NCBI GenBank assembly: GCA_903911085.1
Contig: CAIWCC010000215.1
Coordinates: forward strand, 19,618-83,617
Source of the DNA: an uncultured Bacteroidales bacterium
GTDB taxonomy: Bacteria > Bacteroidota > Bacteroidia > Bacteroidales > Paludibacteraceae
DNA: 64,000 bases
Reading direction: 5' to 3'
Position numbers and translations under genes: made by a program. The notes under the pieces were generated by a model, which saw only the letters and a list, made by a program, of their open reading frames with translations, searched no databases and was not told the DNA's origin. Positions 1-64,000 of the stretch are shown piece after piece. Every line of letters begins with the position of its first letter. Position 1 is the stretch's first letter.

Positions 1-261
1 GGCATCCAAACCAAAAGCATCGTATGAACCCGAACTGAATTTGCCAAAACGATGGTCTACCCTAAAATCAAGCTGTCCAGTTTGCATTCTTTCTATTGAT
101 TGTCCATTCATCAACCGGGTTGCTTTAAAAGTGCCAGTTGCAATTTCTGTTCTCTGCTCTGTCTCACTTTCTAGCAAAGCGTCTAAATCTACAGCTTGAG
201 ATATTACATACGCTGAGTTTAGAAAAAAGATAAGAGATATTAAAATAATTCTTGTATTCAT
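1..261 (-). CDS. DUF5777-like beta-barrel/exported protein, N-terminal part (runs off window)
   Basis: Reading the minus strand from ATG at 261 gives MNTRIILISLIFFLNSAYVISQAVDLDALLESETEQRTEIATGTFKATRLMNGQSIERMQTGQLDFRVDHRFGKFSSG..., with signal peptide; open to window edge. Confidence 0.65.
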   Translation of the reverse strand, partial: MNTRIILISLIFFLNSAYVISQAVDLDALLESETEQRTEIATGTFKATRLMNGQSIERMQTGQLDFRVDHRFGKFSSGSYDAFGLDA

Positions 262-275
262 AATGAATCATGTTT

Positions 276-285
276 AAAATTTATT
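276..285. repeat. Target site duplication of the IS (left copy)
   Basis: AAAATTTATT, identical to 1294-1303. Confidence 0.8.
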
Positions 286-1293
286 ATGAGTATCCGCTTG
301 GATACCTTAATTATTGTTTTTATAACTTACACAAGCAATAAGAAGCCTATCAAATAATTTATCTCCAAAATATCGTCTATTAAATTTATAGCAATACTCA
401 TTTAAATAACTCTGTAAGTATTGTGGCTCAATATCATGATGAATATCTAATAATAAACGTTTTGCATTACTAATTGCAATATGTACCCACGGCAGTATTT
501 CGTTAACTTTGTCTTTTGGGATTATTTGTGGTCTATGTTCAATATCAATGTCTTTAAATTTGCTATATGAATTTGAATTGTCAGTATCAATTATTGATTT
601 CTCTTCAATATTTTTCTCCACTAACAGTTTTATCGTTTCTGATTTTAAATCATTGATAACTATCATTCTAATGTGTCCAACCTTTCGAGGTTTCCCTTTT
701 TTTGTTGTTTGACCATCAACTGGAATACTTTCAGCCATAACTAATACTTTGCTCTTTTTCTGACTTCCTCTACCTCGTTTTAATGGTTTATCTTTATCAG
801 CATCACTAGCGATTGTAGAAAAGAAACCCTCATCCAACTCAATTACATTTGCTAATTGGTACTCTTCATCTCTTTTCCCCATAACTTCTCGTAATTTATG
901 AAGCATCAACCAAACAGGTTCGTACCTATTATGACCTAATTGTCTTTGAAGTTCAAGTGCTGAGAAACTCTTTTTCGTTGAAGTAATTAGATGCATTGCT
1001 ATAAACCAATATCTGAATGGGAGTCGAGAACCATGTAATGCAGTTCCACTACGTAAAGTTGTTCTGTTCCCACAATTACTACATTCATATTGACTCTTAT
1101 TTTCAATCCAACGATGTGTGCTACCATTACACATAGAACACTTCACACCTACGTTGTCTCGTATCTCCTTATATTTCAGTATACAACTTTCCTCGTCTGG
1201 AAATTGTGCTATAAAATTCAGTAAGTTCATTATCCTTGGTTTTTAATGGAACACAAAGATAACATATTTTTAGGTATCCAAGCGGATAATCAT
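286..1293 (-). mobile_element. IS1595-family insertion sequence
   Basis: 21-bp terminal inverted repeats ATGAGTATCCGCTTGGATACC (286-306) and ATGATTATCCGCTTGGATACC (revcomp of 1273-1293), flanked by the direct repeat AAAATTTATT at 276-285 and 1294-1303; contains transposase. Confidence 0.9.
307..1230 (-). CDS. IS1595 (ISXO2-like) transposase
   Basis: N-terminal zinc ribbon CSMC..CSNC, ELDEGFF, DTDNSNSYSKF, HIAISNAKRLLLDIHH DDE-type motifs. Confidence 0.9.
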   Translation of the reverse strand: MNLLNFIAQFPDEESCILKYKEIRDNVGVKCSMCNGSTHRWIENKSQYECSNCGNRTTLRSGTALHGSRLPFRYWFIAMHLITSTKKSFSALELQRQLGHNRYEPVWLMLHKLREVMGKRDEEYQLANVIELDEGFFSTIASDADKDKPLKRGRGSQKKSKVLVMAESIPVDGQTTKKGKPRKVGHIRMIVINDLKSETIKLLVEKNIEEKSIIDTDNSNSYSKFKDIDIEHRPQIIPKDKVNEILPWVHIAISNAKRLLLDIHHDIEPQYLQSYLNEYCYKFNRRYFGDKLFDRLLIACVSYKNNN

Positions 1294-1303
1294 AAAATTT
1301 ATT
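1294..1303. repeat. Target site duplication of the IS (right copy)
   Basis: AAAATTTATT, identical to 276-285. Confidence 0.8.
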
Positions 1304-1322
1304 CAATGTTTTCTGTTGAGTA

Positions 1323-1700
1323 TTATTTACTTTGAGCTGCGCCTGTTTTCAACCACTGAATTATTATCAATGTTTCATTGACCGAAATCCCACCAAATTC
1401 TGCACCTATCATTGTACCACCAGGTTGCTTTACGGCTTTGTACAACAAAGAATTTTCAAATCCAGTTGAAGAATTTACCCATGTACTATTTACTTTGGTA
1501 TAGTCTAGTACATTTACTTTCTTACCGTAAGGTGCTACACCATCATGACATTTTGTACATTTTGCAAAAATGCCAGTCACTTCAGAATCAGTGTAATAAT
1601 ACTTATCTTTTAAGACAAAATCAGGTTCTCTATTATTCTCGCAAGCACTTACAAGAAATAATAACACAATTGCCAAAATGAGATTTAATTTTTTTTTCAT
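1323..1700 (-). CDS. c-type cytochrome lipoprotein
   Basis: Lipobox LLFLVSAC; heme motif CTKCH. Confidence 0.75.
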   Translation of the reverse strand: MKKKLNLILAIVLLFLVSACENNREPDFVLKDKYYYTDSEVTGIFAKCTKCHDGVAPYGKKVNVLDYTKVNSTWVNSSTGFENSLLYKAVKQPGGTMIGAEFGGISVNETLIIIQWLKTGAAQSK

Positions 1701-1757
1701 ACTCTATTAATCTATTTAATGAAACATCTATTTTTATAATTATTCAAAATTCTTTTA

Positions 1758-2594
1758 TTATTGACCAGAATACACATGAACGCTACTTTGAGCCGATGGC
1801 AAATAATTTATACCAAACCAACATATTAGCAAAATAACAAATGAAAAAGCCAATATCCAAAGCGGTCCAATTATCTTATTTGGGTGGCTATGACGGTAAT
1901 GAATATACACCAAGTATCCTAACCAAGTAATAAATGCCCATGTTTCTTTAGGATCCCAAGTCCAATAATTTCCCCATGCTTCTTTTGCCCAAAGAGCTCC
2001 AAAAATTAATCCTAAAGTAATAAATGCATAGCCAAGATAAACTAAATTGTCAGCTAGTTCAATGATTTTATTTTCGAGTTTATTTCTATATTTAAGCAAA
2101 ATCAAACCCTTAATTGCAACAATAGCAGCTCCAGCCAAAAAAGCATAAGCAATAATATAAACTATTACATGAGGCACAAACCAAATACTTTGTAATGCTG
2201 GCATTAGGGCTTTGTTGTGCATCTCAGGCTTTAAATAATTTAAGAGCAGAAACAAAAATGTCATTCCGAAACAATAAACCAAAAACCACTTGTATTTCCA
2301 CTTCACATAAGAAACATATCCAATAATTGATAAAAATAATGCGTACCAAAGTCGTGTTTCACCTAATGTTTTTAATGGTGGTCGACCTAATGAAATCCAA
2401 AGAATTGCAACAAAAGCAATTAAAAATAATATTCCAATTACAGAAAATAAATGTGTTGTATCATTTATTCGCTTATTGTTATTCATCATTGCTAGCATCG
2501 CTAGACTAAACATCAGAGACGAACTAAAAAAAAATATTGCGTAATTTGACCACTCCATAACTTGATATTTATTTCTTACCTCTCCAAAAAACAA
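1758..2594 (-). CDS. ccsA: Cytochrome c biogenesis protein CcsA/ResC family
   Basis: WGNYWTWDPKETWAFITWLGYLVYIHYR WWD-domain motif, multi-TM. Confidence 0.85.
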   Translation of the reverse strand: MFFGEVRNKYQVMEWSNYAIFFFSSSLMFSLAMLAMMNNNKRINDTTHLFSVIGILFLIAFVAILWISLGRPPLKTLGETRLWYALFLSIIGYVSYVKWKYKWFLVYCFGMTFLFLLLNYLKPEMHNKALMPALQSIWFVPHVIVYIIAYAFLAGAAIVAIKGLILLKYRNKLENKIIELADNLVYLGYAFITLGLIFGALWAKEAWGNYWTWDPKETWAFITWLGYLVYIHYRHSHPNKIIGPLWILAFSFVILLICWFGINYLPSAQSSVHVYSGQ

Positions 2595-3789
2595 AGAATG
2601 AACCTATAATCAACATCCCTAATCCAAAAAAAACAAAAGGTTGCCAAGGTTCTTTAATCAACTCAATAGTAGATGTATTTGACCATTTTCCCTTCTTATC
2701 ACTAAAACTAAAGATGTACATTTTCCAACCATCATAGTTTTGAGGACTATTAATTGAAATTGTTTTTAATTTTGATACTTCATTTTCGACAATTTCTATT
2801 CCAAGGCTCATTTCTTTTTGCTGTGGAAATAGCATTACCAAAGTGTGGGATGCATCAAGCGATATACTCGTTTTATCAAACAATTCATTTCCACTACATA
2901 TCCAACCTTGTGTTTTTTCATTTGTAATAATATTTTCCACTTGTACAAAAGCTGCTGGTGCTGAACCTACAGTGTCTAAAGAAATTACATTGTTTCCAAC
3001 TTTTATAGCTGATGGATAGTATTTAGTTGTCAGAATTGACCAATCCTTTAATCTCTTCGAATTATTTTCAGTTACTTCAACTGTATTTGTTGATTTATTT
3101 ATGTTATTCATGGATGTTTCGCTATCCATAATGGCTATTTTGGGATTGTAATTTATGAGTTTAAAATCTGTTTGTTTAATTTCAAATGGTAATCCAAATA
3201 CACTACCATGCTCATTATAAGCATAGTTATTGAACTGTGAGGTCGAAACATTCATCCTTAAATGTGTTTGATCTGGAAAACCAAAATTGGCAGCTGTTAA
3301 GGTAATCCACAAGCCAAGATGATTTAAAATATACCAAAAATTTCGTTTCTTAAATGGGTAAATTCGTTTAATGGTGGCAAAACCCAAAGTAATAATAAGT
3401 ATGAAGAGCGAAAAAATGTATGCCCAATTATAAGCTATATTATTTAAACCAAAATTTTGAACCAATTTATTATTTGACTCTTCTTGCGTAACAAATCCCA
3501 TTAAAAGTGAAATAACCGAAAACCCAACGATAGAACTTATTGCAGCTTTGGCTGATGACAACCAAACAACAAAGGAATTGTTCTTATGCTTAAAATGACC
3601 AGTAACTATTAAAACGATAATCAACAAAAGCATTATCAAGTTTACTGGAAATTTTAAAATTGTAACATTTACTGCTCCAACAAAAAACTGCAAGAAAAAG
3701 CCAATTGCTATTAAACTTCCTACAATCAAAAAGCTTTGTAAATATGAAAGCTCTTTGAAGTTGAAGCTGCCTCGGTTTTGTTGTATCAT
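2569..3789 (-). CDS. ResB-like cytochrome c biogenesis protein
   Basis: N-terminal TM segments, large exported domain, C-terminal TM; overlaps and is coupled to ccsA. Confidence 0.75.
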   Translation of the reverse strand: MIQQNRGSFNFKELSYLQSFLIVGSLIAIGFFLQFFVGAVNVTILKFPVNLIMLLLIIVLIVTGHFKHKNNSFVVWLSSAKAAISSIVGFSVISLLMGFVTQEESNNKLVQNFGLNNIAYNWAYIFSLFILIITLGFATIKRIYPFKKRNFWYILNHLGLWITLTAANFGFPDQTHLRMNVSTSQFNNYAYNEHGSVFGLPFEIKQTDFKLINYNPKIAIMDSETSMNNINKSTNTVEVTENNSKRLKDWSILTTKYYPSAIKVGNNVISLDTVGSAPAAFVQVENIITNEKTQGWICSGNELFDKTSISLDASHTLVMLFPQQKEMSLGIEIVENEVSKLKTISINSPQNYDGWKMYIFSFSDKKGKWSNTSTIELIKEPWQPFVFFGLGMLIIGSFFVFWRGKK

Positions 3790-3870
3790 TTTTTATAGTA
3801 ATATTAAAATGGAGGTAATAGGGTTTTTGTCATTTACAAAAACCCTATTTATAATAATAAGAAGAGTCAA

Positions 3871-5079
3871 TTAAAATGTTGCTACGGTAGCAAATTTCAA
3901 TTTTAAATCAGGTTTCAATCCATGTTCGCCATTACCATTATCAAAAATAGCAAAACCAAATTGGTAAGTTTTTGTAATATTAAATTGAGTGTCATACAAC
4001 GGGTCAGCCGTCACTAAACTTCTTTTCACTTCTACAACCCAACCTTTACCATCTACATATTTGGCATAAGTCATTACATCACCTTTACTTCCAGTAATTG
4101 GACCTCTATTTATAACCGAAAAGATTTTTTTCGATCCCGTAATAGAATAATCAGCTGCTGCTGCATTTGGGTCAAGTTTTGAACCGTCTTCCATGGTCAA
4201 AACACCATTCAAATCAACAGCTGTAACCAACTTTGCTGTTTTATTATCGATATCTGCTTGATCAATTACAATTTTTCCTGTTTTTTCAGTTAGCACATAC
4301 CATGGAACTGCTATTTTTGTTGTGCCAGTACTTCCTGTTGGAAGCAAATTTTGGCTATTTGTAGCACTTGCTAATGGAGTGGCAATTTGTGCAGCGTTAA
4401 GAGCATCTGATTTACGACCTGAAGTAAAACCACCTACAGCAGTAGTACTTGGAGTTTTAACTGTAATGTAACCATCTTGTAATTGGCTAGAAGGTTGAGA
4501 TTGAACGCTTCTCCAATGCCAAAGATCTGCATTAAATTCGGCAACATCGGAATAGTGATCATGAATATTATTATTGTCGGTATGACAAGTTGACCAACAT
4601 GTATATTTATCCCAGTTCACATTGCTCGAAATAGGGAAAGCCATACCAAATTTATCTTCTCCGTATTTCTCAGTTGCCGAAAGTACATTAGTTGGGCGAG
4701 TCCACAATTTAGTAGTGGCATTGAAATACCAAGCTCTTTGATCAACACTTTTTGTCAAATCGTCAATTTCTACCAAAAAATAAATGTTAGTTGCATCGTA
4801 CATTGAACGCAAAGTGAAAGTGTATGATTCGCCAGCGAAATACTTGTAAAGACCGTCAAAAACATCAGCTCCAGGCATTGTTGTTTTGTTCGATAATTTG
4901 TTACAACCTGCCCATGATGCATCAATTACACCGTCCATGGTTGGTGCTGTAGTTGTAGCAAGTGAAATAAGTTCTGTTGCACTTGTAACTGGATCAGGTG
5001 TAACTGAATCTGTTTTACAACTTTGGGTGGTTACTGCTATAGCAACTGCCGCCATAAGAAAGAATTTGTTTGTTTTCAT
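3871..5079 (-). CDS. Ethylbenzene-dehydrogenase-type heme-binding (EB_dh) domain lipoprotein/cytochrome
   Basis: Lipobox AVTTQSC; EB_dh-like W-rich beta domain; CWSTCH (CX3CH) motif. Confidence 0.65.
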   Translation of the reverse strand: MKTNKFFLMAAVAIAVTTQSCKTDSVTPDPVTSATELISLATTTAPTMDGVIDASWAGCNKLSNKTTMPGADVFDGLYKYFAGESYTFTLRSMYDATNIYFLVEIDDLTKSVDQRAWYFNATTKLWTRPTNVLSATEKYGEDKFGMAFPISSNVNWDKYTCWSTCHTDNNNIHDHYSDVAEFNADLWHWRSVQSQPSSQLQDGYITVKTPSTTAVGGFTSGRKSDALNAAQIATPLASATNSQNLLPTGSTGTTKIAVPWYVLTEKTGKIVIDQADIDNKTAKLVTAVDLNGVLTMEDGSKLDPNAAAADYSITGSKKIFSVINRGPITGSKGDVMTYAKYVDGKGWVVEVKRSLVTADPLYDTQFNITKTYQFGFAIFDNGNGEHGLKPDLKLKFATVATF

Positions 5080-5184
5080 GATTTGATTTTTTTTTGTTTT
5101 GAATACTAAATTTATTTGTAAATCTATGTGGATATTTTCTTTATGTAAATAAAAAGTGAATTCATTTATCCTATTAAAAGTATA

Positions 5185-5207
5185 AATGCTATCACATAAG
5201 TAGCATT
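5185..5207. promoter_or_regulatory. Putative Rrf2-regulator operator, site 1
   Basis: AATGCTA-TCACATAAG-TAGCATT, perfect 7-bp inverted repeat with 9-bp spacer. Confidence 0.65.
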
Positions 5208-5240
5208 GTATGAGAAATAAAAAAGTCTAAATACTTTATT

Positions 5241-5263
5241 AATACTATCACATTGATAGCATT
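5241..5263. promoter_or_regulatory. Putative Rrf2-regulator operator, site 2
   Basis: AATACTA-TCACATTGA-TAGCATT, same dyad with one mismatch. Confidence 0.6.
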
Positions 5264-5320
5264 ATTTCGATGACAATTAAATTGTTAAGCTTCACTACAA
5301 AAAAACGATCTAAATTAATC

Positions 5321-5767
5321 TCAACTTGTAATTTGTAAACTTTCTAAATCTTTGCATTCATAGTATGTTTCTTCTATAATTTGTGACAATTTTTTTTTCA
5401 ATAAAATTGACTCAAAATCTTCTTTAAATTCACCCCAATAGTTTCGTCCCTTACAATCGTGTAGTGATCTGTCACAAAAGTTTAAATTATTGATGCATTC
5501 GATAACGACAATTTGTTCAAATGCAGTGTAAATATCCAACATGCTTATTTCTTCAGCCGGGCGAGTCAATCTGTAACCACTGCCTTTGCCTTTTGAATTA
5601 ATAATTAAACCTTTTAATTTTAACGATGCGATTATTGGATCGAGATATTTTAATGAAATATTTTGATTTTTTGCTATGTCTTTCTGTAGCATACCATTCG
5701 GATCGTTCGAACTTGCAATTTCCAACATTGTTCTCAATCCGTAACGTATTTTAGAATTTACTCTCAT
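5321..5767 (-). CDS. Rrf2 family transcriptional regulator
   Basis: MRVNSKIRYGLRTMLEIASS...QKDIAKNQNISLKYLDPIIASLK; three-Cys C-X6-C-X6-C cluster; the ORF track starts at 5839 but the internal Met at 5767 fits family N-termini. Confidence 0.88.
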   Translation of the reverse strand: MRVNSKIRYGLRTMLEIASSNDPNGMLQKDIAKNQNISLKYLDPIIASLKLKGLIINSKGKGSGYRLTRPAEEISMLDIYTAFEQIVVIECINNLNFCDRSLHDCKGRNYWGEFKEDFESILLKKKLSQIIEETYYECKDLESLQITS

Positions 5768-5807
5768 AATTAAAGAAATTTTTCCGCAAATATATAGGAA
5801 AATATTT

Positions 5808-5830
5808 AATGCTATTACATTGGTAGCATT
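5808..5830. promoter_or_regulatory. Putative Rrf2-regulator operator, site 3 (autoregulatory position)
   Basis: AATGCTA-TTACATTGG-TAGCATT, upstream of the internal start at 5767. Confidence 0.65.
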
Positions 5831-6421
5831 AAATATCATAATTTATATCAGTTCTAAATAAATAGAGTTCTTAGTGGTCGTTGATTCTTGTTGTAATGTA
5901 ATGAAATACAAGATGTAATATAGTTTTCTAATTGAACTTTTGTTGATTTTAGTGATTTATTAAAGAATTATTTCTTTATTGAAATATTTCTTTATGAATT
6001 AAAATGAAATATATTCGCCTTAAAATATGTCAATTATGTATGAAAATGCGCAATAAACTATTAAATTATTATGTTTGTTGTTTGAATTAATATTGTATAT
6101 TTTTTTTGTTGAAGATGAATAGAATTGCTATATCAGTAAGTTTACTTAAAATAAGCCGTTTTGGTGAATTCTGACATATTTATAAAAATAACTATGTGTT
6201 TTTTAAACAACAACGAACTTATGATGTTATAGACACATATATTTGTTGAAGTTCATAAAGTATTTATTTAGAAATGTTTTTTGTAGTTAATTAGAAGTTA
6301 TACTTATAGTTAGCTTTTACAGAAAAAAATGAATGAATTATTTCGATAACAAAGTTTGAACAAATAGCAAATTCAGTATAAAAATGTTTACTTTTGCCTT
6401 ACTAATATTTCAAATACTTGC

Positions 6422-7399
6422 ATGAAAATAATTGACGAAATCAGAAAACCGATACTTTTTGAATTGCAATTGCTTGCTGACACATTTGTCGAACCACTTA
6501 ATACAGATAATGAACTGTTATTGAGCGTAAATGAGTATATGCTAAATATGAGTGGAAAACAACTTCGGCCAATTATTACAATTTTATCTGCAAAAATATG
6601 CGGTGAAGTAAATAAAAATACCATTTATGGAGCTCATTCACTCGAGATTTTGCATACTGCTAGTCTAATTCACGATGATGTGGTAGATGATACGCTCGAA
6701 AGACGTGGAAATCCATCGATAAATGCAATATGGAGTAATAAAACAGCCGTTTTCTCAGGCGACTATATGTTTTCTAAATCACTTAGTTATGCCATCAAAA
6801 CTCAAAATATCGCAATCTTGAAATCTGTTTCCGATATTGGAAATCAACTTACGGATGGTGAGTTATTACAATTGGTGAATACAAGTCTTTCCAAAAGTTC
6901 AGAAGCAAATTATTTCACAATTATTCGCAAAAAAACGGCACAATTATTTTCATCATGCGCCGAAGTGGGAGGGTTATCTGCAAATGCTTATTGTGATACA
7001 TTGAGCCATTTACGAAACTTTGGTGAATACTTGGGTATTTGTTTTCAATTAAAAGATGATGTTTTCGATTATTTCGAAGATATTAATATTGGAAAACCAA
7101 CCGGTAATGATATTAGAGACGGAAAAATCACATTGCCACTAATTTTCGCTTTGCAAAATTCAATTAATGTTGACGAAAAAAATCAGGTATTAGCATGGAT
7201 TGAAAGAAAAGATTTTTCAGAAGAAAACATAAAAGCTATAACGCGTTTTACACACAAAAATGGTGGGGTTGATTATTCGATTCAAAAAATGGAAGAATTC
7301 AAAAATAAAGCTATCGCAGAACTTGATAGTTTTGTTGATAGCGTTGAAAAAAAGGCTCTAGTTTTGTGTGCCGAATATGCTAGTTCTCGTAAATTGTAA
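6422..7399 (+). CDS. Polyprenyl (trans-isoprenyl) diphosphate synthase
   Basis: LIHDDVVDDTLERRG and QLKDDVFDYFED Asp-rich motifs, GDYMFSKS. Confidence 0.92.
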   Translation: MKIIDEIRKPILFELQLLADTFVEPLNTDNELLLSVNEYMLNMSGKQLRPIITILSAKICGEVNKNTIYGAHSLEILHTASLIHDDVVDDTLERRGNPSINAIWSNKTAVFSGDYMFSKSLSYAIKTQNIAILKSVSDIGNQLTDGELLQLVNTSLSKSSEANYFTIIRKKTAQLFSSCAEVGGLSANAYCDTLSHLRNFGEYLGICFQLKDDVFDYFEDINIGKPTGNDIRDGKITLPLIFALQNSINVDEKNQVLAWIERKDFSEENIKAITRFTHKNGGVDYSIQKMEEFKNKAIAELDSFVDSVEKKALVLCAEYASSRKL

Positions 7400-7515
7400 A
7401 ATATATTGTTTAAAGACTTTTTTGATATGGTATTTTTGTATTTGACAATGTTGACCAGCAATTTTTTCTTAACGAAATAGTTTAATTTACAGAATTCTCA
7501 TTTGTTTTTAGATTA

Positions 7516-7914
7516 CTATAATACCATTATATCATCTACTCCAATTGGCGTATAAGGTCCTTCTTTAACTTCAAAAATGACTGTTCCCTTTTCCAAAACC
7601 TCCAACGAGTGCCATTGCCCAATAGGAATATCTACTCCATATTTTCCTTCGAGAGGATTTAATACAATGGATTCAATCAACTCACAATCTTTATTGTAAA
7701 ATAATACACGAATGCTCCCACGTAATAATACATACGTTTCTGCGGTATGACAATGTCTATGAATTGGCAGTTCGGTGCCAGGTTCCAATGCATTGAGTAA
7801 ACGTTGAGCTTTAGCCTCTAGAGTTTCGTGAAAATTGAAATTCATGCGCTTACGTTGACTTACTTCGGCTTGAGATGTAACAGAATCTAGTAAATTTTGG
7901 TCAATAAGTGTCAT
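7516..7914 (-). CDS. wbuC: WbuC family cupin-fold metalloprotein
   Basis: RKRMNFNFHETLEAKAQRLLNALEPGTELPIHRHCHTAETYVLLRG. Confidence 0.85.
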   Translation of the reverse strand: MTLIDQNLLDSVTSQAEVSQRKRMNFNFHETLEAKAQRLLNALEPGTELPIHRHCHTAETYVLLRGSIRVLFYNKDCELIESIVLNPLEGKYGVDIPIGQWHSLEVLEKGTVIFEVKEGPYTPIGVDDIMVL

Positions 7915-7931
7915 AGTCTAAAATTTATATA

Positions 7932-8882
7932 TTACACATTTTTGTGTAAATGAAAGTATTTCAATTTAAAAATCACATAAGCTACAGCAAGGAGTATTAT
8001 TGTTGCTGAAAGATAATAATATGGATAGTCGATAAATGCGTAAAATCCTAAAGCAATAATCAATTGTAAGAATGCATAAAAGAGTGATACAATCAGATGT
8101 GGAATTTTCAATTCATTAGCTAATAACTGATAAGCATGTTTACGATGTGCATCAAAGATATTCTCTTTTAAAATTATTCTATGAATTATTGTTAAAACAG
8201 AGTCGACTCCATAAACCGACAACAGTATTATATAACCTAAATTTCCAGTATTTATTATAAGTTTACCTATTATAAATATTAGAATAAATGCCATGGAAAC
8301 AGAGCCAACATCTCCTGCAAAACATTTAGCTTTTAATCTGAAATTAAAGAAGTTGAACACCAATAAGGCTATAATTAGTAAATAGATAAATTCGGTGTTA
8401 ATGAAATTTATGATATTTTGATTGATAAACAACAAACATCCTGCAACAACTAAGCTGTACCCGCCCGTAATCCCATTAATTCCATCCATGAAATTATAAG
8501 CATTTAGCACACCAGTACAGAATATCAATGCTATTATTGTAAAATACCACGGGAAATCATATAATCCCCACTCATAAAACATCAGCCCCATAGCAGTAAA
8601 ATGTATTAGCAAGCGTAACTTCGAAGATTGCGGACGTACATCATCCGCAAAACTGATTAAAGTTATTAAACTTAATCCAATGAAAAACCATGGGTACTGA
8701 AAATTATTAAGCAAGAAAAATATTGATATTCCAGTATAAAACACAATTCCACCACCTCGTAAAGTTAATTGTGAGTGAGAACTACGTTCGTTTGGCTTGT
8801 CAATTATATTAAATTTATCGGCAATGCGAAAATACACCAGCTCTGAAACAAATATAGTAATAAAAACAAATATATAAAACAT
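7932..8882 (-). CDS. MraY/WecA-type undecaprenyl-phosphate glycosyl-1-phosphate transferase
   Basis: NIIDKPNERSSHSQLTLRGGGIVF, NAYNFMDGINGITGGYS, DAHRKHAYQ. Confidence 0.9.
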   Translation of the reverse strand: MFYIFVFITIFVSELVYFRIADKFNIIDKPNERSSHSQLTLRGGGIVFYTGISIFFLLNNFQYPWFFIGLSLITLISFADDVRPQSSKLRLLIHFTAMGLMFYEWGLYDFPWYFTIIALIFCTGVLNAYNFMDGINGITGGYSLVVAGCLLFINQNIINFINTEFIYLLIIALLVFNFFNFRLKAKCFAGDVGSVSMAFILIFIIGKLIINTGNLGYIILLSVYGVDSVLTIIHRIILKENIFDAHRKHAYQLLANELKIPHLIVSLFYAFLQLIIALGFYAFIDYPYYYLSATIILLAVAYVIFKLKYFHLHKNV

Positions 8883-9008
8883 AAAAAAGTAATTAGCGTT
8901 TGGGTTTGGTAATCAATGTCCTAAAATTTAAATGTAATTCAAGATTGAAATACGTAATATTCAAAACTATGATTTGCAAAAATAGAAAAAAAATATCAAT
9001 ATTGCATT

Positions 9009-10010
9009 TCAATTCATAAAACTCTTAACAGTTATCTGAAATCCATCTTGAGCATGCGTAGGCATTTTGTCAATACTTAACGCTTTTTTTAATTTTTCAT
9101 TTGATACTACATAATTTTCAGTCAATTTTTCAAGCCTCTCAGTGTTTAACGGTAAATGTATAACTGAACCTAATCGCGCGAGCGATTCAATAATTGATTT
9201 ATTCCAGTTCCAAATTCTATTTGGTTTATGCATGGTTTTAGCCATAAGTGCAATCAACTCATTGGTAGATAAACATTCATCATCTCCAACATTGTAAATA
9301 CCAGAAGGAATTTCCTTGTTAATTAATTCGGAAATTACAAAACTTAGATTGTCAATTGAACAAAATGAACGACGATTTTCAAAAGCACCTAATGGGTATG
9401 GAATGCCTTTTTTTACCACCTGGTACAGCAGGTTCAGATTCCCTTTATTGCCAGGACCATGAATCATGCAAGGTCGAAGAATGTAGGTCTTCTTAGTTGA
9501 CAGTTGACAGTTATTAGTTGATAGTTCTTTTTCTACATTTTCACTATCAACTGAGAACTGAGAATTGTTAGCTGTTAGCTGACAGCTAATTAAGTAGTTT
9601 TCTGCAGCGATTTTGCTTTCTCCATAAGGACCAAGAGGAGTAGGAGTGACGTCTTCGGTTAGAAAATCGCCTTCAACCTTGTCGGCAGCGGCTTTTACAG
9701 AACTGAAAAACACAAATTTGCAGGCATTAGTAGTTAAAAACCAGTCGTAAACCTTTTGAGTTAGACCAGTATTAATGTCAAAATAGATTTGAGCATTGGT
9801 TTGGTTTTTTGTATCATGCGCTTTCCCTGCCAAATGAATAATTACATCAATCTCTGGAATTAAATCTAATTCATTCCATGAGAAGGTTTTAATTACACCT
9901 TCTTTATTTGGTGAAATAATATCTAAACCATATATTTTATGGTTGGTTTTTAAAGCTGCTACAAGGTTGCTGCCCACAAATCCATGTACGCCTGTGATTA
10001 ATATGTTCAT
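9009..10010 (-). CDS. NAD-dependent epimerase/dehydratase (SDR)
   Basis: ITGVHGFVGSNLV, YGESK; contains an internal palindromic repeat expansion (see findings). Confidence 0.85.
   Translation of the reverse strand: MNILITGVHGFVGSNLVAALKTNHKIYGLDIISPNKEGVIKTFSWNELDLIPEIDVIIHLAGKAHDTKNQTNAQIYFDINTGLTQKVYDWFLTTNACKFVFFSSVKAAADKVEGDFLTEDVTPTPLGPYGESKIAAENYLISCQLTANNSQFSVDSENVEKELSTNNCQLSTKKTYILRPCMIHGPGNKGNLNLLYQVVKKGIPYPLGAFENRRSFCSIDNLSFVISELINKEIPSGIYNVGDDECLSTNELIALMAKTMHKPNRIWNWNKSIIESLARLGSVIHLPLNTERLEKLTENYVVSNEKLKKALSIDKMPTHAQDGFQITVKSFMN
9495..9587. repeat. In-frame degenerate heptamer/palindromic repeat inside the SDR gene
   Basis: agttgacagttgacagttattAGTTGATAGT...ACTATCAACTgagaactgagaattgttagctgttagctgacagct; 10-bp perfect inverted repeat 9516-9525/9543-9552. 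Confidence 0.75.
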
Positions 10011-11350
10011 TTTTGTATTTGTTTTTCTAAAAATTTATCTATTACACATGCATAATAATATGGAATATTATAAAGTGTATATGTTTTAGATGATGGTAAT
10101 GTAATTGTATCAATTGTAAAAGCCTGATTCCAAAACCGAATGGCAAAAGTACTAGTTGCACTTTCCATGAATTTATGTAAGGACTTTAACTTAGCATTAT
10201 GCCCAGATTTAACTTCGATAGCAATCAGACTCCCGTTGTAATTTGATACAAAGTCAACTTCTGCCTGCGAATTTCGAACATCGCGCACCCAGTATGCTCT
10301 TTTGGCATTTACTTTGAAGGATAGCGCTATCAATTCTTGTCCTACAATATGTTCAGCCACTTTGCCTTTCCAAACGTCGCTTATATCTTCGCTACTAAAT
10401 AATTCCTTTTGAAAACCTGCAAAATAATTTACCAAGCCCGTATCTAACCACATTATTTTAGGCGATTTATTTACATCCTGAAAAAATGGTAGTGATGTAG
10501 CGTTTGTTGGGTACGACAACTCTATCAGCATGGCTTTTTCCAACACACGCATAGCTTCTCCCATTTCGCGCGATTTATAGGGTGAGTTGGCGAATCGTTC
10601 AAACTTTATCCGCTCACCTGCATACTGCCAACCATGATTTAAGAGGTGCCTTATTACACGTTGAAGTGTTTTGTTATCGGCGTATTTCTCAATATCATCG
10701 GTATATGCTGTAAGCAAATTGTCGAAAACACCACCCAGTGCTACCAAATCTTTCTTTTTACTATAAAACTGTATTGCTTCGGGCATGCCCCCCACTAATA
10801 CAAATTCATTGAATAGTTTTAATATTTTTGAGTGTAAAGCATCCGGTAAAGTTATGGTTTCTAAGCCAATGCTGAGTTGCTCTTCGCCAATAGCACTTAA
10901 AAATTCGATAAACGAACACGGACGTAGAGCCATATACTCAACCCTGCCTACCGGAAAGGAAATATGCCGTCCCATAAAACTCTCGAGCAATGAGCCTGCA
11001 GCAACCACAAAAATATCTGGACGGTCTTCGTAAAAATAACGCAACAAAGCAACCGCTTTGGGCGAAAATTGTATTTCGTCAATAAAAATCAGTAAAGTAC
11101 CTTCCTTTTGTGCAATATTCAATAAGTAAAATGCCGCTCGCACCAATTCATCCACATCATCTGTTTTCTCAAATAATTCAGCTATAGCGCTACGCTCAAT
11201 ATTCAGATAAAGATAATTGTCAAATTGCTTCGAAAACTCATTTACAACAGTGGTTTTACCAACTTGTCGGGCACCTCTCAATATAAGGGGTTTACGCTCC
11301 GGTTTATCGCGCCACTGCTCTAAAAATAACGAAATTTTTCTTTTGAACAT
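10007..11350 (-). CDS. ATP-binding protein, AAA_14/DUF4143 family
   Basis: LILRGARQVGKTTVVNEF Walker A, LLIFIDEIQ Walker B, C-terminal AEVDFVSNYNGSLIAIEVKSG. Confidence 0.9.
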   Translation of the reverse strand: MFKRKISLFLEQWRDKPERKPLILRGARQVGKTTVVNEFSKQFDNYLYLNIERSAIAELFEKTDDVDELVRAAFYLLNIAQKEGTLLIFIDEIQFSPKAVALLRYFYEDRPDIFVVAAGSLLESFMGRHISFPVGRVEYMALRPCSFIEFLSAIGEEQLSIGLETITLPDALHSKILKLFNEFVLVGGMPEAIQFYSKKKDLVALGGVFDNLLTAYTDDIEKYADNKTLQRVIRHLLNHGWQYAGERIKFERFANSPYKSREMGEAMRVLEKAMLIELSYPTNATSLPFFQDVNKSPKIMWLDTGLVNYFAGFQKELFSSEDISDVWKGKVAEHIVGQELIALSFKVNAKRAYWVRDVRNSQAEVDFVSNYNGSLIAIEVKSGHNAKLKSLHKFMESATSTFAIRFWNQAFTIDTITLPSSKTYTLYNIPYYYACVIDKFLEKQIQK

Positions 11351-11386
11351 TCTATTGTTGCATTAATTAAGTGCAAATATACAATA

Positions 11387-11473
11387 ATTTGTATTAAAAC
11401 CAAACATGAAAATGGACATATTTGTAATAAAACCAAACATAAAACAATCATTTTTTGTAACAAAAGCAAATAT
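11387..11473. repeat. Three 21-bp iterons with exact 33-bp spacing upstream of the AAA_14 gene
   Basis: ATTTGTATTAAAACCAAACAT (11387), ATTTGTAATAAAACCAAACAT (11420), TTTTGTAACAAAAGCAAATAT (11453). Confidence 0.7.
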
Positions 11474-11483
11474 AAGTACTTTC

Positions 11484-11757
11484 AATCCAAACCATAAATG
11501 CTATGGTTGGCTTTTAAAACTATTTCTTTTGATAATTTTGCGAGATTGTATTTAACACCATCTTCAGAGATATTTCCCAATTTCTACGCTATTTGGATTC
11601 GACTTATTTTTGGATGCATTATAATGTTACCCAAAATATGTGCAATAATTTCTTGGGTAGTTTCTTCATTGCTTTTTTTTGTTTGTAATATATTGATTTA
11701 CAACAGCATCATCAACAGGAAAGCTGTTTTCAGATATTTCTAGTGTAGTCGTTTTGT
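11484..11757 (-). pseudogene. Remnant of a winged-helix C-terminus (AlbA_2/ATP-binding protein type)
   Basis: Minus strand: DKTTTLEISENSFPVDDAVVNQYITNKKK(frameshift at poly-A)SNEETTQEIIAHILGNIIMHPKISRIQIA*KLGNISEDGVKYNLAKLSKEIVLKANHSIYGLD*. Confidence 0.55.
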
Positions 11758-11832
11758 CAATTTTTTGTTTAGTATCTTATAACACTTTAACCCTAAAAAA
11801 AAATCACATTCTTGAATTATAAGGAGCGAATT

Positions 11833-12597
11833 TCATTGTTTAACCATTATAACTTCCCATATTTTTATAAAATACTTAAATACTAATATAGGAAAATTAG
11901 TGTAAATTCCATTTTCACGGCATGCTCTAACAATTTCTTTGTTGGAAATAATATTACTCTTGAACGAAGATGTACTTACGCCACCAACTCTCATTTTCAT
12001 AAAATCTAGATGTAAATACTTGTAATTTAGTTTGTGTTTGTGTAGAAATCGAATTAGTAATTCGTAATCTGCAGCAATTTTATAATCAGTTTTGTAATAA
12101 CCATATTTATCAAAATATGACTTGTATGTAAAAAATGTGGGATGTGCTGGCATAAAACCAAAGCGAAAAAGGGAGGGCTTAAAATTTTTAGAAGAATAAT
12201 ATCGAACTGTTTTGTCCAGATTATTATCTTTTACAAATCTTACATCTCCAATAACTGCTTGAATATTTTTATCTCCAAAAGCTTCAGCTACTTGAGATAT
12301 TACGTCGTTTTTATGATAAAAATCGTCAGAATTAATAATACCAACCACATCGCCACTTGCCATTCTAATTCCTTTATTCATAGCATCATAAAGTCCTTTG
12401 TCAGGCTCACTAATCCATTTAATTTTGCCTTTAAACTGCGGTTCATACTCTTTAATTATATCTACGGTATTATCTTTAGAATTTCCATCAATTACAATGT
12501 ATTCAATATCTTGATAATTTTGAATCAAGACCGATTCAAAAGTGTCTCGTATTGTTGAAGAACTATTATATGATACAGTTATTATGGAGATTTTCAT
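11833..12597 (-). CDS. Glycosyltransferase family 2
   Basis: ISIITVSYNSSSTIRDTFESVLIQNYQDIEYIVIDGNSKDNT, INSDDFYH. Confidence 0.92.
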   Translation of the reverse strand: MKISIITVSYNSSSTIRDTFESVLIQNYQDIEYIVIDGNSKDNTVDIIKEYEPQFKGKIKWISEPDKGLYDAMNKGIRMASGDVVGIINSDDFYHKNDVISQVAEAFGDKNIQAVIGDVRFVKDNNLDKTVRYYSSKNFKPSLFRFGFMPAHPTFFTYKSYFDKYGYYKTDYKIAADYELLIRFLHKHKLNYKYLHLDFMKMRVGGVSTSSFKSNIISNKEIVRACRENGIYTNFPILVFKYFIKIWEVIMVKQ

Positions 12598-12663
12598 ATT
12601 TTGGTAGATAAAGAAGAAGTTTTCAAGTTCTGTTTTAAGTATTTTTGGATGTTATTGTTTGAT

Positions 12664-13737
12664 TTAGTTTACTGTTTTAAATCGATTGTAGATTGCTAAG
12701 TAATCGGAATATGTTTTTTCCCAAGTAAATAATTTTGCATTTTCAAGTCCTTTTGCCACAATTTTATCTCTGTAACTGTTGTTCGTCAATTTCTTAAGGC
12801 ACTCAGAAACATCTTTTTTATCATGTTTCTCAAACAAAACGCAAGAATTATTTGAAATTTCTTTAATTGAAGAACCGTTAAATGCAATTACAGGACAACC
12901 TGCTTTTTGTGCTTCAATAACAGGGATGCCAAATCCTTCGTATTCTGATGGATATAAAAGACAAAATGCGTTGTTGTAATATAAGTTCAGCTCCTCATTT
13001 TTTAATCGTCCAAGGTGTAAGTAATTATTTTTGCCCAACTTCATGTTTAAAAATTCAATTTCATCTGAAGTGAGGTTACCACCTCCAACAATAACTAATT
13101 TGTAATCAAAATCTTTCAGTACATCTACAGTCAAGTCAAAACGTTTGTAATTTTCTCGCGAACCAACAAAAAGAACATAATTTAATTTCTTAAAATGCAA
13201 TTCTACTTCTGATGTAATTTTAAAATAATCGTTTGAAACTCCATTGTAAATAACCTCTATTTTGAGTTTGTCTATTGTTGGAAGATAGAATAACAAATCA
13301 TTTTTGGTGTTTTCGGATATACAAACTACAACATCGGAATTCTTAATAGCATTGTATTTCTGGAAACAATGTATGCGTTTAGCTAATCCATGTTTGTACT
13401 TTTCGTAAGTAAAATCATGTACCGTAGTAATATTAATTGCATTTTTTTTCTTACATGTTCTATAGTACGATGAATGAAAAATAAATTTCTTGTCTGATTT
13501 AATACTAATATTAAGATATCTTTTTATTGCTAATAATGAATTTGATTTTTGAATAATGTAATTGGCAGGTATGCTAAGTTTATTCCTAAAAATATTTTTA
13601 CTTGAATCATTATATTCAATAAACGAAATATCATAGGTAGGTTCATTGATTGCGCGTTTGATTATTTCGTACCAAACAACCGAAATTCCACCTGCTTTTT
13701 GTAAAGAAAATACAATATTGTCAAAAATTATTTTCAT
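12664..13737 (-). CDS. Glycosyltransferase family 4
   Basis: LYPSEYEGFGIPVIEAQKAGCPVIA. Confidence 0.9.
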   Translation of the reverse strand: MKIIFDNIVFSLQKAGGISVVWYEIIKRAINEPTYDISFIEYNDSSKNIFRNKLSIPANYIIQKSNSLLAIKRYLNISIKSDKKFIFHSSYYRTCKKKNAINITTVHDFTYEKYKHGLAKRIHCFQKYNAIKNSDVVVCISENTKNDLLFYLPTIDKLKIEVIYNGVSNDYFKITSEVELHFKKLNYVLFVGSRENYKRFDLTVDVLKDFDYKLVIVGGGNLTSDEIEFLNMKLGKNNYLHLGRLKNEELNLYYNNAFCLLYPSEYEGFGIPVIEAQKAGCPVIAFNGSSIKEISNNSCVLFEKHDKKDVSECLKKLTNNSYRDKIVAKGLENAKLFTWEKTYSDYLAIYNRFKTVN

Positions 13738-13861
13738 TTATATATTTATTTTCAAATTACTTGAGATAATAATTTGTATCAATCACTTGTTTTGTTGAAT
13801 AAGCTTACTTTTTGTGTATAAATGATTCAATATAGACTAAAGCTTGTTTCTATTTAAGAAT

Positions 13862-14926
13862 CTAATTAAATTTCATAGTTTTTTCAAATGACATATTCCA
13901 TTTTTCATTAGTTACTTCTTTACTCATCAAAACACTTTCATACCCCATTTTAAGCAATTCATTGTCAGGTGTTTTTACAATTTTCAATAACTTCTCTTTT
14001 AAACTTACAATGTTTTTTGCTTGAAAAACGAAACCATTTACATTGTTGTTGATAAAAGTGCTGGCAGCTCCCACCGCGTCGCTGCAAATCAATGGATAGC
14101 CAGCTGCCGCATATTCATGTAAAACTACACCCCAATGCTCTTCCCAACTAGGTAAAACAAATACACCTGTTTCGGAAATAATTGATTGAAAATCTTCTGG
14201 TTGTATAAATCCTTTATGAATTATTTTGTTCATTATTACGCGAGTTTCAAACAACGGACCAGAACCAACACAAACTAGCTCCCAATCATTTGGATTTTCG
14301 TTTTGTAACGCAGCAAATGCTTCGCAAAGATTATCGAGTCCTTTTTGAGAAACATAACGTCCTACAAATAAAAATCTATGTGGGAAATTTTGTTCTTTTG
14401 TTTTTATTGCACTGCTGTAGAACTTTTTAAACTTTTCTAAATCAGCACAATAAGAGCTTAATAGTATTTGTTTTTTCTTAAATCCTAACAGTTTAGCATA
14501 TTCTTTTTGTGGTATACCAGGAACCCATATATAATTGAATAAATTTACTAGAAATATTCTGGAATAGATTAACCCAAGATATTGACGAAATTGACCATAC
14601 CATAAATTATCCATTGCTATTGTAAGTGGTATTTTGTTCTTATAACCTTTTGCAATTTTAAGATATAGTTTGTCATTCCAACCACATAAAATAATAGAAT
14701 TCGGATTTAAATTATTTAACAAGTTACTTAATGAAGGATAGTCAAAGTCTTTGCGATTATAAATTTTTATTCTTTCGCTTAATTTGCTAAACTCAAAGGG
14801 AGCATCGAATGTGTTAGGTGTAACTATGATGTGTACTTCAATTTCCAAATTGTTTTGAAGTGCATTTAATACACTTGAAATAAAATAACCTGATAATTGA
14901 GAATGTAAAAAAACGATATTTTTCAT
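13862..14926 (-). CDS. Glycosyltransferase family 4
   Basis: FLFVGRYVSQKGLDNLCEAF, VLPSWEEHWGVVLHEYAAAGYPLICSD. Confidence 0.88.
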   Translation of the reverse strand: MKNIVFLHSQLSGYFISSVLNALQNNLEIEVHIIVTPNTFDAPFEFSKLSERIKIYNRKDFDYPSLSNLLNNLNPNSIILCGWNDKLYLKIAKGYKNKIPLTIAMDNLWYGQFRQYLGLIYSRIFLVNLFNYIWVPGIPQKEYAKLLGFKKKQILLSSYCADLEKFKKFYSSAIKTKEQNFPHRFLFVGRYVSQKGLDNLCEAFAALQNENPNDWELVCVGSGPLFETRVIMNKIIHKGFIQPEDFQSIISETGVFVLPSWEEHWGVVLHEYAAAGYPLICSDAVGAASTFINNNVNGFVFQAKNIVSLKEKLLKIVKTPDNELLKMGYESVLMSKEVTNEKWNMSFEKTMKFN

Positions 14927-15060
14927 AATGAATCACTATAATTAAAATAATAGTATCTTTAAATATTTCTAAACGCCTTAACTTATTTTTATTTGTGTAT
15001 TTTTATAATATCCAAATTTCAATTTGGATTATGAAATTTTTTGGATAGTTGTTTTATTTA

Positions 15061-15927
15061 TTAATAATCAACCCTACCTTTATTTTTGCACATGTTAATC
15101 CATGCAAGGAACTCTTCTTTTTTTAAATTATTATTTAAAAGTACTGCAATTGGGTATTTTAATCTATAAATTAACAATGAATTAGCATAGTATTTATCTA
15201 AATTTCCATTATATTTTTCAAAATAATAACGGCGGGAATCAGACCCTACTTTTAGTAGATGTAGATTTACAGATCTACCATGTGCCAAGTGTAAAACTGA
15301 AATATCTTTAGCTAACACAGCATCATGTCCTGTTGATAATATACGATTTGAAATATCGGCTTCTTCATGATATAAGAAAATATTTTCATCAAAAGAACCA
15401 GCTCTTTCAAAAGCTAATCTGTCAAAAATTAGAAAACTGCCCGAAAAAAACATATCATTAGAATTATACATGCCAAACTTTATTAGTGCACGATTTAGAA
15501 GCATTTTTGTTAAATCTTCGCGATCTGGCTTGAAATATAGGTGATTAGATCCGTCTGTAAAAGTTACTCCCATCATTCCAATTTTATTATTTCTATCGAA
15601 TTTCTCTATGATTTTTCTAAATACAGGTTCAACTAGTCTCACATCTGGATTCATGACAATAAATCTATTAGCAGAAATATTTTTTACGCCTAAATTATTG
15701 CCTGCGCCATATCCCTTATTTAAAGGACTTTTTATCAATATAATGTTATCTGGATAATTAGTTTTTATTTTTTCAAAAACTCTATCTTGATCTTTACTAC
15801 AATTGTCTACAATTATAATTTCAAGTGATTCACCAATGTCATTATACCTATAAATTGAATCTAAGCATTCGAATATTAGTTTTTCAGAATTGTATGTTAC
15901 AATTACTATTGAAAGTTGTTTGTTCAT
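15061..15927 (-). CDS. Glycosyltransferase family 2
   Basis: LSIVIVTYNSEKLIFECLDSI, NKGYGAGNNLGV, FLYHEEADISNRI. Confidence 0.9.
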   Translation of the reverse strand: MNKQLSIVIVTYNSEKLIFECLDSIYRYNDIGESLEIIIVDNCSKDQDRVFEKIKTNYPDNIILIKSPLNKGYGAGNNLGVKNISANRFIVMNPDVRLVEPVFRKIIEKFDRNNKIGMMGVTFTDGSNHLYFKPDREDLTKMLLNRALIKFGMYNSNDMFFSGSFLIFDRLAFERAGSFDENIFLYHEEADISNRILSTGHDAVLAKDISVLHLAHGRSVNLHLLKVGSDSRRYYFEKYNGNLDKYYANSLLIYRLKYPIAVLLNNNLKKEEFLAWINMCKNKGRVDY

Positions 15928-17027
15928 CTTAAAATTGATAATAATGTTGTGTTTGACATAAATAATTCTTCAACCAATTCTGTACCAGAAGTTCCAAATA
16001 CAAATGTCGGTAAAATATATACATAAAATAATGAAGCAATAACAATTAGAAAAAAAATAATGATTGAGCGTATTCTTTGAAACAAATCATTTTCGTATTC
16101 TAAAGCATAGAAAATATAGGATAACCAAATAATTATTGATGCAAAGACATATCTGTGTGCAAATATTTGAATTGATAACCCAATTGGAATAAAAATTATT
16201 GAATACAACGAAAGCTTATATAAAAACTGATATTTGACATCTGAATATAAAAAATACGAACTTGACATTGTTAGTTTTTTGTTGTTGAAATAAATATAAA
16301 TCAGCCAAAAAACCCAGATTAAGATATTATATACTCCTCCCATAAATGAAGAAACGTTTTCACTGTCAAGATAAAAATCTAAATTATTTGAGAAGTTAAA
16401 ATCTATCTTAACAAGAATATAAAGAGACATCCCCGTAATTAAACTAAACACAATCATTTTTTTAAGAAAAATATCACTATCTATTGAATAATATAAATAG
16501 ATAAACGGGTACATAAATAGAATACCAGAGTGTGACAAAAATGAGATAGTCGCAAATATCGCAAATATTATATAGTTTTTTGTAACAATAAAATTGTAAG
16601 CAGAAATTAAGAAAAAAGCAAAGGCAACATAGTATCGTATTTGGTTTGAAAGTGGAATCAATTGCAACATTAAATATATTGTAATTACACTAAATACAGC
16701 CGAAAAATTGAATCGACTAGCAAAGTATATAAAACCAATTCCCATCAATGCTATATGCAATTGGTAGAGGTTTGAATAGTCTAATCTGTTTTTGTAAAAT
16801 AAATTAGATAAGTAGTTAAATAAAAAATCACTAGAGTCTTTATTACCATAGAACATATCCTCATACGGTCCCCAGTCGCTATTGTCTGTGACGTTAAATA
16901 AAAGAATGTAAAATAGAATTGAAGCTAAAATAATTCCTGTAATTTTAACAAGCGGACTGTCTTTAAGCAACATAAAAAAATATGTCGCTACAAAGAAAGA
17001 AATAAATATGTAAAACAGAATACTCAT
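15924..17027 (-). CDS. EpsG/Wzy-type polysaccharide polymerase (membrane)
   Basis: Multi-TM, DWGPYEDMF, SNQIRYYVAFAFFLISAY, FLSHSGILFMYPF. Confidence 0.75.
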   Translation of the reverse strand: MSILFYIFISFFVATYFFMLLKDSPLVKITGIILASILFYILLFNVTDNSDWGPYEDMFYGNKDSSDFLFNYLSNLFYKNRLDYSNLYQLHIALMGIGFIYFASRFNFSAVFSVITIYLMLQLIPLSNQIRYYVAFAFFLISAYNFIVTKNYIIFAIFATISFLSHSGILFMYPFIYLYYSIDSDIFLKKMIVFSLITGMSLYILVKIDFNFSNNLDFYLDSENVSSFMGGVYNILIWVFWLIYIYFNNKKLTMSSSYFLYSDVKYQFLYKLSLYSIIFIPIGLSIQIFAHRYVFASIIIWLSYIFYALEYENDLFQRIRSIIIFFLIVIASLFYVYILPTFVFGTSGTELVEELFMSNTTLLSILR

Positions 17028-17030
17028 ATC

Positions 17031-17723
17031 TTAGTTAGATCTTTCTTTAATAAAAGAAATTATCTCTTTTGTAGATTTTAAATCTAACTTTTTTGAAAAC
17101 AATTCTAATTTCTCTTCTATTTCATTACGATTAATTGTACTTAATTTTATATTTGAGTCTTTTAGCAAAGATCTAATATCTTCGTCAAATCTCATTTTGA
17201 TTATTTTTGAAGGATTTCCACCAATGATTGAGAATGGTGGAAACGATTTAGTTACAACTGAACCTGCTGCAATTACAGAACCTTGTCCAATAGTTATCCC
17301 TGAGAGTAAAGTTGCACCAACTCCTATCCAAACATCGTCTTCAATAATAATTTTTCCTTTAGTAAGTGCTTCATTTTCTCTTGAGTATCCAAACTTATTC
17401 TTTATCGGAAATGTAAAAAGGCAATCTGTATTGTGATTTCCACCCAAAATAAACTTGACATCTTTAGCTATAGAACAATACTTTCCAATTATTAGACCCT
17501 CATCAACTGCAAAATAATTATATACATCAATTGGACCATAAGTATAATCACCTATAGTTACAAGATTTAGAGGAAAATACTTAACAGGCGATGTTAGGTT
17601 ACAGGAATTTTTTTTTCTCCATTTTACTTTGAAGATAGCAAACTCAAGTTTTTTGAAAATATTTAACCCAAATACTTTTAAAATTGAAATTATATACAAA
17701 TGTAACACTTTAAAAAGCTTCAT
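17031..17723 (-). CDS. CatB-like hexapeptide O-acetyltransferase
   Basis: GKIIIEDDVWIGVGATLLSGITIGQGSVIAAGSVVTKSFPPFSIIGGNPSKII. Confidence 0.9.
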   Translation of the reverse strand: MKLFKVLHLYIISILKVFGLNIFKKLEFAIFKVKWRKKNSCNLTSPVKYFPLNLVTIGDYTYGPIDVYNYFAVDEGLIIGKYCSIAKDVKFILGGNHNTDCLFTFPIKNKFGYSRENEALTKGKIIIEDDVWIGVGATLLSGITIGQGSVIAAGSVVTKSFPPFSIIGGNPSKIIKMRFDEDIRSLLKDSNIKLSTINRNEIEEKLELFSKKLDLKSTKEIISFIKERSN

Positions 17724-17729
17724 ATGTTG

Positions 17730-18986
17730 TTAAAATAGTTTATGTTTTTTAATTAGAATATTACAATATAAAATTTCAAATAAACCTGCTATTGACCAAG
17801 CAATAGCAATTGATAAAATATTTTTCCATATAATTAATCCAAGAGTTGTTAATGTGAAAAATACGATGAAAGCAACTATTTGATTCCTAGTTACAAGATA
17901 ATACTTATGCTGTGGAACAAATATGAAATTAATGTAACCGCCAACTAGTAAAAATGTTAATACTCCAAAACTCATTACCACTGCTATTGGATATGCACCT
18001 AACATAGCTTGACCTCCCATAAAAAGTACTACCCATTTGCCAAATATAGCTACTGAAATTATTACAATAAATCCAGCTAAAGCTTCAAATAGAAATACTT
18101 TCTTAATAACACTTTTTCTATTATCGTTTGCAATTTTAGGAAATAATGCTGCATTTATGCTCCCAAATAATATATTGGGAACAGTGAATATTTTATAACC
18201 TAAATCATATAATGCTACATCTGACATTTTAAAAAAAGTACCAATTATAACAGTTATACTTTGTTGTTTAATTACGCTAGCTGATGTAGACCAAAAAAAT
18301 GGAAGTGAATCGGTAAACCATATTTTTATATCGGGAAATGGCATCCATTTTATATGAAGTTTTTCATGTTTATGAATCATATATGATGCAACTACAGCTC
18401 CGAATAGACTAGAAATTGTTACTATTAAAGCAAATTTCCAAGTGTCAGAACCATTACTAATTGTTAGAAAAATAAATGGTAGTGATAGAAGCTTAAACAC
18501 AATCTGTATATATGTAACAATCCTCATCCTTTGTACTCCTTGAAAATACCATTGAGGAAAGAAAATATTTGTTAGAGTTTGAAGAAAGCATATAAAATAT
18601 ATTATCCAATTTGCTCTTAAATTAGGAATTGATAAAATAATTATCGAAAAAACAACAAATGATAAGGCTTCTAAATAAATTTTTGCTGTAAACACACAGG
18701 ATAATGTATGAGTCTTGACTGCTTGGTTGTTTGCATTTTGTGCTATTGCTTTAACTGCAGGCATGTCAAATCCAAATCCAACTAAAGTTACAAAATAAGT
18801 TGAAATAGAGAATGCAAAAACATACAATCCATATCCATCAGCTCCTAGTTTTCGAATCAAGAAAGGATAAATAATTAAGTAGAACAAAGAATTTAGTATT
18901 TGTAAAACCGTCATAAAAAAGTAATTTTCAATTACCTTTTTATTGTTAAATATTAATAATCTAGTTTTCTCGATTTTACTTTTCAT
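17730..18986 (-). CDS. Oligosaccharide flippase (Wzx-like)
   Basis: Multi-TM, LNSLFYLIIYPFLIRKLGADGYGLYVFA. Confidence 0.88.
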   Translation of the reverse strand: MKSKIEKTRLLIFNNKKVIENYFFMTVLQILNSLFYLIIYPFLIRKLGADGYGLYVFAFSISTYFVTLVGFGFDMPAVKAIAQNANNQAVKTHTLSCVFTAKIYLEALSFVVFSIIILSIPNLRANWIIYFICFLQTLTNIFFPQWYFQGVQRMRIVTYIQIVFKLLSLPFIFLTISNGSDTWKFALIVTISSLFGAVVASYMIHKHEKLHIKWMPFPDIKIWFTDSLPFFWSTSASVIKQQSITVIIGTFFKMSDVALYDLGYKIFTVPNILFGSINAALFPKIANDNRKSVIKKVFLFEALAGFIVIISVAIFGKWVVLFMGGQAMLGAYPIAVVMSFGVLTFLLVGGYINFIFVPQHKYYLVTRNQIVAFIVFFTLTTLGLIIWKNILSIAIAWSIAGLFEILYCNILIKKHKLF

Positions 18987-19528
18987 TTATAAGCTGGTTC
19001 TAGCATTTTACTAATTAATTATTTGAATAAATATCACAATTTCTTATCTGATTTAATTATTTTCAAAAAGAAAGTATGACAAAAATTATCTTTATTCCTC
19101 TAAATTTTTTAGCGCACAAAGGTACAAAAAAAAAAGAATTTATTAAAAAAAACTCTATTTGATTCGTGTTGTTAAAAATCACTTTGGCTTTAGATATTTT
19201 ACCATAATGTATATTTTTTTTGAATAAGAAAACTTGTTTTAAAGTGGTAAATATTAGTGCAAACAGCTTAATTTTTTCTTTGAAGCTCTTGTGAGTAAAT
19301 TTAAATATTGAATATGGATTTATAAAAATAAAAAAAATGAAAATTTCTGATTATAATGTATGTAGTAAAGCATACTAATCTAAAATTAAAATTTCGCACA
19401 AACAAAGCGTGTAATGATAATACAAATTATTGTATTATCTGTCACATTTTTACTCAAGAACTATTATTTAATTTAGGCAAACAGCAATTAAACAATAGTT
19501 TGCATAAAGTGAAAGGAAATCAGCTGAT

Positions 19529-20965
19529 TTATTTGACTGATACTATCCAATATCCACCAAAATCACCTCCAACTCTAGTTATAATATTTTTTTGTTTTAA
19601 CTTTAATATATGTTTTTGTACTGCTGAGGTACTTATATTTAGTAAGTTTGCTATTTCATTACGGCTTACTTTATTGTTGTTTTTTATAATCGTCAGAACT
19701 GCAAGTTGTGAGACGGTTAAAGATTGAGCTTTGTCTGTCTGACCACCTGTCTGACCACCTGTCTGACCACCTGTCTGACCACCTGTCTGACCACCTGAAA
19801 CTTTTTCAATTTCTAAAACACTTTCCTTAACAAAATAATCATTGTTTTTATTTAACTTTAGTTTTTCATTAAACAAAATAACCATAAAACCATTAGAAAT
19901 TTCCTGAAAAATGGGTTCTACAATTCCAAATTCTTTACAAATATGTCGAACGCGCATAATTCCAGAACCATAACGTTCAATTAGTCCAGCCTCTTTAAAA
20001 ATTTTTGCAATTAGCTTGTTCCGTGATTTTGATGTGTAATCTCCTGTGAGCAAATCATTAATAGTAATACCACCATATAATTTCCCAGGATTATAGAACT
20101 CAATTCTGTCGTCAAAAATTTTGATAATACTTGCTGAACTTTCTCTATAATCGCGATGTACTATCATATTAATCACAATTTCACGGATGGCATCAAGTGG
20201 ATAATCGAATCGTTCGGTACGCTGAGGTTCTCCAGTAATTATATATGCTACCATCAGGTGTTTTTTGATGAAAGCAATGATATCTTCAACTTCCTGAAAC
20301 AAATCAGTGTTTAACGAAATGGAATCGATAATTGTAATATCGCTTTTGAAACGACCCACCTGAACATCACTTAATAAGCAATAATCCTTTGCAAACAATA
20401 AATAAGCCCCAAATGTGATTTTTTCATCACGAAGAATCTCCATTTTATTTAAAAAATCATTGTTGGAAAGCGTAATCTCATTTTGAGTCTGTTGATTAAT
20501 TTTCCGTAACAATTTGGAAACTTTCTCATCCGAAATATCGTTCATTGTGTGATTAGGATCAATATAAAAATCCCAACTAGTATTTAACGTCTTCAAATGT
20601 TCATTTGCAATTTCGTTAATACTCATCAAATGATTGGCACTAGCAACTCGTTTATAATATCTACCCCTTGTTGCAACAGGTTTTATTGGGTATTCGGGTA
20701 CAAAAATCTTAGCAACAGTATAAGAGTCAATGTCAATTAATTCTACATCGGGAATCAATTGAGGTGCAGTTTTGTTTTTTACCTCGTTTATCCAATTCTG
20801 AACAGTTTCTTTACCTATTGTAATGCCTTTTACTGTTCCAGCATCGGTAACACCTACATACACCGTACCCCCTTTTGCATTGGCAAAAGCTACAAGTGTT
20901 TCAATAACATCCTCGTTAAAGGAACGTTTGAATTCTGTATTGTTATTTTCCGATTTTGGCAACAT
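19529..20965 (-). CDS. AlbA_2/Schlafen-like ATP-binding protein with C-terminal winged helix
   Basis: ENNNTEFKRSFNEDVIETLVAFANAKGGTVYVGV; IVINMIVHRDYRE; GGQT tandem linker; VSRNEIANLLNISTSAVQKHILKLK. Confidence 0.85.
   Translation of the reverse strand: MLPKSENNNTEFKRSFNEDVIETLVAFANAKGGTVYVGVTDAGTVKGITIGKETVQNWINEVKNKTAPQLIPDVELIDIDSYTVAKIFVPEYPIKPVATRGRYYKRVASANHLMSINEIANEHLKTLNTSWDFYIDPNHTMNDISDEKVSKLLRKINQQTQNEITLSNNDFLNKMEILRDEKITFGAYLLFAKDYCLLSDVQVGRFKSDITIIDSISLNTDLFQEVEDIIAFIKKHLMVAYIITGEPQRTERFDYPLDAIREIVINMIVHRDYRESSASIIKIFDDRIEFYNPGKLYGGITINDLLTGDYTSKSRNKLIAKIFKEAGLIERYGSGIMRVRHICKEFGIVEPIFQEISNGFMVILFNEKLKLNKNNDYFVKESVLEIEKVSGGQTGGQTGGQTGGQTGGQTDKAQSLTVSQLAVLTIIKNNNKVSRNEIANLLNISTSAVQKHILKLKQKNIITRVGGDFGGYWIVSVK
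19736..19795. repeat. 12-bp tandem repeat x5 inside the AlbA_2 gene
   Basis: TGTCTGACCACC x5, encoding (GGQT)n. Confidence 0.95.
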
Positions 20966-21011
20966 TTTGTTAAGCAGATAATATATATTTGTATGTTGGA
21001 ATTAGTGTTAT

Positions 21012-21110
21012 GATAAGTTGGATTTGACGGATTCAATTATTTATAAATCAGTGATTCATTTCATTTTCTAATTTTCAAATTGACTTATTTTCAAATTAAC
21101 TTTACATTAG
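21012..21110. repeat. ~99-bp dispersed intergenic repeat, copy A
   Basis: aagttggatttgacggattcaattattt...attttcaaattaactttacattagt; homologous to 46640-46738. Confidence 0.75.
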
Positions 21111-21167
21111 TAATGATACTAATTCTACTTTACTAATATTGCTATGATTTATTTGCAATAGTAATTT

Positions 21168-21761
21168 TTATTTATGTTTCACAATTTGCCAACACGTTAA
21201 ATGTATGATATGAAAATATTCCTTGATGTTTTGATTCTCAATATACTTCATATTTAGTTGAATCTTATGAGGCATAATTTCTTCAATGTAAACTTTCTCA
21301 GGATTTTGTGCAGCTCCTAGTATTTCATTTTCGTTTACATATTCTATTGAAGCATAGTCGGTAATGCCAGGTCGAATGCTTAAAACCTTCTTTTGCTCAT
21401 GACTGTACAATTTAACATATTTACTTACTTCAGGTCGTGGTCCAACTAAACTCATATCACCGCATAAAACATTTAAGAGTTGAGGAAGCTCATCTAACTT
21501 AAATGTCCTAATAAATAGTCCCATTTTAGTCATTCTAGGGTCATTCTCTCCTACTGTTATCAAGCCTTTTTTATCAGACCCAATTGACATTGATCTGAAT
21601 TTAAATAATTTAAAATTAATTCCATCTTTTCCAATTCTATTCTGAACAAAAAAACCACCACCTCTGCTTTCAATAATTATCAATAAATAGATTATTACAA
21701 ATAATGGAAATAAAAATATTATACCAAAAAATGAAAACAAAATATCAAATAAACGTATCAT
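21168..21761 (-). CDS. Sugar transferase (PglC/WcaJ-type initiating glycosyl-1-P transferase)
   Basis: FFVQNRIGKDGINFKLFKFRSM, RTFKLDELPQLLNVLCGDMSLVGPRPEV. Confidence 0.93.
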   Translation of the reverse strand: MIRLFDILFSFFGIIFLFPLFVIIYLLIIIESRGGGFFVQNRIGKDGINFKLFKFRSMSIGSDKKGLITVGENDPRMTKMGLFIRTFKLDELPQLLNVLCGDMSLVGPRPEVSKYVKLYSHEQKKVLSIRPGITDYASIEYVNENEILGAAQNPEKVYIEEIMPHKIQLNMKYIENQNIKEYFHIIHLTCWQIVKHK

Positions 21762-22978
21762 TTTGAAAATGTGATTTTTTTGTAAGCATCTGTAACGGTA
21801 TCAATCACCAAATTGACATCCTCGTTAGTCAATTGAGGATAAATGGGCAACGAAATTTCGCAAGCATAATTCTTGTACGACTGCGGATAATTAGCAATGT
21901 CAAAACCTTGTTGCTTAAAAAAACTAAGCATAGGCATTGGTATAAAATGCACATTTACTGCCACTTCATGTTTAGATATTTCATCAATTATATCATCTCT
22001 CTGTTGTTCGTTAATATCTTTGATGCGCAATGCATATATGTGATATGAACTTTCTTTATTTTTGAAATTTGAAGGTGGAATTATTGCCCAACTTAATTTA
22101 GCAAAAGAAGTATCGTATAAATTAAATATGCGTTTACGCTCAGCAAGTAATGCTGGATATTGACGCATTTGTGCTAAACCAATTGCAGCATTGACATCTG
22201 GCATATTTATTTTCATACCTAAACCCATAATATCATAACGCCAACAACCATTCAGACTTTTTGAAAAAGCATCTTTGGTTTGGCAGTTTAGAGTCATTTG
22301 TCTTAATTGCTTATATAATTCTGCATTATCAAATGGTGCTGGTAAATTTAAGCATATTGCACCACCTTCGGCGGTAGTGACATTTTTAACAGCATGAAGT
22401 GAGAAAATTGCAATATCTGTTTCACAACCCGTACGTTTGTTTTCACTATAGTATGCACCTAAAGAGTGGGCTGCATCATTCAAAATAAGAATTCTACCTA
22501 GTTTTTGTTGGACCTCAGAAGTTGGTTCAAATAGTGCCAAAATACTATCCTCGGATACCAATGAAATTATATCATCATAATCGCAGGGGAAACCAGCAAT
22601 ATCAACGGGTATAATTGCTTTTGTTTTAGATGTGATAGCATTTCGAATTGCGTCAACAGAAATATTAAAGTCATCCTCAATGTCAACCATTACGGGGGTT
22701 GCACCAGCATGAATTACTGCTAAAGCTGTGGCAGCATAAGTGTAAGCGGGTACAATAACCTCATCACCTGCCTGAACGCCAAGCCATCTTAACATCATAA
22801 TTGCTCCGGATGTCCAGGAATTAACGCATAAGACTTCTTGAGCAGAACTGAATCTTTTGATTTCTTGCTCTAAAGCTTTAACCTTAGGGCCAGTAGTAAT
22901 CCAGCCCGATTTTAATGAGTCAACAACTTCGTTAATCACAGTATCATCTACATAAGGTGGAGAAAATTTTATTTTCAT
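21758..22978 (-). CDS. DegT/DnrJ/EryC1/StrS family aminotransferase
   Basis: SGWITTGPKVKALEQEI, DAAHSLGAYYSENKRTGCETDIAIFSLHAVKNVTTAEGG. Confidence 0.93.
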   Translation of the reverse strand: MKIKFSPPYVDDTVINEVVDSLKSGWITTGPKVKALEQEIKRFSSAQEVLCVNSWTSGAIMMLRWLGVQAGDEVIVPAYTYAATALAVIHAGATPVMVDIEDDFNISVDAIRNAITSKTKAIIPVDIAGFPCDYDDIISLVSEDSILALFEPTSEVQQKLGRILILNDAAHSLGAYYSENKRTGCETDIAIFSLHAVKNVTTAEGGAICLNLPAPFDNAELYKQLRQMTLNCQTKDAFSKSLNGCWRYDIMGLGMKINMPDVNAAIGLAQMRQYPALLAERKRIFNLYDTSFAKLSWAIIPPSNFKNKESSYHIYALRIKDINEQQRDDIIDEISKHEVAVNVHFIPMPMLSFFKQQGFDIANYPQSYKNYACEISLPIYPQLTNEDVNLVIDTVTDAYKKITFSK

Positions 22979-23580
22979 ATTAAATTTAATTTTTTTATCA
23001 TTCTGTACATTTTTCGATTTGGATATGCAATGAAATCGTAAAATATAGTAAATCCCGAAATTTTATAAAACTCAACTGCACTTTCATTGTTAAAGTAGTC
23101 AGTTGTTAATGACAAATTTTCACATCCTTTGGATATCAATTCACTTTCTAGCTTTATCATCAACTTTTTACCCAGACCTTGTCCCTGTTTTGTATCTGAA
23201 ACACCTATCGAAAGTAATTCTGCATATTCACCATTATCAGTAATGTTTGGATTACTTTTGTTTAGGTTTTTAAATAAATGAATCAATGCCTTAGGTTTAG
23301 TAATTATAAGTTTTAAACCAATTAATACAAAACTTATAAGGTTTTGTTTAATAAGCATCTTATTATAACCTCTCGATAGAGTTGTTGCAGCACAAAATCC
23401 ACATAATTTATTTTAATCATAAATACCCAATAGAATTGCATTAGTGTCTTTTCTTATGCAATCATAATAAAGTAATAAAAAATCATCACCAAGCTTAGTT
23501 AGAAAAAAATCTTTAAAAGAATCTTTATGAACTTTAACAACAGCTTTCAAATCGTGAATTGAAATTTTTTTTATTTCCAT
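22975..23580 (-). pseudogene. GNAT acetyltransferase interrupted by an in-frame TAA
   Basis: Frame from ATG at 23580: MEIKKISIHDLKAVVKVHKDSFKDFFLTKLGDDFLLLYYDCIRKDTNAILLGIYD*NKLCGFCAATTLSRGYNKMLIK...GVSDTKQGQGLGKKLM; stop at 23413-23415. Confidence 0.8.
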
Positions 23581-24770
23581 CATAACGTGCTTTCAATAAC
23601 AGAAATAACTTTTTGTAGATTTGCTTTTTTTGAAAAATGTGCTATTCCATAGTTATATCCAGCGTTGCCCATACTCTCCAAAATTGTAGAATCCATTGAA
23701 TGTGCCTTTTTCATCATTTCCGACAAAGATACAATATTTTCTGGTTCTACTATATACCCACAAGCTGCATTTCTGATAATATTTGCAACATCGCTATCAC
23801 TTTCAACACCTGCAATAATAGCCTTACGTGATAGAAGGTAAGCTGTTAATTTGGATGGTGTTGCTGTTTTGGAAATTCCAATTTTTAAAGGTAGCAAAAG
23901 TACATCGGCTTGTGATTGCAATTCAGAAACATCTTCTTGATTAACATTGCAAAACTCAATATTTTGATTTTTAAGTGAATGCGCTTGAGCTATACAATTC
24001 TCTTTGTCAGATCCATTGCCTGCAATAACTAGTTTTGTATTGTTTAAATTTGCCAAATTGAAACTATTAATTATTGTCATTACACCTGCACTTGGACTGA
24101 TACTTCCTAAAAACATAAAGGTGAAATTCTTGTTTTTTCTAATTTTTGGAATATTATTAATAAAAACTGAGTCGTCTTGCCAATTTCGAATTAATTCAAA
24201 TTTGTTTCTATCTATTATTCTGCTTTCCGAAAGATAATTAATCATACTTGGCGAAATACCAATTATTTTTGATGAATTTCGTAAAATATACTTGTCTAAT
24301 GGTAATAGTAATTTAATGATTGACTTTCGAATTATAGTTGGAAATTTATTTGTTAATGATTCTGGATAAATATCCTGAATGTGTATGACAGTTTTTATAT
24401 TCAATTTTTTTGAAATATGAATCACTTGAAATTGAGCAAATAAAGGCCATGTATTCAAATAAATACACTTAATGTCAGTGTGATTTTCTAATATATAATT
24501 AGAGCAGAACTTTCCAAAACTATAACTTTCTCTTAAACGACCAAGCAAATTTGAAGGTGCGCAAGTATATGAATTTAATTTTACAACCGAGTAATTTGGA
24601 TTTTGTAAGTCGTCCGAAAATTTATATCCAATTGGACGACTTGCACGAGGACATAAAACAATTACTTCATACTTTTTTGCCAACTCATCTGCAATATCTT
24701 TTGATAATACTGCCGATACAACAGGCTCTGGTGGAAACACAGCAGAGATTATTAAAATTTTTGTTTTCAT
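23580..24770 (-). CDS. wbuB: Glycosyltransferase family 4 (WbuB-like)
   Basis: FPPEPVVSAVLSKDIADELAKKYEVIVLCPRASRPIGYKF; located right after capG as in FucNAc loci. Confidence 0.8.
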   Translation of the reverse strand: MKTKILIISAVFPPEPVVSAVLSKDIADELAKKYEVIVLCPRASRPIGYKFSDDLQNPNYSVVKLNSYTCAPSNLLGRLRESYSFGKFCSNYILENHTDIKCIYLNTWPLFAQFQVIHISKKLNIKTVIHIQDIYPESLTNKFPTIIRKSIIKLLLPLDKYILRNSSKIIGISPSMINYLSESRIIDRNKFELIRNWQDDSVFINNIPKIRKNKNFTFMFLGSISPSAGVMTIINSFNLANLNNTKLVIAGNGSDKENCIAQAHSLKNQNIEFCNVNQEDVSELQSQADVLLLPLKIGISKTATPSKLTAYLLSRKAIIAGVESDSDVANIIRNAACGYIVEPENIVSLSEMMKKAHSMDSTILESMGNAGYNYGIAHFSKKANLQKVISVIESTL

Positions 24771-24779
24771 AAATCCTTT

Positions 24780-25913
24780 CTACTCACTCCAAACAACCCG
24801 TTTAATATAATCGGTATAAGATATAATTATCCGAACAACTTTATCACTCACATTAGGCATACTATAATCTGCTACTGGCCTGAAATTTCGCTCATTACCT
24901 GTTTTTTGTGATTCGAGTTGTTGTAGACCTTGCAATACTCGTTCGGGGTTCAATCCCACCATCATTACGGACGTTTCCTCCATTGCTTCAGGTCGTTCGT
25001 GCGCTTCACGTATATTGAGAGCGCGAAAATTTAGGATAGAAGATTCTTCGCTAATTGTACCACTATCAGAAAGTACTGCTTTCGCGTTCATTTGTAAGGA
25101 TATATAATCGCTTAATCCCATTGGTTTCATTAATTTAATATTGGAATGAAACTTAATGTTATGTTTCTCAATCATATTTCGAGTACGAGGATGAGTGGAA
25201 ACAATAACAGGCAAATTGTATTTTTTAGCCAACATATTAAGAATTTCTACTAAATTATTGAAATTTTTTTCGGAAGATATGTTTTCTTCGCGATGTGCTG
25301 AAACAACAAAATATTTTTGATTTTCTAAGTTTAATGTTTCAATAATCACAGACTTTTGAACTTTTGGCAAATAATTTGTTAAGACCTCAAACATCGGACT
25401 ACCAGTTTTGATAATTCTATCGGGGCGTAGACCTTCTGATAGTAAATAATCACGGGCTATATCGCTGTAAGTCATGTTAATGTCCGAAATGTGATCTACA
25501 ATCTTGCGGTTGCTTTCTTCAGGTACACGTTGGTCGAAGCAGCGGTTACCAGCTTCCATATGAAAAATAGGAATATGACGTTTTTTTGCAGCTATTGCAC
25601 ATAAACATGAATTTGTGTCGCCTAGTACCAGAAAGGCATCTGGTTGAATCTCCTCTAATACAGGGTCAATGTTGATTAGTATTAGCCCTGCTGTTTCAGT
25701 AGCATTTTTTCCTGCTGCATTCAGAAAATAATCAGGCTTGCGCAATCCTAAATCTTCAAAAAAAACTTCATTTAATTCATAATCATAATTCTGACCTGTA
25801 TGTACTAAAGTGTGCTCAATAGCACCCGATGCATCTAGCTTTTGTAAAACACAAGCCAAACGTATAATCTCTGGACGAGTGCCAATTACAGTAAGAACTT
25901 TTAATTTTTTCAT
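24780..25913 (-). CDS. capG: UDP-N-acetylglucosamine 2-epimerase-type enzyme (CapG/FnlC)
   Basis: KLKVLTVIGTRPEIIRLACVLQKLD, GDTNSCLCAIAAKKRHIPIFHMEAGNRCFDQRVPEESNRKIVDH. Confidence 0.9.
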   Translation of the reverse strand: MKKLKVLTVIGTRPEIIRLACVLQKLDASGAIEHTLVHTGQNYDYELNEVFFEDLGLRKPDYFLNAAGKNATETAGLILINIDPVLEEIQPDAFLVLGDTNSCLCAIAAKKRHIPIFHMEAGNRCFDQRVPEESNRKIVDHISDINMTYSDIARDYLLSEGLRPDRIIKTGSPMFEVLTNYLPKVQKSVIIETLNLENQKYFVVSAHREENISSEKNFNNLVEILNMLAKKYNLPVIVSTHPRTRNMIEKHNIKFHSNIKLMKPMGLSDYISLQMNAKAVLSDSGTISEESSILNFRALNIREAHERPEAMEETSVMMVGLNPERVLQGLQQLESQKTGNERNFRPVADYSMPNVSDKVVRIIISYTDYIKRVVWSE

Positions 25914-25930
25914 TTATCGTAAAAATAGAT

Positions 25931-27088
25931 TTAATTAACTACTTCTAATTTTAAATCATCAAACCATGCTTCTTCATGGATTGTTCCAATTTGAATTGTA
26001 AAGGTTGATTGATCTGCTAAACATTCAAAAAAATCTTCCTTATAAATCCACTCATCTGATATTGATTCAATATCTATTCCAGCACCAAAATTTGAAGCGA
26101 AAACGACTCCCACTCCCGTTTCAGCAACATAAGCCATCATTCCATTGTATTTTTTACCATGTTGTTTTATCCAACAAGATAGTTTGTAAGTTTTGCCCTT
26201 TTTGAATGGAATGTTTGAAACTACTTTAGTAAATACAGATCCATTAAACGAATTAATTGAAGTGTCTCTTACAATATGAAGGCTACTCTCACCATGTTTT
26301 TTTTCAATTGTAGAGTATTCTTTTATTTTTGCAGTACAATTATTTATCCAACTCTTATTGGTTTGATCTTCAAAATCTCCATTTATAATATAGTTATACA
26401 CATTTGTTGTAGAGTTCACAATGTTGCTACCACCAAGACGCCCATAATCATTCATAACATAAATCCGATAAAAATACTTCGTATTTGGTGACACTTCATT
26501 ATCTTCAAATGTAGTATCATTATTGGATGTAGAAACGTGAACTAATACACCTGTTGATTCGTCTAAACCAGAATTTAAATGTCTATATAGTTTGTATTCT
26601 CTAAAATCTGTAGCATTCGTTTTATTCCAGATTAACTTTAATGAGGTTGATTCTACTTTTGTAATATCAAATAATTTAATTGGAATTGGCAATTTTAAAT
26701 TTGAAATTATAGTATCATTTTTGACGCTAATTTTTGAGTGATATTCAGAAAAACTACCATCTTCTTTATTGTTAATTACTCGTAAATCGAAATTACCTAA
26801 AGGTACATTGTTAATCTCAAAATATCCATCGCTATTTGTAACTGTTAGAAAATTATTTGTACTGTCAAGTGAAATATTTGCATTTACAACAGGAATTCCA
26901 GAACTTCTTATATAACCCGATACTTTGAATGACTCAGTATCAATAGATTGATCCTTAGAACACTGAACAGTTAATAGTGTCAGAATAAACACTAATAAAT
27001 ATAATTTTAAAAATTCTATTTTTTTTTGTAAAAGCATTATTTCAGGTTGTTTTCTTTTTATATTGATTTGTAATAATAATATTATCAC
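25931..27088 (-). CDS. Lipoprotein: carboxypeptidase-regulatory-like plus FN3-like plus carbohydrate-binding-like domains
   Basis: LLTVQCSK lipobox; GYIRSSGIPVVNANISL..SDGYFEINNVPLGNFDLRV; ESTSLKLIWNKTNATDFREYKLYR; YKLSCWIKQHG. Confidence 0.6.
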   Translation of the reverse strand: MIILLLQINIKRKQPEIMLLQKKIEFLKLYLLVFILTLLTVQCSKDQSIDTESFKVSGYIRSSGIPVVNANISLDSTNNFLTVTNSDGYFEINNVPLGNFDLRVINNKEDGSFSEYHSKISVKNDTIISNLKLPIPIKLFDITKVESTSLKLIWNKTNATDFREYKLYRHLNSGLDESTGVLVHVSTSNNDTTFEDNEVSPNTKYFYRIYVMNDYGRLGGSNIVNSTTNVYNYIINGDFEDQTNKSWINNCTAKIKEYSTIEKKHGESSLHIVRDTSINSFNGSVFTKVVSNIPFKKGKTYKLSCWIKQHGKKYNGMMAYVAETGVGVVFASNFGAGIDIESISDEWIYKEDFFECLADQSTFTIQIGTIHEEAWFDDLKLEVVN

Positions 27089-27099
27089 AAAGTGCTACA

Positions 27100-28230
27100 T
27101 TATACTTCTTCAAAAAAAGTGTCTCCATCATCGCTATTATACCATTCATTAATCCAAAATTGAGTATATAATTCTTCATCTCCTATATTTTTTATATTGT
27201 GGGTATACCAAATTGGCATATCTACGTAGGATGGTTCGTTTCCATCTAAATTGAAGTATAAAACTTCATCTGTTCCAATTTTTCGTAACTGAATTAATGC
27301 TTTCCCTTTAATAACAGTAAAACGTTCTATTTTTCGAGTGTGATAATGATTGCCACGAGTTATGCCTGGCAAGGTTGTTGAAAATGAAACTTGACCACCA
27401 ACACCTAACTTAATGGTTTCAACAAAAACTCCTCGAGAATCTTTGTGTTGAATTAATTTTACTGGAAAGTGATATGCGTGATCAATGTAACAACGAAATG
27501 TGTTAAATAAATTTACTTCGTCTACTGTCGATAAAAAAGGAATAAACCCTCGTTCAAAATATTGATTCTTAAATGCTTCAAAAAGGTTTAGTATTTCTGA
27601 AACTGATTTGTTAAAATCGAAAGGAACTTTATCTCTTTCAATACATGGAGCCGATAGAGTTTTAAATTTTGTAATTTTAGAAACAATATATTTGCACAAC
27701 GAACCTACATAAATTAATTCAACATTGCTGTCATGCAATACTTTTGGTGTTTCGCCATGCGTTAATTTGTAGCAAAAGGTTGCAACAAAAGAATTGTAAT
27801 TTGGCAAACCAAAAGGACCATAAACATTGGGAACTACCATACCTGTAAATGAAGCACCATTTTTAATTGCCCAATTTTCTAATAATTGGCGTCCATCGCG
27901 CTTAGATTTTCCATAAAGATTATCAAGCTCTTCTTGTGTTGACGATGAAAATAATACATACGGACAACTGTTAGTTGATTCCATAGCCATTATTAACTGT
28001 TTACATAAGCCCACGTTTGTGTAATAAAGTACTTCAATATCTTCATGACGATTTATTGCTGCCAAATGCACAATAACATCACACTGTTTAACAAAAGTTT
28101 CTAATTTCTCAAAAGATTGAAAAAAAATATCCTCAAAAGGAATACGTTCAATATATGGTAGTAGTCCTAGTTCGTTATATAAGTGAGTTCCAACAAATCC
28201 AGCTTGTCCTGTAATACCAATTTTTAGCAT
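27100..28230 (-). CDS. capF: CapF/FnlB bifunctional SDR-cupin reductase
   Basis: ITGQAGFVGTHLYNEL; C-terminal cupin SFSTTLPGITRGNHYHTRKIERFTVIKGKALIQLRKIGT. Confidence 0.92.
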   Translation of the reverse strand: MLKIGITGQAGFVGTHLYNELGLLPYIERIPFEDIFFQSFEKLETFVKQCDVIVHLAAINRHEDIEVLYYTNVGLCKQLIMAMESTNSCPYVLFSSSTQEELDNLYGKSKRDGRQLLENWAIKNGASFTGMVVPNVYGPFGLPNYNSFVATFCYKLTHGETPKVLHDSNVELIYVGSLCKYIVSKITKFKTLSAPCIERDKVPFDFNKSVSEILNLFEAFKNQYFERGFIPFLSTVDEVNLFNTFRCYIDHAYHFPVKLIQHKDSRGVFVETIKLGVGGQVSFSTTLPGITRGNHYHTRKIERFTVIKGKALIQLRKIGTDEVLYFNLDGNEPSYVDMPIWYTHNIKNIGDEELYTQFWINEWYNSDDGDTFFEEV

Positions 28231-28302
28231 AGTTTTATTTTACAATTCATTATAAATCAACAGCAATGTCTATGAAATTGAACAGCAAATTTAATTTATA
28301 AG

Positions 28303-29319
28303 TTAATATTGTGTTTTTCCATCTTTTACAAAGTCCAACTTCAACAACAATTGCTTCATACTCTCTACATCAAGTCTAGCTGTGTTGTGCGAATGATAAT
28401 CATCTATTGCTGAAATTTCCTCTTTGCCCTCAATAAAGTATTTATCATAATTCAAATCTCTATTATCGGCAGGTATACGGAAATAATTGACCATATCAGT
28501 CGATTTAGCCATTTCTTCACGTGTAACCAATGTTTCATATAATTTCTCTCCATGACGCGTACCAATAACTCTAATTTTTGAGTCTGATTTGTACAACTCA
28601 ACCAATGCTTTAGCTAACACTTCAAGAGTAGCAGCTGGAGCCTTCTGAACAAATAAGTCGCCATTTTTTCCATGCTCGAATGCGTATAAGACTAAATCCA
28701 CAGCATCGTCCAAGGTCATCATAAAGCGTGTCATATTAGCATCAGTTATAGTAATGTCTTTTCCAGTTGTCATTTGGTCTACCCACAATGGAATAACTGA
28801 ACCTCGACTAGCCATTACATTTCCATATCGGGTACAGCAGATTGTTGTTGTTGAATTTTCGCCCAAAGAGCGTGCTTTGGCTATAGCCACCTTTTCCATC
28901 ATGGCCTTACTAATTCCCATTGCATTAATTGGATAAGCGGCTTTATCTGTACTGAGTACTATCATGCGTTTTACTTCATGTTCAACAGCCGAATCAAGTA
29001 CGTTTTGAGTGCCAAGTATATTTGTGTTTACTGCTTCAATTGGAAAAAATTCACATGAAGGCACCTGTTTGAGTGCTGCTGCATGAAAAATGAAATCTAC
29101 GCCGTGCATTGCATTATCTACACTTCGTTTATCTCTCACATCTCCAATGTAAAATTTCACCTTGGGATTTTGAATATCATGACGCATATCGTCCTGTTTT
29201 TTTTCATCTCGGCTAAAAATACGAATTTCTTTTATGTCAGAATTTAGAAAACGTTTTAGAACTGCATTTCCGAACGAACCAGTTCCTCCTGTAATTAGTA
29301 AGGTTTTATCTTTAAACAT
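28303..29319 (-). CDS. capE: UDP-GlcNAc 4,6-dehydratase/5-epimerase CapE/FnlA
   Basis: TGGTGSFGNAVLKRFL, FIFHAAALKQVPSCEFFPIEAVNTNILGTQNVLDSA, STDKAAYPINAMGISKAMMEK. Confidence 0.92.
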   Translation of the reverse strand: MFKDKTLLITGGTGSFGNAVLKRFLNSDIKEIRIFSRDEKKQDDMRHDIQNPKVKFYIGDVRDKRSVDNAMHGVDFIFHAAALKQVPSCEFFPIEAVNTNILGTQNVLDSAVEHEVKRMIVLSTDKAAYPINAMGISKAMMEKVAIAKARSLGENSTTTICCTRYGNVMASRGSVIPLWVDQMTTGKDITITDANMTRFMMTLDDAVDLVLYAFEHGKNGDLFVQKAPAATLEVLAKALVELYKSDSKIRVIGTRHGEKLYETLVTREEMAKSTDMVNYFRIPADNRDLNYDKYFIEGKEEISAIDDYHSHNTARLDVESMKQLLLKLDFVKDGKTQY

Positions 29320-29320
29320 A

Positions 29321-30340
29321 TTATCGAAGTATTATTCTTTTAAAATCTGTTTTCCTTAAATTATACGAAAAATTATCTATTACATATTGCTCGCCAGCCT
29401 TTAAAAAAACAGAATCAATATTCTGTATTTGATTGTGCAAATTGTCTATTTGCTTTTTTAAATCTTTATTAATGTCAATCTGAATACCATGTTTACCTAC
29501 GCTATCAATTAATCCACCCTTACCTGAGTTGATAACTATATTTTGAGCAGCCAATGCTTCGGTTGCGGCAATACCAAATCCCTCATATTTTGAAAGTTGC
29601 ATATAATAGCGACTCGATAAAAGCAAATTTATTTTGGTTGTTTCATCTACTTCATCAGTGAATATTACCTTTTCAGTTATGTTTAATTGTTTACAAAGCT
29701 CAACGAGAAAATCTGTGCCATCTCCTTTTTTCCCAATAACAATGAACATAGAATTTTGATATTCACTGTATTTTGTACTAAGTTCGGAAAACACTCTTAA
29801 AGCCAAATCTACACCTTTTCTTATTACGTTTACTTCTCCACCCATCCATACTATTGTCGAAAAATCATTTCCTTTGTTTTGAGGATTACTACACAAAAAG
29901 TTCTCAACTTCGATAGTATGAAATGACAAAATGACTTTCTTTGGTAATACTCCATTATATATTTTTTTTACATTAGCCATGTCAGTTGTTGACACCAAAA
30001 TACACTTTGTAGAACAAAAACAACAAAGTTTAAAAAATACTTTCTGAATTTTATACCTTTTGGGTGTTGCATAAGTTATATCTAAATCATCAATTCCCCC
30101 AGTAAAATATGCAGGCTTCCCTAAAATTCGTGCTATCAAAGATACAAAAAAACCATATCTGAAAAAATAAATAAAAGCTAAATCATATTTCCAAAAGAAT
30201 AAAAAATCAATTATTCTATTGGTAACTGAAACATCAAACCCTAAGCTTTTTAATAGACTAATGTCAGTTTTGTAAAATTTTTGCGTTTCAAATAGCTCAA
30301 TATTGGAAACGCTAGAATAAAATAAGATTTTATTTTTCAT
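29321..30340 (-). CDS. Glycosyltransferase family 4
   Basis: IVWMGGEVNVIRKGVDLALRVF, MQLSKYEGFGIAATEALAA. Confidence 0.85.
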   Translation of the reverse strand: MKNKILFYSSVSNIELFETQKFYKTDISLLKSLGFDVSVTNRIIDFLFFWKYDLAFIYFFRYGFFVSLIARILGKPAYFTGGIDDLDITYATPKRYKIQKVFFKLCCFCSTKCILVSTTDMANVKKIYNGVLPKKVILSFHTIEVENFLCSNPQNKGNDFSTIVWMGGEVNVIRKGVDLALRVFSELSTKYSEYQNSMFIVIGKKGDGTDFLVELCKQLNITEKVIFTDEVDETTKINLLLSSRYYMQLSKYEGFGIAATEALAAQNIVINSGKGGLIDSVGKHGIQIDINKDLKKQIDNLHNQIQNIDSVFLKAGEQYVIDNFSYNLRKTDFKRIILR

Positions 30341-31478
30341 TTAATAAATTCAAAAACAATGTGTTCCATAATTTCATAACTTCGTCTTGCGAAAATCTTT
30401 TGATATTTTCTCGAGCAACAAGACCCATACGTTTTCTTAATTCTTTATTCTCAATTAAATCAATTAAGTGCTCACTTGTGGATTTGACATCACCAATTTC
30501 CACTAAATAACCATCTTCATTATTTGTAATAATATCTCTCGGTCCACAGGGACAGCTAAAAGATACAACAGGTAAACCACATGCCATAGCTTCTACCAAA
30601 ACCATTGGAAATCCCTCATATCGTGAGGTCATTAAATAAATGCTGCAATTTAATAACTCGGTTTCTATTTTCGAGGTTGGATCTTTAATTAATATTACCT
30701 CATCCATTTTAGCAAACGATATTTGTTGTTTGATATCATTTACTTTACTACCGTTACCAAATACAATAAGTTTCCAATCAGGATGTTTTTCTTTAATCGG
30801 TTTCCAAATATCCACTAAATAATCATATCCCTTTTGTGGTTCCATTCGCCCAACAGAAATAACATATTTATTTTCCAAGTCAGCATTATATGTGGAAAAA
30901 AATGATGTCGAATTGGGAATAACATTTAAATTTGGCAATTCTCCCCATAATGCAGCATCTTCGTGCGTAAGTACAACAAATGAGTCTAGTTTCTTTATGT
31001 TTTTAAGTTCTGTATTTGACCTTCGTCTGTAAACAATCTTTTTAAGGTAACTTGAATGTGATTCCAAAAGCATCTGTTCTCTAACTTGACGACTAAAATG
31101 ATATTCAAACACCTTTTTACTACCATCATTTATATTTGGTAAAAATGAAATTACACGCCCCATTAGACTTATGACAATGTCGGCTTTTATTTCATTTAAT
31201 AATAAACCTAATTTTCGTTTGCATTTTTTTTGTTTATTCAAAAATGAAAAAATGCGTTTTAATATTGGATATTCGTAATATAAATCAAAATTTATTGATA
31301 AATCATAGTGAGATATTTTATTTGATAACTCATAATAAGGTTTTCGTCCTCGTTGGTCTGTGGTAATGATAATTACTTCGTAACCAAAAGTTTCAGCTAA
31401 GTAGTTTGCTTTAATCGTTAGAATTCGCTCCATCCCAGCCGAATTATAAGTACCATGTATAATATACACTATTTTCAT
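30330..31478 (-). CDS. Glycosyltransferase family 4
   Basis: VISVGRMEPQKGYDYLVDIW, YEGFPMVLVEAMACGLPVVSFSCPCGPRDII. Confidence 0.93.
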   Translation of the reverse strand: MKIVYIIHGTYNSAGMERILTIKANYLAETFGYEVIIITTDQRGRKPYYELSNKISHYDLSINFDLYYEYPILKRIFSFLNKQKKCKRKLGLLLNEIKADIVISLMGRVISFLPNINDGSKKVFEYHFSRQVREQMLLESHSSYLKKIVYRRRSNTELKNIKKLDSFVVLTHEDAALWGELPNLNVIPNSTSFFSTYNADLENKYVISVGRMEPQKGYDYLVDIWKPIKEKHPDWKLIVFGNGSKVNDIKQQISFAKMDEVILIKDPTSKIETELLNCSIYLMTSRYEGFPMVLVEAMACGLPVVSFSCPCGPRDIITNNEDGYLVEIGDVKSTSEHLIDLIENKELRKRMGLVARENIKRFSQDEVMKLWNTLFLNLLNEK

Positions 31479-31481
31479 GCA

Positions 31482-32552
31482 CTAAAATTTTAGAAACCAT
31501 GTTTTATATGGAATAAATGAATAATTCCAAGTGGTAATGAAGCTTGCGAAAATTCCAATATAAGCTATTAATAAAATTCCAAAAACAGCAATTCTGAAAT
31601 AATCATTTTTTATTGCTTTAAGAATTATTGGTATTAGTAATATATCAAAAATTGTAAAATAAGTACCTCCTCTACCCGAAATTTGAGGTAAAAATGCAAA
31701 TGCTATATACATTAGAAATGACAAAAAGTAAATATTGAAAATGAAGAGGTACATTGGACTTTTAAATTTTGATATTTCCGGTTTAAATATGATGAATAAG
31801 ATTATTATTAGTAATCGGACTATTATAATTGGAATGCTGATTCCCATTTGACCTTTATCTTCTTGATAGTAAGTCATTTTTTCACCCACAAAACCCGGTA
31901 AAATTTCAGACAATTTCGAAATTGCGGGTTCGATGGTGAAATAACACAGTATAGCAACTAAAAATAATATAAAATAAAAATACCACTTATGAATCTTTAT
32001 TGGAATGATAAGTAACAATAAGAATAAAAGAGCCGAATAATGAAATAATGATGCAATAACAACTAAAAAAATAAATATCCTTTTATTTGAAAAATATAAA
32101 ATTGAAAATAATGTTATCGACATGGCAAGTGCTTGTCGAATTTGACCCATTTCGAAATTTAAGTAATAGGATAGAAAAAAGAACAATAATGAAACTATCG
32201 GGAAAGGCGAAATTATTATTATTGTTCTAAACTTAATTAACAGTGTTGCTGTACCCATTAAGAAAATTAGAAAAATATATGAAGGCGAAATTACGTTCGC
32301 AATTATATATCCTGGCTCAAATTGTAAGTCCGAAAAAATATCTTTTAAGTCGTTATAATGAAGTAGGTTATATGCATCTTCATAAGCGTCATAGTCAAAT
32401 CCAACTGAACGTATAGCAACTAGTATAATAAGTGGCAGAAAACAAAAAAGATATTCAAATAAATTGATACTAGTCTTTCCTGCTCGATTTTTCAACAAAT
32501 CAACTAATGAGAATATTGTTAATAAAATTATTATGGCTAAATATAGCTCCAT
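31482..32552 (-). CDS. EpsG/Wzy-type polysaccharide polymerase (membrane)
   Basis: Multi-TM, VGFDYDAYEDAY, MGQIRQALAMSITLFSILY, FHYSALLFLL. Confidence 0.8.
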   Translation of the reverse strand: MELYLAIIILLTIFSLVDLLKNRAGKTSINLFEYLFCFLPLIILVAIRSVGFDYDAYEDAYNLLHYNDLKDIFSDLQFEPGYIIANVISPSYIFLIFLMGTATLLIKFRTIIIISPFPIVSLLFFFLSYYLNFEMGQIRQALAMSITLFSILYFSNKRIFIFLVVIASLFHYSALLFLLLLIIPIKIHKWYFYFILFLVAILCYFTIEPAISKLSEILPGFVGEKMTYYQEDKGQMGISIPIIIVRLLIIILFIIFKPEISKFKSPMYLFIFNIYFLSFLMYIAFAFLPQISGRGGTYFTIFDILLIPIILKAIKNDYFRIAVFGILLIAYIGIFASFITTWNYSFIPYKTWFLKF

Positions 32553-32718
32553 AGTATCAAAACGTTAATACAAAAATTCAACTCTTGCTTTCAAAAATAT
32601 ACAACCATATTTATTAGTCGTTTTTAATTGTTGTTTTTTGAAAAATGTTTATTGTTTTTGAAAAATATTTTATTGTGAACATTTATATGTATAATAGTCT
32701 TACTATTATTATAACAAA

Positions 32719-34017
32719 TTAAACTAATTTTTCCTCATGTTTTTGGAATAACAAATCTCTGAAAATGAAAATCATTGCAATAAAATACAATAGGTTGTAA
32801 ATGAAATGTGACATCGAAACGCCTTCAATTCCAAATCCGTAATGAATAAATATTCTGGAAAGTATATAATACAACATTCCAAAACCTAATTCTACATAGA
32901 TATATTGTTTAGTCATTGCTTTTGCCAGCATGTTAACTGACAAAGTCATTTTGGCAACCCAAAAAAAATCTCCAAGCAATTGATAAAAAAACAAATCAGC
33001 CATTGAAGAGAACTGATGAGTAAATAAAATGTCGATGATCATATCTCGAAAGATATAAAGACCCAATATCATTATAAATGTTATTGATAACATTAACTTC
33101 ATTCCTGATAATATTTCAGTTCGAAGTGTTTTATTATCAATTATTTCAGACAGCCTTGGTAAATAAAATGTTGCTATTGCTGTACCAATTAAAGCTGAAA
33201 TTAATAATGAAATTCTATTCATTCCATCCCAAATGCCTGCCGAATCAACCGATATTTCATTAATAATAGTAGTTCGTGTTAAAATATTTACCAATGGCCA
33301 AATCAATGCAATAAATGCCATTAAGGAAAATGAAAATAATTGCTTTCCAATAATTTTCGAATAATTAAACTTGAAATTTCTAATACTAAATAAATTATTT
33401 CTTCTAACGATATTTATTGTTATCAAAATTACGATTGATTGATAGGTGGCTAATGCAAGTAACGCACCATACATTCTGTAAAAATATACTAATATAACTG
33501 TAAATATCAATCCGCATACTGATGAAATTAAATTGATAAGTATGAACTTGTCATACAATTTCATTCCGTTGATAATTGATAAAAAAAAGCTGTTTAATGC
33601 ATATAAAGTAATTGTTAATGATACGATATAAATTATAGAAATATATGTCAAGTCAGAGAATAAAAGCAAACAAATTGATTTTGCAAATATTATTATGCCT
33701 ATAGCTGTTACAATCGAAGATATCAACGTTATGTATAAGGCAGTATTAACATAGCTCTCATATTTAGACTTCTCAGACTTAAATTCAGATACATATTTAA
33801 CTATCCCATTCGAAATACCACCAGATGAAGTAATGGTAGCTAGAGTCATCAAATTGTTAAACTGCCCAATTAGGGCTACTCCTTGTGGTCCAATTAATAC
33901 TGCAACAACTTTTGTAGATATTAAATTAATTACAATTTTGAGAAAATTTGAAAATGCAGTCAATCCTAATACTCTGACAAAATCACGTTTTAATATATTA
34001 ATAATCTTAGCTTTCAA
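32719..34017 (-). CDS. Oligosaccharide flippase / O-antigen translocase (Wzx-like)
   Basis: Multi-TM, STKVVAVLIGPQGVALIGQFNNLM, GGISNGIVKYVSEF. Confidence 0.9.
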   Translation of the reverse strand: MKAKIINILKRDFVRVLGLTAFSNFLKIVINLISTKVVAVLIGPQGVALIGQFNNLMTLATITSSGGISNGIVKYVSEFKSEKSKYESYVNTALYITLISSIVTAIGIIIFAKSICLLLFSDLTYISIIYIVSLTITLYALNSFFLSIINGMKLYDKFILINLISSVCGLIFTVILVYFYRMYGALLALATYQSIVILITINIVRRNNLFSIRNFKFNYSKIIGKQLFSFSLMAFIALIWPLVNILTRTTIINEISVDSAGIWDGMNRISLLISALIGTAIATFYLPRLSEIIDNKTLRTEILSGMKLMLSITFIMILGLYIFRDMIIDILFTHQFSSMADLFFYQLLGDFFWVAKMTLSVNMLAKAMTKQYIYVELGFGMLYYILSRIFIHYGFGIEGVSMSHFIYNLLYFIAMIFIFRDLLFQKHEEKLV

Positions 34018-34603
34018 TTTTATATTTACTTTTTATAAATTACTAAAACATCAAAACTTTTACCGAATAGTTTCATTTGTGAATTATCACTTTGATAATA
34101 TCTAAAAATGAACTTATGACGGCTAATACTTAAATTTATTCTTTATTTAAATTCTTGTTTTTTTATAATTATTGAGATTAAATTATAACAAAAATAGGTT
34201 GTCGCAAAATTGCAACAACTGATAGTAGTTAAATTCACGTTGTTCTTTCTAACTTCTAATATAATATTTGAATACTTATCTGTAAACGCCAAAATTCTTG
34301 CGATTTATTTTGAATAGAATTACGAAATAAATTAATTGTTTGATATGTTAAAGTTATATTTCATATTCTATTTGTTTTATTTTAAAATATTCCCATTTAT
34401 ATTTCAGTATTTGTGTTAATGAAAAACGACATAAAACCTTATAATAGTATTTTAAAAATACGAAATTCAATCGATGATTGTTACTTCACTTTTTATAATT
34501 CTACTAAAAACCAATTTTGTTACATGACTTAAACGCTCTTGATTGTTTTTTATTATAGATAAATCAATTTCATCTTCTTTTTTATACATTAAACTACTTA
34601 ATA

Positions 34604-34649
34604 ACTAAAAAAAAGAAACACATAAGTTTGTTAACTAAAGTGTTTCTTT
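34604..34649 (-). terminator. Intrinsic terminator-like hairpin
   Basis: AAAGAAACAC...GTGTTTCTTT perfect 10-bp stem with A-run (minus-strand U-tract) on the left. Confidence 0.65.
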
Positions 34650-35034
34650 GAAAGTTTTTTGCAAAAAAAATGATTTATCTTTTACAGTAATCCAATTTAA
34701 ATTAACATTGATAGTTAGTGTTCTTGAATAATGCTCTGGAAATATATTTTTCTTTCAAACGTTGCAAAGATACTGCTTTTCTAGCAAATATTTGCAAATT
34801 TAATTGTTTAATTAAAAAAAATACACAGTGAAAATGTGAAATTTTGTTGCCCGATTTCAATTTTCATTTCCAATAATATTTATTCTTTCCTTTTTGATTG
34901 CTTGTTTATAAATCTCTGTAAATGAAGTTCTTAATAAAAACACTAGAAGATTGTATTAGAATAAAAATTACAGTTGACTTACTTGAATCGATTACGACAA
35001 CATCTTGTTTATAGTCGAACCAACTGCTAATATA

Positions 35035-36324
35035 TTAAAGTCTACCATCAACCCATTGTCTGTCTACAACTGCTTTTGCATCGAAAATTACTGCACCTGC
35101 TTTATGATATGCTTCGAAATCGAAACTCTTAAATTCATCATGAGCTACAGAAAGTAATACTGCATGGTATTTTTTTGTTTCGTCAAGTTCGGAGATAATA
35201 TCTACACCATATTCATGTTTTACTTCTTCTGCCGATGCCCAAGGATCGTAAACGTCTACATGAAGTCCAAATTCGCATAGTTCATTATATATATCAATTA
35301 CCTTGGTATTGCGTATGTCGGGACAATTTTCTTTGAAAGTTACGCCAAGAATTAAAACTTTTGAACCTTTAATTGTGTGCGTTTTGTGTATCATCAACTT
35401 CAAAACTTTATTGGCTATAAATGGTGCAATGCTGTTGTTCACGTGGCGGCCAGAAAGTATAACTTGTGGCACATAGCCTAATGATTCGGCCTTACTAGCT
35501 AAATAATAAGGGTCTACACTTATACAATGTCCACCAACTAAACCAGGACGGTACTTCAAGAAATTCCACTTTGTACCTGCGGCATCGAGTACATCGTTGG
35601 TGTCAATGCCTACTTTATCGAAAATTAACGCCAACTCATTTACAAATGAAATATTTACATCGCGTTGTGCATTTTCAATAATTTTGGAGGCTTCGGCCAC
35701 TTTTAAACTTGGTGCTTTGTGAGTACCAGCAGTAATTATGGAAGCATATAAATCATCCACTTGGTCTGCAATTTCGGGAGTAGAACCCGAAGTCACTTTT
35801 TTAATTTTAGTTAGGGTGTTTATTTTGTCGCCTGGATTGATGCGTTCGGGGCTGTAACCAGCAAAAAAATCTTTGTTGAATGTTAAACCAGATACTTTTT
35901 CTATCTCTGGAACACAATCTTCTTCGGTGCAACCAGGATAAGTGGTTGATTCATATATGGTAATGTCACCTTTGCTAATTACTCTTCCCAGCATTTGAGA
36001 GGCTTTAATAAGCGGATTCAAATCGGGCATGTTGAATTTGTTAATCGGAGTTGGTACCGTAACAATGTATGTATTATAATCTTTCAAATCTTCTTCGTTC
36101 GATGAAAATGATAGTCCAGATTCCGAATTAAATTTCCGAAGACTTGTTGCTTCAAGCATACCATCTAAATCGGCTTCTAAAGTATGATCGAAACCTTTTT
36201 GTAATTCTTCTACTCTCGATTTGTTGATGTCAAACCCAAGAACTTTGTATTTTTTACCAAACTCTATTGCCAATGGTAAACCTACATAACCTAATCCAAT
36301 TACGGCAATTTTAAAATCTCTCAT
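35035..36324 (-). CDS. tviB: TviB-type nucleotide-sugar (UDP-HexNAc) dehydrogenase
   Basis: KIAVIGLGYVGLPLAIEFGKKYKVLGFDIN, ESTTYPGCTEEDCVPEIE, GLVGGHCISVDPYYLASKAE. Confidence 0.92.
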   Translation of the reverse strand: MRDFKIAVIGLGYVGLPLAIEFGKKYKVLGFDINKSRVEELQKGFDHTLEADLDGMLEATSLRKFNSESGLSFSSNEEDLKDYNTYIVTVPTPINKFNMPDLNPLIKASQMLGRVISKGDITIYESTTYPGCTEEDCVPEIEKVSGLTFNKDFFAGYSPERINPGDKINTLTKIKKVTSGSTPEIADQVDDLYASIITAGTHKAPSLKVAEASKIIENAQRDVNISFVNELALIFDKVGIDTNDVLDAAGTKWNFLKYRPGLVGGHCISVDPYYLASKAESLGYVPQVILSGRHVNNSIAPFIANKVLKLMIHKTHTIKGSKVLILGVTFKENCPDIRNTKVIDIYNELCEFGLHVDVYDPWASAEEVKHEYGVDIISELDETKKYHAVLLSVAHDEFKSFDFEAYHKAGAVIFDAKAVVDRQWVDGRL

Positions 36325-36703
36325 TAAATAATTTTTAAATAGTAGTGTGGAATATTATAAATATATCAACATGCTTTATGCATTGAGTTCTATTAAAAAA
36401 AGATATGATACATAATCTTTTTGATTTTATATCACATTAATTGTTTAAATAGACGACAAAGATACAAAAAACCTTTTAATCAGCCTATAAATAAATGTAA
36501 AATCAGCCTTGAATTTGTGTTGTTAAATTTAAAATTAAATTAAATATGTTTTTCAACAGTACTAATCTATTTTTATTTAACTATTTATTGCCGCAACTAT
36601 TATTTACTGTAAAGAAAAATAATGTTTTGATTTAACTACTTTTGCTCACAAATATTAAAATATAATACTGTTCGTTTTATTATCTGAGTTTAATTCGCTT
36701 ATT

Positions 36704-37240
36704 TTGCACTCTCTTAAAAAACATTTTATGAATAGCATTGAATTTTTTCCATTGGTTACTGAAACTGGCGAAATTATTGGTAAAGCAACACGTAAAGAAT
36801 GCCACTCTGGTTCATTTCTTTTGCACCCAGTTGTTCATTTACACTTATTTAATTCGAAAGGAGAATTGTATTTACAAAAACGGGCAATGAACAAAGATAT
36901 TCAACCTGGAAAATGGGATACCTCAGTTGGTGGTCATGTGGATTATGGTGAAGAAATGAAATCGGCTCTTTTGAGAGAAGCCCAAGAGGAGCTTGGTATT
37001 ACTGACTTTGAACCAATTTTTATAATGCGCTATAAGTTTGTGTCGGACAAAGAGGCTGAGTTGATTCATAGCCATTACGCAGTTTATGATAATGAAATTA
37101 ATCCTGATCCTATTGAAATATCTGAAGGTCGATTTTGGCAAATTGCCGATATTGAAGCACAATTCGGAAAAAATGTTTTTACTCCTAATTTTGAACAAGA
37201 GTTTCCAAAAATAATGGCTGTTCTGAATCATACACTTTAA
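36704..37240 (+). CDS. NUDIX hydrolase
   Basis: GGHVDYGEEMKSALLREAQEELGI; likely start MNSIEFFPLV. Confidence 0.92.
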   Translation: MHSLKKHFMNSIEFFPLVTETGEIIGKATRKECHSGSFLLHPVVHLHLFNSKGELYLQKRAMNKDIQPGKWDTSVGGHVDYGEEMKSALLREAQEELGITDFEPIFIMRYKFVSDKEAELIHSHYAVYDNEINPDPIEISEGRFWQIADIEAQFGKNVFTPNFEQEFPKIMAVLNHTL

Positions 37241-37330
37241 TTGTGAAATAACTCATTGATTAATTGTTTGATTCAGAGATAATAAAGTCTTATTTTTGTA
37301 AAATGCACAGGTTCAACTTTATATACGCAA

Positions 37331-38308
37331 TTGCCACACAAAACATATTTTATGTCTTTAAAAAAATCCTTACAATCACTGTTCAAAGAAGTAATTAGTT
37401 TTACCCAAAATGATTTTCACCTTCTCTCGTATTTGTATACATTTGTTTTTACAATTACATGTATTTATATAAATTATAGCACGGGTTTTTATCGTGAAGT
37501 AATGCGCGAAACTTATTTTACAGGTAATTCTATATGGGCTTTTCCGCTTTTTTATAGTGTTATGTATTTTGCAGTAGCTATTCCTGTTTTGTATTTTCAG
37601 AAAGAACATAAAATTCTGTCGAACAATTATTTCTATTTAAAAAGTCTTTTTTTTATTGTGCTTTATGGAGCGTCAATTGGTTATTATGGATATACCGATT
37701 GGCAATTTCCAAATCTATTTAATGAAGAACGATATTTTGTTTTACACATTATATCTCAACTTAAAGGTAGTGTTATTTATATTATACCACTGATTTTTTT
37801 AAAGAAATATATTGATAAAAACGTGGTTGGTTTATATGGTTTAAGTAGGAATTCAAAACATATCCAGGCATATATTATTTTCTTCTTAATGCTTTTGCCG
37901 TTTATAATTGGCATGTCGTTTACCCCCGATTTCAAAAGTGCTTATCCTCAGTTTCATCCGTGGCTTTATATTGATATTTTTAATCTTCCTACTTATGGTT
38001 ATACAGCAATTTATGAGCTAACTTATGCTATTGATTTTGTGAAGACAGAGTTGGTTTTCAGAGGTATGTTAGTGATAGGAATGATAAGCATTATGGGAAA
38101 AAGAGCTATACTACCAATGGTGGCAATGTATGCAGCCATACACTTTGGAAAACCATTGGGTGAAACCATTTCGTCAATTTTTGGTGGTTACATTCTTGGT
38201 GCATTAGCTTATCAAACAAAGCATATTTGGGGTGGTGTTATTGTGCACATTTGCATTGCTTTAAGCATGGAAATTATGGGTTTTTGGCATTATTACTCTT
38301 CAAACTAA
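37331..38308 (+). CDS. CPBP family intramembrane metalloprotease-like protein
   Basis: FVKTELVFRGMLVIGM, YAAIHFGKPLGETISSIFGGYILGALAYQTKHIWGGVIVHICIAL. Confidence 0.78.
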   Translation: MPHKTYFMSLKKSLQSLFKEVISFTQNDFHLLSYLYTFVFTITCIYINYSTGFYREVMRETYFTGNSIWAFPLFYSVMYFAVAIPVLYFQKEHKILSNNYFYLKSLFFIVLYGASIGYYGYTDWQFPNLFNEERYFVLHIISQLKGSVIYIIPLIFLKKYIDKNVVGLYGLSRNSKHIQAYIIFFLMLLPFIIGMSFTPDFKSAYPQFHPWLYIDIFNLPTYGYTAIYELTYAIDFVKTELVFRGMLVIGMISIMGKRAILPMVAMYAAIHFGKPLGETISSIFGGYILGALAYQTKHIWGGVIVHICIALSMEIMGFWHYYSSN

Positions 38309-38346
38309 AAAATCAATATTTCTATTTTCAAACTTTTTACTTCAAA

Positions 38347-38388
38347 CAAAAAAGCACTCGAAAAATTCAATTTCCGAGTGCTTTTTTA
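38347..38388. terminator. Bidirectional intrinsic terminator
   Basis: AAAAAAGCACTCG..CGAGTGCTTTTTT; paralogous to 45470-45508. Confidence 0.8.
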
Positions 38389-38403
38389 TTATAAACAGTT
38401 TTA

Positions 38404-38541
38404 TTATTTTGCTTCTGTATCTTTAATCATTTTCTCGCTGGCATACATATAAACTTCTACGCGACGGTTTGCTGCTTTTCCTGCTTTAGTTGCATTATCA
38501 GCAACTGGTTCAGCAAAGTTTTTTCCAACAATTTCTTTTAA
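38404..38541 (-). pseudogene. Displaced 3' fragment of an OmpA/YMGG-type gene
   Basis: Encodes KLKEIVGKNFAEPVADNATKAGKAANRRVEVYMYASEKMIKDTEAK*, matching the C-terminus of the intact gene at 45527-46216. Confidence 0.9.
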
Positions 38542-38542
38542 T

Positions 38543-38854
38543 TTACATTATTGTTAGCAATGGCATTTCAAATTCCTCAAATAACGGACTACCAAACTGA
38601 CTTTTATTCAATACAATTATTGCAGAAACGTCTGTAGGTTTTTGATTAAAATATATACCTGTTTTACTGTGAAATACTGTGAAATTCATTTCCAAATAAT
38701 TTTCTATTGTATATTTGATTCTTTCAATATCTTTCTCTGTTAATATATTTGTAGAATTTACAGATATTTCAATAATGTCATGATTTTCACATGAAATAAT
38801 TCTTCTATTTGCTTTCATTTTCTCCATTCTTCTAAATTTACCTACTACTCTCAT
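38543..38854 (-). CDS. Hypothetical small protein (island)
   Basis: ORF MEKMKANRRIISCENHDIIEISVN...; start uncertain. Confidence 0.5.
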   Translation of the reverse strand: MRVVGKFRRMEKMKANRRIISCENHDIIEISVNSTNILTEKDIERIKYTIENYLEMNFTVFHSKTGIYFNQKPTDVSAIIVLNKSQFGSPLFEEFEMPLLTIM

Positions 38855-39003
38855 CCATTTTGTTATACATTTCCTACTTTATATCTAAACATCACGAAAT
38901 ACATCAATTTAAATGTATTTTTCAACGGATTGACCCTGCTATTTAGATATAGGTAAAACAACAGCCTTAAAAAAGAGGGTACTTTACACGTCTTACGAAA
39001 CTT

Positions 39004-39165
39004 ATGAATTTTCCGTTGTTGATGGAATTGAAAATGCTGGTCCTTTCAATTCATGAGCAATCTTTATAGCTTTTTCTTGCCAATAGTTAATCACCTTCTT
39101 TAGAACTTCTACATTTTGTTCTGTATTCAAATAAATTTGATTCAATTCATTTTCTGTTATCATAT
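39004..39165 (-). CDS. Hypothetical 53-aa protein (island)
   Basis: MITENELNQIYLNTEQNVEVLKKVINYWQEKAIKIAHELKGPAFSIPSTTENS*, below the ORF-track cutoff; preceded by the 38-bp leader repeat. Confidence 0.45.
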
Positions 39166-39182
39166 TACTGTTTTATTTTTTT

Positions 39183-39220
39183 ACCTACTTATAAGCTTTT
39201 CGGTTTCCGCTCCTTACTCT
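39183..39220. repeat. 38-bp leader repeat, copy 1
   Basis: acctacttataagcttttcggtttccgctccttactct. Confidence 0.85.
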
Positions 39221-39261
39221 AATTTGAATTAGCTATATTTACTATTAAAATTTAAACTAAA

Positions 39262-39525
39262 TCATAAACCCCTTTCAACGAATGAATTAGTGTATCTTTT
39301 TTCAAATTCTTCATCTAAGCTTGCAGCTAAATTTTCAACACTTTCCAAATCAGGTGAAGTATTACCTTTCCCATTTATTTCCCATTTATGATTTGTACCT
39401 AATACAAATACTTTTAATTTGATTGTTAATTGATAATTGTCATTATTTCTTTTGAAAGATTTTACTTCTTTTTCTGTCAATTTCTTTTGTTTCCATGATT
39501 TTAAAAATACTTCAATTTCGTTCAT
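39262..39525 (-). CDS. Hypothetical small protein (island)
   Basis: MNEIEVFLKSWKQKKLTEKEVKSFKRNNDNYQ... Confidence 0.55.
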   Translation of the reverse strand: MNEIEVFLKSWKQKKLTEKEVKSFKRNNDNYQLTIKLKVFVLGTNHKWEINGKGNTSPDLESVENLAASLDEEFEKRYTNSFVERGL

Positions 39526-39549
39526 TATTATTGTTGTTAATATATTTTT

Positions 39550-39587
39550 ACCTACTCATAAGCTTTTCGGTTTCCGCTCCCTACTCT
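39550..39587. repeat. 38-bp leader repeat, copy 2
   Basis: acctactcataagcttttcggtttccgctccctactct; similarity with copy 3 continues to ~39613. Confidence 0.85.
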
Positions 39588-39627
39588 TTATGGATTTTCT
39601 GGATACTCCAAATATCTATCATTTAAT

Positions 39628-39894
39628 TTACATTTCAGAAACTATTTTCATAACATCTTCAAGGCTAGTAACTTTTACAAGATTCAATGTTATGTTATCA
39701 TTTTCAAAATCAAGCTTATTTGCTCCTTTTTCGATGCTTTTCCAAGCTTCATCTTTAGTTTTGAAAACCTCACTTTCTCCCATTGCAATACTGTTTATTC
39801 CGTTTGGCTTACCATGAGCGGGAGCAATAGATGCTGTCCAACCATTTGCAAAGTCTGTTGTAACTTTATTGAACTTGATAAATATTTTTTTCAT
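39628..39894 (-). CDS. Hypothetical small protein (island)
   Basis: MKKIFIKFNKVTTDFANGWTASIAPAHGKPNG... Confidence 0.55.
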   Translation of the reverse strand: MKKIFIKFNKVTTDFANGWTASIAPAHGKPNGINSIAMGESEVFKTKDEAWKSIEKGANKLDFENDNITLNLVKVTSLEDVMKIVSEM

Positions 39895-39926
39895 ATCTGT
39901 TAATTGAAATTAAATTCGAAATATCA

Positions 39927-40583
39927 TTATTGCTTAACCTTTTGCTCTAGTTTTATTACTTGATAGTTTTCTGCACTGGCACAATAAAATTTATCATTTT
40001 CTTTTCTTATCTCTTCTATTGCTTGATTTACTGGGGTATTTAACAGTAATTTGCCATAGAATATCTTATTGAAATATTTAGCATCAACAACTTGTAGTTT
40101 TTCAGAATAGCCAATTAATCCAAAGAACGGTAGTTCTGGATTATTCTCATCTACAATTTGTATTGCATTTAATCCAAAGCAAGTTGACATGTTAATAAAT
40201 AATGTGCCATTTAAATATGAATTAATCTCATTAAAAATAGACCTTAATTCAGACCAAAAAACAGCTTCATTTGATTCACTTATCAACAAACTTTTACTAT
40301 TACCATGACCAACAATATGTATACAAAATTTATTACCTTTTTGAGCTTCGTTTTTAAGATAACTTAGAAAATCAAAAAACTGATTCTTTGTATTACACTT
40401 TGCACTTGTTTGTTTTACTCCCTTACTCGCAAGAAAAATCAATAAATCATTTGTTATCTCCCAATCTTTTCTTTCACTATCAAGCAAGCAGTCAATAACA
40501 AAAACTACATCATAATCCACTTCTAATTTCCTTATTCCCATATTATTTGATGTGTATTTGTATTTTATTATGACAAATGACAT
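39927..40583 (-). CDS. CHAT/caspase-like cysteine protease-fold protein
   Basis: FCIHIVGHGNSKSLLIS (His motif) and GTLFINMSTCFGLNA (Cys motif) with the usual spacing. Confidence 0.6.
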   Translation of the reverse strand: MSFVIIKYKYTSNNMGIRKLEVDYDVVFVIDCLLDSERKDWEITNDLLIFLASKGVKQTSAKCNTKNQFFDFLSYLKNEAQKGNKFCIHIVGHGNSKSLLISESNEAVFWSELRSIFNEINSYLNGTLFINMSTCFGLNAIQIVDENNPELPFFGLIGYSEKLQVVDAKYFNKIFYGKLLLNTPVNQAIEEIRKENDKFYCASAENYQVIKLEQKVKQ

Positions 40584-40625
40584 TAATGTATAGAACTACT
40601 TAACAAGTAACAAAATTTTTTTCAA

Positions 40626-42191
40626 CTATGATTGTCTCTTGTTTAAAACCAACGTTTTGCCTGTTGAAATTTCTGTTATATTTAACTTTTTCAATTCTTT
40701 AGTGTATTCAATAATGTATTTATTGCCATTTTGGTCTTGCATAGTATATTGAAATAATCCATTTGAATTTTTATAATTTGTCAATTCACATTCCACCCAT
40801 GTTGAACCCACTATTTTGTGATTTGCAATTTTGACTGTTGAAATTTTAAGACTTTCTGAATTGTAATAAAAATAAGCACTAAGACTTTCACTATCGAAAA
40901 CTATATTTTCTTTTCCATCTACAGCATAATTTACATAGGGTTTTACACTAAAACCTTTAAGTTGCTCTAATTCTTTCAATTTATATTTTTCTCTCCAATA
41001 AAACTCTCCTGTTGTTTTTCCAATAGGAGGGAAACAAAAAATGCCTGAATTTGAATAAACTTTTTTTTCTGAAGCATGTTCTCCAATTAAATAAAATTGA
41101 AGAGAACGGTCATAGCCTATGGGTGCATATTCACAAAAGACATAATTTTTGTATTCATAATTATCACGCTTTTCTTTACGATCATTTTCATTCATTAATC
41201 TATTAATTTCATTACTTTCAGCACTTCGCTTAACTATAACAGAACCGCCTCTAAACATTTTATCTCCCAAAATATTTTTTAAACCAGTTTTAACTTCAAA
41301 AGACGAAATATAGAACTCCCCATAAGTGTTAAAACCTTTTTTGTAAGTAAAATTATCAGTAATCCTTTTTAAAGATTCAGGGTTTCTAAAAAAGAAAACT
41401 TGAGCTTTATACTCTTTATGTTCACCTATATAATATCCAAAATCTCCACGAGAAGTTTTATTTTTAAATTCACCCTCTGTAACTACAAATTCATATACTT
41501 TTTTATTTAAAGCTCTATAATTTGCCAACTCTGTTTTATCCATACAAATACTTGATAGAGACTTTATGAGATACTTTGCACAAAATTCCATATTTTTATT
41601 GGCTGTAGCAGTAACAACTAATTCAACACCAAAGTTATTACTTGTTCCATCTAATGATTTTGGTTCCTTAGCTTCAATTTTATAATCAAATGCATTATGT
41701 AATGGCTTACTTAACACCTCAGATAATTGCTCAACTGCTTTTGTTTCAGCCGCTTCATTTAATAATTGTTGTTTAATATTTATCGCAAAAAGTCCTCCTT
41801 GAATTTCAACTGAAACACCTTTTGCCTGAACAAAACTCGTTAATTTACTTACTGATACAACAGCATTAAGAGTAACACCCCAATTGCCATCTGGTAATTG
41901 TGAAGCATTTAATATTTTAAATGATTGAATATTCCCACTTGCAATTGATGCAATTTCATCGGCTACAACTTGGTCGTTAAAAATTTCTGTCTTTGAAGAA
42001 ATAAAGACACCAAATGTTTGTTCTATTGCTGAACGTAAAGCTGATTGTTGTGCAGCATCTTTTGTTACACCACTACCACTAACAGTAATACTAACTGTTT
42101 TACTGTCATCCTTAGCAGCAACATTTTGAGGTACTATAAATAATACGAAAGCAAGTGCAATGATAGCTCCAAGAGATTTTAATTTTTCCAT
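40626..42191 (-). CDS. Exported protein with LPP20/FlgT-like N-terminal domain
   Basis: Signal peptide; VSITVSGSGVTKDAAQQSALRSAIEQTFGVFISSKTEIFNDQ. Confidence 0.55.
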   Translation of the reverse strand: MEKLKSLGAIIALAFVLFIVPQNVAAKDDSKTVSITVSGSGVTKDAAQQSALRSAIEQTFGVFISSKTEIFNDQVVADEIASIASGNIQSFKILNASQLPDGNWGVTLNAVVSVSKLTSFVQAKGVSVEIQGGLFAINIKQQLLNEAAETKAVEQLSEVLSKPLHNAFDYKIEAKEPKSLDGTSNNFGVELVVTATANKNMEFCAKYLIKSLSSICMDKTELANYRALNKKVYEFVVTEGEFKNKTSRGDFGYYIGEHKEYKAQVFFFRNPESLKRITDNFTYKKGFNTYGEFYISSFEVKTGLKNILGDKMFRGGSVIVKRSAESNEINRLMNENDRKEKRDNYEYKNYVFCEYAPIGYDRSLQFYLIGEHASEKKVYSNSGIFCFPPIGKTTGEFYWREKYKLKELEQLKGFSVKPYVNYAVDGKENIVFDSESLSAYFYYNSESLKISTVKIANHKIVGSTWVECELTNYKNSNGLFQYTMQDQNGNKYIIEYTKELKKLNITEISTGKTLVLNKRQS

Positions 42192-42236
42192 ACATTGTTT
42201 ATTTAATTGTAAGCTGTTGAATATCTGTTTGAAATT

Positions 42237-42755
42237 TTATTTTGTTTTGATTTTCTCTTTTTTTAATTCTCTCATATAAATGAAAACTGTTCTGTTACCT
42301 TCTGTATTGTCAAAAGTTGTAAGTAACTCTAGTCCTTGAGTAAACCCATAAGAATTTTGTTTTATTGATTCTATTGTTTCTACCGTGGATTCTAAAGTAT
42401 TATTACTTTTTCGCTCTGTTGATTTAATTATTATATCAGAGTTAATAGTAGCTCCATTTAAAAAAGTATTGACTTGCGATTGTGCTTTCACTTGTGCCAC
42501 TCTGGTCATAATTGAAGGATTGTTGTATTTTGCTTTTTCCAATGAGATTACAGAAACAACATATTGTTGATTGTAATCGTCTACGACTTTTACGCCCTCG
42601 AATGCAGATGAATTGTACATCCGTTTTAAGAAGTTTGAAAAAGCAACTTTATCATAATTGAATGACTGAGCTTGAACAATTGAACAGGTGAACGCAATAA
42701 AGACTATTCCAAGAAAGCATTTTATCAATAAGTTATTTGTTTTCATAGTTACCAT
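42237..42755 (-). CDS. Exported hypothetical protein
   Basis: Signal peptide LLIKCFLGIVFIAFTCSIVQAQ. Confidence 0.55.
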   Translation of the reverse strand: MVTMKTNNLLIKCFLGIVFIAFTCSIVQAQSFNYDKVAFSNFLKRMYNSSAFEGVKVVDDYNQQYVVSVISLEKAKYNNPSIMTRVAQVKAQSQVNTFLNGATINSDIIIKSTERKSNNTLESTVETIESIKQNSYGFTQGLELLTTFDNTEGNRTVFIYMRELKKEKIKTK

Positions 42756-43738
42756 ACAATATAGGTATAAACAACTTTATCAGGTTGATTTTTTGCATAC
42801 TCAGCAGCCACTTCACGCCAAGCATTTATACGGTTTTTTTCCAATATTAAATTGTCTGTGCGTTGTTTTTTTTCCATTTCTATATCGTCTGCATACTTTT
42901 TCATTTCAAATTGCCATTGTATTTTTTCGTCAGCACTTATTTTGGCTTCCATTTGTTTGATAAATGGTGCAACTTCTCTATAAGAACCTGCAAATTGGTT
43001 TATTTGATTTAGAAAATATCTCGCCTTTTCAGCACCTGATATATTTTGTTCAGTTGTCCATGCAGCTTTAGCTTTTGAAAGTAGCAAATTACCATCATAG
43101 TTTATTTTTTGTTGGTAAATATCCTGTATTGTTTCCTGACTTTTTAAGTAACATTCTTTACAAACTTGTGGTACTAAACCCAATTTGTAAATCGCTGCAT
43201 CAAATTGTTGTTGATCAACTAGTGTTTTGGCTTCATTTGCAGTAAAGTCACATTGAGACGAATAGTATGAAATGATTTTATTTTTTCCATCTTCCAAAAA
43301 TGATATAACTTCCTTATTTTTAGGGTTTATGGAATTAAAAGCATCAATATAAGCTTTATTTTCATTCGTGCCTACCCCCTTTAAACTGATAGTTACCGAT
43401 GAAAAAATAGTATTGCTAACGGCATCGCCCACAAACAAAGTAACATTAAGCTTTTGGGCTATCTGTTGAGGTGCTCCAGAAATAATATCTTTTGTTCCCG
43501 TATTTACAGATGCTGTAATAATGAAGCGGGCATTTATGGCACTACCTCCCATTCCATTGATACTTGCAATTTCTTTAAGTTTTGTTTCCAATAACTTTTT
43601 GGCCTCACCCGTAATTGACATATCAGCAGGAAGATATGAATTTAGGATTATTCGTCCAAAATCGTTGAGTTTCACTTGCGATTTAATCGTAAAAGTGAAA
43701 GTTCCAAGAAGAATTAATGATAAAATAAATTTTTTCAT
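42749..43738 (-). CDS. Exported hypothetical protein
   Basis: Signal peptide MKKFILSLILLGTFTFTIKSQ; overlaps next gene. Confidence 0.6.
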   Translation of the reverse strand: MKKFILSLILLGTFTFTIKSQVKLNDFGRIILNSYLPADMSITGEAKKLLETKLKEIASINGMGGSAINARFIITASVNTGTKDIISGAPQQIAQKLNVTLFVGDAVSNTIFSSVTISLKGVGTNENKAYIDAFNSINPKNKEVISFLEDGKNKIISYYSSQCDFTANEAKTLVDQQQFDAAIYKLGLVPQVCKECYLKSQETIQDIYQQKINYDGNLLLSKAKAAWTTEQNISGAEKARYFLNQINQFAGSYREVAPFIKQMEAKISADEKIQWQFEMKKYADDIEMEKKQRTDNLILEKNRINAWREVAAEYAKNQPDKVVYTYIVW

Positions 43739-43743
43739 TTCGA

Positions 43744-44697
43744 TTATTTTTCACCTAAAACAAGGATTGCTTCTCCAAGTCCACGGGTCATTAGTTTAAC
43801 TTCAAAATTAAATGGTGCCCCTTTCAGGTATTTCTGTAATCCTTTGGCGAATTGTCGGGCATCTATTGGGTCGTTATCAGCATTATGTAATGGAATACGT
43901 ACTTGGTCAAAACGAATAAAGTTTTCGGAAGCATCACTCATATTGAATTTTTTATTTACGGTGTTATCCTTCATCCATTTATTGATATAATCGGTAATTT
44001 CTTGTCCGTTTATTTCAGTTTCCAAATTATTTTCCCAACTATTCCATCTTTTTACAGTAACAAGTATTTCTCTACCATTCTTTGAAATATCGTTGAAATG
44101 TGATTGTAACTGCGATACAAAAGGATTAATATTTTTGATAATTGCTTCTTCCAACAAAACAGGTACGATATCTGAATTATTAACATCCCCTGTTCCAGTA
44201 GATGAAGCAATCCGCTTGCTGGTATAAGCATCAAAGGCTTCGAGTGTAAATGAAACAGATTTGCCTTGGTCTGATTTATTGACTTTCCACCATATCTGAA
44301 TTAGAATATCTGCTTTAGATTTGTTTTTTAGTTTATCCAATGGGCTTTCTGCAATTGAAGTGCCAGAGTTGCTACTGGTTGTCATATTAGCTTCGCCAGT
44401 TCTTTCTTCAATAGCTTTCAATTCCTGTTCTACATCTTTGAGCGGAAAGCCACGTTTAATCATTAATGCACCGATTTTACTAATCACCTGACCGATTTCA
44501 GTATCTTCCTGAAATACTTGTTTATAATTAGGAACTTTTTGTTTAGTTCCTTGATTATTAAATTCTGTCATAAAATACCGTTGTTCGCACCAATTGTCGC
44601 TGGGAAGAATCATTAAAGTTGGCTTCTTTGCTTGTGCAAATAAAAGCATAGAACTGTAAATGATTAGAAGAGCAAATGTAAAAATAAACCTTTTCAT
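43744..44697 (-). CDS. Exported protein, DUF6175-like
   Basis: Signal peptide; PTLMILPSDNWCEQRYFMTEFNNQGTKQKVPNYKQVFQEDTEIGQVISKIGALMIKRGFPLKDVEQELK. Confidence 0.65.
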   Translation of the reverse strand: MKRFIFTFALLIIYSSMLLFAQAKKPTLMILPSDNWCEQRYFMTEFNNQGTKQKVPNYKQVFQEDTEIGQVISKIGALMIKRGFPLKDVEQELKAIEERTGEANMTTSSNSGTSIAESPLDKLKNKSKADILIQIWWKVNKSDQGKSVSFTLEAFDAYTSKRIASSTGTGDVNNSDIVPVLLEEAIIKNINPFVSQLQSHFNDISKNGREILVTVKRWNSWENNLETEINGQEITDYINKWMKDNTVNKKFNMSDASENFIRFDQVRIPLHNADNDPIDARQFAKGLQKYLKGAPFNFEVKLMTRGLGEAILVLGEK

Positions 44698-44718
44698 AAC
44701 TATATTCGATTTGATAAT

Positions 44719-45060
44719 TTATTTTTGTTTAATATTTATAATTGCATTTTCATAATCAGTTTTACTACATTCAACAAATCCACTTTTCAAGAATTTATTA
44801 ACCAGTTCAATTGAGCAATCACCTTCATAAACATCTTCTTTTTTTGTAAAATAGGTATTGTAAACAACAATATGGTAATGAGTTGTTTGTTCAGCAATTA
44901 AAACGAACTCGATAAGTTCAAACACAGTACAAGGTTTCTGAAAATTATCAGAAGTTTCAAATTTCAAATAAGTCATAATATTATTTTTTGATATAAGCCT
45001 ACTCATAAAGCTTTTCGGCATTCTCTCCTTACTCTGTGTTGGATTTTCAGGTTGCTCCAT
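44719..45060 (-). CDS. Hypothetical small protein; likely start at MTYLKFETSDNF, downstream of the leader repeat
   Basis: ORF; first ~25 codons coincide with the 38-bp repeat. Confidence 0.5.
   Translation of the reverse strand: MEQPENPTQSKERMPKSFMSRLISKNNIMTYLKFETSDNFQKPCTVFELIEFVLIAEQTTHYHIVVYNTYFTKKEDVYEGDCSIELVNKFLKSGFVECSKTDYENAIINIKQK
44997..45035. repeat. 38-bp leader repeat, copy 3
   Basis: gcctactcataaagcttttcggcattctctccttactct; similarity with copy 2 extends to ~45058. Confidence 0.8.
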
Positions 45061-45094
45061 ATATTATTTTTCTTCATTTTTGGGCACAAAAAAA

Positions 45095-45168
45095 GCGTGG
45101 GAACTGTTAAACTTATCTTTTGTGAAGGGTCTCGACTCCCTGAAAGTAGATAAGCAACAGCCCCACGC
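45095..45168 (-). ncRNA. Long hairpin HP1 with minus-strand U-tract (attenuator/terminator or ncRNA 3' hairpin)
   Basis: GCGTGGG/CCCACGC, CTGTT/AACAG, CTTATCT/AGATAAG, AGGG/CCCT stems; seven A's at 45088-45094 give minus-strand T7. Confidence 0.65.
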
Positions 45169-45186
45169 CTATAGTTATAGACATGG

Positions 45187-45259
45187 AGCGTTTGTTGCTA
45201 TCATCCTACTTTCTTTGAAATTGTCGAGATTTCACAAAAGGATAATATTTTAAAACGCT
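45187..45259. repeat. Long hairpin HP2, diverged inverted copy of HP1
   Basis: AGCGTTT/AAACGCT, TATCATCC/GGATAATA, GAAAT/ATTTC stems; shares GTTGCT, TACTTTC, GTCGAGA, TTCACAAAAG with revcomp of HP1. Confidence 0.65.
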
Positions 45260-45320
45260 TTGTTTTGTTTAATATGTAATGCAATTGTCGCTACAATTGA
45301 CGAGGTAATTTTAAGAACTG

Positions 45321-45328
45321 CAAATATA
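45321..45328 (-). promoter_or_regulatory. Putative Bacteroidota -7 element upstream of the hairpin pair
   Basis: Minus strand TATATTTG matches TAnnTTTG. Confidence 0.35.
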
Positions 45329-45469
45329 AGAATAATTACTTTATTAATTTATATAATACGAGATTAATTTTAAAAATAATTTTCTAAGTAGACACTTAAA
45401 TGTTTAGAAATAATATTATCCTAGTAAAATCAAAATGGTTAATTGATGTATAATCATAATTTATAGAAT

Positions 45470-45508
45470 AAAAAAACACTCGTAAATACTAAACGAGTGT
45501 TTTTTTTA
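45470..45508. terminator. Bidirectional intrinsic terminator of the OmpA gene
   Basis: AACACTCGT...ACGAGTGTTTTTTTT. Confidence 0.85.
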
Positions 45509-45526
45509 TTCTAAAATCGAAATAGC

Positions 45527-46216
45527 TTATTTTGCTTCAGCGTCTTTAATCATTTTTTCGCTAGCGTACATATAAACTTCTACACGTCTATTAGCTGCTT
45601 GACCAGCTTTAGTCGCATTATCAGCAACAGGTTCCGAAAAACTTTTTCCTATAATTTCTTTAAATTGTGATGATAGAACGTTTTTGGATTTTAAGAAATC
45701 AGCAACTGCTTGTGCACGGTCTTGAGATAATTTTTGGTTCAATTCAGGTTTGCCTGTATTGTCGGTATGACCCATAATTGCAATGTCCATAGTTGGATTG
45801 TCAACTAAAATTTTGGAGAATTTTGTTAATGCGGCTTTTGCAGATTCACTCAAAGTACTTTTGTTTAATTCAAATAAAATTCCTGAATCGAAAGTTACTT
45901 TCAATGCTTTCAGATTATTAGCATCGCGAATACTGTCAACTCTTGCGCCTTCGATGGCAGCAGCTTGTGCTCGTGCTTTATCCATTTTTTTACCAATAAT
46001 AACACCTGTAGTTGCTCCCACAGCAGTACCAATTCCAGCTCCAATAGCTGCGCTTTTTGCATTTTTGCCAATTAAAGCACCAACGCCAGCACCAATTGCT
46101 GCACCTGCGCCACTACCAATTAAGCCACCTTTTGTTGCTTGACTCATTGAACTACAGCCGCTTAATACAATGGCTCCACTAAGGATGATTGCCATTAATC
46201 CATTTTTTTGTTTCAT
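45527..46216 (-). CDS. OmpA family protein with glycine-zipper (YMGG-like) N-terminal region
   Basis: Lipobox SGAIVLSGCSS; Gly zipper; IMGHTDNTGKPELNQKLSQDRAQAVADFL. Confidence 0.9.
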   Translation of the reverse strand: MKQKNGLMAIILSGAIVLSGCSSMSQATKGGLIGSGAGAAIGAGVGALIGKNAKSAAIGAGIGTAVGATTGVIIGKKMDKARAQAAAIEGARVDSIRDANNLKALKVTFDSGILFELNKSTLSESAKAALTKFSKILVDNPTMDIAIMGHTDNTGKPELNQKLSQDRAQAVADFLKSKNVLSSQFKEIIGKSFSEPVADNATKAGQAANRRVEVYMYASEKMIKDAEAK

Positions 46217-46639
46217 GTTTCTTTGTTTTAAATTATTTATTTTATGATTTATTGAAGATAAAGTTAATTGTTGAGTTCAATTATTATTCTGTCGTCTCTA
46301 ACAAAAGTTTTTATCTTTTTGTTCAATGACCAATTAAGTATTTTTACACAATATGTTTGTTGTGGTTAATTGTCTGAGATTGATTAGACATTAGTGAGAT
46401 TATTATTAAGCAAGTTCCATGTGAAATTGAATAAAATAATAAAAAAAACAAACCTGAAAATGATGGTTTGCAAATGAGGAATGGCTGAATGATGGTTGTG
46501 AAAAACACAAATATGAAGTATTCGGTTGACTACTTCATCTCTAAATATAAAAAACGGTATTTGAACTTACACTATTATTTTGCTAAATTGCAGAAAACTA
46601 GTCTTATCTTTCTCTAATGATTTTTATTATGGTGTAATG

Positions 46640-46738
46640 TTAAGCTGGATTTGACGTATTCAATTATTTGTTAATTGTTGATTCGTTTCATTTTCAAATC
46701 ATCAAATGGACTCATTTTCAAATTACTTTACAATAGTT
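46640..46738. repeat. ~99-bp dispersed intergenic repeat, copy B (overlaps GNAT 3' end)
   Basis: taagctggatttgacgtattcaattattt...attttcaaattactttacaatagt. Confidence 0.75.
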
Positions 46739-47260
46739 GTTTCTGAACTGTTGAAACAAAATTATATTTTCGAAACCGGTGAGTGTTTTAATCCAATTTT
46801 TCAAAATGCCTGTTTTCTCAAAGTTTTCTTTTTCAAACATTTTGATGCTGGCGGTATTGTTTTCGGCAATATGTACATAAAGTTGGTTTACTTTTAAGTA
46901 GTCGAAAACATATTGTTCTATCAATTTTAAACTAGCTTTGGCATAACCATTCCCCTGAAATTCAGCATCTACAAACAGTCCTAGAGCAATGCGACTATTA
47001 TGTATTTCGAAGTCGAATAAATCTACTGTTCCAACAGTTTGGTTAGTTTTTACACATACCATCATCAACCGGAGTTGTTTTGTTTCGTAAATGCTTTGGT
47101 CGGATTGACTGATGTATTGTTTGAGTACGAATTTGGAATATGGGTTGCGGGTATTGCCCACATCCCATAGCTGAGAGTTGTTTTCCCAAGCGTATAATCT
47201 GTCAAGGTCTTCAGGTTCTACAGCTCGGAGTCTTAATATCTCGTTTTGTAATAACATCAT
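46718..47260 (-). CDS. GNAT N-acetyltransferase (RimJ/RimL-like)
   Basis: LRLRAVEPEDLDRLYAWENNSQLWDVG, QGNGYAKASLKLIEQYVFDYL. Confidence 0.9.
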   Translation of the reverse strand: MMLLQNEILRLRAVEPEDLDRLYAWENNSQLWDVGNTRNPYSKFVLKQYISQSDQSIYETKQLRLMMVCVKTNQTVGTVDLFDFEIHNSRIALGLFVDAEFQGNGYAKASLKLIEQYVFDYLKVNQLYVHIAENNTASIKMFEKENFEKTGILKNWIKTLTGFENIILFQQFRNNYCKVI

Positions 47261-47272
47261 TTTTTACAGTTG

Positions 47273-47698
47273 TTATTTGCCAAGAATTGACTTAATAAAA
47301 CTCTTTTTTGGTAGTTTGTATTCAGGTTCAATTTCGAAAGAAATTGGCTCAAGATGTTTTCCAGTAGTTATCATTCTATAAATAACTCCCCAGTCGGGTA
47401 AACCACCTAAGTTTCTGTCATCGATAAATAAATCGACTTTTAATTTTCTAGGTTGTCCATCTTCGGGCGATTCTTCAAGATAATTGTTATTAACGGCATA
47501 AAATTCCAAACCTTTACTACGGCAATATTCCACCGCTTCTTCCAATTCGGCTCCTTCGCGTACAGTCCATAAAATCAGCAAGTTGTCAGGGTTTTCTTGC
47601 AATTTTTTTAATGTTGCAAACGCAAATGGAATTTCTTTCCCAATTTTAGGATATTCGTGAGAAACTATGGTGCCGTCGAAATCTACTGCAATTAGCAT
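47273..47698 (-). CDS. HAD-like hydrolase
   Basis: IAVDFDGTIVSHEYPKIG, LILWTVREG, DLFIDDRNLGGLPDW. Confidence 0.85.
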   Translation of the reverse strand: MLIAVDFDGTIVSHEYPKIGKEIPFAFATLKKLQENPDNLLILWTVREGAELEEAVEYCRSKGLEFYAVNNNYLEESPEDGQPRKLKVDLFIDDRNLGGLPDWGVIYRMITTGKHLEPISFEIEPEYKLPKKSFIKSILGK

Positions 47699-47813
47699 AA
47701 AAATGATTTAATTTGTTGTAAATAAATAAGTTGATAAATATAATAGTTTGTTTTATTATGAATTAAGAAGCAAAAATTAAGAAGTTTAAAATATAAATGC
47801 AGGCAATGACTTT

Positions 47814-47848
47814 GTAACATGTAACATGTAACATGTAACTCGTAACTC
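47814..47848. repeat. Heptamer tandem array (gtaacat)
   Basis: gtaacat x3, gtaactc x2. Confidence 0.85.
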
Positions 47849-47864
47849 AAAACCTCCAAACCAA

Positions 47865-48308
47865 TTACTCCTCTTCTAATTTTAATTCGGAAATGATTTT
47901 ACCTTGCGATGGTTTACAAAATAGAAGTGCAAATGCAGAAATAGCAGCACAATAAATCAAAGATACGTCTGTTCGAAGTAAGAAAAATACGATTATACTT
48001 CCTACAAGTCCAATTCCAATCAAAAGTAAACGAATAATTGCTCCTTTTTCGTAAGTTTTCAGTTTCATGTTTTCGTCTTCAATTAACATCCATTTCTTTG
48101 TCATTTTGTGGAATCCACCCAGCGATAATGGAATAGATAATAAAATGTATAAAATTACAATACTTGTTAAAGCAATTCCCATAGTGCTTTTTGAATCGAT
48201 GTGATTAGTAGAATTCATTGTAAGCAGATAGCCTACCATAGTGGCTAGAATGGTTGTTGTATAGACCAAATAATAAATAAATCCGATTTTTTTTATCGTT
48301 TTTTCCAT
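47865..48308 (-). CDS. Hypothetical membrane protein
   Basis: Four TM segments. Confidence 0.6.
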   Translation of the reverse strand: MEKTIKKIGFIYYLVYTTTILATMVGYLLTMNSTNHIDSKSTMGIALTSIVILYILLSIPLSLGGFHKMTKKWMLIEDENMKLKTYEKGAIIRLLLIGIGLVGSIIVFFLLRTDVSLIYCAAISAFALLFCKPSQGKIISELKLEEE

Positions 48309-48332
48309 CTGTTTTATTGTTTAATATGTGTT

Positions 48333-48956
48333 TTATTTGAATGAATTTGTAAATTCCACCCTATTAAGAATTGAACGACCAAGTGTAACTTCGTCGGCAT
48401 ATTCTAGCTCGTCGCCAATAGCTATTCCTCGGGCAATGGTTGTCGTTTTTATATTGAATGGAGCAAGTTTTCTAAAAATAAAAAAGTTTGTTGTGTCACC
48501 TTCCATTGTTGTACTTAGTGCCAAAATTATTTCTTTGACATTCCCAGTTTTAACACGTAGAATTAAACTTTCAATTTCTAAATCGCTAGGTCCTATGCCA
48601 TCCATTGGTGAAATAATACCACCTAGCACATGATAAACGCCTCTGAATTGCTGCGTATTTTCGATAGACATTACATCTTTTATATTTTCAACCACACAAA
48701 CAGTTTCGTGGTCGCGCCCCGGATTACTACAAATACGACAAACTTCTGTGTCGGAAATATTGTGACATTCTTTACAATAAATAATTTCTTTACGAAGTTG
48801 TATAAATGCATTCCCAAAAACTTCGACCTCGTGTTCCGATTGTTTTAAAAGATGCAACACCAATCTAAGAGAGGTTTTACGACCTATTCCCGGAAGTTTT
48901 GCAAACTCGTTGACTGCGTTTTCGAGTAATGATGATGAAAATTGTTGGATGCTCAT
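48333..48956 (-). CDS. recR: Recombination protein RecR
   Basis: [20 protein letters not shown], CxxC zinc finger [23 protein letters not shown], Toprim [14 protein letters not shown]; internal start MSIQQF. Confidence 0.95.
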
Positions 48957-49137
48957 GTAATGTTTTTCAATACGATGCAAAATTACAAAAAAAAATCGTT
49001 CAAAACTATTTTTTGTAATTGCATTTCATTTCGTGCATTTTTGACTATTTTTGTACAAAATATTTTGAACCTAAAATCAAATCTTCAAACCTTTCAAACT
49101 CTTCAAACTTTTCAAATCTTCAAACTTTTAATATCTA

Positions 49138-50619
49138 ATGTCTGGTTTCTCAATATTGCTTATCATAATTGTATATTTTTCTATTTTGCTACTTATTTCA
49201 TATTTAGTAGGGCGCAAAAGTACCGATAACGATACTTTCTTTTTAGGAAATAAAAAAACGCCTTGGTGGGTGGTGTCAATTGGTATGGTGGGCTCGTCTA
49301 TTTCGGGAGTAAGTTTTGTATCGGTACCTGGCATGGTGCGGGGCATCGATTTTACTTATATGCAAACGGTTTTTGGCTTCTTTTTTGGTTATTTATTTAT
49401 TGCCAATGTGTTGTTGCCACTCTACTATAAACTCAATTTGACAAGCATTTATACTTATTTGGAACAACGATTGGGTGAGTATTCTTATAAAACTGGCGCC
49501 TTGTTTTTCTTACTCTCGCGCACAATTGGATCAGGGGTACGATTGTTTTTGGCAACAATTATACTTCAACGTTTTATTTTTGATGCATGGCATATTCCTT
49601 TTGTTGTTACTACCATTGGCGCTGTGTTTTTAATATGGCTTTATACGCATCGAAGCGGTATTAAAACAATTGTTTGGACTGATACTATTCAAACTCTATG
49701 TTTAATTTCGGCATTGGTGCTTTTGGTTTTGAAAGTTTATAACAAACTAGATTTGAATTTTTGTGAGTTTGTTACTTCGTTGATAAACAGTGGAGATTCG
49801 AGAATTTTTGTTTTTGACGATTGGCATAATAAACAGAATTTTTTCAAGCAATTTTTTAGTGGAATTTTTATTGCCATTGCTATGACAGGGCTTGACCAGG
49901 ACATGATGCAGAAAAACTTGACTTGTAAGAATATACGCGATGCTAAAAAAAATATGTATTGGTATGGAATTAGTTTTGTTCCACTTAACTTACTGTTTCT
50001 CACACTTGGTGCAATGATGCTTATGCTTTCGGCTAAGTTAAATATTGCATTACCGGCTTCGTCGGATGAAATACTTCCGTTGTTTGCAACACAGTATTTG
50101 GGGTCGGCTGTTACATTTTTATTTGTAATTGGAATTATTGCAGCTACTTTTGCAAGCTCCGATTCTGCTTTGGCATCGCTCACAACATCGTTTTCGGTGG
50201 ATATTTTGGGAGTTCAACACAACGAACCAAAAGTGGCTGAACGTAAACGTCGTTTTACACATATTGGTATGTCGGTATTATTTGTAGTAATAATGCTAAT
50301 ATTCAAATTGTTGAATAATAAAAGCATAATTGATGCAGTTTATACTATTGCGTCATATACTTATGGTCCTTTGCTTGGAATGTTTGCATTCGGGTTGTTT
50401 ACCAAACGACAAGTTCGTGATAAAGTAGTGCCATATATTGCAATTGCATCCCCATTTATTTGCTTTGGGTTAAATCAACTCACAACCAATGTTTTAAATT
50501 ATCCGCTTGGTTATGAATTGCTGATTATTAATGGATTAATAACTTTTGGTGGAATGTTTTTCTTCTCAAACCGCCCCCTTTTCCCCAATATTGACTCCAG
50601 ACCAAGTTACAATATTTAA
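49138..50619 (+). CDS. Sodium:solute symporter (SSS family)
   Basis: VGRKSTDNDTFFLGNKKTPWWVVSIGMVGSSISGVSFVSVPG, GLDQDMMQKNL. Confidence 0.93.
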   Translation: MSGFSILLIIIVYFSILLLISYLVGRKSTDNDTFFLGNKKTPWWVVSIGMVGSSISGVSFVSVPGMVRGIDFTYMQTVFGFFFGYLFIANVLLPLYYKLNLTSIYTYLEQRLGEYSYKTGALFFLLSRTIGSGVRLFLATIILQRFIFDAWHIPFVVTTIGAVFLIWLYTHRSGIKTIVWTDTIQTLCLISALVLLVLKVYNKLDLNFCEFVTSLINSGDSRIFVFDDWHNKQNFFKQFFSGIFIAIAMTGLDQDMMQKNLTCKNIRDAKKNMYWYGISFVPLNLLFLTLGAMMLMLSAKLNIALPASSDEILPLFATQYLGSAVTFLFVIGIIAATFASSDSALASLTTSFSVDILGVQHNEPKVAERKRRFTHIGMSVLFVVIMLIFKLLNNKSIIDAVYTIASYTYGPLLGMFAFGLFTKRQVRDKVVPYIAIASPFICFGLNQLTTNVLNYPLGYELLIINGLITFGGMFFFSNRPLFPNIDSRPSYNI

Positions 50620-50620
50620 A

Positions 50621-50722
50621 ACACAAAACACGAAACGCGAAACACAAAACGCGAAACACGAAACGCGAAACACGAAACACGAAACACGAAACGCGAAACA
50701 CGAAACACGAAACACGAAACAC
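50621..50722. repeat. Heptamer tandem array (acacgaa/acgcgaa)
   Basis: 14 complete 7-bp units plus 4 nt. Confidence 0.95.
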
Positions 50723-50739
50723 TTCAAACTCTTAAAAAA

Positions 50740-51339
50740 ATGGATATAAAATCAGCTGAATTTATTATTAGCAATACCGACTACTTAAAGTGTCCCGATA
50801 GTCGATTGCCCGAATATGCATTTATTGGACGTTCAAACGTTGGTAAATCATCGTTAATCAATATGTTGTGCAATCGTAAAGATTTGGCAATGACATCTTC
50901 CAAGCCTGGAAAAACCTTGTTGATCAATCATTTTTTAATTAATAACAATTGGCATTTAGTAGATTTGCCAGGTTATGGTTACGCCACTGCTGGAAAAAAA
51001 ATGCGTGAGCAACTCAAAAATATAATTGACAGTTATATACTTTGTCGTGAGCAGCTTACATGTTTGTTTGTGTTACTCGATAGCCGCCACGAAGCCCAAA
51101 AGATTGATTTGGAATTTATGGAATGGCTGGGTGAAAATGGCGTGCCATTTTGTGTGGTTTTTACCAAATTAGACAAACAGTCGCATGTGAAATCGGTGGA
51201 AAGTATACGTGCCTACAAAGATAAATTGTCGGAACAATGGGAAGAACTGCCTCCGGTTTTCCTAACTTCGTCCGAAAAAAGAATTGGTAGAGACGAATTG
51301 TTGGGCTATATTGATGATATTAATAAGACTTTGAAATAA
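50740..51339 (+). CDS. engB: Ribosome biogenesis GTPase EngB/YsxC
   Basis: [54 protein letters not shown]. Confidence 0.95.
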
Positions 51340-51471
51340 TTTAAATTATTGTTTAGCCGTCTGAAGTCATATATTTTACATTCAGCAAACGTTTGCACTG
51401 TAATTTTCGCAATCTCTTTTTTAGTATTACCATGTTTCTCATAATTATTTAATAACATTGCATTTCAATTT

Positions 51472-53010
51472 GTGAAATGCAATGTTTTTTTATTCTGTAA
51501 ATCTATTAGTATGCTAAACATCCAAAAAAAAATGAGTAACGCTTTTTTAGCGTTATTAGGTTTGCCTGCCACCGCTGTTGGTTTTGCTTTGTCAACTCAA
51601 ATTGCTGCTTTGAGCTGGATATTGTCTAATAAATATGGATTGGACATTCACGACGTGGCTTTTGTGTGGTTAGCTGGTCCTATTGCTGGTATTTTTGGTC
51701 AGGTAATTGTTGGACTTTTGAGCGACAATGTATGGTTTATGGGTGGTCGTCGACGTCCGTTTATCATTATTGGCGGCATTGTAAGTACCATTGCGTTTTT
51801 GGCTTTGCCAAATATTAGTGGCATTTCAAAAATCACTGGCATTACCGACATAATTTTAATTGCTTCGTTAATAGCACTTTTTCTCGATTTGTCGGTAAAT
51901 GTTACATTCAATCCAGCGCGTTCAATCATTGCCGATTTAACGCCCGAAGGCAAAGTGCGAACTTCTGGTTTTGTGTGGATGCAAATTATTTCAGGTTTTT
52001 TTGGCGTGTTTGCCTATTTTCTTTCAATGGTTTTTGGCAACGAAACTTTGTTGTATATTGCAGCGGTAATTGTTTTTCTGACAGCTGTTTTCCCTATTTT
52101 ATTTATACAAGAAAAGCAAGAGCAGACTAAAGAAATTGATGCCGAAAAGTTTGGAGTTTGGCAAATTGTGAAAGAAATTTTTCCACTTTACGGATTTCTT
52201 GTGTTTGGCGTTTTTAGTTTATTCTTTCACTTTTTTACAGATGCTTTGGCCGCATGGCACAATCCAGTTTTGATTGGTGCGCTTTCATATTCGGTTATTA
52301 TCGGTTTATATATTATTCTTAATGGGTTGAAAAGTCCTTCGGATAAGAATGAGTTTCAGAAAATTATGTTGGCTCATTCGTTTACGTGGGTTGCTTTTCA
52401 GAGTATGTTTATCATGTCGGGCTTTTTTATCGAAAATCAGATTATGCCCAATCTCGATGTGTCAACAATTACCGCCAATTGGTTTGCCGAAAAACTGACA
52501 GGAACTTCACAATCGGCAGCCTCCTCAATTGGCAATATCGTATCGCTTGGATTCCTGATTTTGAACTTTATCGGAGCTATTTTTCCAATAGTATTGCAAA
52601 GCATTGCTAAAAATATTGGCCGTGTAAAAACTTATATTTCTGCACTTTCGTTTTCGGCTATTGGTTATTTTTACATAGCTTTTTTCAGTCACATGGAAAT
52701 TGATTTTTATATTGGAATGGTGTTGATTGGCATTGGTTGGTCGGCTGTTATTTCTATTGTGTTTGCCATTATGAGCGAGCGAGTTAATCCATCCAAAATG
52801 GGTTTATTTATGGGCGTTTTCAACTTAGCTGTGGTGCTTCCACAAATGATGAGCAATGGAGTGGCAAATATTATTAAAGAAACTGGTAACCATCAATTGC
52901 TTTACATTTTTTGTGGCGCTTTGATTACTACTTCTGTTATATTTTGGTTGTTTGTAAAAGAACCAAAATCTTCCAATACAAAACAGACTATACCTTCGGG
53001 AGGTCATTAG
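51472..53010 (+). CDS. MFS (GPH/SLC45-like) sugar transporter; likely start MLNIQKKMSN at 51511
   Basis: LAGPIAGIFGQVIVGLLSDN, GGRRRPFIIIGG, 12 TM. Confidence 0.9.
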   Translation: MKCNVFLFCKSISMLNIQKKMSNAFLALLGLPATAVGFALSTQIAALSWILSNKYGLDIHDVAFVWLAGPIAGIFGQVIVGLLSDNVWFMGGRRRPFIIIGGIVSTIAFLALPNISGISKITGITDIILIASLIALFLDLSVNVTFNPARSIIADLTPEGKVRTSGFVWMQIISGFFGVFAYFLSMVFGNETLLYIAAVIVFLTAVFPILFIQEKQEQTKEIDAEKFGVWQIVKEIFPLYGFLVFGVFSLFFHFFTDALAAWHNPVLIGALSYSVIIGLYIILNGLKSPSDKNEFQKIMLAHSFTWVAFQSMFIMSGFFIENQIMPNLDVSTITANWFAEKLTGTSQSAASSIGNIVSLGFLILNFIGAIFPIVLQSIAKNIGRVKTYISALSFSAIGYFYIAFFSHMEIDFYIGMVLIGIGWSAVISIVFAIMSERVNPSKMGLFMGVFNLAVVLPQMMSNGVANIIKETGNHQLLYIFCGALITTSVIFWLFVKEPKSSNTKQTIPSGGH

Positions 53011-53465
53011 TACCTAGTCTTTCAAATTTCTGTGTTTTTTAGCTTAATATAATAAACGTCATTTATAACCGACACTTTGAATTTGATAAAGTGTTGATAA
53101 ACTAGGTCTTGTCTTTGCTCTTGGTTCTTTGTTCTAATGTCTTTTATTATAATTAAATATCTATCTTTATATCAGCTAATTGAACCTCTATTTAAATTCA
53201 AATATCAGTCTTAATTTGTGATAATTTGCGTTCAAATATATTTAATTTTGGTGTCAAAATCATTAACTACGTTGATCTTCGATTCCGATTTATCGGAACC
53301 AACGGTCATCGACCAACGGGAGATAATTAAAATCCGTTTTTTTTCTTTTTAATACAATAATACGATATTATTTTATGCCACATTCTTACTTTTTTTAATT
53401 TTCAATATTTAGCAATTTATGTTACCTTTGCGAACAGAAAAATAACCGCAAAGATATCTTTTGAG

Positions 53466-53498
53466 AACCGCGGAAATAAACATTCGCGGTTTTTTCTT
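53466..53498 (+). terminator. Leader terminator-like hairpin upstream of the ABC substrate-binding protein
   Basis: AACCGCG..CGCGGTTTTTTCT; preceded by TACCTTTG (-7-like, 53423-53430). Confidence 0.6.
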
Positions 53499-53526
53499 GC
53501 ATATCGGGCGTTAATAATATTAGTAA

Positions 53527-54654
53527 ATGAAAAATCTTTATCTAATTACATTGCTCGCTATAAGTACTTTTTTTTCATGTACAAATAAATCGGCCAAAAC
53601 AGTTAATGTGAAATGCGACGATTCCGCAAAAATAGTTTATGCTCAAGGCTTTGCAATTAAATACTATAAAAGTTACAAAGAAGTTTTAGTTTACAGTCCA
53701 TGGATAAAAGGTGCAGTTTATGCGCGATACTTTTTGGTGAACGATAACAAAACTGAAACACCAAATGATGGAATTAAAATTAAAATCCCATTGCAAACGC
53801 TAGTTTCAACATCAGTAACACATTTTGAATTTTTAAGTCTATTGCACGAAATAGAAACTATTAATGGCGTTTGTTCACCGCAGCTAATATTCAACGAAAC
53901 CATCCGAAAGCGAGTGGGAGAGGGGTTAATTTCAGATCTTGGAGATGCATTTAATATCAATGTAGAAAAAACCATTCAGCTCAAACCACAAGCTGTAATG
54001 ATGAGTGGTTACAATCAGAATGATCCTTATGCCGAGCGTGTTACCCAAGCCGGAATACCAGTTTTGTTCAATAACGAATGGATGGAAAAATCGTTGTTGG
54101 CACGAGCAGAATGGATAAAATATGTGGCGGTTTTTTACGATAAAGAAAAGGAGGCCGATAGCATTTTCTCCGAAATTGAAAAACGTTACAATCAAATACG
54201 TGACAAAGCCAAAGCATTGAAATACAAACCTACAATAATGGCAGGCTCTAATTTTCGAGGCACATGGTATATGCCAGCAGGACGAAGTTTTATGGGTAAA
54301 CTATTTACCGATGCAGGAGCTAGTTACTTATATGCCAACGATACCACATCTGGCAGTTTACCATTGAACGTTGAAACCGTGCTTTCAAAATTTGCGAAAG
54401 CAGATATTTGGCTCAATTGTAGTTCTAAAAGTTTGGCTGAATTAGTTCAGTCTGACTCAAAAAATGCATTATTCGACGCTTATAAACAAGAGCAAGTTTA
54501 TAATTTCAGCAAACGTCTTTTACCCTCCACTGCCAACGATTTTTGGGAAAGCGCAGTGGCTCGCCCCGATTTATTGCTCTCCGATGTAATTGCCATTCTT
54601 CATCCGGAAATTTTGCCAGGGTATGAATTGGTTTATGCCGAAAAATTGAAATAA
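53527..54654 (+). CDS. ABC transporter substrate-binding lipoprotein (FecB/BtuF type)
   Basis: LAISTFFSC lipobox; LKPQAVMMSGYNQNDPYAERVTQAGIPVLFNNEWMEKSLLARAEWIKYVAVFYDKEKEADSIF. Confidence 0.9.
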   Translation: MKNLYLITLLAISTFFSCTNKSAKTVNVKCDDSAKIVYAQGFAIKYYKSYKEVLVYSPWIKGAVYARYFLVNDNKTETPNDGIKIKIPLQTLVSTSVTHFEFLSLLHEIETINGVCSPQLIFNETIRKRVGEGLISDLGDAFNINVEKTIQLKPQAVMMSGYNQNDPYAERVTQAGIPVLFNNEWMEKSLLARAEWIKYVAVFYDKEKEADSIFSEIEKRYNQIRDKAKALKYKPTIMAGSNFRGTWYMPAGRSFMGKLFTDAGASYLYANDTTSGSLPLNVETVLSKFAKADIWLNCSSKSLAELVQSDSKNALFDAYKQEQVYNFSKRLLPSTANDFWESAVARPDLLLSDVIAILHPEILPGYELVYAEKLK

Positions 54655-55187
54655 TGCGTTATTTCTATAACAAAAAAGAGAACTTTGACATTATCAATTT
54701 AATTTGAACTAAATTAGAATATTAAATAAATAGTGTTTATCTTTGACGTGTTTAAAAAAGATATCTAACGCACTGATAATTTAACTCACTCTCTGTTCGA
54801 CGTAGCGTAACTTGGAAGATTGGTTTGGCATATCGTTTTTCGATATGTAGTGTGGGAAGGAAAGCGGAGCTTTCCATATTCAAATTTAATGTGGAAAGTG
54901 GAGCTTTTCCCAGCCTTTTGGATATATTTATTAGCTTAACAAAGTTTGGCACAGCTGAGTGGGAACCAACGGTCAGCGTAAGCTTATTTGTATTCCGATA
55001 AACAAGTAGTTTTTTTTAAGAACGCATTACAAATACTAATAATACAAGAGTTGAAATTGTAAATAAATCCCAAGGGCGTGCGAGAATTTGTACGTTTAAT
55101 GAAGTTAATTTTTAGAGGCAGAGTAAAGTAGAATAACACAAGTCGTTAGAATTGGTACAAAGAATAAAATATTAAATTCATATAATT

Positions 55188-55237
55188 GTACGGATAAATA
55201 CAGTACGAATAGTTATATTTACGGATATTTTACGTAC
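55188..55237. promoter_or_regulatory. Putative TacAT operator/promoter region
   Basis: Two related sites GTACGGATAAATACAGTAC and TACGGATATTTTACGTAC, 31 bp apart, directly upstream of the antitoxin start. Confidence 0.5.
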
Positions 55238-55259
55238 ATTTGCAGAAAATACTAAAATT

Positions 55260-55550
55260 ATGAATACAACAGCAGCAGAACAAGCCAGATTTGATGCAAG
55301 GCTACCAAAAGAACAAAAACAATTCTTTGAAAAGGCAGCATATTTAGGAGGATATAGAAATCTTACCGATTTTGTATTTCGGGTAGTTCAGGACAAAGCT
55401 AAAGAAATTATTAAAGAAAAAGAACAGATAATAGCCTCTGAAAGAGATAGTCAAATCTTTTTTGATGCGATAACTAATCCACAAAAGCCTTCTGAAACTT
55501 TGAAGAACGCATTGGACGATTACAACTCATTTATCGCAAATTCTAAATAA
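55260..55550 (+). CDS. DUF1778/TacA-type ribbon-helix-helix antitoxin
   Basis: ARFDARLPKEQKQFFEKAAYLGGYRNLTDFVFRVVQDKAKEII. Confidence 0.88.
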   Translation: MNTTAAEQARFDARLPKEQKQFFEKAAYLGGYRNLTDFVFRVVQDKAKEIIKEKEQIIASERDSQIFFDAITNPQKPSETLKNALDDYNSFIANSK

Positions 55551-55553
55551 GAA

Positions 55554-56048
55554 ATGATAGAACTTTTAGATAAAAAGCATAATCGTAAGGATTTTGATTG
55601 CGGTAAGGAACTCTTGAATGATTATCTAAAAACTCAGGCGGGACAAGACATAAAACGCAAGCTTTCTGTTTGTTTTGTGTTGGCTGATAGTGAAACAAAT
55701 GTTATTCAAGGGTATTATACTCTTTCGAACAGCAGCATTCCTTTGAGTAGTTTTTCTGAACAGATTCAAAAAAAACTTCCAAAATCATATAAATCAATTC
55801 CAACTACTTTGGTTGGTAGATTAGCAATAGACAAAAAATATCAAGGGAAAGGAATTGGTAAAATTCTATTAATTGATGCTCTCAAAAGAAGCTACGCAAT
55901 ATCTAATCAAATTGGATCATTTGGAATAATAGTTGACCCAATAGATGATGAAGCAAAGGGCTTTTACCAAAAATATGATTTTATTGAACTTCCTGATAGC
56001 GGTAAAATGTTCATTGCAACACAAACTCTTAAGGAATTATTTGGTTAA
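55554..56048 (+). CDS. GNAT toxin (TacT-like)
   Basis: DFDCGKELLNDYLKTQAGQDIKRKLSVCFVL, VGRLAIDKKYQGKGIGKILL, GFYQKYDFIELPDS. Confidence 0.88.
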   Translation: MIELLDKKHNRKDFDCGKELLNDYLKTQAGQDIKRKLSVCFVLADSETNVIQGYYTLSNSSIPLSSFSEQIQKKLPKSYKSIPTTLVGRLAIDKKYQGKGIGKILLIDALKRSYAISNQIGSFGIIVDPIDDEAKGFYQKYDFIELPDSGKMFIATQTLKELFG

Positions 56049-56225
56049 ATTTCCATTTCTCACTTGCTTATAAATACAGTATGGAACTCGTAAGCTTTTT
56101 TTCTCTCGGATATTTGAATAATATTTGCGAAATTTACCTTCTTTGAGTAGGATTCTTTTTTTTCTCGATAGTATTTGCAGAAAGAAATAAAGTAGCTGTA
56201 CTTATTATAGAATCATCCGTAAATA

Positions 56226-56891
56226 ATGATTCTTCATAAACTTAATAAATTAATTATGAGTAATTTTCCGGATTTTCTTAATTTAATTCTCGACTCTGAA
56301 AAGTTAATTGCATATGGAGGTTTGACTTTATTACTGTTAATAGTATTTGCAGAAACAGGTCTGTTTTTTGGCTTCTTTCTACCTGGTGATGCACTCTTGT
56401 TTTCATCTGGATTATTGTGTGGAAACGAGCTCTTTGAGGTAAATATTTTCGTTTTGCTTTTCTCCGTTACATTGGCTGCATTCATTGGTAATGCTGTAGG
56501 ATATTTTTCGGGAAAGATGTTAGGTAAGAAATTATTTACAAAGGATGATTCATTATTTTTCAAAAAGCGACATATAGAAAAAACAAAATCATTTTATGAA
56601 AAATATGGTGGTACTTCACTCATTGCTGCTCGGTTTCTGCCAATAATACGAACATTTGTTCCAATTTTTGCTGGAGCAATTAAAATGAATTTCTGGAAAT
56701 TTAGTTTATATAATTTAATTGGAGCAGTATTGTGGATTTTTACATTGATACCCAGCGGCTATTTCTTAGGTAAACAATACCCGGAGTTAATTAATAAATT
56801 GGAATATTTCGTTTTAGGATTCGTTTTGGTAACAACAATAGTTTTGATAAGAGGAACAACGAAATTGAAAGCACAAAACAGATTGAAATAG
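56226..56891 (+). CDS. DedA/VTT-domain membrane protein; likely start 56256
   Basis: FAETGLFFGFFLPGDALLFSSGLL, KYGGTSLIAARFLPIIRTFVPIFAGAIKM. Confidence 0.92.
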   Translation: MILHKLNKLIMSNFPDFLNLILDSEKLIAYGGLTLLLLIVFAETGLFFGFFLPGDALLFSSGLLCGNELFEVNIFVLLFSVTLAAFIGNAVGYFSGKMLGKKLFTKDDSLFFKKRHIEKTKSFYEKYGGTSLIAARFLPIIRTFVPIFAGAIKMNFWKFSLYNLIGAVLWIFTLIPSGYFLGKQYPELINKLEYFVLGFVLVTTIVLIRGTTKLKAQNRLK

Positions 56892-57129
56892 ATTAAATTT
56901 GATAATTTAACGATGAAATAACAAACGCTTTTCAATCTCATACTTTGTGTTTTTAAGAATTGACAATCGACTTAGCCAATTTTTTAATCCGTTTAATGTT
57001 TGATTTTGTATAATTTTCGTTCGTAGTTTTGTTGTATTACTAATTTGATTTTCTACTGAAAATACAAATATTCACCATTTCATATATAAAAAAAATAATT
57101 TTATTTGAAATTAAAATAATAGAATCATT

Positions 57130-57513
57130 ATGCCGTTAGTTAAGATTGAAGTTGCCGAAGGTTTTTCATTGGAAGTATTATTGAAAATGAAAGAGCTGAT
57201 AATGAATGCTGTGGTTGAAACTTTGGAGCTTCCTGCCGATGATAGAAATGTTCGTTTGATGGAATATAAGCCGATGTTTTTTGAAATGAAGTTGCCTTAT
57301 CAATTATTGATCGAGATAACAATGTTTGCTGGAAGATCTAAGAATACCAAAATTAAATTGTATAAAACAATAACCAATTCGTTGGAGTATAACGGGTTAA
57401 TTGATAAGGCAAGCGTTTTTATTGTTTTGAATGAACTGCCATTAGAAAATTGGGGAGTGTGTGGTGGAATTCCCGCCGATGAGATTAAATTAAATTTTAA
57501 AGTAGAATTGTAA
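57130..57513 (+). CDS. Tautomerase family protein
   Basis: MPLVKIEVAEGFSLEVLLKMKELIMNAVVETLELPADDRNVRL. Confidence 0.75.
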   Translation: MPLVKIEVAEGFSLEVLLKMKELIMNAVVETLELPADDRNVRLMEYKPMFFEMKLPYQLLIEITMFAGRSKNTKIKLYKTITNSLEYNGLIDKASVFIVLNELPLENWGVCGGIPADEIKLNFKVEL

Positions 57514-57530
57514 TTATAAGAATATTTAAA

Positions 57531-58526
57531 TTGAAGAATCGTTTTCCAATATTATTTTTTTTCCTGTTTTTGGTTACAATAGGTCTTTTCTTTGCCGATT
57601 TGGCTTGGGGTAGCATTCATATATCCATTAGCGAAATTCTTTTGGTGTTTTTTGGAAAAGGCGCCGATGGTATTAATTCGGAGATATTGCTCAATTTTCG
57701 TTTGCCAAAAGCCATTACAGCCATATTGGCAGGTGCTTCACTGTCTGTAGCAGGATTAATGATGCAGACTTTGTTTCGTAATTCACTAGCCGATCCATAT
57801 ATTTTGGGAGTTAGTTCGGGAGCCAGTTTGGGTGTGGCAGTAGTAATGATGGCGGCTTCGGTACTTCCAGTGTCATTTGTTAGTAGTGGTTGGGCTTTAA
57901 TATTAGCAGCCATTCTTGGAGCTTCGGTAGTGCTATTGTTGGTAGTAGGTGTGTCGTTCAAAGTACAAAATGCTGTATCGTTGCTCATTGTAGGGTTGAT
58001 GTTTGGTACAATTGCAGGTTCATTGGTAAGTGTTATACAAAATTTCAGCAATCCAGATGCTGTTAAGTTGTTTATTATCTGGACTTTTGGTAGTTTGAGT
58101 TCTGTTACATGGAGTTATATGCATGTGTTGTTACCAGTGGTGTTGGTAGGCATTGGAATGGCATTTTTTCTTCAAAAACGTCTCGACGGATTATTGTTGG
58201 GCGAGAATTATGCTCGTGGTTTAGGGGTTTCAGTAGTTCGTACTCGTATATTAATAGTTATTGCCACTGGTTTGTTGGCTGGAGGTATAACTGCTTTTAC
58301 CGGCCCTATTGCCTTTGTAGGTGTTGCCATTCCTCATATTGCTAGAGGACTTTTTCGCACATCCAGTCATAAAATATTATTGCCTGCATCGGTGCTTTGT
58401 GGTGCAGCACTTTTGCTTGTTTGCGATATTATATCTCAAATGCCAACTTACACATTGCCCATCAATACTATTAGTGCATTGTTTGGTGCGCCTATAATTA
58501 TTTGGATAATACTAAAGCGAAAATAA
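57531..58526 (+). CDS. FecCD/BtuC-family ABC transporter permease
   Basis: LNFRLPKAITAILAGASLSVAGLMMQTLFRNSLADPYILGVSSGASLG. Confidence 0.95.
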   Translation: MKNRFPILFFFLFLVTIGLFFADLAWGSIHISISEILLVFFGKGADGINSEILLNFRLPKAITAILAGASLSVAGLMMQTLFRNSLADPYILGVSSGASLGVAVVMMAASVLPVSFVSSGWALILAAILGASVVLLLVVGVSFKVQNAVSLLIVGLMFGTIAGSLVSVIQNFSNPDAVKLFIIWTFGSLSSVTWSYMHVLLPVVLVGIGMAFFLQKRLDGLLLGENYARGLGVSVVRTRILIVIATGLLAGGITAFTGPIAFVGVAIPHIARGLFRTSSHKILLPASVLCGAALLLVCDIISQMPTYTLPINTISALFGAPIIIWIILKRK

Positions 58527-58599
58527 TTTATTTAAAGGTCATTTCTTATTTTCATTGATTAATTAAATTGTGCAATCCGTTTTTGGGTTTTATAAATAT

Positions 58600-59574
58600 A
58601 TGTCAATTCTAACAACACAAAATCTATCAATCGGTTATTCTAAAAAAGGAAAAACCAGCATTATACAGTCTGACCTCAATTTACGATTGCGTGCAGGCGA
58701 GTTGGTGTGTTTGATAGGGCCTAATGGAAGCGGTAAATCCACTCTGTTGCGTACATTGGCTAGCTTGCAAAAACCACTGTCGGGTAAAACATTGATTGAT
58801 GAAAAAGAAATATCTAAACTCAAGCACAGAGAAAAGGCATTATTAATTTCGTTGGTGTTGACCGAACGGGTTGAAATTGACAATACTACGGTTTATAATT
58901 TGGTTGCACTTGGTCGACATCCTCATAGCAATTGGTGGGGAAATGTAACCGATGAAGAGGATGATATTATAAATGAGGCGATTAAAATGGTTCATTTGGA
59001 GCACAAAGCGCATCAAAACATCAATGAGTTGTCCGACGGAGAACGCCAAAGAGCCATGATTGCTAAAGCATTGGCACAGGACACGCCAATAATTATGTTG
59101 GACGAACCAACGGCGCATCTCGACTTGCCAAACCGTGTGGAAATTATGTTATTACTTCATCGGCTGGCGCATAAAACCCAAAAAGCCATTCTACTTTCGA
59201 CACACGAACTGGATTTGGCTTTACAAGCAGCTGATCGAATATGGTTGATAAGTAATAATCATGGTGTGGAGTGTGGAGTGCCCGAGGATTTGGTTTTCAA
59301 TGGCTTTTTTAATCGTGCTTTCGAGAGTAAAGCCTATTTTTTTAATGCTGCCAATGGCAATTTTTCGATGAATTATCCGATGACTAAAAGTGTTTGGGTG
59401 TCGGGCGATAAAACTCGGATGTATTGGACGTTAAGAGCATTGGCACGAGCTGGTTTTATGGTTGTAGAAGATGCCAAGGTCCATATATTGGTAACTGAAA
59501 TTGGCTGGGAAATTGGCGATAAATTAATTCCAAGTGTTGAAGAATTATTGCTGGAATTGGAGCAAAGTTTGTAG
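58600..59574 (+). CDS. FecE/BtuD-family ABC transporter ATP-binding protein
   Basis: LIGPNGSGKSTLLRTLA, LSDGERQRAMIAKALAQDTPIIMLDEPTAHLD. Confidence 0.95.
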   Translation: MSILTTQNLSIGYSKKGKTSIIQSDLNLRLRAGELVCLIGPNGSGKSTLLRTLASLQKPLSGKTLIDEKEISKLKHREKALLISLVLTERVEIDNTTVYNLVALGRHPHSNWWGNVTDEEDDIINEAIKMVHLEHKAHQNINELSDGERQRAMIAKALAQDTPIIMLDEPTAHLDLPNRVEIMLLLHRLAHKTQKAILLSTHELDLALQAADRIWLISNNHGVECGVPEDLVFNGFFNRAFESKAYFFNAANGNFSMNYPMTKSVWVSGDKTRMYWTLRALARAGFMVVEDAKVHILVTEIGWEIGDKLIPSVEELLLELEQSL

Positions 59575-59653
59575 TTTTATAAATATTAATGAGTTCTAAT
59601 GGAACTTCTTGTTAAAGAAAACCAATAGAACTCATAACTAATATTTTTATATT

Positions 59654-60628
59654 TTAATTTGCCACAAAAACTTCCAAAAGTGTAACAGTATTATCAGGTA
59701 TCAATCCTAACTCAACAATACAAGCTGGAATAAGAACAGTGTCACCTTTATTGACAGTAGTTTTTTCGTTGTTGTATTCAATCACAAAATTACCCTCTAA
59801 GCACATATAAGCAATAAACGAATCGATTGTACCATAATTGCGTGTCAGTGGTTCATCAAATCGAATCATATTTGTAGTAAAATACTGGCAAGAAACCAAA
59901 GGTGTAATTTCATTTAGCAAAGCCTTATAAATCGTTTTTGGTTGTTCTGATGCTTCAAAGTTGATAACATCAAGTGCTTGCTCGGTATGCAATTCACGTT
60001 CGTTTCCGTTGTCGTCGGTGCGTTTGTAATCGTAAATGCGGTATGTGATATCGCTGCTTTGTTGAATTTCGGCTACAACCACTCCTTTGCCAATAGCATG
60101 AACTAAACCTGCAGGAATAAAAAATACATCACCTTTTGTTACGGGTACTTTTTGCAATAAATTTTCTACAAGTCCTTCATCAAGAGCATCTAAATAGGTG
60201 TCGCTTGAGCAATTTTCAGAGAACCCAATTATCAATTCGGCGCCAACTTCTGCATCTACAACATACCACATTTCTGTTTTTCCATACGAATTGTGGCGTT
60301 CAAAAGCTACCTCATCGCCAGGGTGAACCTGAATTGATAAGTTTTCGTTTGCATCAATAAGTTTGAAAAGCAATGGAAAAGAATGTCCATATTCAGCAAA
60401 GTTTTTATCGCCAACTAATTCTTCCATGTATATTTCTATCAATTCGGGAAGAGTATTTCCAGCCAAAAAACCATTTGTTACCACAGATTCGTCGGTCTCA
60501 ATGCCCGATAATTCCCAGCTTTCACCCAATTTGTCTGAAACTGCTGCTTTGTTGAACAAACTTTCTAATTTAGTGCCACCCCAAATTTTATCTTTTAGAA
60601 TTGGCTCAAATTTTAATGGATACAACAT
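59654..60628 (-). CDS. manA: Type I mannose-6-phosphate isomerase
   Basis: LKFEPILKDKIWGGTKL, SIQVHPGD, GKTEMWYVVDAE, PAGLVHAIGKGVVVAEIQQSSDITYRIYDYKR. Confidence 0.93.
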   Translation of the reverse strand: MLYPLKFEPILKDKIWGGTKLESLFNKAAVSDKLGESWELSGIETDESVVTNGFLAGNTLPELIEIYMEELVGDKNFAEYGHSFPLLFKLIDANENLSIQVHPGDEVAFERHNSYGKTEMWYVVDAEVGAELIIGFSENCSSDTYLDALDEGLVENLLQKVPVTKGDVFFIPAGLVHAIGKGVVVAEIQQSSDITYRIYDYKRTDDNGNERELHTEQALDVINFEASEQPKTIYKALLNEITPLVSCQYFTTNMIRFDEPLTRNYGTIDSFIAYMCLEGNFVIEYNNEKTTVNKGDTVLIPACIVELGLIPDNTVTLLEVFVAN

Positions 60629-60630
60629 GA

Positions 60631-60658
60631 TAATTAATAATTAATAATTAATAATTAA
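60631..60658. repeat. Heptamer tandem array (taattaa x4)
   Basis: Four exact 7-bp units. Confidence 0.95.
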
Positions 60659-60698
60659 AGAAAAGACCTGTAATTATAAACTACAAGTCTTTTCATTT
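60656..60698. terminator. Intrinsic terminator-like hairpin
   Basis: AAAAGACCTGTA...TACAAGTCTTTT. Confidence 0.7.
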
Positions 60699-60748
60699 CT
60701 ATTATTTTCTTTTCTATGAATTCAAGAATTATATGTGCTAGCAATTTT

Positions 60749-60786
60749 GTCAATTCTCAACTATCAATTGTCAACTGCTAACTGTA
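60749..60786. repeat. Degenerate heptamer array (tcaactg-type)
   Basis: gtcaattctcaactatcaattgtcaactgctaactgt, same family as 9495-9587. Confidence 0.7.
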
Positions 60787-60788
60787 AT

Positions 60789-61823
60789 CTACTCAGCTTT
60801 TGATCTTTTAGCTAAGTTTTGTTCCCAAACCCACGAGCTTCTGAGTGTTTCTTCGAGAGTTTCTGTTGCAGTCCATCCCAACACATTGTTAGCATAAGTT
60901 GGATCGGCCCAAACTTTTTCAATATCACCTTCGCGACGAGCTACGATTTTATATGGTACTTTAACGCCATTTACTTTTTCGAAAGTTTCGATGATTTCCA
61001 AAACCGATAAACCTCTACCAGTTCCCAAATTGAAAGTTTCGACACGACAACCAGCTTGACCTGTCAACATGCGTTGTACTGCAATTACATGAGCTTTGGC
61101 CAAATCTACGACATGTATATAATCGCGAATACACGATCCATCAGGTGTGTTATAGTCGTTGCCGTAGACTTGTAATTGTTTTCTTAAACCAATAGCTGTT
61201 TGAGTAACAAAAGGCAATAAATTATTTGGAACTCCATTTGGCAATTCGCCTATTTCGGCAGATGCGTGTGCACCAATCGGGTTGAAATAACGAAGTATAA
61301 TGCTTTGGTAGCAAGGATTTGCGTGAATTGTATCGCGTATAATTTCTTCCCCAATTTGCTTTGTATTGCCATAAGGCGACATCGCAAATTTAATTGGCGC
61401 ATTTTCAGTTACAGGCAATACATCTGGCTGACCATAAACAGTGCACGACGACGAAAAAACAAAGTTCTTTACTTTGTGGATAGGCATTAATTGCAATAAA
61501 TTTATCAATGAAACCAAGTTGTTGCGGTAATAATGCAATGGTTTCTCAACAGATTCACCAACGGCTTTGCTTGCTGCAAAATGAATAATTGCTTCAATGT
61601 TATTGTGTTTTTCGAACATGCGATCCATGCTAACATAATCTACACAATCAATATTCTCAAAAGCTGGTCGAATACCTGTTATTTTTTCGATACCTAATAA
61701 AACATCGATATTTGAATTCGATAGATTGTCGACAATTACTACTTCAAATCCTTTTTTTTGCAATTCTACAACTGTATGAGAACCAATAAAACCAGTTCCG
61801 CCAGTAACTAATATTTTTGCCAT
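60789..61823 (-). CDS. galE: UDP-glucose 4-epimerase
   Basis: ILVTGGTGFIGSHTVVEL, FSSSCTVYGQP, SPYGNTKQIGEEI. Confidence 0.95.
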   Translation of the reverse strand: MAKILVTGGTGFIGSHTVVELQKKGFEVVIVDNLSNSNIDVLLGIEKITGIRPAFENIDCVDYVSMDRMFEKHNNIEAIIHFAASKAVGESVEKPLHYYRNNLVSLINLLQLMPIHKVKNFVFSSSCTVYGQPDVLPVTENAPIKFAMSPYGNTKQIGEEIIRDTIHANPCYQSIILRYFNPIGAHASAEIGELPNGVPNNLLPFVTQTAIGLRKQLQVYGNDYNTPDGSCIRDYIHVVDLAKAHVIAVQRMLTGQAGCRVETFNLGTGRGLSVLEIIETFEKVNGVKVPYKIVARREGDIEKVWADPTYANNVLGWTATETLEETLRSSWVWEQNLAKRSKAE

Positions 61824-61825
61824 AA

Positions 61826-62746
61826 TTATTTGTCAGAATTTAATTTAAATAACTTAGGAGGATATATTCCTTTACGAACTAATTCGTTTAATTTAAGCAC
61901 TACTTGTGGACGATCTTCGGCGTAAGTTACACCAAACCATTTCGAAGGAGTGTCAAGTACTTTACATGACGCTTTTTGTTGTACAATAAGATTGTTTACT
62001 GCCAATGGAATATAAAATTCAGATTTAAGTTTTTGTCCATTTTCAGCCAAAAATTCTTTGAAAAACTCTTCAGAATAATCAAAATAGTCTGGTGTAAAAC
62101 CCCACATATTCATCGAAACAGGTGTGTTGGGCTTTAAACTTACTTCCTTAGAATTTTCATCTATGTAAATAATTGCTCCGCCTTTTTCCTCAATATGGGT
62201 GCGTTCTACCACATTCAATAATAAATTGTTTTCGTCCACCACGCATACACCACGACTAACAGCACCACTTTCAGATAATGTATTGCCGACATGATAACCA
62301 ATCATGCAATACTCGTTTTTTTTGCCTTCTACGCTACGCAAAAAATCTGCAAGAATTGCAAATGATTCTTGGCCGTAAAAGTCATCTGCATTAATTACTG
62401 CAAATGGTTCTTTTATTGCTCCTTTGCCCATCAAAACTGCATGGTTTGTGCCCCAAGGTTTTTCGCGTTCGGGTGTGTAAGTTGAACCTTCAGGAACATT
62501 AGATATTTCTTGAAATACGATATCAGTATCAATCAAATTTTTAAATTTATCGACTACTACAGATTTAAAATCTTGCTCAAAGCTTGTACGTATAACAAAC
62601 ACGACTTTCCCAAAACCGGCTTTAATGGCATCGTATATCGAATAATCCATTATAGTTTCACCATTAGGTCCAAGCCCATCAAGTTGTTTTAAACCACCGT
62701 AACGGCTTCCCATTCCAGCTGCTAATACAAATAAAGTTGGTTTCAT
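61826..62746 (-). CDS. Sugar-phosphate nucleotidyltransferase
   Basis: LFVLAAGMGSRYGGLKQLDGLGPNGETIMDYSIYDA, FAVINADDFYG. Confidence 0.9.
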   Translation of the reverse strand: MKPTLFVLAAGMGSRYGGLKQLDGLGPNGETIMDYSIYDAIKAGFGKVVFVIRTSFEQDFKSVVVDKFKNLIDTDIVFQEISNVPEGSTYTPEREKPWGTNHAVLMGKGAIKEPFAVINADDFYGQESFAILADFLRSVEGKKNEYCMIGYHVGNTLSESGAVSRGVCVVDENNLLLNVVERTHIEEKGGAIIYIDENSKEVSLKPNTPVSMNMWGFTPDYFDYSEEFFKEFLAENGQKLKSEFYIPLAVNNLIVQQKASCKVLDTPSKWFGVTYAEDRPQVVLKLNELVRKGIYPPKLFKLNSDK

Positions 62747-62974
62747 ATTGTTCTAAATTTTTAAAATTTTTGAGGCGCAAAGTTAACCAAAATATTTGAA
62801 ATAATAATAGTTTTATAATCATTTTATGAACTATTGTATATTAAATGATAAAATGCTTAAAACGTAAATTTTTTCACTAATTGTTGATAATTATATATGA
62901 AATGCACTTGTTCTACATAAACAAAAGACTTATCTTTGCACTAAATTATTATTTTTAACGTACAAAAAGTCAAA

Positions 62975-63697
62975 TTGATGATTTCAAAAAATCAAAAATA
63001 TATATTATCTAGTATCGCCATTGTTGCATTAATATCACTTTCATTATTATTTTTAAAAAAAGATAAGCCGAAACCACCAAATTATTATATTGGCTGCGAC
63101 CATGTGCATTTTGCCAATGCCCCAATAACCCCAAGTAATATTTTAAAGGATAAAAACGAAATTCATTTGTTGCATGCTCAAAAAAATGGACTTAAACATC
63201 CCTTTACTAGCGACAAAGAGTTCGATGCTAAAATTGCAGAATTAGAGCGTAACTCTGTATTGATTAAAGTTACTGAAAATCCTTTTTATCAACTTAAAAC
63301 TCTCACGCACTCTAAACCATATCTTATTCCTGAAGCAGTAGATATGCTTAATGAAATTGGTTATAGGTTTCAAAAACGTTTGCAAGAAAAAAAATACAAC
63401 AACTATCGCTTTAGAGTTACATCGCTGCTTCGTACCGAAGAAACGCAAGATAAATTATCCAACAGAAACAGCAATGCCACAAGTCATTCTGCTCATTTGT
63501 ATGGCACTACAGTTGATATTTCGTATAAGAATTTTTATAACACAAAAACTGATACCCTCGAAAGTAGTTATGAAGCTGTTCAATCGCTAACAAAAGTGTT
63601 GGTAGAAATGCGTGAAGAGTGTAAATTTCTAGCCGTTCGCGAGCATAAACAGTCTTGTTTTCATATTACAGTAGTTTTGTGCAGACCGACAAAATAA
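62975..63697 (+). CDS. DUF5715-like exported/membrane-anchored protein
   Basis: N-terminal TM; RFRVTSLLRTEETQDKLSNRNSNATSHSAHLYGTTVDISYKNF. Confidence 0.75.
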   Translation: MMISKNQKYILSSIAIVALISLSLLFLKKDKPKPPNYYIGCDHVHFANAPITPSNILKDKNEIHLLHAQKNGLKHPFTSDKEFDAKIAELERNSVLIKVTENPFYQLKTLTHSKPYLIPEAVDMLNEIGYRFQKRLQEKKYNNYRFRVTSLLRTEETQDKLSNRNSNATSHSAHLYGTTVDISYKNFYNTKTDTLESSYEAVQSLTKVLVEMREECKFLAVREHKQSCFHITVVLCRPTK

Positions 63698-63853
63698 ATA
63701 GTAATCTGTATGTTGTTGATAATTACTGCTTAAAGTGAGGAAATGAAATTTCGATTGAATTTTCTTTTCATTCTTCTAGTATTTTTTCAAAATAAAATAA
63801 ATTTTTGATTAACTTTGCACCCGATTTGATGCTTAAGGGGCATTATCAAAAAT

Positions 63854-63926
63854 GACTTAGTAGCTCAGCTGGTAGAGCAACAGACTCTTAATCTGTGGGT
63901 CGAGGGTTCGAACCCCTCCTGGGTCA
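63854..63926 (+). tRNA. tRNA-Lys (anticodon CTT)
   Basis: GACTTAGTAGCTCAGCTGGTAGAGCAACAGACTCTTAATCTGTGGGTCGAGGGTTCGAACCCCTCCTGGGTCA cloverleaf; anticodon loop CTCTTAA; CCA not encoded. Confidence 0.95.
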
Positions 63927-63959
63927 CAAAAACAATTGTCAATTAGCGACAATTTAAAG

Positions 63960-63999
63960 ACAAACCATTCTAAATCATTGATTTGGAGTGGTTTTTTTC
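63960..63999 (+). terminator. Terminator-like hairpin downstream of tRNA-Lys
   Basis: AAACCATTCTAAATCA..TGATTTGGAGTGGTTTTTTT. Confidence 0.8.
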
Positions 64000-64000
64000 T

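Follow-up and report, generated by a model that had tools for sequence, protein, structure and literature searches.

A predicted caspase/CHAT-fold protease, probably an immunity enzyme, is carried behind an unrelated exported DUF6175 operon in a Bacteroidales genome

Within the stretch of uncultured Bacteroidales DNA analyzed here (64,000 nucleotides, referred to hereafter as the window), a minus-strand gene at 39927..40583 encodes a stand-alone protein of 218 residues with a predicted caspase/CHAT fold (clan CD) and a predicted His93/Cys135 dyad. Its family is rare, stand-alone and apparently undescribed. Because homologues are found among anti-virus genes, one of them inside a restriction operon, the protein is probably an immunity enzyme. 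We consider it fairly likely that the product of the window gene is a cytosolic cysteine protease that stands alone and acts as an infection-triggered effector, and that the gene is present here as cargo behind an unrelated operon.

The fold assignment derives from structure prediction, in which an AlphaFold model built with a 7-row alignment (pLDDT 82, pTM 0.83) shows a single caspase-fold domain and a short low-confidence tail; a single-sequence prediction (pLDDT 39.5) was set aside in its favor. Foldseek comparison of this model with the PDB returned 77 matches at E ≤ 0.001, with CHAT proteins, caspases and MALT1 on top (the best being the SAVED-CHAT entry 8tl0 at E 4.9e-8 and TM 0.55 by query; procaspase-8 and MALT1 both at E 2e-5). 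Strand 86–91 of the model precedes His93-Gly94 and strand 129–133 precedes Cys135, an order that agrees with expectation for a caspase fold. In an alignment of 17 homologues His93, Gly94 and Cys135 are invariant, and His89 is kept in at least 90%.

Sequence profiles are silent on the protein, for which Pfam, NCBIfam and PADLOC gave no match and hmmscan no family at E ≤ 1, Peptidase_C14 included; the Pfam CHAT family PF12770 (gathering cut-off 24 bits) was unmatched across the genome, and likewise in hmmscan of this protein at E ≤ 1. A phmmer search of the PDB found no matches, and a profile of the 17 homologues retrieved three PDB sequences, among which 8tl0 was the sole CHAT protein, its alignment covering the catalytic region at a non-significant E of 0.45. 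By eye the sequence lacks a signal peptide, and it has no accessory domain. An earlier note, made from the letters alone, had proposed a CHAT-like protein with a His/Cys dyad and neither of these features; despite the silence of the profiles, structure prediction and the His/Gly/Cys conservation both confirm the CHAT-like call.

The protease gene belongs to a run of co-directional minus-strand ORFs spanning 38543–45060, whose existence and positions, as far as the note had listed them, proved real. In the direction of transcription, the run opens with a small ORF, annotated as 113 residues from 45060 and probably starting instead at 44976 (44719..44976, 85 residues) because 45026–45060 resembles a DUF805b RNA leader. 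There follow an exported DUF6175 protein (43744..44697), the identity of which is certain (PF19672, E 8.7e-109, 363.6 bits against a cut-off of 23), and two further exported proteins, of 329 residues (P329, 42749..43738) and 172 residues (P172, 42237..42755). P172 has homologues in two loci only (L021 and L022), there also with an LPP20-like gene; its “XFP_N” match, like other sub-threshold Pfam matches, was judged to be chance. The last gene before the protease encodes a 521-residue exported protein (40626..42191) with a signal-like N-terminus and an LPP20-like N-terminal part; the LPP20 match claimed for it is present, albeit weak and below threshold (PF02169, 15.7 bits against a cut-off of 25.9, E 0.021). 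Its C-terminus varies among relatives: homologues in two genomes (G004 and G002) align over residues 15–239 only, and the G004 relative (L021) combines the same weak LPP20 match with an Lcl_C match at E 3e-11. Behind the protease lie orphan ORFs of 88 residues (39628..39894, 32 bp away) and 87 residues (39262..39525), a 53-residue ORF preceded by a DUF805b-like repeat (39002..39163), and a 103-residue orphan ORF (38543..38854) that abuts the remnant of an OmpA-family gene. Successive gaps of 21, 5, -7, 45, 42 and 32 bp make the genes from the first small ORF to the 88-residue ORF a tight series; the gaps that follow, of 102, 98 and 147 bp, show that the tight spacing originally described does not extend to the later small ORFs.

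This arrangement underlay the proposal that protease, DUF6175, LPP20-like and small-ORF products form one defense, toxin or stress module, with envelope-directed or small proteins as the targets of the protease. Shared direction and short gaps from DUF6175 to the 88-residue ORF mean that these genes may share a transcript, but co-occurrence is lacking in both directions. Of the 48 genomes examined from the genus, 14 carry DUF6175, normally beside P329 (which adjoins it in 12 of the genus's 14 other DUF6175 loci), and those other loci are without the protease; conversely, when the island proteins were compared by phmmer with the neighborhoods of 16 protease homologues, only the protease itself matched. 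The proposed partners are exported, whereas the protease carries no signal peptide visible by eye, and relatives yielded no homologue of any small ORF tested: for those of 87 and 88 residues there was none in 80 relatives, so nothing marks them as the conserved substrates or regulators they had been suggested to be. We therefore regard the single-module reading as highly improbable and close to refuted. The earlier note had staked its proposal on a caspase fold and on these genes occurring together; the fold is predicted, which speaks for that part, and the absent co-occurrence speaks against the system. DUF6175 and P329 constitute an exported operon that is ordinary for the genus and unrelated to the protease, and window genes 42749–44697 belong to this operon type, here without the usual upstream genes of 570–590 and ~170 residues and with P172 and LPP20-like genes instead. 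On the reading we prefer, the exported DUF6175–P329–P172–LPP20 series is a distinct, envelope-located operon behind which the protease is cargo. Annotation should keep the DUF6175/LPP20 run apart from any defense system. A literature search turned up no paper about either DUF6175 or DUF805b.

Direct repeats of 38–47 nt, which the earlier note does not mention, precede small ORFs and look like DUF805b RNA (RF02914, gathering score 35.6), all window copies being under that threshold: a leader that opens the run (45026..45060, 33.2 bits, E 2.6e-6), one before the 87-residue ORF (39549..39580, 29.3 bits, E 5.3e-5) and one before the 53-residue ORF (39182..39213, 23.5 bits, E 0.005), each on the minus strand. 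Another copy in the same genome scores 36.0 bits, and the repeat core occurs 12 times in the genome versus none for a reversed control. An integron-like or cassette-recombination origin was dropped because the repeats match this RNA and precede start codons genome-wide. The block is bracketed by two copies, 84% identical, of an OmpA-family 3′ end: a minus-strand remnant at the low-coordinate edge (38404..38543, with in-frame LKEIVGKNFAEPVADNATKAGKAANRRVEVYMYASEKMIKDTEAK*) and, at the high-coordinate edge, nucleotides 45527–45666 of a minus-strand gene for an OmpA/glycine-zipper outer-membrane protein (45527..46216, PF00691 E 1.8e-18). The idea of a mobile island is in part sustained by these copies at both edges, while between 38543 and 45526 no integrase or transposase was seen among the ORFs and ARAGORN found no tRNA. 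On the CPBP side, UDP-GDH/NUDIX/CPBP are conserved in the ten relatives compared, what follows varies, and none has the OmpA gene there, so that no empty island site was found.

The protease family is patchily distributed, occurring in about 2% of sampled Bacteroidota genomes, and the window protease is absent from all 39 other genomes searched, 23 of them congeneric. Searches of phage records gave no match and those of E. coli genomes no homologue; homologues do occur on two plasmids, in an ICE-like Parabacteroides region with an integrase, and in a P2-like phage. One homologue (L146) is split over two frames, and some family members may be remnants of this kind; a match without a recognizable dyad (L018) was left out of the homologue set, and four weak matches (L019, L020, L023, L024) yielded no homologous ORF. 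The best explanation of these data is a family that moves horizontally and usually keeps company with phage-defense genes. Irrespective of the family's role in other settings, the window copy might itself be a decaying or inactive hitchhiker from an earlier island, and the absence of a nearby partner, a GC content of 27.5% (versus 34% for DUF6175), the lack of the gene in any other tested genome of the genus, and a flank whose OmpA fragment shows a rearranged site all point that way. We rate this as unlikely, given an unbroken reading frame, a confident model, and retention of both the dyad and the residues that do not vary within its clade.

No defense gene lies near the window copy, and the link to immunity, already suggested by the earlier note for CHAT-like proteins in general, draws its support from the neighborhoods of homologues. 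Restriction, CBASS, DISARM or pAgo genes accompany 6 of the first 16 homologue loci and none of 13 control regions (one-sided p 0.017, the controls being a small set taken partly from contig ends); with three later loci added, defense contexts number 7 of 19, and two loci (L070 and L072) come from one genus and are therefore not independent. PADLOC matches comprise 190 families in 107 homologue neighbors versus 13 in 107 control proteins. Three homologues (L145, L055 and L077) form a clade with the window protein (support 94/96). At L145 the order is hsdM, a gene for a 410-residue protein, hsdS, the protease gene and hsdR, the protease gene being 53 bp from hsdS and 3 bp from hsdR, and AbiEi/AbiEii follow downstream; the Psychroflexus homologue L055 sits behind genes for a type III endonuclease, an HKD+Snf2 helicase and DUF4391. 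L077 is the P2-like phage homologue, placed between a tail-fiber assembly gene and the sheath gene at what we take to be the position of fun, between G and FI in P2; it likely occupies the P2 fun hotspot. Contexts in the wider family include CBASS, pAgo, a type II REase model, DISARM-type DrmA/DrmB, a type III endonuclease, and NgoFVII restriction with a methylase; L070, like L055, is beside a type III system. Across the protease loci there is no constant partner gene.

Two other readings bear on these neighborhoods. The protein could be a housekeeping or signaling protease (for regulatory cleavage or a stress response), found near defense genes through the habit of islands to collect accessory genes. 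Islands do gather many unrelated genes, 12 of the 19 loci have no clear defense gene within about 6 kb, and one homologue (L073) adjoins a CHASE2 cyclase gene; against this, each of the three clade-mates is placed either in a restriction operon or at an accessory position in a phage (one lies between hsdS and hsdR with a 3-bp gap), and so patchy a distribution is atypical of housekeeping. We hold this reading to be possible but somewhat unlikely. Alternatively, the protease could be a weapon of phages or mobile elements, serving superinfection exclusion or counter-defense of its carrier, as the phage, ICE-like and plasmid homologues would allow; many homologues are however chromosomal and beside restriction systems, and superinfection exclusion would still count as phage defense, leaving this account very unlikely.

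Under the infection-triggered effector reading that we prefer, the protease would at first be latent, to be switched on by infection or when a resident restriction enzyme is inhibited; it would then cut host or phage proteins via the putative His93/Cys135 dyad, and cleavage would stop growth or phage production. Native settings would parallel PrrC, in which a restriction system houses a latent effector and restrains it, and the window copy, presumably active, is parted from any such partner. A stricter version, in which a caspase-fold protease in hsd or type III loci is a PrrC-like guard released on phage inhibition of restriction for proteolytic abortive infection, we put forward tentatively and think rather unlikely.

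Bacterial caspase-like proteases are known from type III CRISPR, gasdermin, NLR, Thoeris and Canu immunity (PMC12799240), where dedicated domains or partners usually accompany them. The present family is small, stand-alone, matched by no Pfam, NCBIfam or PADLOC model, and recurs beside restriction systems, once inside an hsd operon. Should it prove active, it would bring in a domain-minimal caspase effector and link restriction with caspase-type killing; the loci of L145 and L077 offer compact constructs for testing it. SAVED-CHAT (8tl0), the best structural match and itself a CHAT-type immunity protease, has a nucleotide-sensing SAVED domain, whereas the 218-residue protein has neither a sensor domain nor such a gene nearby. 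Canu (CanABC) likewise employs a caspase-family protease in defense islands, with a fold resembling MALT1; CanA, however, carries an Ig-like domain and shares its locus with CanB and the pro-nuclease CanC (PMC12799240). Here neither CanB nor CanC was seen, the model, a single caspase-fold domain, lacks the Ig-like domain, a Pfam scan of the window shows no neighboring MBL-fold pro-nuclease, and no nuclease partner recurs across loci. Craspase TPR-CHAT of type III-E CRISPR (PMC9729208) is also a CHAT-type caspase-like immunity protease, but its TPR array and gRAMP partner are both absent here. With fun (Z), held by the second defense-enriched P2 locus reported by Vassallo et al (PMC9519451), L077 was compared by position, which the two likely share. 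PrrC, whose gene is embedded in the prr operon of EcoprrI type I restriction (PMC3874165, PMC2610378), is not a protease but an anticodon nuclease that includes an ABC ATPase domain, and the window copy, unlike prrC, has no hsd genes nearby; embedding in a type I restriction operon, which the window copy and most homologues do not share, is seen in the clade-mate L145, and it is this gene, lodged between hsdS and hsdR, that makes PrrC a possible model for how the family may work.

The protease (218 aa; positions 39927-40583, minus strand) lies in a Bacteroidales-like host genome of 6.25 Mb, with Parabacteroides placed in the same order, and within a run of ten co-directional ORFs that our ORF listing places at 38543-45060 on the minus strand. 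In transcript order these are s113, DUF6175, P329, P172, an LPP20-like protein, the protease, s88, s87, s53 and s103 (small ORFs named by length in residues; P329 and P172 are exported proteins), separated by 21, 5, −7, 45, 42, 32, 102, 98 and 147 bp; the DUF6175 assignment is certain and the LPP20 match weak. Elsewhere in the window, 7500-36300 is occupied by a large polysaccharide cluster (O-antigen or capsule-like), interrupted at 10007-11350 by a DUF4143-like ATPase and at 19529-20965 by a putative DNA-binding regulator of the AlbA type; these names were given by eye.

Profile searches of the protease against Pfam, NCBIfam and PADLOC returned no match. An AlphaFold model from a seven-row alignment (pLDDT 82, pTM 0.83) gave as top Foldseek PDB matches the SAVED-CHAT protein 8tl0, procaspase-8, MALT1, c-FLIP and caspase-7, and H93, G94 and C135 are kept in 17/17 aligned sequences (H89 in at least 90%). 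These results establish the dyad and, by model, the fold, such that the caspase/CHAT reading made earlier from the HIVGHG...STC motif was correct. The protein has neither a signal peptide (by eye) nor an accessory domain. Homologues derive from Bacteroidota genomes, two Burkholderiales plasmids and one P2-like phage contig, with matches in 9 of the 396 genomes of the phylum sample, host included. The window protease groups with those of loci L055, L077 and L145 (support 94/96); all four are ~207-218 aa long, and most remaining homologues carry a C-terminal extension of ~70 aa. One further homologue (L146:8676-9432) is broken across two overlapping frames and is apparently decaying.

The earlier note had grouped the protease with the exported and small proteins as a single system. 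DUF6175 is present in 14/48 genomes of the genus and is adjoined by P329 in 12 of 14 other loci, commonly with ~170-aa and ~580-aa exported proteins upstream. A recurrent exported operon of the genus (L021, L022, L040-L051) joins DUF6175 and P329 to the ~580-aa protein, one or more ~170-aa proteins and, in many cases, a ~430-aa protein; Pfam returned no match for those 580-aa and 430-aa proteins that were searched. Beyond the window, the P172/LPP20 pair occurs at two loci only (G004 and G002), where the spaces are filled by other genes: an LPP20 protein with an Lcl_C domain, small ORFs resembling RelE, and unknowns. The LPP20-like proteins there (L021:6264-7673, L022:6020-7585) share ~220 residues with the window protein and then diverge; because of this divergence, and because the L021 copy bears Lcl_C, the C-terminus looks exchangeable. 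The protease is absent from all other DUF6175 loci examined, and a phmmer comparison of all island proteins with the ORFs of 16 protease neighbourhoods matched the protease alone, so that co-occurrence failed in both directions. Given also that two small orphan ORFs have no relatives in 80 genomes, and that a cytosolic protease would not readily be expected to meet exported proteins, we reject the single system, establishing the protease as independent of the adjoining operon.

Three repeats of 38-47 nt precede s113, s87 and s53. They match the Rfam DUF805b RNA, most copies falling just below the gathering score, with the DUF805b-like leaders at 45026-45060, 39549-39580 and 39182-39213 (minus strand). 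Ten further sites elsewhere in the genome carry the repeat, about a dozen in all (a 20-mer search allowing ≤3 mismatches gave 12 genome matches, two in the window's contig, versus 0 for a reversed control). Start codons follow at ~20-40 nt, often of lipoprotein genes, and several of the copies, which include L113-L121, contain a short MEKPENP-type reading frame. The repeats are thus probably known cis-regulatory elements, uninformative on any module. Since 45026-45060 is such a leader, the s113 start is probably better placed at 44976.

The block 38543-45526 is edged by an OmpA-family (OmpA/glycine-zipper) gene and a second copy of its last 140 bp (direct repeat, 38404-38543 and 45527-45666, 84% identical), with a terminator-like hairpin behind both copies; when the remnant is translated in frame, its C-terminus is almost that of the full gene. 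No recombinase was seen among the block's ORFs, and a search for an empty site in ten relatives found none. Arrival by recombination between OmpA paralogues is our guess.

The gene company of the relatives is established. In L145 the order is hsdM, a 410-aa unknown, hsdS, protease, hsdR, AbiEii/AbiEi, with gaps of 53 and 3 bp flanking the protease; the 410-aa gene (L145:9851-11083), in the same operon, has no Pfam or PADLOC match. At L055 (Psychroflexus tropicus) genes for a type III endonuclease, an HKD+Snf2 helicase and DUF4391 come before the protease. At L077, in the P2-like phage, the protease gene sits between the tail-fibre assembly gene and the sheath gene, with the tube gene next. In P2 itself, fun is situated between G and FI. 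Vassallo et al (PMC9519451) report that fun belongs to a second defence locus of P2. Other homologues adjoin CBASS (L054), pAgo and restriction-type genes (L069), a type III endonuclease (L070), NgoFVII and a methylase (L071) or DrmA/DrmB (L072), and two of these loci share a gene of the PADLOC PD-T4-1/PDC-S36 candidate families (L069:5851-7107, L071:10305-11399), ~1.1-1.2 kb from the protease. Restriction, CBASS, DISARM or pAgo genes occur at 6/16 loci (L070 and L072 sharing one genus) versus 0/13 control regions of the same genomes, a small set with some contig ends (one-sided Fisher 0.017); three later loci, one positive, bring this to 7/19. Of the PADLOC models, whose matches are not proof of defence, 190 were matched by 107 neighbours versus 13 by 107 control proteins.

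We propose that the protein is probably a latent cysteine protease that infection, or the inhibition of a restriction system, would activate, and that it may then cleave at least one protein of host or phage and halt growth; for the window protease, a restriction partner in cis is lost or was never present. Two immune caspases, SAVED-CHAT and Craspase, carry a SAVED and a TPR domain, respectively, whereas the window protease has neither. It also lacks the Ig-like domain of Canu, one of several caspases already known in bacterial immunity (PMC12799240). None of the three fits, because all these domains are missing, as is a constant nuclease partner among the homologue loci. The gene prrC, embedded in the prr operon, encodes a latent nuclease that the restriction complex holds and phage infection releases (PMC3874165, PMC2610378); the placement of the protease homologue inside an hsd operon is reminiscent of prrC in prr, a likeness that we draw as an analogy of working rather than of membership.
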